36,888 bases of DNA, from assembly GCA_902795435.1 (NCBI GenBank), contig CADBLE010000004.1, positions 135,601-172,488 on the forward strand, given 5' to 3'. The notes beneath the pieces were generated by a model. The model ran no database searches. It was not told the origin of the DNA and saw nothing but the letters and a program-made list of their open reading frames with translations. Position numbers and translations under genes: made by a program. Shown piece by piece: positions 1-36,888 of the stretch; within the stretch, counting starts at the first letter, position 1, and every line of letters starts with the position of its first letter. Source of the stretch: an uncultured Pseudomonadota bacterium (GTDB taxonomy: Bacteria; Pseudomonadota; Alphaproteobacteria; Rs-D84).

Positions 1-50
1 CTTTCGGTGTTAAAAAATCCGCATGTTTGCGTATGGTTTTTCTTTTCATA
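1..50 (-). CDS. 5' end of an unidentified minus-strand gene (partial)
   Basis: An ATG on the minus strand at 50-48 opens a frame that runs off the left edge; 16 complete codons are visible and the peptide begins M-K-R-K-T-I-R-K-H-A-D-F-L. No clear Shine-Dalgarno sequence precedes it. The basic start followed by 'ADFL' is loosely like the N-terminus of RNase P protein (RnpA), but 16 residues cannot decide this. It is divergent from mreB. Confidence 0.3.
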
Positions 51-111
51 GTTCTAATAATACCAGAATATAAGGAAAAGCAAATAAAAAAGCAAAATTT
101 TATACAATGGC

Positions 112-1215
<1,104 letters not shown>

Positions 1216-1236
1216 AGAATTAAAATTTATAAAAAT

Positions 1237-1259
1237 ACCGGCAAATGCCGGTGTTTTTT
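1237..1259 (+). terminator. Intrinsic terminator after mreB
   Basis: The stem ACCGGC (1237-1242)/GCCGGT (1247-1252) with an AAAT loop is followed by a run of T. A-rich sequence on the left may let it also serve nth from the other strand. The same ACCGGC core recurs in several terminators of this window. Confidence 0.8.
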
Positions 1260-1933
1260 TATATTCTTTTGTCGGTTGAATTACACCATTTTGCTACCGG
1301 GCAATTTTCACAATTTGGACGAATTGCCTTGCATGTATATCTGCCATGTAAAACCATAACATGATTTGTCATTGCATGGTATTTTTGTGGAATTATTTTT
1401 AATAATTTTTCTTCGACCCGTTCTGGTGTATTGTCTGATTCGTTTGTCCAACCAAAACGGTGTGATAAACGAAAAACATGTGTATCAACACCAATATTTG
1501 GCGCGTTCCATAAAACATTCATAACAACATTAGCGGTTTTTTGACCAATGCCAGCTAATTTCATCAATTCATTTCTGTTGTGATATTTTTCAGGAAATTT
1601 ATAGTTTATATCATCACTGTTTTTATCTTTCAGTTGTTGTGATAATTTTATTATATTGTCCGCTTTGTTATTAAAGAAAGAAATAACACGAATATATTTT
1701 TTTAAGTTTTCCAAACCCAATTTCAACATTTTATCAGGCGTTGGTGCAATACGAAATAATTCAGGTGTTACTTCATTTACTTTTTTATCAGTTGCCTGGG
1801 CAGATAAAATAACCGCAACTGCGAAAGTAAATTCGTTTGTTGAATATAATTCAGACCGGATATTCATATTCAATGTGGGACACACATTTGTAAAATAAAT
1901 ATCCGGTGTAAGAGTTATTTTTTTATTACGCAT
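1259..1933 (-). CDS. nth: Endonuclease III (DNA glycosylase/AP lyase)
   Basis: This base-excision repair enzyme removes oxidised pyrimidines and cuts the abasic site. Using the ATG at 1933 it has 224 residues. The helix-hairpin-helix G-I-G-Q-K-T-A carries the catalytic lysine (K132), and V-D-T-H-V carries the catalytic aspartate (D150). The C-terminus has the 4Fe-4S ligand pattern C-x6-C-x2-C-x5-C (C201, C208, C211, C217). A longer frame starts at 1957, but the 1933 ATG overlaps the ileS stop by eight bases (ATGCGTAA), a junction type repeated elsewhere here, so it is preferred. It is translationally coupled to ileS. Confidence 0.94.
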   Translation of the reverse strand: MRNKKITLTPDIYFTNVCPTLNMNIRSELYSTNEFTFAVAVILSAQATDKKVNEVTPELFRIAPTPDKMLKLGLENLKKYIRVISFFNNKADNIIKLSQQLKDKNSDDINYKFPEKYHNRNELMKLAGIGQKTANVVMNVLWNAPNIGVDTHVFRLSHRFGWTNESDNTPERVEEKLLKIIPQKYHAMTNHVMVLHGRYTCKAIRPNCENCPVAKWCNSTDKRI

Positions 1934-4900
1934 TTGCTTTTTCAATTTTGATTGCAAAATTATAACCTTCTATTTCGGTTGTGAATTGGTCTGCATCACC
2001 AGTTTCCATTTCAACAATCAGAGCATCATGCATAATGCGTTTTTTATGAATTTCGATTGCGTTTGCTAATGCTGGTTCTGCGTTATATACCAATTTGATT
2101 CTGTCAGATACATCAAGATTTGATGCCTTTCTGGAATCTTGGATAAAACGAGATGCGTCATTTACCAAACCTTCTGCAATCAATTCGCTGTTTATTTCTG
2201 TGTTCAATACAACAACGGCGGTGTTATCTGGCAGAGCAGCCCCAGATATACCATCTTTCACAGTTAAACGATTTTCATATTCATCACTGTTTAATGTGTA
2301 TTCACCAACAACCAATTTATCGCCATCAATTGTATAATCGCCACGTTTTACAGATGGAATAATATCTTTCAATGCACCACCCAAACGCGCACCAATTTTT
2401 GGTGTAATCAGATAAACAAATGAATCTGCAACGGTGTGAATATCATCTATGAATTTGACCTGTTTTACATTCAATTCATCTTTGATAATGTCGGCATAAT
2501 CTGACATTTCTACACCGGCAATTGTTGCATCTTGCAAAGGCAAACGATTACGCAATTTATATTGTTCGCGCAATTGTTTTCCAGTTGATACAATCATTTG
2601 AACACGACGCATATCTGCCAATATTTTTATGTCTGTTTCAGATGCCTTTGGCCAATCTTGTAAATGAACAGATTCAAGACCAGTTAAATCCTTGAAAACA
2701 TATTCGCTTATAAATGGTGCAAATGGTGCAAGCAATTTACAAAATGTTTTCAGAACATAATGTAATGTTTCAAATGCACTTTCGTCTTCGTCCCAGAATC
2801 TGTCGCGATTACGACGGATATACCAATTATTTAAAATATCTAAAAATCTTACGAATTCTTTGACTGCGATATCTGGTTTATATTCATTCAAAGAATTTGT
2901 AGTTGTTTTTATCAATTCGTTTAATTCAGCCAAAATATATTTATCCAACGCGGTTTCAGGTGTTGGTTCTTTTTCAACTGTGATATTTCCAGCATTTGCA
3001 TATAAAGTGAAGAAGTGATATGCGTTCCAAAGAGGTGTTAAAACAGTTTTAATAGAATCATTAAATACATTACCTTCTTTATCTACACCGACACCTTCGG
3101 CCTTCATGAAATTGCTTCCTTGAATAAATAAACGGATTGCATCAGCACCATACTTTTCAATTTGTTCGCTTGGATCAACATAATTATGCAAAGATTTTGA
3201 AAACTTTCTTTTTTGTTCATCCAAAATCATACCATTCACAGACACTGTCTTAAATGCTGGTTTATCAAACAAAGAGACTGCCATCACCATAAGCAAATAA
3301 AACCAACCACGTGTTTGATCTTGACCTTCTATGATGTAATCGGCTGGGAAAGTTTGTTCAAACTTATCTTTGTTTTCAAATGGATAATGTAATTGTGCAA
3401 ATGGCATAGAACCACTTTCAAACCAACAATCTAAAACATCACTTATTCTGTGCCAGCCGTCTTTGGTCAATGCATCCAAAGTTGGACGATGTAAATCTTT
3501 TACTTCTGTACCAAAAAATTCTTCCAATTCTTTGATAGAACCAAAAACCTTGTATTCACCGTCTTTTTCCCAAATTGGTAATGGAACGCCCCAGAATCTG
3601 TTTCTGGAAATACCCCATATACGAGCATTTTCAATCCATGACATAAAGCGATTTCCAGCAGATGTCCATGTTGTTTCTGTCTTGGTCAATTCAACCAATC
3701 TGTCGCGAATTTTTGGAACATCTACATACCATGCGTCTGTCGCACGATATATCAATTTTTCTTTGCTTCGTGGGCCAAATGGATATGAATGTTTATGTTG
3801 GTCTTTTTTAACCAATATTCCATTTTGTTTCAACCAATCCATGATTTTTGGATTTGCTTCAAAAATATTCATACCCGCCCAATCAGAAACGGTGTTATCA
3901 AAATTACCATAATCATCAACATTCAAAATCACAGGGAATTTTGGATCTAAATTTTTTGCTGCAAAATAATCGTCTTCACCAAATGCAGGCGCAATGTGAA
4001 CAATACCTGTACCATCACCATCACTGACATAATCAGCAGGGATTATTTGATGTAATAATTCATCTGAATTTTCATAATAATTAAATATTGGTTTGTAATG
4101 CAGACCAACTAAATCTTTGCCGAGTACTGTTCCAAGATTTTCTGAATCTGCGAAAACTTTTTCATACGCTTTCAATCTGGATTCTGCCAAAACATATACA
4201 TTGCCGTCCGCGTGACGCATGCGAACATATTTCATTTCTGGATTTACAGCCAATGCAGAATTCGCAGGTAATGTCCATGGTGTTGTTGTCCATGCGATTG
4301 CACGGTCGCCATTTTCCAATTGAAACCATACTGTTACAGTATCATCAACAATGTCTTGATATTCGCTTGACGCTTCGCTGTTTGATAAAACGGTTCCTAA
4401 TTTCCAATCATAAGGATTTACTTTGAAATCTTTGTAAAGAAGCCCTTTGTCAAATAACTGCTTCAATGCCCAGATGACAGATTCCATATAGTTTTTATCC
4501 ATGGTGCGATATCCAAAATTATCACCACCATCAACCCAACGACCTATGCGTTCAAAATAACGCAACCATTCATTCATATATGTCATAACATCATCACGAC
4601 ACATATCACAAAAGGCAGAGATACCATCTTCTTCTACGATTTTTTTAGCGGTGCGCCCTTGCTTTTTTTCAACACTGTTTTCAGCAGGCAAACCATGACA
4701 ATCCCAACCGAGTTCGCGAACAACATGACGACCATTCATGGTATGAAACCTTGATACCATGTCTTTAATAGCACTTACCCCCAAATGTCCCCAATGTGGC
4801 AAACCATTAGCAAAAGGAGGGCCATCATAAAAATTGAAAGGTTCACCCTGCTTTGTCTTTTCCAAAGATTTATGGAAAGTATCATTTTCGCGCCAAAATG

Positions 4901-4961
4901 TCAGAACAGAATGTTCTATTTCTGGAAAATTCGCTTTTGTTTCTGTTTTAAGATATGTCAT
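1926..4961 (-). CDS. ileS: Isoleucyl-tRNA synthetase, IleS2-type
   Basis: This class I synthetase charges tRNA-Ile. The protein has 1011 residues. The HIGH box is H-W-G-H (residues 56-59) in the setting G-L-P-H-W-G-H-L, and the KMSKS loop is K-F-S-K-S near residues 585-589. The G-W-F-Y catalytic strand and the long CP1 editing domain (W-T-T-T-P-W-T-L-P-A) are present. The form of the HIGH box, the length and the absence of a C-terminal zinc motif place it with the eukaryote-like IleS2 group, many members of which resist mupirocin in other bacteria; resistance here is not shown. A promoter lies at 5070-5098; nth overlaps the 3' end. Confidence 0.96.
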   Translation of the reverse strand: MTYLKTETKANFPEIEHSVLTFWRENDTFHKSLEKTKQGEPFNFYDGPPFANGLPHWGHLGVSAIKDMVSRFHTMNGRHVVRELGWDCHGLPAENSVEKKQGRTAKKIVEEDGISAFCDMCRDDVMTYMNEWLRYFERIGRWVDGGDNFGYRTMDKNYMESVIWALKQLFDKGLLYKDFKVNPYDWKLGTVLSNSEASSEYQDIVDDTVTVWFQLENGDRAIAWTTTPWTLPANSALAVNPEMKYVRMRHADGNVYVLAESRLKAYEKVFADSENLGTVLGKDLVGLHYKPIFNYYENSDELLHQIIPADYVSDGDGTGIVHIAPAFGEDDYFAAKNLDPKFPVILNVDDYGNFDNTVSDWAGMNIFEANPKIMDWLKQNGILVKKDQHKHSYPFGPRSKEKLIYRATDAWYVDVPKIRDRLVELTKTETTWTSAGNRFMSWIENARIWGISRNRFWGVPLPIWEKDGEYKVFGSIKELEEFFGTEVKDLHRPTLDALTKDGWHRISDVLDCWFESGSMPFAQLHYPFENKDKFEQTFPADYIIEGQDQTRGWFYLLMVMAVSLFDKPAFKTVSVNGMILDEQKRKFSKSLHNYVDPSEQIEKYGADAIRLFIQGSNFMKAEGVGVDKEGNVFNDSIKTVLTPLWNAYHFFTLYANAGNITVEKEPTPETALDKYILAELNELIKTTTNSLNEYKPDIAVKEFVRFLDILNNWYIRRNRDRFWDEDESAFETLHYVLKTFCKLLAPFAPFISEYVFKDLTGLESVHLQDWPKASETDIKILADMRRVQMIVSTGKQLREQYKLRNRLPLQDATIAGVEMSDYADIIKDELNVKQVKFIDDIHTVADSFVYLITPKIGARLGGALKDIIPSVKRGDYTIDGDKLVVGEYTLNSDEYENRLTVKDGISGAALPDNTAVVVLNTEINSELIAEGLVNDASRFIQDSRKASNLDVSDRIKLVYNAEPALANAIEIHKKRIMHDALIVEMETGDADQFTTEIEGYNFAIKIEKANA

Positions 4962-5069
4962 TTTTCTGCCTTTTTTATATTAAAAATGGGCGTCCACGCG
5001 CCCCAGCCACCGCCAAAGCGCAGTGTCGTCTATTTAATAATAATTATTGTGTTTTTTCTCATGCCTTTA

Positions 5070-5098
5070 TTTATACAATGAATTTAGCGAAAAATCAA
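5070..5098 (-). promoter_or_regulatory. ileS promoter
   Basis: Read on the minus strand: -35 TTGATT (5098-5093), 17-bp spacer, -10 TATAAA (5075-5070). The roughly 100-nt leader to the ileS ATG contains a GC-rich hairpin (GGGCG/CGCCC near 4987-5002) of unknown role. Confidence 0.6.
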
Positions 5099-5134
5099 GT
5101 TTTGTGTGCAAATTTAACATGTCTAAAATAAAGA

Positions 5135-5162
5135 TTGACAAAAAATATTATGGAACTAAAAT
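5135..5162 (+). promoter_or_regulatory. Promoter for the orphan gene at 5187
   Basis: Consensus -35 TTGACA (5135-5140), 16-bp spacer, -10 TAAAAT (5157-5162), about 25 bp before the TTG start codon. Confidence 0.6.
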
Positions 5163-5186
5163 TAGGGTGTGCATAAAAGGTAAGTT

Positions 5187-5486
5187 TTGAAAGAACAAGA
5201 CATTTTTTTAGTAGAAAGCATAAAGAAAGTTATCGAAAATAACAATGTTTATGAAACCTCTGATGAAATAACCCAAATGTATCGTATCGGAAATAACACA
5301 GCAATGGTTGTTGTTACGCGCGATAAAATTGGACGTGTTTTATCTGTGTTTTGTAAATTAAACGACAAATACAAGACATTTTCTGCATCTGTGCCAGATG
5401 AAAAAGAACTTGCAATAGAATTGGCTCATGCATGCAGTGTAAAAAGCATCAAAATGAACCCAGGAAAAACATCAAATACGAGATAA
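5187..5486 (+). CDS. Hypothetical protein, 99 residues, TTG start
   Basis: I do not recognise a family. The product is a small soluble protein with no signal peptide, membrane segment or cysteine cluster (single cysteines near residues 56 and 83). It begins with a predicted helix, then alternating hydrophobic strands (A-M-V-V-V-T-R-D, R-V-L-S-V-F). The TTG start is supported by AAGG six bases upstream and by a clear promoter; the first internal ATG (5251) would lose the N-terminal helix. A strong terminator follows, so it is probably a single-gene unit, and it is the upstream neighbour of another orphan at 5543. Coding status is supported by the flanking signals rather than by homology. Confidence 0.6.
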   Translation: MKEQDIFLVESIKKVIENNNVYETSDEITQMYRIGNNTAMVVVTRDKIGRVLSVFCKLNDKYKTFSASVPDEKELAIELAHACSVKSIKMNPGKTSNTR

Positions 5487-5495
5487 ATAACAAAT

Positions 5496-5519
5496 GCGCC
5501 GAAAAATCGGCGCTTTTTT
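5496..5519 (+). terminator. Intrinsic terminator
   Basis: Perfect 7-bp stem GCGCCGA (5496-5502)/TCGGCGC (5507-5513), AAAA loop, then six T. It ends the 5187 transcript before the next orphan gene. Confidence 0.8.
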
Positions 5520-5542
5520 ATAACCAAAAAAGGAATATAAAA

Positions 5543-5929
5543 ATGGGATATAAAAATTTATCAACCGCAGAAATAAAATACATAATCAGAACTCTGTTTA
5601 TGGCTGGTAATGTCCAGGCGTCTGTTTTTGATGCATCTGGTTTTATGCCGCGTGGTGTTGCAAGGGCGAAAAAATATACATTTTCATCAAAAGATTTCAG
5701 TATAAGTTATGTAAAATGGGTTGTTGATAATCCTGAAAATATAACTGATGTAAATGTCCGCGGGTTGAGCAGTGATGGAAAAATAGCCGGCAATGTCCAA
5801 ATACATTTTCCAAAAAGACCGACATTATATCTGGTTGGCCAAGATGCCGAAGACATAGCAAATTTCTGTGAAAAATTTGCCCCGAATATATTTTCAATGT
5901 CATCGCTGTCCCACGATTATCAAAGATAA
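5543..5929 (+). CDS. Hypothetical protein, 128 residues
   Basis: No family recognised. The ATG at 5543 has AAAAAGGA nine bases upstream and lies just beyond the terminator of the previous gene; the frame is open further upstream (to 5432), but that part overlaps the preceding gene and its terminator, so it is unlikely to be translated. The protein looks soluble, with one cysteine, a basic segment around residues 40-50 (R-G-V-A-R-A-K-K-Y) and alternating strands later (N-V-Q-I-H-F-P-K-R-P-T-L-Y-L-V). The region from residue 55 resembles a small alpha/beta fold. No promoter was picked out, so it could be transcribed by read-through. Confidence 0.6.
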   Translation: MGYKNLSTAEIKYIIRTLFMAGNVQASVFDASGFMPRGVARAKKYTFSSKDFSISYVKWVVDNPENITDVNVRGLSSDGKIAGNVQIHFPKRPTLYLVGQDAEDIANFCEKFAPNIFSMSSLSHDYQR

Positions 5930-5934
5930 AAAAT

Positions 5935-5987
5935 ACCGGCATCCGTCTTCGCTTTGCTTCGTCGCGATGATTTCGCCGGTGTTTTTT
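5935..5987 (+). terminator. Terminator with an enlarged internal segment
   Basis: The outer stem ACCGGC (5935-5940)/GCCGGT (5975-5980), followed by GTTTTTT, matches the other ACCGGC terminators here. Instead of a 3-4 base loop it encloses 34 bases containing near-repeats of CTTCG and a GTCGCGATGA segment, as if something had been inserted into a standard terminator loop. Confidence 0.55.
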
Positions 5988-6432
5988 AGTAGGGTAAAAT
6001 TTTTATTGTGCCATGAAAATTTTGAATAGTGTTATAATCATTTATATAATATATGTTAATCCACTCAACAAATAATAAGAAAATTGCAAAAAGAATCACA
6101 ATTATTAACAATGCAGAAATGTTAATCATTTTTTTAGGGTTTTTGTTAATAACATTAATTTGTTGTCCGTCTTCATTTATAACTAAACATGATATTCCGC
6201 TGGTAGTATATTTCAAAACAATTCTCTCTATATTTTTTATATTTGTTATATGAAATATATTATCTTCTACTTTAATATCGTATTCTAAATTTTTTTCAAT
6301 TGGGAGAACAATTTCTTTTGTATCACCATTCATAAGATTTAAACTCACTTTATCACCAATAATAACAGGCATTGACAAAACTAGGCCAACAAAAGATTTT
6401 TTTCGTTCAATTATAATTTTTTTTATGTTCAT
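5986..6432 (-). CDS. Hypothetical protein with a C-terminal membrane segment
   Basis: Not recognised. The 148-residue protein has a strand-rich N-terminal part, including G-D-K-V-S-L-N-L-M-N-G-D-T-K-E, a pattern seen in small beta domains. One strong hydrophobic helix follows at about residues 102-122 (I-S-A-L-L-I-I-V-I-L-F-A-I-F-L-L-F-V) and then a short polar tail. The start is set by AAGGAT about five bases before the ATG. It is the second gene of a pair with the small membrane protein at 6444-6653 (11-bp gap), so the two products may act together at the membrane. Base use is more AT-rich than in the neighbouring housekeeping genes. Confidence 0.6.
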   Translation of the reverse strand: MNIKKIIIERKKSFVGLVLSMPVIIGDKVSLNLMNGDTKEIVLPIEKNLEYDIKVEDNIFHITNIKNIERIVLKYTTSGISCLVINEDGQQINVINKNPKKMINISALLIIVILFAIFLLFVEWINIYYINDYNTIQNFHGTIKILPY

Positions 6433-6443
6433 TTTTTATCCTT

Positions 6444-6653
6444 TTATTTGTCAGTTTTTTTGTTCCAGTAATGTTTTGTGTATATAAATAAACTTGTATT
6501 TACGGAAATAACAGATGGAATTAAAACAAACATTCCAATTAACCACAGAACACAAGACAAACAAAAATATTCGCTTAAACCAACAAATGTAAAACCAACA
6601 ATCATGATTATTATATTTTGATTGATTTTTTGGTTTATTTTAACATCAGGCAT
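6444..6653 (-). CDS. Small two-helix membrane protein, 69 residues
   Basis: Not recognised. Two hydrophobic segments are visible, about residues 14-26 (I-I-I-M-I-V-G-F-T-F-V-G-L) and 34-52 (V-L-W-L-I-G-M-F-V-L-I-P-S-V-I-S), joined by a short loop with two cysteines. The tail is basic (K-H-Y-W-N-K-K). AAGGAG lies five bases before the ATG. It precedes and is probably cotranscribed with the single-helix protein at 5986-6432. Small size and AT-rich content make function prediction unsafe. Confidence 0.6.
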   Translation of the reverse strand: MPDVKINQKINQNIIIMIVGFTFVGLSEYFCLSCVLWLIGMFVLIPSVISVNTSLFIYTKHYWNKKTDK

Positions 6654-6672
6654 TTTTAACTCCTTTTCACAC

Positions 6673-6703
6673 CAAAAAAAGACCGCCGGTAAAACGGGCG
6701 GTC
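6673..6703 (-). terminator. Terminator of the candidate RNA / tRNA-Thr unit
   Basis: On the minus strand: stem GACCGCC (6703-6697)/GGCGGTC (6687-6681), then eight T (6680-6673). It ends minus-strand transcription arriving from tRNA-Thr and the candidate RNA, just before the small membrane-protein pair. Confidence 0.8.
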
Positions 6704-6893
6704 AGGGAGTTGATAAATCAGTATGTTAATGATTCCATGGTTTTCAGGTTTCCCCTATTTTATAACCAACGGCTCCCCGACCATAAGTCAGGGATGATAA
6801 CGGTGCAAGAAACACCGAAACATCAGTTTAACGATGCTTTCGCACCGAACATACTGGGTTTATCACAACCCGAACCGTTTTTACCGATTCAAT
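6676..6893 (-). ncRNA. Candidate structured small RNA, about 220 nt
   Basis: No convincing coding frame fills this gap, but it has the form of an RNA gene. On the minus strand a promoter-like pair (TTGATT 6926-6921, TATAAA 6905-6900, 15-bp spacer) leads to a start near 6893, and a strong terminator closes it at 6673-6703. Segment 6869-6848 pairs with 6727-6709 through most of 19-22 positions with small bulges, closing about 120 nt. Inside are a 6-bp stem (6847-6842/6806-6801) and a 7-bp hairpin (6793-6787/6781-6775). The rod-with-branches layout is reminiscent of 6S-like or other housekeeping RNAs, but I cannot assign a family; motifs of RNase P RNA, 4.5S RNA and tmRNA were not found. Confidence 0.5.
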
Positions 6894-6944
6894 TTAGACT
6901 TTATAATGAAAAACTAATGAAATCAAGAATTTATAAAAATAAGA

Positions 6945-7020
6945 TGGTGCCGGTTATAGGACTTGAACCTACGACCCCCTCATTACGAATGAGATGCTCT
7001 ACCAACTGAGCTAAACCGGC
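6945..7020 (-). tRNA. tRNA-Thr (anticodon CGT)
   Basis: A 76-nt cloverleaf including encoded CCA: acceptor GCCGGTT/AACCGGC, D arm GCTCAGTTGGTAGAGC, anticodon loop TTCGTAA (anticodon CGT, reads ACG) and T arm with GGTTCAAGTCC. The promoter is at 7032-7060; the candidate RNA lies downstream on the same strand. Confidence 0.95.
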
Positions 7021-7031
7021 AGATAACGAAA

Positions 7032-7060
7032 ATATTATCAAGCAAACATATTATCTGCAA
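7032..7060 (-). promoter_or_regulatory. tRNA-Thr promoter
   Basis: Minus strand: -35 TTGCAG (7060-7055), 17-bp spacer, -10 TAATAT (7037-7032), starting 12 bp before the tRNA. Confidence 0.6.
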
Positions 7061-7064
7061 GATT

Positions 7065-8717
7065 TTATTTATTACCACTGCGTAATTTACGCAACACGAC
7101 CATTATTCCCGCAGGTGTCATTCCCGGTATTCTGGATAACGCAGCAATATTTTCAGGTCTTGTCTTTGTCATTTTTTCAACCAATTCATTGGTTAAACCA
7201 GACAAAGATTTATAATCAAAATCATGTGGAATTTTCAATTCGCTGTCTTTTTTATAATTTGCAATTTCGCGTTCATTTCTTGAAATATATCCCGCATAAA
7301 ATTTATCATTTTCAATTGCTGTCTTTTCACGCAAAGATTTCAAATTTTCATGATATTCGTGTGTTACCAGACCTAAATTTTCCGCCATATCACCCAAGCG
7401 CAATACGGCATTATCACTGCGTAAATTTAATCTGTATTCTGCGCGTGATGTGAACATACGATATGGTTCATCAACACCCAATGTTGTGATGTCATCTATT
7501 AAAACACCAATCATAGAATTGGTTCTGTTTAATAATAATGGTTCCGTACCCAATGCGTATGCAGCGGCATTTGCACCCGCGACTAAACCCTGGGCGGCGG
7601 CTTCTTCATATCCAGATGTGCCGTTTATTTGACCCGCGAAAAACAGACCCGAAATATCTTTTGATTCCAATGTTGATTTTAACATTCTGGCATCTATGGC
7701 GTCATATTCAATTGCGTATCCGTATCGTGCAATACGTGCGTTTTCAAGGCCAGGTATTGTTCGTATCCATTTATCTTGGATATCACTGCCAAATGAAGTT
7801 GATATTCCATTTGGATAAATTAAATCACTGTTCCAGCCTTCTGGTTCCAAGAATACATGATGTGTTTTGTGTTCTGGGAAACGCATAACCTTGTCTTCGA
7901 GTGATGGGCAATATCGTGGGCCCAATCCACGAATGTCGCCATTATACATTGGTGCGTTTTTTATGTTTTCACGAATTATATCATGTGTTGTTTCGTTTGT
8001 GTGTGTGATAAAACATTTGTCATTATAGTTATTATTTTCATCACCCAAACCAAACCAATCATGTGGTAAATCGCCCGGTTGTTCTTCGCATACAGAAAAA
8101 TCTATGGAATCACGATATATACGTGCCGGTGTTCCGGTTTTTAATCGCAATAAATCAAATCCTGCATTTTTCAATACAGATGAAATATGTGAATCATTTT
8201 CCTGGTATTCACCGTTGTCCATTAAACGACCAGAATTTATTTTTTCATTTCCGCGTGTAACCAAACCACCCAAGAAAGTACCAGTTGTCAAAACAATAGA
8301 TTTTGCAGAATATTTTTTATTTACGATTTTATTTTCAATATCTAAATCAAGAACAGATTCAAAAACCACAGTCAGATTTTTTGTGTCTGCTAAAATTTTC
8401 ATTACTGCATCATGATAAAAATTGCGGTCTATTTGTGCGCGCAGCGCCTGGGTTGCGGCACCATGTGATGCGTTTAATGTTCGCCAATGAATACCCGCAC
8501 TGTCCGCACCACGTGGCATAACCCCACCGAAAGTTGCCATTTCAGCAACCATTTGTGATTTGCCCGGTCCACCAATTGACGGATTGCAAGACATTGCACC
8601 AATATCACTTTCACGCATGGTTAAAAGCAAAGTTTTAGCACCACGACGCGCAGACGCGGCTGCAGCCTCTGTTCCGGCGTGTCCCCCACCAATAACAATC
8701 ACATCATAATTTTGCAT
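7065..8717 (-). CDS. mnmG: tRNA uridine-5-carboxymethylaminomethyl modification enzyme MnmG
   Basis: MnmG (GidA) is the FAD-dependent partner of MnmE in modifying U34 of tRNAs that read split codon boxes. The start is taken as the ATG at 8717, giving [15 protein letters not shown], a canonical FAD-binding beginning; a frame open to 8786 overlaps fabG. The conserved S-C-N-P-S-I-G-G and R-Y-C-P-S cysteine motifs and the [15 protein letters not shown] signature are present. At 550 residues it is about 70 shorter than usual (around 620), the missing part being mainly in the C-terminal helical region. It starts four bases after the fabG stop. It normally neighbours rsmG, which here lies 22 kb away. 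Confidence 0.95.
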
Positions 8718-8721
8718 TGTT

Positions 8722-9447
8722 TTAAAATCTTCCCATTCCGCCGTTGATATGAATTGTTTGACCGTTGATGTATGATGATTCATCACTGGCTAAAAATACA
8801 CATGCGTTTGCAATGTCTTCTGGTTCACCAAAACGACCCGCAGGTATTTGTTCAAGATATTTAGCCTTTAATTCATCACTTAAAACATCTGTCATAGGTG
8901 TTTTTATAAATCCAGGTGCAATCGCATTTGCAGTGATTCCGCGTGATGCAACTTCGGCTGCGATAGATTTTGTCATTGCTATCATGCCACCTTTTGATGC
9001 GGCGTAATTTGCCTGACCCACGCCACCAACAACACCAACGATAGACGCCATATTTATAATGCGACCATGTCTTTGTTTCATCATAGGCATTATAACAGCA
9101 CGACATAATTTAAATGTTGCACGCAGGTTTGTATTTATAACATCATCAAATTGTTCATCACTCATACGCATTAAAAGTGTATCTTTTGTGATACCAGCGT
9201 TGTTGATTAAAATATCAATGCGACCTGCTTTTTCAATTGTGTCATTGACTAATTTTTCAGCCGCACCATCAACAGATAAATCAGATTGAATTTTAATAAA
9301 TGAATCATCAAAACTGGACAATTTATCAAGATTGCGTCCGGTGATTACAACCGTTGCACCTGCTTCTTTCATTTTATTAGCAATTGCACCACCAATACCG
9401 CCTGTGGCACCTGTGATTAAAACAACTTTGTCTTGTAAATTAAACAT
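8722..9447 (-). CDS. fabG: 3-oxoacyl-[ACP] reductase FabG
   Basis: FabG carries out the NADPH-dependent first reduction of the fatty acid elongation cycle. The 241-residue SDR fold shows the cofactor motif T-G-A-T-G-G-I-G (12-19), N-N-A-G (82-85) and the catalytic tetrad N107, S135, Y148, K152 (Y-A-A-S-K). The C-terminal [12 protein letters not shown] is typical. The ATG at 9447 has GGAGA about seven bases upstream and lies two bases after the fabD stop. The operon fabD-fabG-mnmG is inferred; acpP and fabF, which often follow, are absent. Confidence 0.96.
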
Positions 9448-9449
9448 AT

Positions 9450-10343
9450 TTATATCTCCAATTTATGTGTTGTTATTTTGTCTGTTGTGCGATTTACCAT
9501 TCCAATCAATGCGTTTCCAGGACCAATTTCAGTTAAATCTGTTATTCCCATATCAACCATAGATAACACAGATTCACGCCAACGAACACCATGTGTTATT
9601 TGATAAATCAAAGCGTCCTTGATTTCATTTACATTTGTCATTGGTTGACATGTTTTATTAGAAATAATTGGCACAATTGGTTCTTTGATTTCAATGTTAT
9701 CAAGTGCGGTTTTCATAATATCTGCAACCGGCATCATTAAACGGGAATGTGGTGGCACAGATAACGCCAATTTCATTGCACGACGCGCACCGTTTTCTTT
9801 GGCTATTTCCATTGCGCGTTCAATTGCATCATTATTTCCAGATATAACAATTTGACCCGGACAATTATCATTTGCAATATCACATATTTTTCCTGTGTCT
9901 TTTTCAGCTTGTTCGCAAACGGTCTTTAATGCGTCATATTCCAGACCCAAAATAACCGCCATTGCACCCTGACCCAATGGGACGGCATTTTGCATAGATT
10001 CACCACGCAGACGAACCAATTTTATTGCATCAACCAAAGATATTGCGCCCGCAATACACAATGCGGTATATTCACCCAATGAATGTCCCGCTACATAATC
10101 AGCCATTGGAATTTTTGCAGCGCGATACATTGCAACAGATGTTGCCAATATTGCAGGTTGAACATTTGCGGTCATTGTCAATGTTTCAATTGGACCGTTA
10201 AAAATAATATCTGACAATTTTTCGCCAAGTGCCGTATCCATTTCATCAAACACAGCGCGTGCATCAGCATTGTTTTCGTATAAATCTTTGCCCATACCAA
10301 CGGCTTGTGCGCCTTGACCTGGGAAAACATAAATAGATGACAT
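9450..10343 (-). CDS. fabD: Malonyl-CoA:ACP transacylase FabD
   Basis: FabD loads malonyl groups onto acyl carrier protein for fatty acid synthesis. The 297-residue protein has the oxyanion motif G-Q-G-A-Q near residue 10, the nucleophile in G-H-S-L-G-E (S88), the conserved arginine in the R-L-R-G segment (around 111-114), and the catalytic histidine in P-P-H-S-R (H199). AAAGGA lies five bases before the ATG and a very good promoter at 10370-10397 marks it as first gene of the operon. fabG follows two bases after its stop, so stoichiometric expression is likely. Confidence 0.96.
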   Translation of the reverse strand: MSSIYVFPGQGAQAVGMGKDLYENNADARAVFDEMDTALGEKLSDIIFNGPIETLTMTANVQPAILATSVAMYRAAKIPMADYVAGHSLGEYTALCIAGAISLVDAIKLVRLRGESMQNAVPLGQGAMAVILGLEYDALKTVCEQAEKDTGKICDIANDNCPGQIVISGNNDAIERAMEIAKENGARRAMKLALSVPPHSRLMMPVADIMKTALDNIEIKEPIVPIISNKTCQPMTNVNEIKDALIYQITHGVRWRESVLSMVDMGITDLTEIGPGNALIGMVNRTTDKITTHKLEI

Positions 10344-10369
10344 ATTTGTCCTTTTGTTCTTATGCTGAA

Positions 10370-10397
10370 ATTATAGAATATTAAAAGCAAAAATCAA
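10370..10397 (-). promoter_or_regulatory. fabD-fabG-mnmG promoter
   Basis: Minus strand: -35 TTGATT (10397-10392), 16-bp spacer, -10 TATAAT (10375-10370), inside the 62-bp gap after queH. Confidence 0.7.
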
Positions 10398-10405
10398 ATT
10401 TTATA

Positions 10406-10942
10406 TTATTTGCGAATAGAAAATTCACAGCCACAATAATTTTGACGATAAAAATCAGATTCGTGATTTATTTGCTGTCTTAATTGTTCGTTCCATTTTA
10501 TTGGTAAATATTTGATTTCACCGCATGATTCATTGGCGGAATTATCAACCTGAGATTGGTCTTTGTGTCGGGAAACACCAAATACAGATGCAATCGCATT
10601 ATAGCCATTTTTTATTGCATATTCACGGGCATAGCAAAAACGATAGGCAAAACATTTACTGCAACGCGCACCGCGTTCTGGTTCGGTTTCAAGACCCTTT
10701 ACATGATTTTTCCAATCATCATGGTTATAATCACCAACAATATATTTTACACCCAAAGATTCACAATATTTTATTTGTTCGGCAAGACGCTTTTGATATT
10801 CGGTTTCTGGGAAAATATTAGGGTTAAAAAACATAACGATAAAATCGTCTATGTTTTCAATTTCACCGTCTTTTAACTGTTTTATCGCACCGCAAGAACA
10901 TGGCGCACAACAAGACATTAAAATCAGTTTAATTCCTGACAT
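10406..10942 (-). CDS. queH: Epoxyqueuosine reductase QueH
   Basis: QueH (formerly DUF208) carries out the last step of queuosine synthesis, reducing epoxyqueuosine in tRNA; it is a non-homologous replacement for QueG. The 178-residue protein has the family cysteines: C-C-A-P-C near residues 11-15, R-C-S-K-C in the middle and Y-C-G-C near the end, expected to hold an iron-sulfur cluster and a second metal site. The R-H-K-D and E-R-G-A-R segments are also family-like. Its start overlaps the upstream Cys-rich gene by 14 bases, giving metG-orf-queH as one unit. Confidence 0.92.
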   Translation of the reverse strand: MSGIKLILMSCCAPCSCGAIKQLKDGEIENIDDFIVMFFNPNIFPETEYQKRLAEQIKYCESLGVKYIVGDYNHDDWKNHVKGLETEPERGARCSKCFAYRFCYAREYAIKNGYNAIASVFGVSRHKDQSQVDNSANESCGEIKYLPIKWNEQLRQQINHESDFYRQNYCGCEFSIRK

Positions 10943-11285
10943 TTTCGTTTGGGTCCTTGATATATTTCATTCTTAAAAATTTCACAATTTCTTTGAATTG
11001 TGTAATATCTCTGCGTTTGCTGAATTTTTCATCTATATAAAATTCATCAGATGCAAAACTTGATACACGACCATAAATAAATTTAGAAAACAACTTTTCT
11101 ACTTTTGGTGCGACTGTGCAAATTTCATTTTTATGTTTTGTGTGCAAGCAGCGATCATGATATCTGCATATATCACATGACATATAAAGGAAGCAATGTG
11201 TTGAATCACAATTCCACACATTTATTTTATGAATAGTAGGTTTTTCATCATTTAAGTGATAAGATTTATATTTTTGATTATCCAT
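10929..11285 (-). CDS. Cys-rich hypothetical protein between metG and queH
   Basis: Not recognised. The ATG at 11285 overlaps the metG stop by eight bases (ATGGATAA), the same coupling type as nth/ileS and sspB/recF, so it is preferred over an ATG at 11315 inside metG. The product has 118 residues. Six cysteines cluster in the first half, in the order C-x4-C, then C-x2-C, then two more, with nearby histidines; this suggests a zinc or iron-sulfur site. The second half is basic and helical. It overlaps queH by 14 bases. The tight coupling suggests a job linked to tRNA or translation, but that is inference only. Confidence 0.65.
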   Translation of the reverse strand: MDNQKYKSYHLNDEKPTIHKINVWNCDSTHCFLYMSCDICRYHDRCLHTKHKNEICTVAPKVEKLFSKFIYGRVSSFASDEFYIDEKFSKRRDITQFKEIVKFLRMKYIKDPNENVRN

Positions 11286-13263
11286 TAAATTCTGTCCCGA
11301 GTTTAGATTCTTCATTTATTTCATATAAACCAGAATCATCATCATTTACCTTTAATTCTGCACCACTGCAAAGCATACCGGCGCTTTCAACACCCGCAAC
11401 ATTACGTGGTTTAATAGGTTTTTTTGTTTGTGGAATAATTGCGCCAATTGGTGCAAATACAGCCAACATATTTTCATGAACATTTTTTGCCCCACAAACA
11501 ACATTGAAATTATTTTCACCATCAGTTATTGTGACAATATGTAAATCTTCGCGTGATGGGTGATTTTCGATTTTAACCACTTTCACAACCGTTAAATGTG
11601 GTGTGTTATCTTTTTTTACACAGAATCTTTCGATTAAAGATTTAACAGTGTCATCATCAATTCTTTCAAATAAATTTTCAGGAATTGTGAATTCTGTGCC
11701 GTCTGAAATACGTTTTTCAAATTCAGATGGCCATGATAAATCGTGTTTGTCCGTAAATATATTTTGCATTTTTTCTGCGGTGTTTGGTATGAAAGGTGCA
11801 GACACGCGTGAATAAAAATCAATCAATTGGAAACAATTGTTTAATACATGTTCTGCTTCTTCTAAATTGCCGTCTTTGACCAAAGCCCAAGGTGCTTTTT
11901 CAGTCATATATTCATTACCAATAGACCACAATGAACGCAGTGCGAATATTGCATTTCTGAATTCGCATTTTTCAAGTGATGATGTTAAATCATTTAATTT
12001 TTCGTTTATCTGATTTACCAATTCGGCATCAATAGAACCAGATTTTGGAACGAAATTTCCGAAATTTTTTGCTGATAATTTGCAAACACGTGAAACGAAA
12101 TTACCCAATATTCCATTTAAGTCTTTGTTTACAGTATCTACAAATCTATCTATTTTGAAATAATAATCATCTGTTTCAGGTGCAGAAGCCATCAAAGAAT
12201 AACGCCAAGTATCACTTGGGGCGATATCTATTGCCTGGTCCAAGAAAATTCCGTTTCCTTCGGATTTAGAAAATTTTCCATCTTCGAAATTCAGGAAATT
12301 CATAGATTTCAACATATCAACTGTTTTCCAGTTATCATGCATTGCCAATTCTTGTTCTGGGAAAAATACAGAATGGAATTTAACATTATCTTTCGCCATG
12401 AATTGTGCATAGAAACAATCTGGATTTTTCCACCATGTTGCCCAATCTTTATTTGCGGCCTGGGATATAGAAACATAACCCCATGGTGCATCAAACCAAA
12501 CATAGAAAACTTTGTTTTCATATCCCGGTTTATTTACAGATATTCCCCATGATAAATCGCGTGTAATAGATGTATCTATTAAACCTTCATTCGCCCAACC
12601 TTTTGCAATAGATGATGCGGTCTTTGACCATTTTGGTGCGTGTTCGTTTAACCAATCTTTCCATTCATCTTGCATTTTAGAAGCCAAGAAAAACAGATTT
12701 TTTGTTGGACGCATTTCAATATTTGTTGAACCTGAAATAGTAGAACGTGGGTTTATCAATTCAGTTGCTTCGTATGTAGAACTGCATTTATCACATTGGT
12801 CACCACGTGCCTTTTCATAACCACATACCGGACATGTTCCAACCAATTGTCTGTCTGCTAAAAACATATTATCATCAACAGAGAAAGGTTGAATTGTTTC
12901 ACGTTCTTCAATTAAACCTTGGTCATCAAGGCGTGTGAACAAATCATGAATTAAATTTTCTTGCAATTCAGTATGTGTGCGACCATAAAAATCAAATGAC
13001 AAATTGAAATCAGCCACCGCACGCAAATGTTTTGCATAATATTTATCATTATATTCTTTGACCGGCATATTTTCTTTTGCAGCACCAACGATAGCGGTTG
13101 TTCCATGTTCGTCTGCGCCACATATAAACAAAACATCTCGACCAATTGCACGACAAAAACGGGCATAAACATCACTTGGTAACCAACAACCAACCAAATG
13201 GCCCAGATGTAATTCCCCATTCACATAAGGTAATGCAGATGTAATCAGATATTTTTTGTTCAT
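11278..13263 (-). CDS. metG: Methionyl-tRNA synthetase with C-terminal tRNA-binding domain
   Basis: MetRS charges initiator and elongator tRNA-Met. The 661-residue protein has the HIGH box H-L-G-H (19-22) and a knuckle with two Cys pairs (C-P-V-C and C-D-K-C) that binds zinc. K-F-S-K-S lies near 327-331, then the anticodon-binding helical domain. From about residue 555 there is an appended OB-fold tRNA-binding domain of the EMAP/Trbp111 type (H-P-x-x-x-x-L, V-V-C-G-A-K-N, S-x-G-M-L-C-S). This long form is like the E. coli enzyme. GAGGG lies upstream of the ATG. Two genes are coupled downstream. Confidence 0.96.
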   Translation of the reverse strand: MNKKYLITSALPYVNGELHLGHLVGCWLPSDVYARFCRAIGRDVLFICGADEHGTTAIVGAAKENMPVKEYNDKYYAKHLRAVADFNLSFDFYGRTHTELQENLIHDLFTRLDDQGLIEERETIQPFSVDDNMFLADRQLVGTCPVCGYEKARGDQCDKCSSTYEATELINPRSTISGSTNIEMRPTKNLFFLASKMQDEWKDWLNEHAPKWSKTASSIAKGWANEGLIDTSITRDLSWGISVNKPGYENKVFYVWFDAPWGYVSISQAANKDWATWWKNPDCFYAQFMAKDNVKFHSVFFPEQELAMHDNWKTVDMLKSMNFLNFEDGKFSKSEGNGIFLDQAIDIAPSDTWRYSLMASAPETDDYYFKIDRFVDTVNKDLNGILGNFVSRVCKLSAKNFGNFVPKSGSIDAELVNQINEKLNDLTSSLEKCEFRNAIFALRSLWSIGNEYMTEKAPWALVKDGNLEEAEHVLNNCFQLIDFYSRVSAPFIPNTAEKMQNIFTDKHDLSWPSEFEKRISDGTEFTIPENLFERIDDDTVKSLIERFCVKKDNTPHLTVVKVVKIENHPSREDLHIVTITDGENNFNVVCGAKNVHENMLAVFAPIGAIIPQTKKPIKPRNVAGVESAGMLCSGAELKVNDDDSGLYEINEESKLGTEFNG

Positions 13264-13286
13264 TTAATGCCCTCTTTTTTACGAAT

Positions 13287-13307
13287 AAACGCCCAAAACG
13301 GGCGTTT
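13287..13307 (-). other. Hairpin between tRNA-Val and metG
   Basis: Perfect 8-bp inverted repeat AAACGCCC (13287-13294)/GGGCGTTT (13300-13307). No proper T run follows on either strand, so it may be a processing or weak termination site behind the tRNA, or a metG leader element. Promoter-like sequence specific to metG was not found. Confidence 0.4.
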
Positions 13308-13375
13308 ACAGAAATTCCCGCAATGTTTTGATAAAGATTATTTGTTCATTCGCATATTTATCTATTTTTTAATTC

Positions 13376-13452
13376 TGGTGGGTGGTATTGGGCTCGAACC
13401 AACGACCTCCACGATGTCAACGTGACGCTCTAGCCAACTGAGCTAACCACCC
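13376..13452 (-). tRNA. tRNA-Val (anticodon GAC)
   Basis: A 77-nt cloverleaf with encoded CCA: acceptor GGGTGGT/ACCACCC, D arm GCTCAGTTGGCTAGAGC, anticodon loop TTGACAT (anticodon GAC) and T arm GTTCGAGCC. Together with the tRNA-Val(TAC) at 36093 this covers the GTN box. Confidence 0.95.
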
Positions 13453-13475
13453 ATATCTTTTTTCAAAGCACAACG

Positions 13476-13503
13476 ATTATAACACCTAAATTTAGATTTG
13501 CAA
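13476..13503 (-). promoter_or_regulatory. tRNA-Val(GAC) promoter
   Basis: Minus strand: -35 TTGCAA (13503-13498), 16-bp spacer, -10 TATAAT (13481-13476), beginning 24 bp before the tRNA. It may also drive metG by read-through. Confidence 0.65.
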
Positions 13504-13527
13504 ATAAAAACGCCAAAAAACAAGATA

Positions 13528-13995
13528 TTATATGTTTTTCTTTTTTCTGAATTCATCCAAAGAAACAATGCGTCCATCATCAGGGACAGATTCAGGTTTT
13601 TCGTCCAATGGTAATTCTATATCATTATCAGGTGTTGTTATTGCCTGTTTGTTATGGAAATCCAATATAAAATCAACAGATGGGTCTTTGAATTCAACCA
13701 ATGCAGAAAATGGAACGCGGATAAAGAATGGACGTCCATCAAATGTCAATTGAACACCAAATTCTTTGTCAGATACATTCAAATTATTATAAGAATATTG
13801 TAAAACAATTGTAATCATATCTGGATATCTGATTCTTAAAAAATCAGGAACAACGACACCTGGGTCGCGGGTTCTGAATGTTATAAAGAAACTGGCATCA
13901 TCACCCAGCCCGTTAAATTGTGCGTGAATCAGTGCTTCTTTTACAACTGTTTTCAATGCATCATCTAATAATTGTTGATAGTTTATCTTAGACAT
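13528..13995 (-). CDS. sspB: ClpXP adaptor SspB, alphaproteobacterial type
   Basis: SspB tethers ssrA-tagged and some specific substrates to ClpXP. The 155-residue protein has an N-terminal dimer/substrate-binding domain (F-N-G-L-G-D-D-A-S-F-F-I-T-F, P-x-F-L-R-x-R-Y-P and a strand F-G-V-Q-L-T-F-D-G). An acidic, flexible linker follows. The C-terminal tail G-R-I-V-S-L-D-E-F-R-K-K-K matches the ClpX-binding peptide. The ATG overlaps the recF stop by eight bases (ATGTCTAA). The link to recF is probably not functional; it is one of several rearranged neighbourhoods here. Confidence 0.92.
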   Translation of the reverse strand: MSKINYQQLLDDALKTVVKEALIHAQFNGLGDDASFFITFRTRDPGVVVPDFLRIRYPDMITIVLQYSYNNLNVSDKEFGVQLTFDGRPFFIRVPFSALVEFKDPSVDFILDFHNKQAITTPDNDIELPLDEKPESVPDDGRIVSLDEFRKKKNI

Positions 13996-15076
13996 TTTGA
14001 TTCTCCGCTATCACTATATTACTTATTTCACCATTTTGGCAAGAAACAAATAACGCATTTGGTATATTTATGAAAACATTTTTATCAAGACCCGTGGCCC
14101 AAACCTGGGCATCACAATCGTTCAAATCTTGGAATAATTTTGTGCGTGCGTTGTTATCCAGATGTGCGGCCGCTTCGTCTAATAAAATAAGTGGTTTTTT
14201 CCCAGTTTTTATATGAATCAATTTTGCGTGTGCCAAAATTAAATCTATCAAAATAGATTTCTGTTGGCCGGTTGATGTTATGTGTGCTGGTAAATTCAGA
14301 TTTTTATTAAACACACCAAAATCAGATTTATGAACACCATCTATAACCATTTTATCGCCAACCAATTCGCGATTTTTTTTCAGATATTCAAAATAAATTT
14401 TTTCTGCGCTGGTTATATTGTTTTCTAAGACCAATCTTTCAACCATACCGTCAACAGATACCGCACCGCTTGTAAAGAAATAGTTTATTTCGCTGGCATA
14501 TCTGATTCTGTCCGCAGCAATTGCGACAGATGTTGCGGCGATTTGATTATCCAATGCGTCCAACCAATTATTGTCTGCACCATTTTTCAATGCGCCACCG
14601 CGTTCAGATAATAATTTATTTAAACGACTGATTCTGCCGATGTGTGATGGTTCAAAACTGGCAGATAATCTGTCAAAGAAAGTGCGTCTGTCTGATGCTG
14701 ATTCAACAAAAATTCTGTCTTCTTTCGGGGTCAGCCAAATCATACGCAAACATTTTGTGAGTTCTGTTAATGTTGCATTTTCATTATCTATTTTTGCGTG
14801 TCTGGTTTGTTCGTTTGGTGATAAATAAACACTGATATCTGTATCGTCTTGCAATGTAGCAAACACAGAAAAACCACCATCACCATCAAATTTAGATAAA
14901 TTTTGTATATCTGCACCACGCAATCCGCGTTCACCAGAAAGTAAAGAAACCGCCTCTAATATAGCGGTTTTGCCAGCACCATTTGGTCCGGTAATAATAA
15001 TATTTTTACAATTATCAATTTTGATTCGAGAACAAGAATGATTTCTAAAATTGGTAAGGGTAATTTGATTTATCAT
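13988..15076 (-). CDS. recF: DNA repair protein RecF
   Basis: RecF is the SMC-like ATPase that, with RecO and RecR, loads RecA at gaps. With the ATG at 15076 it has 362 residues, the usual length, beginning M-I-N-Q-I-T-L-T-N-F-R-N. Walker A G-P-N-G-A-G-K-T is at 30-37. The ABC signature-like region and Walker B L-I-L-L-D-E-A-A-A-H-L-D follow near the C-terminus. An open frame extends to 15181 but runs through tRNA-Cys and is rejected. No Shine-Dalgarno sequence precedes the chosen ATG, which is only seven bases after the tRNA 3' end; recF may therefore be translated from a processed leaderless message. recF is not next to dnaN or gyrB here. Confidence 0.93.
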   Translation of the reverse strand: MINQITLTNFRNHSCSRIKIDNCKNIIITGPNGAGKTAILEAVSLLSGERGLRGADIQNLSKFDGDGGFSVFATLQDDTDISVYLSPNEQTRHAKIDNENATLTELTKCLRMIWLTPKEDRIFVESASDRRTFFDRLSASFEPSHIGRISRLNKLLSERGGALKNGADNNWLDALDNQIAATSVAIAADRIRYASEINYFFTSGAVSVDGMVERLVLENNITSAEKIYFEYLKKNRELVGDKMVIDGVHKSDFGVFNKNLNLPAHITSTGQQKSILIDLILAHAKLIHIKTGKKPLILLDEAAAHLDNNARTKLFQDLNDCDAQVWATGLDKNVFINIPNALFVSCQNGEISNIVIAENQNV

Positions 15077-15083
15077 TTTTATT

Positions 15084-15157
15084 TGGAGGCCAGGGTCGGA
15101 ATCGAACCGGCATCCAAGGATTTGCAGTCCTCTGCATAACCACTCTGCCACCTGGCC
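15084..15157 (-). tRNA. tRNA-Cys (anticodon GCA)
   Basis: A 74-nt cloverleaf with encoded CCA: acceptor GGCCAGG/CCTGGCC, discriminator U73 (the tRNA-Cys identity base), anticodon loop CTGCAAA (anticodon GCA) and T arm GGTTCGATTCC. It lies directly upstream of recF on the same strand. Confidence 0.95.
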
Positions 15158-15170
15158 TTTACGTAAGGCT

Positions 15171-15199
15171 ATCTTAGGCAAAAAAGAATTTTATTTCAA
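15171..15199 (-). promoter_or_regulatory. Promoter of tRNA-Cys-recF-sspB
   Basis: Minus strand: -35 TTGAAA (15199-15194), 17-bp spacer, -10 TAAGAT (15176-15171). It is the only promoter candidate seen upstream of recF, implying tRNA-mRNA cotranscription. Confidence 0.5.
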
Positions 15200-15296
15200 C
15201 ATAAAAATTACAGTATCTGCATTTTTGTATAAACCGAATTTGTTCCTGTGTTTTTTGCCAGTAAAAACGGATATCTTTATAGACAAGAGAGATATA

Positions 15297-16619
15297 ATGA
15301 AAAAGATTTTTTTGTTTTTTGGATTATTCCCAATACATGTTTTGGCAAATACGCAAAATTGCGCAACCATGCGACATGTTCCAAATAAAGAAATTTCATT
15401 ACAAGAGATTATTGAATTAGGTTTATGTCGTAATCCGCAAACTGCATCTGCATATATGGCATTAAAAGCGGCAGATTATACTAAAAAAACATCATATTCG
15501 TATTATTTGCCATCTGTGACGGGACATTTTAACGGCGAAAGAAATCACACCGAACATGACGATTGGGATTACAGTGGTTCTTTATCTGTTTCATATTTAA
15601 TATTTGATTTTGGAAAACGAGAATCTGATTTTGCACAAAGTTTGGCAACATATCGTGCGGCGGGTTTTGATTATGATGAAACAATACAAAATTACATATT
15701 CTCATTAGTCGCGTCTTATTATGAATTATTGAAATCAGATGCAGATGTTAAATCTGCAAATTCTGCATTGACGGTTGCCCAGACGGCGAAGAATACGGCT
15801 GATAAAAAATACAAGGCGGGTGCCGTAGCAAAAGCAGATGTTTATAAAGCAGACACAACATTGGCGTCATCACAATTGTCATTAGAGCGTGCAAAAAATA
15901 ATCGTGAAATAGCCAAAGCAACATTATTGACCGCCCTATCGTTCCCGTCAGATGACGAAATAAAAATAAAAGATATGCCATCTTCGTTTGGTTCAGATGC
16001 AGAAAGTAGCGAGATAGAAAAACTGATGGATATTGCGAAACATAAAAGACCAGATTTATTGAAAGCATCTGCCCAGACCAGTGCTGCATGGCACAAAAGA
16101 AACAGTGCTTTCTTGAAAAATCTGCCGTCTTTTTCTGTGAACGGAACATTAAACAATAATGTAAACAGTGTGGGTGGGGTGTTTGACCATATAACCGATA
16201 AAACATCTGGCAAAATTGGATTCAGTGTTTCTATGCCTATATTTGCAGGTTTTTCTAATTTATATACCGCCCGTTCTATAAATGCAGATTATGAAAGTAT
16301 GAAATATAACGAAAAGCAAATTGAAAATTCTGCAATGATGGATGTTTTCAGTGCATATCAAAATTATAAAACTGCGAAAACAGTATTGGTTCAATCTGAA
16401 TCTTTGTTGAAATCTGCAACCGAAACAGAACGTGTTGTTTCAGGTATGTACAAGGTTGGACGCGCAACAATGCTTGATTGGCAAACCGCCCAATCAGAAT
16501 TGGTTGATGCACAAAAACAAAACAATTATGCGAAATATGATTTATTTGTAAAACGGGCATCGGTTGCGCTGGCGATTGGTGATATAAAATCAGGATTAAA
16601 AAACAATGGAAGAAAATAA
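15297..16619 (+). CDS. TolC-family outer-membrane efflux channel
   Basis: The trimeric outer-membrane channel of a tripartite exporter. The start is taken as the ATG at 15297 (AGAGAGA just upstream), which gives a Sec signal peptide (K-K-I-F-L-F-F-G-L-F, cleavage after V-L-A); an open frame from 15225 would bury it. The 440-residue protein has two outer-membrane efflux repeats rich in long helices (around residues 40-230 and 250-435). Typical sequences are S-A-N-S-A-L-T-V-A-Q-T-A-K-N-T-A-D and the L-L-K-S-A-T-E-T-E-R-V-V segment. It overlaps macA by 14 bases and heads a four-gene operon. Confidence 0.9.
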   Translation: MKKIFLFFGLFPIHVLANTQNCATMRHVPNKEISLQEIIELGLCRNPQTASAYMALKAADYTKKTSYSYYLPSVTGHFNGERNHTEHDDWDYSGSLSVSYLIFDFGKRESDFAQSLATYRAAGFDYDETIQNYIFSLVASYYELLKSDADVKSANSALTVAQTAKNTADKKYKAGAVAKADVYKADTTLASSQLSLERAKNNREIAKATLLTALSFPSDDEIKIKDMPSSFGSDAESSEIEKLMDIAKHKRPDLLKASAQTSAAWHKRNSAFLKNLPSFSVNGTLNNNVNSVGGVFDHITDKTSGKIGFSVSMPIFAGFSNLYTARSINADYESMKYNEKQIENSAMMDVFSAYQNYKTAKTVLVQSESLLKSATETERVVSGMYKVGRATMLDWQTAQSELVDAQKQNNYAKYDLFVKRASVALAIGDIKSGLKNNGRK

Positions 16620-17781
16620 AAAGCAATCTTTTATAGCAAGATTTTTCGGGTGGATTTGGCGCAATAAATGGTGGGTTGTTGTGTTGGTAATTGTGTTGGG
16701 TGGTTTATGTTGGTGGTTGTGTCCGAAAATTGGTTCTGATAAAAAAGATTTTATTGTTATGGACATTGTCAATGGCGACATTGTTCACACCGTAACGGCA
16801 ACGGGTGAAATTCAACCTGTGAATACGGTCAATGTTGGTTCCCAGGTATCTGGCACAATAGAAGATATTTTTGTTGATTATAATTCCAAAGTTAAAAAAG
16901 GTGATGTTTTATTAAAAATAGAACCGTCTGTTTTGCAATCAACCGTTGATGAAAGCAAAGCGCAACTTGAATCTGCGAAATCTCAATTAAAATATTATGA
17001 AAACGAATACAGACGAAATACATCTCTTTACAAAGACGGTTTTATTTCGCGTGCTGAAATGGAACAATCGCAAACAAATTATGAACAGGCCGAACAATCT
17101 GTTAAAAAAGCACAATATACATACGAACGCGCGGTAACAAATCTTGGCTATGCAACGATTACTTCGCCAGTTGATGGAACGGTTATATCAAGGAAGGTGG
17201 ACAAAGGCCAAACGGTTGCGGCATCTTTCCAAACACCTGATTTATTTGAGATAGCCGAAGATTTATCAAAAATGCAAATTGAAACCGCGGTATCAGAAGC
17301 GGACATTGGTATGATAAAAGAGGGTGTCCCGGTAAATTTCACAGTTGACGCATATCCAAATCAAAAATTTCAGGGACATATCCGGCAAATCAGATTATCG
17401 CCAACCAATGTATCAAATGTTGTTGTTTATACCGTTGTGATAGATGTTGATAACAGTGATTTAAAACTTATGCCGGGAATGACCGCTTTTGTAAATGTTG
17501 TGGTTGCAGAAGCGCAAGATATAAAAAAAGTGCAAAATTCTGGTTTGTTGATTCGTTCCTATAAAAATTTATCTGAAAATATCAGTAATGACATAAGTCC
17601 GAAAACACACCTTGCAATATTGCGGGACGGGAAACTTGTTTTTGTTCCGTACAAGAAAGGAATCACAACCCCAACAGAAACACAAATTATTTCATCTGAA
17701 ATTCAACCAAACGATAAATTGATTGTTGGGTTCGTTGGTCAATCAACACAAAACAAATCAACAATTCGGGCCAGACCTTAA
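16606..17781 (+). CDS. macA: MacA-like periplasmic adaptor
   Basis: This membrane-fusion protein links a MacB-type ABC transporter to a TolC channel. The 391-residue protein has a short cytoplasmic start and one membrane helix at about 24-40 (W-W-V-V-V-L-V-I-V-L-G-G-L). A biotinyl-lipoyl half follows (T-A-T-G-E-I-Q-P, V-G-S-Q-V-S-G). Then come a coiled-coil hairpin (about 105-170), the second lipoyl half (A-T-I-T-S-P-V-D-G-T-V-I-S) and beta-barrel plus membrane-proximal domains. The start overlaps the TolC gene. Substrate (macrolide, lipopeptide or other) cannot be told from sequence. Confidence 0.88.
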   Translation: MEENKKQSFIARFFGWIWRNKWWVVVLVIVLGGLCWWLCPKIGSDKKDFIVMDIVNGDIVHTVTATGEIQPVNTVNVGSQVSGTIEDIFVDYNSKVKKGDVLLKIEPSVLQSTVDESKAQLESAKSQLKYYENEYRRNTSLYKDGFISRAEMEQSQTNYEQAEQSVKKAQYTYERAVTNLGYATITSPVDGTVISRKVDKGQTVAASFQTPDLFEIAEDLSKMQIETAVSEADIGMIKEGVPVNFTVDAYPNQKFQGHIRQIRLSPTNVSNVVVYTVVIDVDNSDLKLMPGMTAFVNVVVAEAQDIKKVQNSGLLIRSYKNLSENISNDISPKTHLAILRDGKLVFVPYKKGITTPTETQIISSEIQPNDKLIVGFVGQSTQNKSTIRARP

Positions 17782-17782
17782 A

Positions 17783-18520
17783 ATGAAATCTGAAAAAATA
17801 ATATCTATGAATAAAATTTGCAAAAGTTTCCCACTTGAAATCGGCGGTGTTCAACAGGTTTTATTTGATATTTCTTTTGATATAAATTCTGGTGAATTTG
17901 TAACAATTATGGGCCCCAGTGGTTCGGGTAAATCAACATGTATGAATATCGTGGGTGCGCTTGATTCTGCAACATCTGGAACATACGAATTGTATGGGAA
18001 AGATATAACCACACTTAAACCAGATGATTTAGCCACAATACGAAATGAATATATCGGCTTTGTTTTCCAGAATTTCAATTTATTACCAAAACGAAACATT
18101 ATGGACAATGTTATGTTGCCGTTGATGTATCGTGGGTTGCCTATGAACGAAAGAATAACGCGTGCAAATGAAATGCTGAAATTGGTTGGGCTTGAAAAAT
18201 TTGGTTCTTATCTGCCAACGCAATTATCGGGTGGCATGAAACAGAGGGTTGCAATAGCACGCGCATTGGCGGGGCAACCAAAATTGATATTGGCAGACGA
18301 ACCAACGGGGGCTCTTGATTCAACCATGGGGAACGAGATATTAAAATTTTTCAAGAAATTAAACCATGATTTTGGAATCACTATCATAATGATTACGCAT
18401 GAATTTGAAATTGCCCAATATACAGACAGAATTATTCACATTTACGACGGGCGAATTGTGTATGACGGAATTGTTCCAAAAAATGAAAATGTTTTATTAA
18501 AGGCGGAAAAAAAGAAATGA
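17783..18520 (+). CDS. MacB/LolD-type ABC transporter ATPase
   Basis: The ATP-hydrolysing subunit of the exporter. The start is the ATG at 17783, two bases after the macA stop; an open frame from 17723 overlaps macA. In 245 residues it shows Walker A G-P-S-G-S-G-K-S-T, the Q-loop F-Q-N-F-N-L-L-P, signature L-S-G-G-M-K-Q-R, Walker B L-I-L-A-D-E-P-T-G-A-L-D and the H-loop T-H-E. The LPKR/NV and E-P-T-G-A-L-D-S segments fit the MacB/LolD/FtsE group. ATPase and permease are separate here, whereas E. coli MacB is a fusion; the ATGA overlap with the permease couples them. Confidence 0.92.
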   Translation: MKSEKIISMNKICKSFPLEIGGVQQVLFDISFDINSGEFVTIMGPSGSGKSTCMNIVGALDSATSGTYELYGKDITTLKPDDLATIRNEYIGFVFQNFNLLPKRNIMDNVMLPLMYRGLPMNERITRANEMLKLVGLEKFGSYLPTQLSGGMKQRVAIARALAGQPKLILADEPTGALDSTMGNEILKFFKKLNHDFGITIIMITHEFEIAQYTDRIIHIYDGRIVYDGIVPKNENVLLKAEKKK

Positions 18521-19734
18521 CAATAAGGGATATTTTGAAAGAATCTTGGTTGTCGGTCAGTGGAAATAAATTACGGTCTTTTTTGACCGTATTGGGCATT
18601 ATTATCGGTGTTATGGCGGTTGTTATAATGGTTGCAGTTGGTGAAACGGTGCAACAATCTATCACAGATCAATTTTCGTCACTTGGAACAAATACAATTG
18701 TTATTCGTGCGGGCGCGGCGCGTTCGGGTGGAATCAGAACGGGAAACAGACACACATTGACATTAGAGGACGCATCAGAAATCAAAAAATTACCAGATGT
18801 TGCCGCAATTACCCCGGCCCAGAGTTCGGGGGTTCAGGCAATATATGGAAATAAAAATTGGTCAACGGTTATGTTGGGTGTGTATCCTGATTACACAACA
18901 ATTCAAGATATAGAAATGGAAAAAGGTTCTTTCTTTGATGATATGTCGGTAAAAAATGCTGCAACATACGCGGTTATCGGACCAGATACCGCAATGGAAT
19001 TGGGAATGCCTGAAAATCCAGTTGGTGAAATAATCAGAATACAAAATATGCCATTTGTTATTGTTGGCATGACCAAGGCGCGCGGTGATTCAACCATGGG
19101 ATCGCAAGACGATATGATTTTAATCCCAATAACCACATTGAAAAAGAGATTACAGGGTTCTAAATTTCCGTCTTCTGTTGGAATGATAGCATTAAAATTA
19201 TTCCAAGATGCCGATAATAATGTTGTTATTGAACAAATAACATCTCTGTTGCGACAAAGACATAAAATCAAAGACGGTGATGAAGACGATTTTCAGGTTA
19301 CAGATATGAAACAAATAATGGAAACAATGAATACGGTTACGAGATATCTGAAATTATTATTGATAGCAATTGCGGGCGTGTCATTGTTGGTTGGTTCAAT
19401 TGGCATTATGAATATGATGTTGGTATCTGTCGCAGAAAGAACGCGTGAAATCGGGGTCAGAAAGGCAATTGGTGCCAAAGAACGTATGATAATAATTCAA
19501 TTTTTATCTGAATCTGTGATGATATCTTTTATTGGTTCAATGTTTGGTTTGGTATTTGGTGTTGGTCTATCCCAGGGTATTGGGCGATTTATATTGGAAT
19601 ATAATGTGCCGTTTTCAATATGGCCAGTTGTTTTGTCGGTTGGTGTCGCAATTGTTGTGGGATTGGCGTCTGGGGTTGTACCGGCGATAAAGGCGGCAAA
19701 ATTAAACCCAATAGACAGTTTAAGATACGAATAA
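18517..19734 (+). CDS. MacB-type ABC transporter permease
   Basis: The membrane subunit of the mechanotransmission exporter. The 405-residue protein has one N-terminal helix (F-L-T-V-L-G-I-I-I-G-V-M-A-V-V-I-M-V) and a large periplasmic MacB_PCD domain (about 50-270). Three C-terminal FtsX helices follow (from L-L-L-I-A-I-A-G-V-S-L-L-V-G; then S-F-I-G-S-M-F-G-L-V-F-G; then V-V-L-S-V-G-V-A-I-V-V-G). R-T-R-E-I-G-V-R-K-A-I-G-A is the classic FtsX coupling helix. Its ATG overlaps the ATPase stop (ATGA). No terminator is visible after it, so transcription may run on into the repeated leader at 19741. Confidence 0.92.
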   Translation: MTIRDILKESWLSVSGNKLRSFLTVLGIIIGVMAVVIMVAVGETVQQSITDQFSSLGTNTIVIRAGAARSGGIRTGNRHTLTLEDASEIKKLPDVAAITPAQSSGVQAIYGNKNWSTVMLGVYPDYTTIQDIEMEKGSFFDDMSVKNAATYAVIGPDTAMELGMPENPVGEIIRIQNMPFVIVGMTKARGDSTMGSQDDMILIPITTLKKRLQGSKFPSSVGMIALKLFQDADNNVVIEQITSLLRQRHKIKDGDEDDFQVTDMKQIMETMNTVTRYLKLLLIAIAGVSLLVGSIGIMNMMLVSVAERTREIGVRKAIGAKERMIIIQFLSESVMISFIGSMFGLVFGVGLSQGIGRFILEYNVPFSIWPVVLSVGVAIVVGLASGVVPAIKAAKLNPIDSLRYE

Positions 19735-19742
19735 AATTTACA

Positions 19743-19772
19743 CTTTTTTCAAGACCCAATTTTTGGTATAAT
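19743..19772 (+). promoter_or_regulatory. Leader promoter, copy 1
   Basis: -10 TATAAT (19767-19772) preceded by TGG (extended -10), with a weak -35 CTTTTT (19743-19748) at 18 bp. The copy at 27157-27162 keeps TATAAT and the TG dinucleotide. Confidence 0.65.
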
Positions 19773-19802
19773 ATTCATATCAAATAAAAGGGAAAAAAGA
19801 GA

Positions 19803-19856
19803 GTGAAAGTCGTGAAAGGCGCAGTTTTCTACACACACACACACACACACAGATAG
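19803..19856 (+). CDS. Possible leader micro-ORF with Thr-His repeats, copy 1
   Basis: A GTG frame of 17 codons reads V-K-V-V-K-G-A-V-F-Y, then Thr-His repeats encoded by the AC tract, then Arg and TAG. An AGGG lies about ten bases before the GTG. Copy 2 (27192-27251) has the same frame with three more AC units, which keeps the reading frame. A leader peptide in front of a terminator suggests attenuation, but translation is unproven. Confidence 0.3.
   Translation: MKVVKGAVFYTHTHTHR
19831..19850. repeat. (AC)10 microsatellite
   Basis: Ten perfect AC units in the transcribed leader of secreted protein 1. The equivalent tract in copy 2 has 13 units. Perfect dinucleotide tracts of this length are prone to slipped-strand mutation. 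Confidence 0.95.
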
Positions 19857-19860
19857 TTTC

Positions 19861-19977
19861 GTTGCGTGTATAAATTGCGTGAATTGTATTCACGCGAATA
19901 TGAAAACAGACAAATAACCGTTGCGTGTATAAATTGCGTGAATTGTATTCACGCGAATATGAAAACAGACAAATAAC
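19861..19977. repeat. 59-bp tandem duplication in leader 1
   Basis: Two identical 58-bp units (19861-19918 and 19920-19977) separated by one base. Each contains the hairpin GCGTGAAT/ATTCACGC (19877-19895 and 19936-19954) and the left arm of the terminator; only the second unit is followed by the right arm. Leader 2 has a single unit, so this duplication is recent. Confidence 0.95.
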
Positions 19978-20006
19978 GTTGATGACGTTATTTGTCTGTT
20001 TTTTTA
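19962..20006 (+). terminator. Attenuator-like terminator between promoter and gene, copy 1
   Basis: A perfect 18-bp stem (19962-19979 with 19985-20002), loop TGATG, ending in a T run. It lies downstream of the promoter and only about 25 bases before the start codon at 20030, so expression of the gene needs read-through or remodelling of the hairpin; otherwise the leader is released as a small RNA of about 220 nt. Confidence 0.85.
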
Positions 20007-20029
20007 TTTAATAAACAAAGGAAGGAAAA

Positions 20030-21238
20030 ATGAAAAATAAAATATTTTTAAGTTCTATGTTGATAATGTCGGTTGCGCCGGCATTTGCGGAAGATTTTCC
20101 GTCAAACGGTTTAATGACGGAAAATAAAACATATACCAATGCCGCGACATCAACCAACATGGACGGTGTTTATGAAGGAACCGTAAATGCGGTTGCGGAA
20201 TATGATATCATAGATTATATCGTAAATGCGGGACAATATTTGCCGGCGGATTCTGAAACCGTGATTACATGTCCGGCGGGAAGTTATTGTCCGGGAATCA
20301 GTGGTAATGTCCAATATAATCAAACAACGGCTCAGGGTATACAAACATGTCCATCTGGTTTTGGCAGTTCTGCGGCGGGTGCATCATCAAACACCCAATG
20401 TTATCGTGCATGCGATATAAATAATATGGGTGAAAATGGTTCTATTTCATCTATCGCGCACGCAACAGCAATCAGCGGTAACGATTATTATGGTTCTGGC
20501 ACCGATACATGCGAACCAACGGCATGTGAAAACGGATGGCATGTCAAGGCAGCAGTAACCGCCCCAAATTTAACCAATATAATTGGAGTAAGCGAAAGGG
20601 CCAACGGTCATACATCAAACGATAGTACTGGCGCCGACTCTGATACCGATAATATGTCCAATACAATAATAGCAAATGACCCAATGGCATTTGCGGTAGA
20701 TTACGGCACAAAAGGCATAATCAAGGGACACGGCAGATGTTCAACCCGTAATGTAGCGAATCCATGGGAAGACAATAATAATACATTTGAATCTGACCAT
20801 TTTGTAAGTAATTTAACGGATGAAACAGGTACGGGAAAAAATTGCTATTGCCAGTTGGATAGTTATACAACGGCTGGTGGGGATACTACTGCCTTGTCTG
20901 CCCCGTGGGTGTTCCGCAACGCCGAGGACGGCGCTGACGATTGTGCGGACGATTGCACGGATGTCTGTGCGCTCAGCCTGCAGAGCGGCTACTCGTCCGC
21001 CCTCGCGTTCCGTGCTGCGGTTTTCGGTTCAATTGAATCAAGCCCGGCCATGTGTGAAGCGAACACAATTACAATTAATTGGTCAAACGCGGATGCGGCG
21101 GACGTTACCGCAAACAATGCGGGTACCGCGACATACGGTTCTGATGTCCGTACCCCTGTCAAGGCTCAGACAATTAAGGGTAAAACATTTAAGGGTTGGC
21201 GTTTCAGCAAACCAACACAAACAACAACCGGTAATTAA
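20030..21238 (+). CDS. Secreted Cys-rich protein with hypervariable patch and InlB-like C-terminal repeat
   Basis: The 402-residue product has a Sec signal peptide cleaved after A-F-A (residue 20). A conserved N-terminal domain is followed by a Cys-rich motif of the ephrin-receptor/GCC2-GCC3 kind (C-P-A-G-S-Y-C-P-G ... G-I-Q-T-C-P-S-G-F, ending T-Q-C-Y). A central domain runs from C-E-P-T-A-C-E-N-G-W. The patch at about residues 296-325 is GC-rich and Cys-spaced (C-x3-C-x3-C). The C-terminus (E-A-N-T-I-T-I-N-W ... F-K-G-W-R-F) resembles a degenerate InlB/Listeria-Bacteroides repeat. GGAAGGAA precedes the ATG. The destination is the periplasm, outer surface or medium; function is unknown. A paralogue lies at 27369. 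Confidence 0.85.
   Translation: MKNKIFLSSMLIMSVAPAFAEDFPSNGLMTENKTYTNAATSTNMDGVYEGTVNAVAEYDIIDYIVNAGQYLPADSETVITCPAGSYCPGISGNVQYNQTTAQGIQTCPSGFGSSAAGASSNTQCYRACDINNMGENGSISSIAHATAISGNDYYGSGTDTCEPTACENGWHVKAAVTAPNLTNIIGVSERANGHTSNDSTGADSDTDNMSNTIIANDPMAFAVDYGTKGIIKGHGRCSTRNVANPWEDNNNTFESDHFVSNLTDETGTGKNCYCQLDSYTTAGGDTTALSAPWVFRNAEDGADDCADDCTDVCALSLQSGYSSALAFRAAVFGSIESSPAMCEANTITINWSNADAADVTANNAGTATYGSDVRTPVKAQTIKGKTFKGWRFSKPTQTTTGN
20915..21004 (+). other. GC-rich hypervariable cassette in secreted protein 1
   Basis: By hand count 60 of 90 bases are G or C, against a much more AT-rich gene and genome. It lies between the conserved TGGGTGTTC and GCGTTCCGT. No codon in the cassette ends in A. 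Compared with the paralogue (28162-28245), nearly all codons differ except TGT-GCG, TGC and TGT-GCG. Confidence 0.8.
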
Positions 21239-21257
21239 ATTTACCGTTCATAAAAAA

Positions 21258-21284
21258 ACACCGGCATTTGCCGGTGTTTTTTTT
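21258..21284. terminator. Bidirectional terminator between secreted protein 1 and rpsO
   Basis: Stem ACACCGGCA (21258-21266)/TGCCGGTGT (21269-21277), with A on the left and T on the right. It can end both the plus-strand gene and convergent rpsO. Confidence 0.85.
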
Positions 21285-21301
21285 CATAATTTTCTAGAAA
21301 A

Positions 21302-21574
21302 TTATTTACGCAGACCCAATTTTTTAATCAGGACTTCGTATTCTTCAACATTATGATTTTTGATATAAGCCAACAATCTTTTACGACGGTTTACCATCAA
21401 TAACAAACCACGTTTGGAATGTTCGTCTTTGTGATTTGCCTTCATATGTTCTGTTAAATTACGGATACGTTCTGTTAAAACAGCAACCTGAGATGCTGCG
21501 GAACCACCGTTATCGCGTTCACTTGTTTTGAACGCAGCGACCAATTCGCTTTTCTTTTCTTTTGTAATGGACAT
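21302..21574 (-). CDS. rpsO: 30S ribosomal protein S15
   Basis: S15 binds 16S rRNA helices 20-22 and helps assemble the small-subunit platform. The 90-residue protein has the standard length and signature (N-L-T-E-H-M-K, H-S-K-R-G-L-L-x-x-V-x-R-R-K-R-L-L-x-Y). AAGG lies upstream of the ATG at 21574; an extra ATG-TAA start-stop pair lies between the two, which could affect initiation. It is 16 bases downstream of truB, but pnp, its usual partner, is 12 kb away. Confidence 0.97.
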
Positions 21575-21590
21575 TACATTTTTCCTTTTG

Positions 21591-22460
21591 TTATAAAGTT
21601 CTTTTTGGACGAATCAAACCGTCTTTTATAACACCAATCCCAATAAATGTTTCGTTATTGTAAATTCGGCGCAGACCGTTCGTTTCGTCGGTTTTTATGA
21701 ATCCACCGTTTTTATATAATTCAGTGTCTTCGTTATTCAAATTGATTACCGGAATGTCCCCCAGCGCACAATCTGAAGACAACAAATATTTATTTGCGTC
21801 GCCACCATTATTGACCAGATTTTCCAAAAAATCAAGTTTTACCGCATTTTTTATGTCAAAGCCGTTTGTTTTTGTTCGTCTGATATATGTTGTTGTGGCA
21901 ATGGCACCACATAATTTTGCAATATCACGAACCAGAGAACGCACGTATGTTCCACGTGAACAGACAACGCGGAAATTGTATTCTGGACCCTGCTTTCCAA
22001 TAAATTCCAATTCGTAAATAATAACTTTTTTTGGCTTTATATCAACGATTTCGCCATGTCGTGCCAATTCGTATGCGCGTTTCCCATTTACATGAACCGC
22101 AGAAAACATAGGTGGAATTTGCCCTATTTCGCCGGTCAATTTTTTACATGCATTTAATATTTCATTATCGGTTGGAATTATGTCATTTGTTTTGGTTGTT
22201 TTTCCCGTTATATCCAAAGAATCAGTATTCACACCAAATTTCAGACCGAATAAATATTCTTTTTTATTTTCAACAATTTCTTCTATGAACGGAATCATTT
22301 TGGTCGCGTTTCCAATAACAATTGGCAAAACACCGCTGGCCATTGGGTCCAATGTTCCGATATGTCCGAATTTTTTCTGGTTAAACATCTTGGCAATTCG
22401 CCAACCCGCGCTGCGGCTGAATATACCACTGTCTTTGTCCAAGATGATTATTCCGTTCAT
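21591..22460 (-). CDS. truB: tRNA pseudouridine-55 synthase TruB
   Basis: TruB makes pseudouridine 55 in the T loop of tRNAs and acts as a tRNA chaperone. In 289 residues the motif [11 protein letters not shown] carries the catalytic aspartate D38. [10 protein letters not shown] matches motif III. The C-terminal part corresponds to a short PUA-like region. Its ATG follows the mutS stop directly (TAA-ATG), and rpsO follows, so xseB-mutS-truB-rpsO forms one unit. Confidence 0.96.
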
Positions 22461-24965
22461 TTATTTTCCAAATAAAGATAATTGTTCTTTTGTATCTGGT
22501 TCTTTGACCATTGGTTTAATTGACGGTTTTTCTTTCACAACAATTCTTTCAGGTGCAGATTTGTTTTCAAGGTTTGATAAAACCTGTTCTGCGCGTTCTA
22601 CAACCCTTGTTGGCATACCCGCCATTTTCGCCACCGCAATACCGTAAGAGCGATTCGCCACCCCAGGTATAATTTTATGTAAAAATACTATGTCATTATT
22701 GTGTTCGCGAACATCTATTGTTAAACAAGATACATGTTCCAATTTATTATCACCAACCAAACTGGTCAATTCGTGATAATGTGTTGCAAACAATGTGCGT
22801 GGTGTTAAATTGTTCAAATATTCCAACACAGATTGCGCAATTGCCATACCGTCAAATGTTGATGTTCCGCGCCCTATTTCGTCAAATATTATGAAAGATT
22901 TACGGGTCGCACGATTTAATATGTTTGCGGTTTCAACCATTTCTACCATAAATGTAGATTGACCCGCCGCTAAATTATCAGATGCACCGACACGACTGAA
23001 TAATTGGTCACAAATTCCAATTGTAGCGTATGTTGCCGGCACAAATGACCCCAGGTGAGCCAACACAACCAATATCGCGTTCTGACGCAAATATGTTGAT
23101 TTACCCGCCATATTAGGACCCGTCAATAATGCGATTTCTGTTTTGTTCAGATTACAATCGTTTTTAACAAAACTGTTCCCGTTATGACGCAATACGTGTT
23201 CTATAACTGGATGACGACCGCCAACAATTTCAAATTCATTATTATTTGTTATTGTTGGGCAAACCCAATTATATAAATCTGCGCATTCTGCCAAAGATAA
23301 CCAAACATCAACATCTGCGATTAAATCGGCAGTATTCATTAAATCTTGTGATATTTCTTGAATGTTTTTTATTAAATCTTCGATTATTTCGTTTTCTATC
23401 GCGGTTGCTTTTTCAGATGCACTGCGAATATCGTTATCCAAATCAATCAATTGTGCGGTTGTAAAACGCATGTTGCCCGCCATTGTTTGACGATGTATAA
23501 ATCCAGATTCGGGTGCCATTAAAACATCTGCGCGAGATGAAGGAACCTCTATAAAATAGCCCAAAATATTATTGTATTTTATCTTTAATGTGGCGACATT
23601 TGTTTGTTCAATATATTTTGCCTGTAATTCAGCAATTGTCCCCATTGCGCCATTTGATAAATTACGCATATTATCCAATGATGGATCAAAACCATTTCTG
23701 ATAACATTGCCATCTCTGAAAAATGTAGGTAAATCTTCGTTTAAAGCGGAACGCAATTTATTTGCAAAATCGTTATGCGTTTCAATTTGTGAAAATCTGG
23801 CAGACATTTCAGAATCTAATTTTTCACCCAATGCCTTGATATCGTCCAAATTGTTCAGAAATTCAGATATATTTTTCATATCACGTGGTGTGCCACGACC
23901 TGATAATAATCTGGACAATGCGCGATTTGCATCTGGGACACGGGATAAAATATTAGATGCCATTGCCATAACATTATGATTTGATAACAAATGTCCAATG
24001 TGTGTTTGACGCGATAAAATAACATCTTTATCTCCCGGCAAAGTTCTTAAATAAGAACGCAATTTTCGTGCGCCATTTGCAGTGCGTGTTTTATCTATTA
24101 CATCTAATAAACATGTGCCACCGTCATTTAATGGTGCGTCTATTTCCAAACTTTTCCAAGTGGCAGAATCAATCAATAATTGACGGCCAGATTTGAAATT
24201 ATAAGGTGTTCTGAACGAAATATTTGCACCGCGTTGTGTGTTAAACAAATATCCCGCCATCAATGTAATTGCATTGGAATTTTCGTCTGGCTTTATATTT
24301 CCACCAAATACATGTGAAACAATTAAATTTATATCACTGCGAACATATAATTTTTCATATACAGGTGTTGTTTTATAAATTTCACGCAGATTTTTTATAA
24401 TCTGATTTTCAGCCGATGCTTCCGGATAAATTATTTCCGCAGGATTTATTCTTATCATATCGTCTATGATAGAATCAGTTGTGCCAACAAAAATTTCACC
24501 CGTTGAAATGTCGCAACCCGCTATATCAAATTTTGCATTTTCAATTGGAAAAATAGATACCAAAAAATTAGATTTTTTTGGACTTAATAAATTTTCATCA
24601 GTCAATGTTCCCGGTGTTAAAACACGTATAACCTGGCGTTCTATGAATTTATGTCCGCGTTCTTTGGCCTGGGCCGGTGTTTCCATTTGTTCAACCAAAG
24701 CAACCTTGAACCCAGATTTAACAAGTCTTCCAAAATAATTATCGGCGGCATGCCATGGAATACCACACATTGGAACATCAACACCAAAACCGTCTGTTCC
24801 ACGATGTGTTAAAACCAAAGATAGTGTTTCGCTGACTGTTTTTGCGTCCTCGAAAAACGCTTCGTAAAAATCGCCCAAACGAAACATTAAAAGAGCGTCA
24901 GGATTTTCCGCCTTCATATCAACATACTGTTGCATAACAGGCGAAAGTTTATTTTTTTCAGCCAT
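22461..24965 (-). CDS. mutS: DNA mismatch repair protein MutS
   Basis: MutS recognises mismatches and recruits MutL. The 834-residue protein begins with the mismatch-binding domain (M-x-x-Y-x-x-x-K, F-R-L-G-D-F-Y-E with the intercalating Phe-x-Glu motif). Connector, core and clamp domains follow, then the ATPase: Walker A G-P-N-M-A-G-K-S-T near 614-622, F-D-E-I-G-R-G-T-S-T-F-D-G and T-H-Y-H-E-L. The end L-S-L-F-G-K resembles a short terminal peptide seen in other MutS proteins. xseB is two bases upstream. With functional MutS, slippage at the AC tracts would be partly restrained. Confidence 0.97.
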   Translation of the reverse strand: MAEKNKLSPVMQQYVDMKAENPDALLMFRLGDFYEAFFEDAKTVSETLSLVLTHRGTDGFGVDVPMCGIPWHAADNYFGRLVKSGFKVALVEQMETPAQAKERGHKFIERQVIRVLTPGTLTDENLLSPKKSNFLVSIFPIENAKFDIAGCDISTGEIFVGTTDSIIDDMIRINPAEIIYPEASAENQIIKNLREIYKTTPVYEKLYVRSDINLIVSHVFGGNIKPDENSNAITLMAGYLFNTQRGANISFRTPYNFKSGRQLLIDSATWKSLEIDAPLNDGGTCLLDVIDKTRTANGARKLRSYLRTLPGDKDVILSRQTHIGHLLSNHNVMAMASNILSRVPDANRALSRLLSGRGTPRDMKNISEFLNNLDDIKALGEKLDSEMSARFSQIETHNDFANKLRSALNEDLPTFFRDGNVIRNGFDPSLDNMRNLSNGAMGTIAELQAKYIEQTNVATLKIKYNNILGYFIEVPSSRADVLMAPESGFIHRQTMAGNMRFTTAQLIDLDNDIRSASEKATAIENEIIEDLIKNIQEISQDLMNTADLIADVDVWLSLAECADLYNWVCPTITNNNEFEIVGGRHPVIEHVLRHNGNSFVKNDCNLNKTEIALLTGPNMAGKSTYLRQNAILVVLAHLGSFVPATYATIGICDQLFSRVGASDNLAAGQSTFMVEMVETANILNRATRKSFIIFDEIGRGTSTFDGMAIAQSVLEYLNNLTPRTLFATHYHELTSLVGDNKLEHVSCLTIDVREHNNDIVFLHKIIPGVANRSYGIAVAKMAGMPTRVVERAEQVLSNLENKSAPERIVVKEKPSIKPMVKEPDTKEQLSLFGK

Positions 24966-24967
24966 AT

Positions 24968-25171
24968 TTATTCACCGGTGGTTGATACCTTTAATGTTTC
25001 AATTTTTAATTCGGCTTCTTTCAATAATTGTTCGCAATATGCTTTCAATTTTATGCCCTGTTCATACGCGGCAACAGAATCAGACAAAGGTAATTCACCA
25101 GATTCCATTTTCTTTACCAATTCAGTCAATTGTTTATATGCTTCTTCAAAAGAAAGTTGATTGTTTTCCAT
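24968..25171 (-). CDS. xseB: Exodeoxyribonuclease VII small subunit
   Basis: XseB forms helical dimers that bind the large XseA subunit of single-strand exonuclease VII. With the ATG at 25171 the protein has 67 residues, slightly short for the family, and carries the typical S-F-E-E-A-Y-K-Q-L-T-E-L-V and M-E-S-G-E-L-P-L-S-D-S-V-A-A-Y-E-x-G motifs. A frame open to 25246 passes through the promoter and is rejected. AAAAGGA precedes the ATG. It heads the mutS operon; xseA is not in the window. Confidence 0.92.
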   Translation of the reverse strand: MENNQLSFEEAYKQLTELVKKMESGELPLSDSVAAYEQGIKLKAYCEQLLKEAELKIETLKVSTTGE

Positions 25172-25201
25172 TGCATATTTCCTTTTTATTTCATGAATTT
25201 T

Positions 25202-25230
25202 AAGATACCGCATAAAAAGTCCGTTTGCAA
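25202..25230 (-). promoter_or_regulatory. Promoter of xseB-mutS-truB-rpsO
   Basis: Minus strand: -35 TTGCAA (25230-25225), 17-bp spacer, -10 TATCTT (25207-25202), immediately after the infC terminator. Confidence 0.55.
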
Positions 25231-25232
25231 AT

Positions 25233-25255
25233 AAAAAAACCGCCATAATGGCGGT
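25233..25255 (-). terminator. infC terminator
   Basis: Minus strand: ACCGCCA (25255-25249) pairs with TGGCGGT (25245-25239), followed by seven T then A-T. It begins just after the infC stop. Confidence 0.8.
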
Positions 25256-25258
25256 CTG

Positions 25259-25807
25259 TTATTTTGCAGGTGCAATTATGATAGATTTTGTTCTGTCATC
25301 TGGTTTTGATTTTGATTCCAATGAACCCTTGTCCCCTAATAATTCAACAATATGTTCGAATAATTGTGGAACCGCATCACGACCACGTGCCAAAACCTTT
25401 TTGTTTCCGTGTGTCATAACTGCAATTTTAACTTTGTTTCCTTCGGCCAAGAATTCGAAAACCTTTTTCATTTTGATATTCAAATCGTTTTCTTCAATAA
25501 AAGGTTTTACCCAAACTTCTTTCAATTCAATTGTTTTTTGTTTTTTGCGCGCTTCATTTGCCCTTTTCTTTTGGTCGTATTTGAATTTACCATAATCCAT
25601 TATTTTAACCAAAACAGGTGTTGCGTTTGCATTTATTTCAACCAAATCAAGACCAGCGTCCATCGCCATATTCAATGCGTCTGCTGTATTCATAGTGCCA
25701 AGGTTTTGACCATCTTGACTGATTACTTGAACTGATTTTGCAAATATTTTTTCGTTCATACGTGGGCCTAAATCACGGCCTTTGTTATTTTGCATAGAGT
25801 TTTTAAT
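25259..25807 (-). CDS. infC: Translation initiation factor IF-3, probable AUU start
   Basis: IF-3 keeps ribosomal subunits apart and checks the start codon. The protein has the N-terminal domain (D-G-x-x-L-G, A-L-N-M-A-M-D-A-G-L-D-L-V-E-I), the basic linker (Y-G-K-F-K-Y-D-Q-K-K-R) and the C-terminal domain (K-E-V-W-V-K-P-F, H-x-x-K-V-L-A-R-G). The first ATG (25795) has no Shine-Dalgarno sequence at a workable distance, but AAAGGAG (25820-25814) lies exactly six bases before an in-frame ATT at 25807-25805. AUU is the known autoregulated start codon of infC in E. coli and relatives, so I place the start there (182 residues). rpmI and rplT do not follow. Confidence 0.93.
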   Translation of the reverse strand: MKNSMQNNKGRDLGPRMNEKIFAKSVQVISQDGQNLGTMNTADALNMAMDAGLDLVEINANATPVLVKIMDYGKFKYDQKKRANEARKKQKTIELKEVWVKPFIEENDLNIKMKKVFEFLAEGNKVKIAVMTHGNKKVLARGRDAVPQLFEHIVELLGDKGSLESKSKPDDRTKSIIIAPAK

Positions 25808-25849
25808 TGTTGGCTCCTTTTATAAATTCCAACAAATTATTAAATATTT

Positions 25850-26590
25850 TTACAGGTTTTTCAACAATTTTTGCACATTTTGCAGGACCAACCATACATC
25901 TTTCTTGGCACTTGGTTTTAACATCAAATAATTTGGATGGTATATTGGGAATATTTTATAGCCCTGGTCTGATTGGATTTCATTTCCGTGATTTGTTGTT
26001 AAATTTGTTTTTGCTATCTCGGTTGCGGACAGTGTTCCCAATGTCAAAACAATCTTTGGTTGCAACATATCTAACATTTTATCTATGAATGGACGAACCA
26101 AATCTAATTCTTCGCGTGTTGGGGTGCGTCCGCCCGGTGTGCGCCAGAAAACCAGCGGTATAATAGATACATTTTCACGGGACATTTCAATGGCTGATAA
26201 CATTTTATCTATCATTTCACCGGCCCCGCCAGATAAAATTTGACCAGATAAATCATCATCTGCACTGGGCATATCTGTAATTATAACCAAACCATTTGGA
26301 TTTGATGCAATATTTGGCATAGCAACATTTGTTGCACCATTTCGTAATGGGTGGTTAAATTCTGCAACCATACGAACGAGTGCATTTATATTTTCAGGTC
26401 TTTCAACCATAGATTTCACAGTTTCAAGTGTCAAAGGTGCGCTGGCAGGAACAATAATAGGTTTTACCTCTATGCGATTCGTTTGAGATTCTTGTTTTGT
26501 TTTTATTTTTGCACCAAAATTAGACGGGTTTTCCGCCAATTCCCATTGGACCCCGGCCATTTTCAATTCTTGTATCGCATTGATTCCCAT
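25850..26590 (-). CDS. Uracil-DNA glycosylase superfamily protein, no Fe-S cysteines
   Basis: The 246-residue product resembles the C-terminal domain of family 4 uracil-DNA glycosylases: a D-M-P-S-A-D-D-D motif in place of G-E-A-P-G-x-x-E-D, G-G-A-G-E-M-I-D-K-M-L, W-R-T-P-G-G-R-x-P-T, L-T-L-G-x-x-S-A and H-P-N-Y-L-M. It has a roughly 95-residue N-terminal extension and no cysteine at all, so the family 4Fe-4S cluster cannot form. AAGGA before the ATG at 26590 sets the start; an open frame to 26644 lacks one. Glycosylase activity is uncertain. infC follows after 42 bases. Confidence 0.75.
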   Translation of the reverse strand: MGINAIQELKMAGVQWELAENPSNFGAKIKTKQESQTNRIEVKPIIVPASAPLTLETVKSMVERPENINALVRMVAEFNHPLRNGATNVAMPNIASNPNGLVIITDMPSADDDLSGQILSGGAGEMIDKMLSAIEMSRENVSIIPLVFWRTPGGRTPTREELDLVRPFIDKMLDMLQPKIVLTLGTLSATEIAKTNLTTNHGNEIQSDQGYKIFPIYHPNYLMLKPSAKKDVWLVLQNVQKLLKNL

Positions 26591-26599
26591 GATTTGTCC

Positions 26600-26628
26600 T
26601 TGATTTTTACCACTTCTTGATATACAAT
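26600..26628 (+). promoter_or_regulatory. pal promoter
   Basis: -35 TTGATT (26600-26605), 17-bp spacer, -10 TACAAT (26623-26628), in the 74-bp divergent gap between the UDG-like gene and pal. Confidence 0.5.
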
Positions 26629-26664
26629 ACACATTGAGCAACAAAAACTCAAGGGAGTATTTTC

Positions 26665-27081
26665 ATGAAAATAATGAACTTTGCTTTGTTGGCTGGTGTA
26701 GCTGGACTGTTGGCATCTTGCGGCGGTTCAAGCATCGTTGAACCAGCTGATTTGAACAACCAACGCGTTTTCTTCGCTTTCAATTCTGCAGAAATCTCAG
26801 ATGAAGCACACGATAACTTGTTGGGTCAATCTTTGTATATGAAACACCACGAAGGAACAAAAATCCAAATCGCAGGTAATTGCGACGAACGTGGTTCAAC
26901 TGAATACAACTTGGCTTTGGGTGCACGTCGTGCAAACGCAGCAAAGGCAGTATTGGTTGAAGATGGTGTAGAAGCATCTCGTATCTCCACTATCTCTTAC
27001 GGTAAAGAACGTCCATTGGTCAAAGGTACCGGTGAAGAAGTTTGGCAATATAACCGTAATGCTACAACAACAGTTAAATAA
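26665..27081 (+). CDS. pal: Peptidoglycan-associated lipoprotein Pal
   Basis: Pal is an outer-membrane lipoprotein that grips peptidoglycan and works with Tol proteins in cell constriction. In 138 residues it has a lipoprotein signal with lipobox L-L-A-S-C (C19) and an OmpA-like domain: V-F-F-A-F-N-S-A-E-I, then G-N-C-D-E-R-G-S-T-E-Y-N-L-A-L-G-x-R-R-A. GGGAG precedes the ATG. Codon use is cleaner than in nearby genes, as expected for high expression. The tolQ, tolR, tolA and tolB genes are absent, and a short linker makes the protein smaller than many Pal proteins. Confidence 0.95.
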   Translation: MKIMNFALLAGVAGLLASCGGSSIVEPADLNNQRVFFAFNSAEISDEAHDNLLGQSLYMKHHEGTKIQIAGNCDERGSTEYNLALGARRANAAKAVLVEDGVEASRISTISYGKERPLVKGTGEEVWQYNRNATTTVK

Positions 27082-27102
27082 TAACTTTTGTTATATATAA
27101 AA

Positions 27103-27129
27103 AATACCGGCGATTGCCGGTATTTTTTT
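27103..27129 (+). terminator. pal terminator
   Basis: Stem AATACCGGC (27103-27111)/GCCGGTATT (27116-27124), GATT loop, followed by T. The leader 2 module begins straight after it. Confidence 0.9.
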
Positions 27130-27191
27130 GTGCTTTTTTTAAGGTCCAATTTTTGATATAATATTCATATCAAATAAAGGGAAAAAAGAGA

Positions 27192-27251
27192 GTGAAAGTC
27201 GTGAAAGCCGCAGTTTTCTACACACACACACACACACACACACACAGATAG
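27192..27251 (+). CDS. Possible leader micro-ORF with Thr-His repeats, copy 2
   Basis: A GTG frame of 19 codons, V-K-V-V-K-A-A-V-F-Y then Thr-His repeats, Arg and TAG. It differs from copy 1 by one Gly/Ala change and two extra codons from the longer AC tract. Translation is unproven. Confidence 0.3.
   Translation: MKVVKAAVFYTHTHTHTHR
27220..27245. repeat. (AC)13 microsatellite
   Basis: Thirteen perfect AC units at the position equivalent to (AC)10 in leader 1; the six-base difference keeps the micro-ORF frame. Confidence 0.95.
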
Positions 27252-27267
27252 TTTCGTTGCGTGATTG

Positions 27268-27290
27268 TTGTGCGAATGAAATTCGCACAA
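27268..27290 (+). other. Stem-loop of leader 2 (compensatory change)
   Basis: Perfect 10-bp stem TTGTGCGAAT/ATTCGCACAA with loop GAA. The same place in leader 1 has GCGTGAAT/ATTCACGC: both arms have changed while pairing is kept. Confidence 0.8.
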
Positions 27291-27295
27291 TTATG

Positions 27296-27341
27296 AAAAC
27301 AGACAAATAACGTTGATGACGTTATTTGTCTGTTTTTTTTT
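27296..27341 (+). terminator. Attenuator-like terminator between promoter and gene, copy 2
   Basis: Perfect 18-bp stem (27296-27313 with 27319-27336), loop TGATG, T run. Sequence identical to copy 1 and again about 30 bases before the start codon. Confidence 0.85.
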
Positions 27342-27368
27342 ATTTAACAACAGAAAGGAAGGAAGAAA

Positions 27369-28458
27369 ATGAAACAAAAAATCTTTTTAACGTCTTGTAT
27401 AGCAATGGGCTTTGTTGCGCCTGCAATGGCGGAAACATTTCCGTCAAACGGTTTAATGCAACAAAACAAAACATACGATAATGCCGCAACATCAACAAAT
27501 ATGGACGGCGTATATTCGGGAACCGTAAACGCGGTTGCGGAATACGATATCATAGATTATATCGTCAATGCAGGACAATATTTACCGGCGGATTCTGAAA
27601 CCGTAATAACATGTCCGGCGGGAAGTTATTGTCCGGGAATCAGCGGTAATGTCCAATATAATCAAAGTTCTGACCAGGGTATACAAACATGTCCAACGGG
27701 CTATAAATTCGGATGTTGCACATTCACGTGGAACGGTAAACGGTGGCTATTATTATGGTGATAACAACCAATGCGAACCAACAGATTGTGTCAACGGTTG
27801 GCATTTGAAAGCGGGCAGCAGCGCCCCAAATATTGGAACGGGCGAAGGCACCAGTATTGCATATATAAACAATAGTGGTTCATTCAGTGAAAACAGTGCA
27901 AGTCATGGACAATCATATTATGGCTTAACCAACAATAACACATGGGCGGTAGATTACGGCACCAACGGAATGTTGATTGGTCAGGGACGTTGTTCCACAC
28001 AAGAAGGTACTAATAATGATTGGACATGGACAAACCCAACAATAACATCAAATTTAACGGATGAAACGGGACAAACGGGGGCACAATATTGTTATTGTAA
28101 TGTAACCGGATATACACCGAATGGTGGAACCTTGCAGGGTGTGTCTTCCCCATGGGTGTTCAGCAGCGACGCCGGCGGCGCGTCGACTTGTGCGGGCGGC
28201 TGCGCTAACACTTGTGCGAGCATCATGCGTAACGCGAGGGAGTCCGCGTTCCGTACTACATTGCTCGGTTCTGTAACAGGGGTTCAATCTGGTCCAGCCG
28301 TGTGTGAAGCAAATACAATTACAATTAATTGGTCTGATGCAAGTGCGGCGGATATATCCGCAAACAATGCGGGTACCGCAACCTATGGCAGCGACGTCAG
28401 AACCCCAGTTAAGGCCGCAACCAAGAAAGGTCAAACATTCCGTGGCTGGCGTTTCAGT
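27369..28458 (+). pseudogene. Secreted Cys-rich protein paralogue, frameshifted and 3'-truncated
   Basis: The first frame (27369-27761) encodes a Sec signal peptide (cleavage after A-M-A, residue 21) and an N-terminal domain nearly identical to that of the gene at 20030. It then meets a deletion of about 80 bases at roughly 27698 and stops at 27759-27761. Homology resumes in the +1 frame (from S-D-V-A-H, through C-E-P-T-D-C-V-N-G-W) and continues to G-W-R-F-S at about 28458. There the normal end and terminator are missing: the frame runs antisense into parB, whose stop is 24 bases away. Downstream parts, including the hypervariable cassette, are otherwise intact, so the damage is recent, or the gene is a reservoir or a switched-off state. 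Confidence 0.8.
28162..28245 (+). other. GC-rich hypervariable cassette in the paralogue
   Basis: By hand count 57 of 84 bases are G or C; no codon ends in A. It sits between TGGGTGTTC and GCGTTCCGT exactly as in the gene at 20030 but is two codons shorter, and the encoded residues differ except for C-A-x2-C-x3-C-A. Confidence 0.8.
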
Positions 28459-28481
28459 GCATTTTTTATTCTTTTTAATAT

Positions 28482-29360
28482 TTATTTTGTCGATAGTTTT
28501 TTGATTAAATCTTCCATTTGCAGACGATTTGTAAATGAAATAACAATATTCCCCGCCCCACCCTTTTTTTCTTGTATTTTTACTTTGGTTTGTAAATGTT
28601 TTGACAGGTTTGTTTCAATTTTATTTACATATTGTGCGTCCAATGTGTTTTTTACAAAATTACGGCTGGTTTTTGCACGTGTTGTTTTGTTTACGCGATT
28701 TTGTGCTTCTGCCACAGATAATTTATTGTTTATGATTTCGTGTGCTAATTCTTCTGGGTTTTCAGCAACCGCAATTGTTCGTGCGTGTGATGCGGATAAT
28801 TCGCCATTTCTGACCAATTCTTTGACTGATTCAGGCAAATCATTTATACGCATCAGATTGCGGATATAACTGGCTGATTTTCCTATCAATTTTGATACAT
28901 CTTCTATACTATAAGCACATTTTTGCATCAGGTTTTCATAACCCTCTGCTTCTTCAATCGGGTTCAGGTTTTCGCGTTGAACATTTTCTATCAAAGCAAT
29001 TTCCATTGCATTTTGATTGGTCAATGTTTTTACCAATGCTGGTATTTCGCTTAAACCCGCCATTTTAGCCGCACGATATCTTCTTTCGCCCGCCACGATT
29101 TCATAAAGATAAGGTTTGTTTTGGACCGGTCTTATAATAATTGGAACCAATACGCCCTTTTCTTTTATAGATTCACTTAAATCTTTTAATTCGGCTTCTG
29201 AAAAAGTTTTTCGTGGCTGGTCTGGGTTTGGGCTAATTTGAACCAATGGAATTGGTTTTACAACCACCCTTTCAAGACCGGTCAAAACAGAAATATCCGG
29301 TATTTGACCCATTTCTTGATTTAATTCAGCAAGTCCTTTGCCTAAAAATTTAGATGACAT
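28482..29360 (-). CDS. parB: Chromosome partitioning protein ParB
   Basis: ParB is a CTP-dependent clamp that loads at parS and spreads, guiding origin segregation with ParA. The 292-residue protein has box I (I-S-P-N-P-D-Q-P-R-K, about 42-51), the CTP-binding box II G-E-R-R-Y-R-A-A (91-98) and E-N-V-Q-R-E-N-L-N-P. A helix-turn-helix follows around 145-175 (I-E-D-V-S-K-L-I-G-K-S-A-S-Y-I-R-N-L) and then the C-terminal dimer domain. It follows parA by two bases. Its 3' end abuts the truncated secreted-protein gene, so it may have lost its own terminator. Confidence 0.97.
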   Translation of the reverse strand: MSSKFLGKGLAELNQEMGQIPDISVLTGLERVVVKPIPLVQISPNPDQPRKTFSEAELKDLSESIKEKGVLVPIIIRPVQNKPYLYEIVAGERRYRAAKMAGLSEIPALVKTLTNQNAMEIALIENVQRENLNPIEEAEGYENLMQKCAYSIEDVSKLIGKSASYIRNLMRINDLPESVKELVRNGELSASHARTIAVAENPEELAHEIINNKLSVAEAQNRVNKTTRAKTSRNFVKNTLDAQYVNKIETNLSKHLQTKVKIQEKKGGAGNIVISFTNRLQMEDLIKKLSTK

Positions 29361-29362
29361 AT

Positions 29363-30136
29363 TTAATTCCTTTTGTTTAATGCATCAACAACTTCGGTTG
29401 CTACCCTTAAATAAGCCTGGGCACCGGTTGATTTGAAATCGTAAAATAATGCAGGTTTTCCGTGGCTTGGTGCCTCAGAAATACGAACATTACGTGGAAT
29501 AACAGTTTTGAAAACTTTGTCGCCAAATGTATTGCGGACATCATCTTCAACGGCATGTGTTAAACCCAATTTTTTATCATACATTGTTAAAACCATGCCC
29601 AATATATCAAGATTTGGATTCCATTTTTGTTTGATGACATTTATTGTTGATAATAAATGTTGGACACCTTCCAGTGCAAAAAATTCGCACTGTAACGGTA
29701 TTATTATATAATCAGACGCAGTCAAAGCGTTTATGGTCAACATACCCAAATTTGGCGGACAATCTATCAAAATATAATCATAGTTGTCCATAATTGGTTG
29801 AACCGATTCGCGTAATTTATATTCACGATTTTCCATATCCAGCATATCTAATTCGGCCCCGGCCAACGCGGCAGATGCCGGCAAAATATGTAAATTTGGT
29901 ATTGCTGTGGTTAAAATATTTTCAATTATACCCGCGGTTCCCATTAAAACACCATAAATGCTCTGTTTATGATTACTGCGAACAAAACCAAGTCCTGTTC
30001 CAGCATTTCCCTGGGAATCAAGGTCAATCAGCAATACGCGTTTTTTAATTGTTGCAAGTGACGCCGCAATATTTATAGCGGTTGTTGTTTTACCAACGCC
30101 ACCCTTTTGATTTGCAAATGATATTATTGTTGCCAT
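29363..30136 (-). CDS. parA: Chromosome partitioning ATPase ParA
   Basis: ParA forms ATP-dependent gradients on the nucleoid that move ParB-bound origins. The 257-residue protein has the deviant Walker A K-G-G-V-G-K-T-T (11-18), L-I-D-L-D-S-Q-G-N-A-G and I-L-I-D-C-P-P-N-L-G, and no N-terminal DNA-binding extension, as in chromosomal (Soj-type) ParA. AAAGGA precedes the ATG. A promoter and a parS-like site lie upstream. Confidence 0.97.
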   Translation of the reverse strand: MATIISFANQKGGVGKTTTAINIAASLATIKKRVLLIDLDSQGNAGTGLGFVRSNHKQSIYGVLMGTAGIIENILTTAIPNLHILPASAALAGAELDMLDMENREYKLRESVQPIMDNYDYILIDCPPNLGMLTINALTASDYIIIPLQCEFFALEGVQHLLSTINVIKQKWNPNLDILGMVLTMYDKKLGLTHAVEDDVRNTFGDKVFKTVIPRNVRISEAPSHGKPALFYDFKSTGAQAYLRVATEVVDALNKRN

Positions 30137-30156
30137 TTATAATCCTTTCGTAGAAT

Positions 30157-30185
30157 AGATTATAAAATTACAAAACAATAGTCAA
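30157..30185 (-). promoter_or_regulatory. parAB promoter
   Basis: Minus strand: -35 TTGACT (30185-30180), 17-bp spacer, -10 TAATCT (30162-30157), about 20 bp before the parA ATG. Confidence 0.55.
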
Positions 30186-30224
30186 TATAAATATAAAATA
30201 CAGAAAAAACAATAACTTATTTAT

Positions 30225-30240
30225 TATTTCATGTGAAATA
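30225..30240. promoter_or_regulatory. parS-like site
   Basis: TATTTCATGTGAAATA matches the conserved bacterial parS TGTTTCACGTGAAACA at 13 of 16 positions, and the near-palindrome extends to 9-bp arms (30223-30242). It lies between rsmG and parA, a usual place for parS. The central CG is TG here. Confidence 0.65.
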
Positions 30241-30242
30241 AT

Positions 30243-30806
30243 TCATTTTTTAAGGTTTGTTATACATATAATAAAGCCATCGCCAGTTTCAGATTTGTGT
30301 AATTCGTAATTGAATTTATATTTTGTTTTTGCGGTGGAAATTTCTTTTTCAATTTCCCGGCCTTTTAATAAAAAAAGCCGGCATTTTGTTTTGTATGTAT
30401 AATCGAAAATTTTAATCAAAGGTGCAAATGCGCGTGCAGTGAAAACAAAATTCCCGGCATTTACCGGTGTTTTTTGTAAATAATTTTCGATTCTGTCGTT
30501 TATAATGGTTAAATTTGGTAAATCTAGTTCTTGTTTAAGTGTGGATAAAAAATTTGTCTTTTTTGTTATAGATTCAATGCAAACAACATTCCAACCCAAA
30601 ATTGCCAAAATTACACCTGGAAATCCAGCCCCACTGCCCAAATCTATGATATTTACATCTTTTGGAATGAAATTAGCCAATTGGGCGCTGTCCATTATAT
30701 GGCGTGTTTGTATATCGTTCAGCGTGCTTGGGGCGACCAAATTCATTTTTTTGGACCATTCACGCAACAGATTTTCGTATTTAATAAATTTTTCTTTTGT
30801 TTTCAT
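30243..30806 (-). CDS. rsmG: 16S rRNA (guanine-527-N7) methyltransferase RsmG
   Basis: RsmG (GidB) methylates G527 of 16S rRNA with S-adenosylmethionine; loss gives low-level streptomycin resistance in several bacteria. The 187-residue protein has the N-terminal helix (W-S-K-K-M-N-L-V-A) and H-I-M-D-S. The SAM motif D-L-G-S-G-A-G-F-P-G (about 55-64) and A-R-A-F-A-P-L follow. It keeps the classical order rsmG-parA-parB, but mnmG is elsewhere. No Shine-Dalgarno sequence is seen before the ATG; a TAGAAT at about ten bases upstream could give a nearly leaderless message. Confidence 0.95.
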   Translation of the reverse strand: MKTKEKFIKYENLLREWSKKMNLVAPSTLNDIQTRHIMDSAQLANFIPKDVNIIDLGSGAGFPGVILAILGWNVVCIESITKKTNFLSTLKQELDLPNLTIINDRIENYLQKTPVNAGNFVFTARAFAPLIKIFDYTYKTKCRLFLLKGREIEKEISTAKTKYKFNYELHKSETGDGFIICITNLKK

Positions 30807-30831
30807 AAGATTTATTCTAACATAAATTATT

Positions 30832-32439
30832 ATGAAAGAAATAAAAAGTTTTTTAAGTATTGGTTTGGCGACACTTCTTATTTGTTGGTCGTCGTATGTT
30901 ATTTATGAAAGAATTCATAAGAAATATGAAGGTTTAGGGGTGGTGACTGATACCAATTATGGCAAGTTTTTGGCCAGCCAGCATGCTTTGTATATCAATG
31001 ATTTTGATTCTGCTCAAAAATTTATAGCAGATGTAAATGTTGATAATTCTTATGTTAAAAATGTAAAAAATTTGGCCAGTTTCTTTAATGGCCAAATGCC
31101 AGAAAACGCAGATTCGTTAAAGGGTGCAAAAGAGATATCTTCGCGTTTGATTTATGACGCGTATTTGATTCAGAACAACAAATGGAAAGAATTATACAAG
31201 GTTCATGAAAAAGATAAATCTGTTTTGTTTGCTTCGATTCGTATATTTGCAACTGCAAAACAAGGAAAAACAAAAGAAGCGTTAAAGTTTATAGATTCTT
31301 TGGATACGGCTGATTCATGGAAGGCGTTTTTGCGTGGTCAAATTGCGGTTCTGAATAATGATGTAAAGAAAGCGGCACTTGAATTCGCAGATGTTCATCC
31401 TGATTTTATGAATATAAACGATTATTTATATCTTATGTCGTTTTATCGTGAAAATAATATGACAGAAGACATGGATATCTTGCGTAATGATTTTACGGAT
31501 AAAGCAGGGGGCATGTTTGTTCTGGATTATCCTGAAATTCCAGATTGGTCAAATTATTCGGGTTATAAAAACAATATTTTGTTCAGTGTAATACAAACTG
31601 TATCTCATACCCAGATTATGTTGTTCACAGATTTGTCTTTGATGTTGTTGCGTTTTGGCCAGGTTATTTCTGATGGTTCAAATGCAGATGCGTTGAATTA
31701 TTATTTGGGACAATATTATTCATTTAACAATGGTGATTATAAATCTTCTTTTGACAAAGTTTCATATAAACATCCATTGTATTTATTTGGCCAGATGAAA
31801 ATTGCTGAAAAAACAAAAGATATAAAGGCGATTAAAAAGATAGCAGAAAAAAATCCTTTGTTTATTCCTGCGACAAATATAATTGTAAATTATTATATCA
31901 GAAATGGCGAAAAAAGACATGCACTGCGTATATTGAACAGGGCATTAAACCACGAAAATTTAACAGATTCTGCGCGTGTATATTTTCTGAAAAAAAGGGC
32001 TAATGTTTATTTGATGTTTGAAGAACCTAAAAAAGCGCAAAAAGATGTAGATGCTGTTATGGAAATAGATGACAGATTATTGAATGATGTATTGATGTTG
32101 CGCGCACGTATTTGGGTTCAATTAAACGAAAATTTAGACCAGGCAAACACATACGCGATGATGTTGGTGCAACGAAATACATCAAGTATTGCTGCGTGGG
32201 ATTTGTTGGGAACAGTTGTAGAAAAAAATGAAGGTGTAGATGCGGCATTGGGGGTTCTGAAACGTGTTGGCGAAATTGCTTCTAATACATCTTCTCTGTA
32301 TGAACATTTGGGCGATTTTTATATGAAAAAAGGTGACAAAGAAAAGGCACGTGCGTCTTATTTGCGTGCTATCGAATTATCAGATGATGGGTTGATTGTT
32401 TTGCCACGCGTCCAGAAAAAATTAAGGAAAGCAAAATGA
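30832..32439 (+). CDS. Membrane-anchored TPR protein
   Basis: The 535-residue protein has one N-terminal membrane helix (about 7-24, L-S-I-G-L-A-T-L-L-I-C-W-S-S-Y-V-I-Y) and a long helical domain predicted outside the cytoplasm. It ends in tetratricopeptide-like repeats; the last is clearest near residues 490-515 (Y-E-H-L-G-D-F-Y-M-K-K-G-D-K-E-K-A-R, Y-L-R-A-I-E-L). It fits general TPR scaffold proteins of Alphaproteobacteria, with no specific function assignable. Its ATG lies 25 bases from that of divergent rsmG and has no Shine-Dalgarno sequence. It overlaps gpsA by ATGA. Confidence 0.85.
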   Translation: MKEIKSFLSIGLATLLICWSSYVIYERIHKKYEGLGVVTDTNYGKFLASQHALYINDFDSAQKFIADVNVDNSYVKNVKNLASFFNGQMPENADSLKGAKEISSRLIYDAYLIQNNKWKELYKVHEKDKSVLFASIRIFATAKQGKTKEALKFIDSLDTADSWKAFLRGQIAVLNNDVKKAALEFADVHPDFMNINDYLYLMSFYRENNMTEDMDILRNDFTDKAGGMFVLDYPEIPDWSNYSGYKNNILFSVIQTVSHTQIMLFTDLSLMLLRFGQVISDGSNADALNYYLGQYYSFNNGDYKSSFDKVSYKHPLYLFGQMKIAEKTKDIKAIKKIAEKNPLFIPATNIIVNYYIRNGEKRHALRILNRALNHENLTDSARVYFLKKRANVYLMFEEPKKAQKDVDAVMEIDDRLLNDVLMLRARIWVQLNENLDQANTYAMMLVQRNTSSIAAWDLLGTVVEKNEGVDAALGVLKRVGEIASNTSSLYEHLGDFYMKKGDKEKARASYLRAIELSDDGLIVLPRVQKKLRKAK

Positions 32440-33299
32440 AAGTAGGTGTTTTTGGTGCTGGTGCGTGGGGAACCGCGTTGGCTTATACTTGTGCAAAATC
32501 TGGTAATGAAGTTATTCATTGGGGTTTTAATAACATTTTTGATGGTTTAATTGATTTGGTAAAACCAGAAAATGTTCACAGAACAGGTGATATGACCAAA
32601 TTACACGATTGTGAATATTGGTTGATTGTTACACCTGCGGCATTTTTCAGAGAAACTGTCCGTAAAATGAAAGAAGTTTTCAATGACCAACCAATTTTGA
32701 TTTGTACCAAGGGTATGGAGGGTGAATCTGGTCAATTTATGTCTGAAATTTTACACGAAGAAATTCCAGAATGTAAAAATTATGGTGTTTTATCGGGACC
32801 ACAATTTGCACGTGAAGTTGCAACTGGTATTCCAACAGGTTCAACATTGGCGGGTAATGAAATTGTTAGAAATGGCGGACATATCGCTTTGTCTGAACTT
32901 TATTTGCAAGATAGCACAGATGTTATTGGTGCGCAATTATGCGGTGTTGGTAAAAATGCGGTCGCATTGATTTCAGGTTATTTAACAATCAAGGCACATG
33001 GTGAAAATGAACGTGCATTGATATTTACACGTGCATGGGACGAAATTGTAGATATTGCCGTTGAAATGGGGGCAGATTGTGGCACTTTCCTTGGTTTGTG
33101 TGGGGTGGGGGATTTGTTCTTGTCTGCGACATCACCAACCAGTCGTAATTTTTCATCTGGCGAAGCGATTGCGCGTGGTGCACCTGTTACCGGCACGGTA
33201 GAGGGGATATTTGCCCTGCGTGGATTGATTCATCGCGCTGAAAAATTGGGTGTAAAAACACCTGTTTTGTGCGAAATGAAAGAAAAAATGTCGCTTTAA
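32436..33299 (+). CDS. gpsA: Glycerol-3-phosphate dehydrogenase [NAD(P)+] GpsA
   Basis: GpsA reduces dihydroxyacetone phosphate to sn-glycerol-3-phosphate for phospholipid synthesis. The nucleotide-binding motif G-A-G-A-W-G-T-A-L-A (7-16) opens the protein. S-G-P-Q-F-A-R-E-V, the catalytic-lysine region G-V-G-K-N-A-V-A-L-I-S-G and G-V-G-D-L-F-L-S-A-T-S-P-T-S-R-N follow. At 287 residues it is about 40 shorter than usual; loss is spread over the NAD domain and the C-terminus. It is translationally coupled to the TPR gene (ATGA). Confidence 0.94.
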   Translation: MKVGVFGAGAWGTALAYTCAKSGNEVIHWGFNNIFDGLIDLVKPENVHRTGDMTKLHDCEYWLIVTPAAFFRETVRKMKEVFNDQPILICTKGMEGESGQFMSEILHEEIPECKNYGVLSGPQFAREVATGIPTGSTLAGNEIVRNGGHIALSELYLQDSTDVIGAQLCGVGKNAVALISGYLTIKAHGENERALIFTRAWDEIVDIAVEMGADCGTFLGLCGVGDLFLSATSPTSRNFSSGEAIARGAPVTGTVEGIFALRGLIHRAEKLGVKTPVLCEMKEKMSL

Positions 33300-33362
33300 T
33301 CAAAAAAGTTTTTCCATAAATTTATTGCAAGATTTTGGATGTAAAAAATCTGGTCTAAAATC

Positions 33363-33390
33363 TTGCAAATAAATAAATATATTTTATAAT
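33363..33390 (+). promoter_or_regulatory. pnp promoter
   Basis: -35 TTGCAA (33363-33368), 16-bp spacer, -10 TATAAT (33385-33390). The -35 overlaps the right arm of an inverted repeat, GCAAGATTTT (33327-33336)/AAAATCTTGC (33357-33366), which might be an operator or an end-of-gpsA hairpin. Confidence 0.65.
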
Positions 33391-33403
33391 CACAATGTAA
33401 GCC

Positions 33404-33469
33404 GCGAAGACGAAATTATTCTTTCTTGTATTTGTGGAAAGAATACAAAAATGAATGATTTTTCTTCGC
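33404..33469 (+). promoter_or_regulatory. pnp 5' leader hairpin
   Basis: The roughly 105-nt leader can fold with a closing stem GCGAAGA (33404-33410)/TCTTCGC (33463-33469). Inside, ATTCTTTC (33418-33425) can pair with GAAAGAAT (33437-33444), or TTGTATT (33426-33432) with AATACAA (33442-33448), but not both. In E. coli, pnp is autoregulated through an RNase III-cut leader hairpin; this may be an equivalent. Confidence 0.5.
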
Positions 33470-33502
33470 ATAAATATAACTGAACAAAAAACGGAGAAAA
33501 AT

Positions 33503-35662
33503 ATGTTTGGTATTTTCAAAAAATCCGAAGGTCATGTTTTGAATAATCCAATAACTGTTGAATTCCAATATGGTGATGAAAAAGTTATTTTGGAAACAGG
33601 TCGTTTTGCAAAACAGGCAACGGGTGCTGTAATGGCAACAATGGGTGGCACAATGGTTTTAGCAACTGTATGTGCTGAAAAATCTGCAGTAGAAGGTCAA
33701 GATTTCTTTCCTTTGACTGTTGATTATCAAGAAAAATATGCCTCATCTGGTCGTATTCCAGGGGCACGTGATAGACGTGAAGGTAAAGCAAGCGTAAGCG
33801 AAACTTTGATTGCACGTTTGATTGACCGTCCAATTCGTCCATTGTTCCCAGAAACATTTAAAAACAAAGTTCAAATCATTGCCCAGGTATTTTCTTATGA
33901 CAAGAAAAATCAACCTGATATTTTGGCTATGATTGCGTCCAGTGCTGCATTGGCAATTTCTGGTGTTCCTTTCGAAGGACCAATTGGTGCCGCACGTGTT
34001 GGATATAAAGATGGTCAATATTTGTTAAACCCATCAAAGAAAGATTTGGAAACATCACAAATGGATTTGGTTGTTGCTGCAACAAAAGATGGTGTGTTGA
34101 TGGTTGAATCTGAAATCGGCGAATTAGATGAAAAAACAACATTGGGTGCTGTTAAATTTGGTTTTGACCAACAACAAACAGTTATCAATGCTATCAATGA
34201 ATTTGCTGAAAAAGCAGGTAAAGAACATTGGGCAACACCTGAACACAGCGAAGAATATATCGCTATGGAAAAAGATTTTGAACAATTTGCAGGCGAAATT
34301 GAAAACGCTTTGTTGATTAAAGAAAAATTGGTTCGTTTGGACACTTTATCTGAAATTCATACAAAAGCAAAAGCACGTATTGCGGAATTGTTCCCAGAAA
34401 CAACAACAGCAACATCTACATTGGAATCATGGGCTGATGAAATTGTAGAAAATATTACAGCACGTATTATGCGTGGTAATATTTTGGCTGGCAAACCACG
34501 TATTGACGGTCGTGATACAAAAACTGTTCGTCCAATTGAAATTGAATTGGGTGTTTTGCCACGTGCACATGGTTCTGCATTGTTCACTCGTGGTGAAACA
34601 CAGGCTCTTGTTTCTTTAACATTGGGCGGTAGCAAAGATGCATTACCAATTGAATCTTTAGATGGTGATTCTGAAAGAGATTTCATCTTGAATTATAATT
34701 TCCCAGGTTATTCCGTTGGTGAAGCAAAAGGTCTTAAATCCCCAGGTCGTCGTGAATTGGGACATGGTAATTTGGCATGGCGTGCGGTTCATCCAATGGT
34801 ACCAAGTCGCGAAGAATTTGATTATGTAATCCGTGTATGTTCTGATATTTTGGAATCTAACGGTTCATCTTCTATGGCGACAACATGTGGTGCTACATTG
34901 GCAATGATGGACGGTGGTGTTCCTATGAAACGTCCGGTTGCGGGTATCGCAATGGGTCTTATCAAAGAAGGTGATGATTATGCAATCTTGACCGATATTT
35001 TGGGTGACGAAGACCACCTTGGCGATATGGACTTTAAGGTAACTGGTACAGACAAAGGTATCACAGCATTACAGATGGATATTAAAATCACATCTATTAC
35101 CTTTGAAATTATGGAACATGCGCTGGCCCAGGCAAAAGATGGCCGTATGCATATTTTGGGCAAAATTGAAAAGGCTATCAAAGCCCCACGTAAAAATATT
35201 TCAGAATTTGCACCTCAGGCTTATTCAATGAAAATCAATCCTGACAAAGTTCGTGAAGTTATAGGCAAGGGTGGTTCTGTTATCCAGGCATTGACCCGTG
35301 AAACAAATACTCAAATTGATTTGGACGATGATGGTAATGTTAAAATCATGGCTTCTTCCAAAGAAGATGCAGAAGCAACAATTGCAAGAATCAAAGAAAT
35401 TGTTGCAGAACCAGAAGTTGGTGAAATCTATGAAGGTGTTGTTTCTGGTATCAAAGATTTTGGTTTGTTCGTAAAGATTCTGAAAAATTTTGAATCTTTG
35501 GTTCATATTTCTGAAATCACAGGCGAACGTATCGCAAAAATCGAAGATGCTAAATACAATGTCGGTGACAAGGTTTATGTAAGATACCTGGGCACAGATA
35601 AACGCGGTAAAACACGTATGTCTATGGTTGGTATAAACCAAAAAACTGGCAAAGAAGCCTAA
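33503..35662 (+). CDS. pnp: Polyribonucleotide nucleotidyltransferase (PNPase)
   Basis: PNPase is a trimeric 3'-5' phosphorolytic exoribonuclease and degradosome component. The start is the ATG at 33503 (CGGAG upstream; an open frame from 33455 has none). The 719-residue protein has two RNase PH domains (R-E-G-K-A and R-L-I-D-R-P-I-R-P-L-F in the first; F-P-G-Y-S-V-G-E and R-R-E-L-G-H-G in the second) with an all-helical domain between them. A KH domain (V-I-G-K-G-G) and an S1 domain (G-x-V-S-G-I-K-D-F-G-L-F-V, L-V-H-I-S-E-I) close it. rpsO is not adjacent. Confidence 0.98.
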   Translation: MFGIFKKSEGHVLNNPITVEFQYGDEKVILETGRFAKQATGAVMATMGGTMVLATVCAEKSAVEGQDFFPLTVDYQEKYASSGRIPGARDRREGKASVSETLIARLIDRPIRPLFPETFKNKVQIIAQVFSYDKKNQPDILAMIASSAALAISGVPFEGPIGAARVGYKDGQYLLNPSKKDLETSQMDLVVAATKDGVLMVESEIGELDEKTTLGAVKFGFDQQQTVINAINEFAEKAGKEHWATPEHSEEYIAMEKDFEQFAGEIENALLIKEKLVRLDTLSEIHTKAKARIAELFPETTTATSTLESWADEIVENITARIMRGNILAGKPRIDGRDTKTVRPIEIELGVLPRAHGSALFTRGETQALVSLTLGGSKDALPIESLDGDSERDFILNYNFPGYSVGEAKGLKSPGRRELGHGNLAWRAVHPMVPSREEFDYVIRVCSDILESNGSSSMATTCGATLAMMDGGVPMKRPVAGIAMGLIKEGDDYAILTDILGDEDHLGDMDFKVTGTDKGITALQMDIKITSITFEIMEHALAQAKDGRMHILGKIEKAIKAPRKNISEFAPQAYSMKINPDKVREVIGKGGSVIQALTRETNTQIDLDDDGNVKIMASSKEDAEATIARIKEIVAEPEVGEIYEGVVSGIKDFGLFVKILKNFESLVHISEITGERIAKIEDAKYNVGDKVYVRYLGTDKRGKTRMSMVGINQKTGKEA

Positions 35663-35679
35663 ATCAAAAATAAAAAAGG

Positions 35680-35705
35680 GTGGGCGATTTGTCGCCCACT
35701 TTTTT
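35680..35705 (+). terminator. pnp terminator
   Basis: Stem GTGGGCGA (35680-35687)/TCGCCCAC (35692-35699), TTTG loop, six T. Confidence 0.9.
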
Positions 35706-35729
35706 CAAGTCAAAAAAAAGGAAGATAAA

Positions 35730-36020
35730 ATGGATATGGAATCATTGATGGCCCAGGCCGAAATTATGCAAAAAAAGATTTCAGAAGCACAAGACAGTTT
35801 GGCACAAATGCATGTAAAGGGTATTTCTCAAAATGGTGCTGTGGTTGTTGGTATGACCGGTAAATATGATATAGAATCTGTTGTTATAAGTGATTCTGTG
35901 ATGTCATTGGGCGCGAAAGCGGTATCAGATTTGGCATTGTCTGCATTCAAAGACGCAAAAGAAAAAGCAGATGCGTTGATTGAAAAAGTAATGAATTCTG
36001 TCACAGGTGATGCGGAATAA
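35730..36020 (+). CDS. ebfC: YbaB/EbfC-family nucleoid-associated protein
   Basis: A small DNA-binding protein that forms tweezer-like dimers. The 96-residue length and layout fit: an N-terminal helix (M-D-M-E-S-L-M-A-Q-A-E-I-M-Q-K-K), central strands with G-K-Y-D-I-E-S-V-V-I-S, and a C-terminal helix (A-L-S-A-F-K-D-A-K-E-K-A). In many bacteria it lies between dnaX and recR; here neither is present. AAGGAAG precedes the ATG. It may depend on its own promoter, as a strong terminator separates it from pnp. Confidence 0.88.
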   Translation: MDMESLMAQAEIMQKKISEAQDSLAQMHVKGISQNGAVVVGMTGKYDIESVVISDSVMSLGAKAVSDLALSAFKDAKEKADALIEKVMNSVTGDAE

Positions 36021-36052
36021 TAAAATAAATGCCTTTCAGATTCAGTTTTTAC

Positions 36053-36080
36053 TGGACAAATAAAAAAAATAAGGTAATAT
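36053..36080 (+). promoter_or_regulatory. tRNA-Val(TAC) promoter
   Basis: -35 TGGACA (36053-36058), 16-bp spacer, -10 TAATAT (36075-36080), 12 bp before the tRNA. Confidence 0.55.
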
Positions 36081-36092
36081 AGGTATCGCTTT

Positions 36093-36169
36093 GGGTGTTT
36101 AGCTCAGTTGATTAGAGCATCTCGTTTACACCGAGAGGGTCAGGGGTTTGAGTCCCTTAACACCCACCA
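36093..36169 (+). tRNA. tRNA-Val (anticodon TAC)
   Basis: A 77-nt cloverleaf with encoded CCA: acceptor GGGTGTT/AACACCC, D arm GCTCAGTTGATTAGAGC, anticodon loop TTTACAC (anticodon TAC) and T arm with GTTTGAGTC. Confidence 0.95.
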
Positions 36170-36176
36170 GAAATTC

Positions 36177-36200
36177 AACCGACCTTTTGGTCGGTTTTTT
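36177..36200 (+). terminator. tRNA-Val terminator
   Basis: Stem AACCGACC (36177-36184)/GGTCGGTT (36189-36196), TTTT loop, T run. Confidence 0.9.
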
Positions 36201-36282
36201 ATTTTTATTTTTATCTGTTTTATGATACAATATTACCGATAATATTTAGGCGAAATCTTTAGACGAAGAATAGCGGAAAGAA

Positions 36283-36888
36283 ATGCGTAAAAGTATATAT
36301 TTAGGTTTGATAATATCAATATTTCCAAGCTTATGTTTGGCGGGGAATCCAAACAGGCCAAGATGGAACAACTTGAAAAATGTATGGGGTCAAGCAAAGG
36401 ATTAAAGATTGCGGGGATTTCAACATTGGGTTTAACTGCGGTTGGTGTTGCTGGTAATATAGCAGAAGCAAAAGTTATCCAAGATTACAATGACAGAATA
36501 GAAACAACCGACAAAAAGATAGAAAAAACAACGGCAGAAATAGAAGAAAAAAGGGCGGCCATAGAAGCAAAAGAAGAAGCCGAAGCAAAACGTATCGCAG
36601 CCGAAGAACAAGCCAAAAAAGAAGGTCGTATTTTACGCAACGTTGCAATGCAAGATATCGCCAGAATCAATAATGGTGGTTATAATGGCGACAAAGCGGT
36701 TTCACATGGATATATGCCAGAAAGATTGCCAGATGGGTTAAGAAGCCAATTCGCGAATGCTATGGTGAATTTTATATCAAGATGCCGTTCTTTAATTGGT
36801 CAATATGGAATAAAAGAAGTTTCTTTGAGTCCAAGTGTGCAAGAAAATTGGCGTCAATATTTGGGCGGTTCACCTTTGGCAGAAGATG
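36283..36888 (+). pseudogene. Secreted coiled-coil protein, signal peptide and body in different frames (partial at right edge)
   Basis: An ATG at 36283 with GGAAAG upstream starts a good Sec signal peptide (R-K-S-I-Y-L-G-L-I-I-S-I-F-P-S-L-C-L-A). That frame then gives an unconvincing tail and stops after about 40 codons. The frame two bases over is open from 36291 to the right edge. From E-S-K-Q-A-K-M-E-Q-L-E-K-C it encodes a hydrophobic stretch (A-G-I-S-T-L-G-L-T-A-V-G-V-A-G), a long Glu/Lys/Ala coiled coil and a helical C-terminal part. Adding one G to, or removing two from, the GGGG run at 36342-36345 would join them (L-C-L-A then E-S-K-Q). Either a sequencing indel, a recent mutation or a switch. 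In-frame ATGs at 36333 and 36363 could yield a cytoplasmic form. Confidence 0.6.

What the first reader, a model, noticed from the sequence alone, without database searches (positions are those of the whole stretch)
19741..28458. Duplicated leader-plus-gene module controlling secreted Cys-rich proteins
Two loci 7.4 kb apart share the same complex leader (extended -10 promoter, GTG micro-ORF, AC microsatellite, hairpin, intrinsic terminator, strong ribosome-binding site) followed by paralogous exported proteins. The intact leader architecture despite local divergence suggests a functional expression-control cassette belonging to a larger family in this genome. I know of no described system with this exact arrangement.
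Basis: partly seen in the sequence, partly recalled or inferred. Interest (0 to 1): 0.85.

Follow-up and report, generated by a model that had tools for sequence, protein, structure and literature searches.

The report
Repeat-counting stop switch before genes
In a bacterium with a very small genome, probably a gut commensal, twelve copies of one gene leader carry an AC repeat whose length sets the reading frame of a tiny predicted upstream gene; this likely decides, cell by cell, whether a predicted built-in stop signal blocks the predicted secreted-protein gene behind it.

Summary
The two leaders are real and belong to a family: 13 copies in this 0.95 Mb genome, 12 with the repeat in view; the cassette pattern matches 25 of 156 genus genomes, this one included. 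A typical leader has an RBS-started micro-ORF running through (AC)n, or (AG)n in some relatives, then a hairpin, an intrinsic terminator and the gene's RBS. The 2-nt unit lets length select among three frames. In 12 of 16 representative leaders exactly one frame reaches the terminator (null 6.8, P=0.005); in 10 it stops at or in the 5' arm (null 3.0, P=4e-5). In 10 of 12 leaders both other frames stop 28-52 nt earlier, beyond the ~27 nt limit reported in E. coli (PMC4824070). The repeat also precedes one long open frame in 55 of 90 contexts. Best reading: phase-variable transcription attenuation, known from Streptococcus gallolyticus pil1/pil3 (PMC3894217), here in Candidatus Enterousia-type Alphaproteobacteria. 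The proteins also carry retroelement-type variable regions. Not shown: expression, switching, length change within a strain. Window copy 1 breaks the rule (duplicated leader); copy 2's gene is broken. New variant of a known kind.

The parts
19764..19772 (+). Copy 1 extended -10 promoter element (TGGTATAAT)
   Evidence: TGNTAWAAT lies upstream of the repeat in 43 of 90 contexts, 1.6 expected from mononucleotide shuffles. The -35/-10 scan did not list it.
19803..19856 (+). Copy 1 predicted leader micro-ORF in its assembled phase (GTG ... TAG 6 nt after the repeat): predicted OFF
19831..19850 (+). Copy 1 (AC)10 dinucleotide repeat
19860..19977 (+). Copy 1: 59-nt tandem duplication (hairpin plus terminator 5' arm), seen in this copy only among the own-genome leaders; the longest frame ends in the first unit (TAA 19915-19917), about 43 nt short of the working terminator
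19961..20003 (+). Copy 1 intrinsic terminator (20-bp stem, U tract)
20018..20025 (+). Copy 1 ribosome-binding site of the downstream gene
   Evidence: Sequence
20030..21238 (+). Copy 1 gene: intact 402-aa predicted exported Cys-rich protein, one of 17 paralogous loci
20906..21019 (+). Copy 1 retroelement-type variable region
   Evidence: 20 of 33 template A positions changed against 8 of 81 other positions, relative to the G112 template repeat
27154..27162 (+). Copy 2 extended -10 element (TGATATAAT)
27192..27251 (+). Copy 2 predicted leader micro-ORF in its assembled phase (GTG ... TAG): predicted OFF; the alternative frame would end at the TAA 27308-27310, inside the terminator 5' arm
27220..27245 (+). 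Copy 2 (AC)13 dinucleotide repeat
27264..27294 (+). Copy 2 hairpin 1 (candidate pause hairpin)
   Evidence: P=0.010 against shuffles
27295..27337 (+). Copy 2 intrinsic terminator
27355..27365 (+). Copy 2 ribosome-binding site
   Evidence: Sequence
27369..28457 (+). Copy 2 gene, broken: 130-aa open frame, then the rest of the homology in another frame, 3' end lost into the parB region
28153..28260 (+). Copy 2 retroelement-type variable region
   Evidence: 18 of 31 template A positions against 17 of 77 others

Best explanation
The leader is likely a phase-variable transcription attenuator: slippage in the (AC)n repeat would shift the reading frame of a predicted short leader ORF, and only one of its three frames would carry the ribosome to the predicted terminator, where it would keep the hairpin from forming and let the gene behind be transcribed. 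Shown by sequence: the repeat inside an RBS-preceded open frame; three frame outcomes, two of them stopping early in most leaders; one frame reaching or entering the terminator 5' arm in most leaders; a terminator stem that differs between relatives yet stays paired; a short gap between terminator and start codon (26 and 31 nt in the window); the same repeat cassette placed just before a long open frame in other loci. Inferred: that the repeat length changes in living cells; that the ON-frame ribosome arrives in time (hairpin 1 may pause the polymerase so that it does); that read-through is the main route to expression. In this assembly 4 of the 11 leaders that keep repeat and start codon are predicted ON (G000 copies on C1, C6, C8 and C9); both window copies are predicted OFF. 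Purpose, inferred: a stochastic on/off mix of variable surface or secreted proteins in a small-genome gut commensal.
For: Copies and anatomy: 13 leader copies in G000; cassette pattern 63 matches in 25 of 156 genus genomes, reversed-pattern control 8 matches; stricter pattern in 32 of 201 genomes at order level. Frames: of 16 representative terminator leaders exactly one frame reaches the terminator in 12 (null 6.8, P=0.005), and in 10 that frame also stops within -6..+20 of the 5' arm start (null 3.0, P=3.7e-5). Folding what a ribosome footprint would leave free: in 25 of 28 leaders given, one frame leaves at most -10.1 kcal/mol of structure while the other two leave -14.9 or stronger. In 10 of 12 leaders given both off-frame stops lie 28-52 nt before the terminator; on-frame stops lie between 4 nt before it and 55 nt past its start; E. 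coli data put full termination beyond about 27 nt (PMC4824070 passages). Two hairpin variants use different open frames yet end at the same TAA. A 33-nt duplication in L006 keeps the open frame. The repeat is (AC)n or (AG)n and the peptide is not conserved; the frame logic is. Terminator stems: 13 of 18 positions differ on both sides yet pair across four leaders. Repeat length differs in 37 of 42 near-identical pairs of contexts. Direct fusions: in 55 of 90 repeat contexts exactly one frame is open for 200 nt or more; the later of the two other stops has a median of 20 nt and a maximum of 79. A proven precedent has the same logic (PMC3894217).
Against: No RNA, protein or read-level data. 'At least one frame reaches the terminator' is not above chance (15 of 16, null 13.3, P=0.16), and the +20 window was chosen after seeing the data. 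The 16 leaders are not fully independent, and 4 fail: L305 (all three frames reach), L172 and L205 (two frames), L169 (none). Searches were given 28 of 32 and 12 of those 16 leaders; the ones left out include failures. Window copy 1 (L011) keeps its terminator in all three frames, so it would be locked off. Ribosomes may not catch the polymerase within the first ~100 nt (PMC4824070 passages); the proposed pause hairpin is above shuffles at P<0.05 in only 5 of 12 leaders. The same E. coli data show that a stop 17-18 nt away can act either way depending on sequence. The -35 is weak or absent. Length polymorphism was seen between paralogs and species only, and assembled repeat lengths may be wrong. 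GTG starts are predicted; one own copy (L013) has lost its start region.
Confidence: 0.76

Rival explanations
1. Ordinary amino-acid attenuation: the Thr-His run of the leader peptide would stall ribosomes when Thr or His is scarce and so relieve termination.
For: The AC repeat reads as alternating Thr and His whatever the frame, leader peptide plus hairpin plus terminator is the classical layout, and related small-genome lineages including Rs-D84 are reported to lack amino-acid synthesis (PMC12306168 passages).
Against: Some relatives use (AG)n, read Glu-Arg, with the same frame logic. Downstream genes in this genome are predicted secreted proteins, not biosynthetic. In most leaders two of three phases stop soon after the repeat. 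The same repeat precedes long open frames with no terminator. In copy 2 the predicted fold is hairpin 1 plus terminator; an antiterminator was not searched for systematically.
Confidence: 0.06
2. Relics: terminator leaders are decayed versions of the direct in-frame phase-variable genes, whose secreted-protein ORF was replaced by a gene with its own signal; the repeat would no longer control anything.
For: Cassette and hairpin sequences are shared with the direct fusions (e.g. L154 against L158). Window copy 1 and L013 look degraded.
Against: Repeats have 10-27 units in 27 of 32 terminator-class contexts, 7-9 in the other 5; terminators show paired changes; stop positions cluster at the terminator; and the gap from terminator to start codon is short (26 and 31 nt in the window; similar in most leaders listed), leaving little room for another promoter.
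Confidence: 0.1
3. The leader is mainly a recombination cassette: repeated 5' modules that let paralogs swap promoters and signal sequences, the repeat being incidental.
For: GCAGNNNTCT before the repeat is shared while its reading frame differs; the search pattern itself required this stretch, but (AS)n searches without it met GCAGNNNCCT variants. One near-identical protein body occurs with two different 5' modules (L143 and P0003). Four contig ends of the assembly fall in leader copies.
Against: Does not explain the one-open-frame pattern or the stop positions. Not exclusive of the best explanation.
Confidence: 0.08

Closest known systems
Streptococcus gallolyticus pil1/pil3 leader (Danne et al. 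2014, PMC3894217; abstract and passages seen)
   Same: Tandem repeat with a unit not divisible by three inside a leader ORF; intrinsic terminator before the gene; early stop in the low phase, stop at or in the hairpin in the high phase; surface protein genes behind.
   Different: Pentanucleotide GCAGA against dinucleotide AC/AG; Firmicute pilus operons (two loci) against a dozen or so leaders in one alphaproteobacterial genome. There one short and two long phases, here mostly one long and two short. There shown by mutants and chloramphenicol, here by sequence only.
E. coli pyrBI attenuator (recalled; mentioned in passages of PMC4824070)
   Same: Translation of a leader ORF into the terminator stops the hairpin from forming.
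   Different: pyrBI is set by UTP-dependent pausing; here the setting would be the repeat phase.
Translational phase variation by simple repeats in coding regions (contingency loci; recalled)
   Same: The direct-fusion contexts look like this by sequence: repeat near the ORF start, one open frame.
   Different: In the window's leaders the read-out would be a terminator, not the protein's own frame.
Diversity-generating retroelement target proteins
   Same: Several paralogs carry a variable region that differs from a relative's template repeat mostly at template A positions.
   Different: No reverse transcriptase or template repeat found in this assembly; no fold match in PDB or viral models.

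Membership tests
Phase-variable leader-peptide attenuator (S. gallolyticus type) | Tandem repeat whose unit is not a multiple of 3, inside an RBS-preceded leader ORF | tested here: met
   (start codons predicted)
Phase-variable leader-peptide attenuator (S. gallolyticus type) | Intrinsic terminator between leader ORF and gene | tested here: met
   By sequence and folding:
Phase-variable leader-peptide attenuator (S. gallolyticus type) | Repeat phase decides whether the ORF stops before or at/in the terminator | tested here: met
   12 of 16 representatives with exactly one reaching frame; window copy 2 meets it, window copy 1 does not
Phase-variable leader-peptide attenuator (S. gallolyticus type) | Repeat number changes within a strain and switches expression | not testable with these tools
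   Only lengths between paralogs or species: 37 of 42 near-identical pairs differ
Phase-variable leader-peptide attenuator (S. gallolyticus type) | Read-through depends on leader translation | not testable with these tools
   Needs mutants or RNA
Amino-acid (his/thr) attenuator | Leader peptide conserved for the regulated amino acid's codons | tested here: not met
   AC (Thr-His) in most, AG (Glu-Arg) in others
Amino-acid (his/thr) attenuator | Downstream biosynthetic or tRNA-charging gene | tested here: not met
   Predicted secreted proteins behind the leaders of this genome
Diversity-generating retroelement | Variable region with substitutions at template A positions | tested here: met
   Copy 1: 20/33 A against 8/81 non-A; copy 2: 18/31 against 17/77, relative to the template of sister species G112. 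Eight of the 17 paralogs have an AT-richer segment that fits this pattern poorly.
Diversity-generating retroelement | Template repeat and reverse transcriptase in the same genome | tested here: not met
   No PF00078 match in G000; all 9 matches of the template query lie in target genes; the assembly is ~90% complete
Diversity-generating retroelement | Target with a C-type-lectin-like fold (typical, recalled) | tested here: inconclusive
   AlphaFold2 model mean pLDDT 79.5, pTM 0.44; no PDB or viral match with E<=0.001

The most novel reading that the evidence does not exclude
A two-tier variation system in a ~1 Mb-genome gut alphaproteobacterium: a dozen repeat-counting attenuators choose at random which members of a paralog family are transcribed, while a retroelement rewrites the binding face of those same proteins. 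One promoter-repeat cassette has been moved onto unrelated secreted genes and read out in two ways, through the protein's own frame or through a terminator.
Probability: 0.42. Interest if true: 0.82.

Novelty: new variant of a known kind. Interest (0 to 1): 0.64.

Why it matters
In the open-access full-text searches made here (listings seen) repeat-switched attenuation has one described example and papers citing it. Finding the same logic spread over many loci in a distant phylum, beside in-frame switches built from the same cassette, suggests that it arises readily and may be common in uncultured gut bacteria. It also gives a concrete, countable predictor (repeat length modulo three) of which surface proteins are on in metagenomes, and a case where expression switching and retroelement hypermutation may act on the same proteins.

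Tried and rejected
Retroelement in this genome: searched for reverse transcriptase and for a template repeat; neither was found, so the genes are described as orphan targets only. RT is over the cut-off in 47 of 151 genus genomes; G112 has template, RT and target end on one contig.

Phage origin: the AC cassette pattern has 0 matches in viral contigs. Rfam: 17 matches up to E=1 on window 19600-28500, all below their gathering scores, taken as chance.

Protein fold: Foldseek on PDB and viral models gave no match with E<=0.001. Pfam and NCBIfam gave nothing for the copy 1 protein; Flg_new is sub-threshold for the second piece of copy 2.

Counting choices: a few of the 63 matches are not clean repeats (G089, G121, G135, G161:C5). 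In one search one representative per leader type was used (16 of the 32 terminator-class contexts); L130's terminator was placed by eye; L117, a broken direct gene, was not used. One search was given 28 of the 32: L117, L130, L169 and L305 were left out, and L169 would count as a miss; its three exceptions are L011, L172 and L205. One search was given 12 of the 16, leaving out the four that fail there. Canonical pairing of the stems is partly by construction, since the finder selects paired stems, and stems were lined up from the loop, not by sequence alignment. The 'direct' class is defined by a long open frame and contains some loci that are probably not the cassette (e.g. L112, L250, L264). 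In the automatic phase list the calls for L117, L130 and L305 rest on doubtful terminators and were not used. My notebook says 62 matches; the listing gives 63.
Full report
What is there. The window is contig C4:135601-172488 of a 0.95 Mb, 15-contig genome. Both fold far better than shuffles (copy 1 z -4.6; copy 2 z -3.9). Copy 1 lies between a MacB-type permease gene and rpsO, copy 2 between an OmpA-family gene and parB. Copy 1's leader has a 59-nt tandem duplication; copy 2's gene is broken by a frameshift and a lost 3' end.

Family in the genome. The leader query has 13 copies in the genome, four of them at contig ends; in 12 the AC repeat is in view (10 to 23 units), in the thirteenth (L012) it is cut. 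The protein has 17 paralogous loci, aligned (copy 2 as a piece), plus related stretches in giant open frames. Ten of the 17 carry the repeat leader (one cut by a contig start, one without its start region), four carry a different structured leader, two have a plain promoter, and one is cut by a contig start. Three more leaders sit at contig ends with no gene assembled behind them.

Family outside. The pattern GCAGNNNTCT(AN)6A occurs 63 times in 25 of 156 genomes of the genus, this genome with 11 included; the reversed control occurs 8 times. At order level a stricter pattern occurs in 32 of 201 genomes, all in the window's own family and spread over 7 of the 23 genera examined. A search without the GCAG stretch, in 16 chosen genomes, found further cassettes, among them three in G112 and one in G170 with terminator leaders. 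In the 84,980-species genome collection the AC form gives 46 stretches, all labelled Alphaproteobacteria, proteobacterium/Proteobacteria, Rickettsiales or Candidatus Enterousia; where the title names a source it is goat omasum, horse faeces, red deer or roe deer caecum. G070, same genus as the window, has a match at the same coordinates as a contig of Candidatus Enterousia merdequi, so I infer a Candidatus Enterousia-type organism, and from that a gut commensal.

The frame logic. In most repeat leaders the frame before the repeat is open and RBS-preceded. After the repeat, window copy 2 offers three outcomes: TAG at 6 nt, TGA at 19 nt, or an open frame ending with TAA at 65 nt, inside the terminator's 5' arm (50-69). 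A second hairpin variant closes that frame and opens another, which ends at the same TAA. In relatives the spacer, the terminator and even the repeat unit (AG) differ, but the logic holds: stop at 56 against arm start 56 (G029), 51 against 51 (G001), 53 against 53 (G170), 56-58 against 59-61 (G112), 52 against 57 (G171). Over 16 representatives, exactly one reaching frame occurs in 12 (null 6.8, P=0.005), and exactly one with its stop at the arm in 10 (null 3.0, P=3.7e-5). Merely having some reaching frame is not significant (15 against 13.3, P=0.16). The window was set after seeing the data and some leaders share ancestry, so these are supportive, not final.

Why distances matter. In E. coli a terminator is nearly silent when a stop codon lies a few bases before it and fully active beyond about 27 nt, with sequence-dependent values between (PMC4824070, passages seen). 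Here both off-frame stops lie 28-52 nt before the terminator in 10 of 12 leaders given, and the on-frame stops from 4 nt before it to 55 nt past its start. Folding the RNA left free by a ribosome at each stop leaves at most -10.1 kcal/mol in one frame and -14.9 or stronger in the other two in 25 of 28 leaders given. Window copy 1 is an exception: its duplication puts the working terminator out of reach in all frames. [quoted passage not shown] hairpin 1 could be the needed pause, but it exceeds shuffles at P<0.05 in only 5 of 12.

Two read-outs of one cassette. Of 90 distinct repeat contexts held, 55 have exactly one frame open for 200 nt or more, several with a signal-peptide-like stretch right after the repeat; 32 have a terminator and no long ORF; 3 are other. 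In the direct class the later of the two off-frame stops has a median of 20 nt, and 14 of 55 are in the open phase by an automatic start choice. Of the 11 own-genome leaders that keep repeat and start codon, 4 are predicted ON. Repeat length differs in 37 of 42 pairs whose following 100 nt are at least 93% identical; these pairs are between paralogs or species, not strains. An extended -10 precedes the repeat in 43 of 90 contexts, 1.6 expected from mononucleotide shuffles.

Known precedent. Danne et al. 2014 (PMC3894217; abstract and passages) report in S. gallolyticus that the number of GCAGA repeats in a leader ORF sets whether it stops 39-49 bp before a terminator or at/in it, with loss of effect under chloramphenicol and in start-codon and terminator mutants. 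The window's system would work like this. I file it as a variant, not as a relative: unit, sequence, genes and phylum differ, and the functional features are untested. Full-text searches listed no second such case. One with Enterousia, Rs-D84, phase variation, retroelement and microsatellite matched 128 papers on two or more terms, of which only ten were listed, none holding Enterousia. A 2025 review of phase variation does not contain the words leader, terminator or gallolyticus (PMC11868660, word search). Most subscription papers are not in that library.

The proteins. They are predicted secreted and Cys-rich, with no known-fold match. A segment of about 38 codons is GC-rich in 9 of 17 paralogs and different in the other 8. 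Against the template repeat of sister species G112, which lies beside a reverse transcriptase whose best PDB match is 8ub7 (E 1.7e-48; from recall a phage retroelement enzyme), copy 1 differs at 20 of 33 A and 8 of 81 other positions. The window's own assembly has neither template nor enzyme. So two layers of variation may act on the same genes, but the second layer was seen complete only in a relative.

Verdict.

Noticed in passing
L034:1271-1500, L035:2698-2925(-), L039:1271-1500, L045:2722-2949(-): Four other paralogs carry a different ~200-nt structured leader ending in a terminator; 18 of 60 predicted pairs show two-sided changes among four sequences. Its GGTTGGAGG arm could pair with either of two CCTCCAAC strands, one next to or overlapping the terminator; the second pairing resembles Rfam sRNA-Xcc1, below its gathering score, in two of the four. 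Among 316 held loci the exact core pattern occurs in 9, all from this genome. Candidate new cis-regulatory RNA.
   Followed up: partly
window 20906-21019 and 28153-28260; L248 (G112:C49): Retroelement-type variable regions in paralogs; template, reverse transcriptase and a target end on one contig of sister species G112, which also has (AG)n terminator leaders.
   Followed up: yes
G128:C54 (L143) and P0003: A near-identical protein body with the same variable region occurs with a repeat-bearing 5' end and with a plain signal-peptide 5' end: 5' modules seem to be swapped. G128:C54 also holds a reverse transcriptase.
   Followed up: partly
L003, L004 (G000:C1 and C6): The leader of these copies is interrupted by a stretch beginning ACAAGCAGTAGATT, which looks like a repeated insertion.
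   Followed up: no
GCAGNNNTCT before the repeat: This stretch is shared at nucleotide level while its reading frame differs between cassettes, so it may serve recombination or slippage rather than a peptide; the search pattern selected for it, but close variants turned up without that requirement.
   Followed up: no
G000:C5 (L047, L055): Open frames of 4358 and 2607 residues contain stretches of the same protein family, the first with the variable-region end motif.
   Followed up: no
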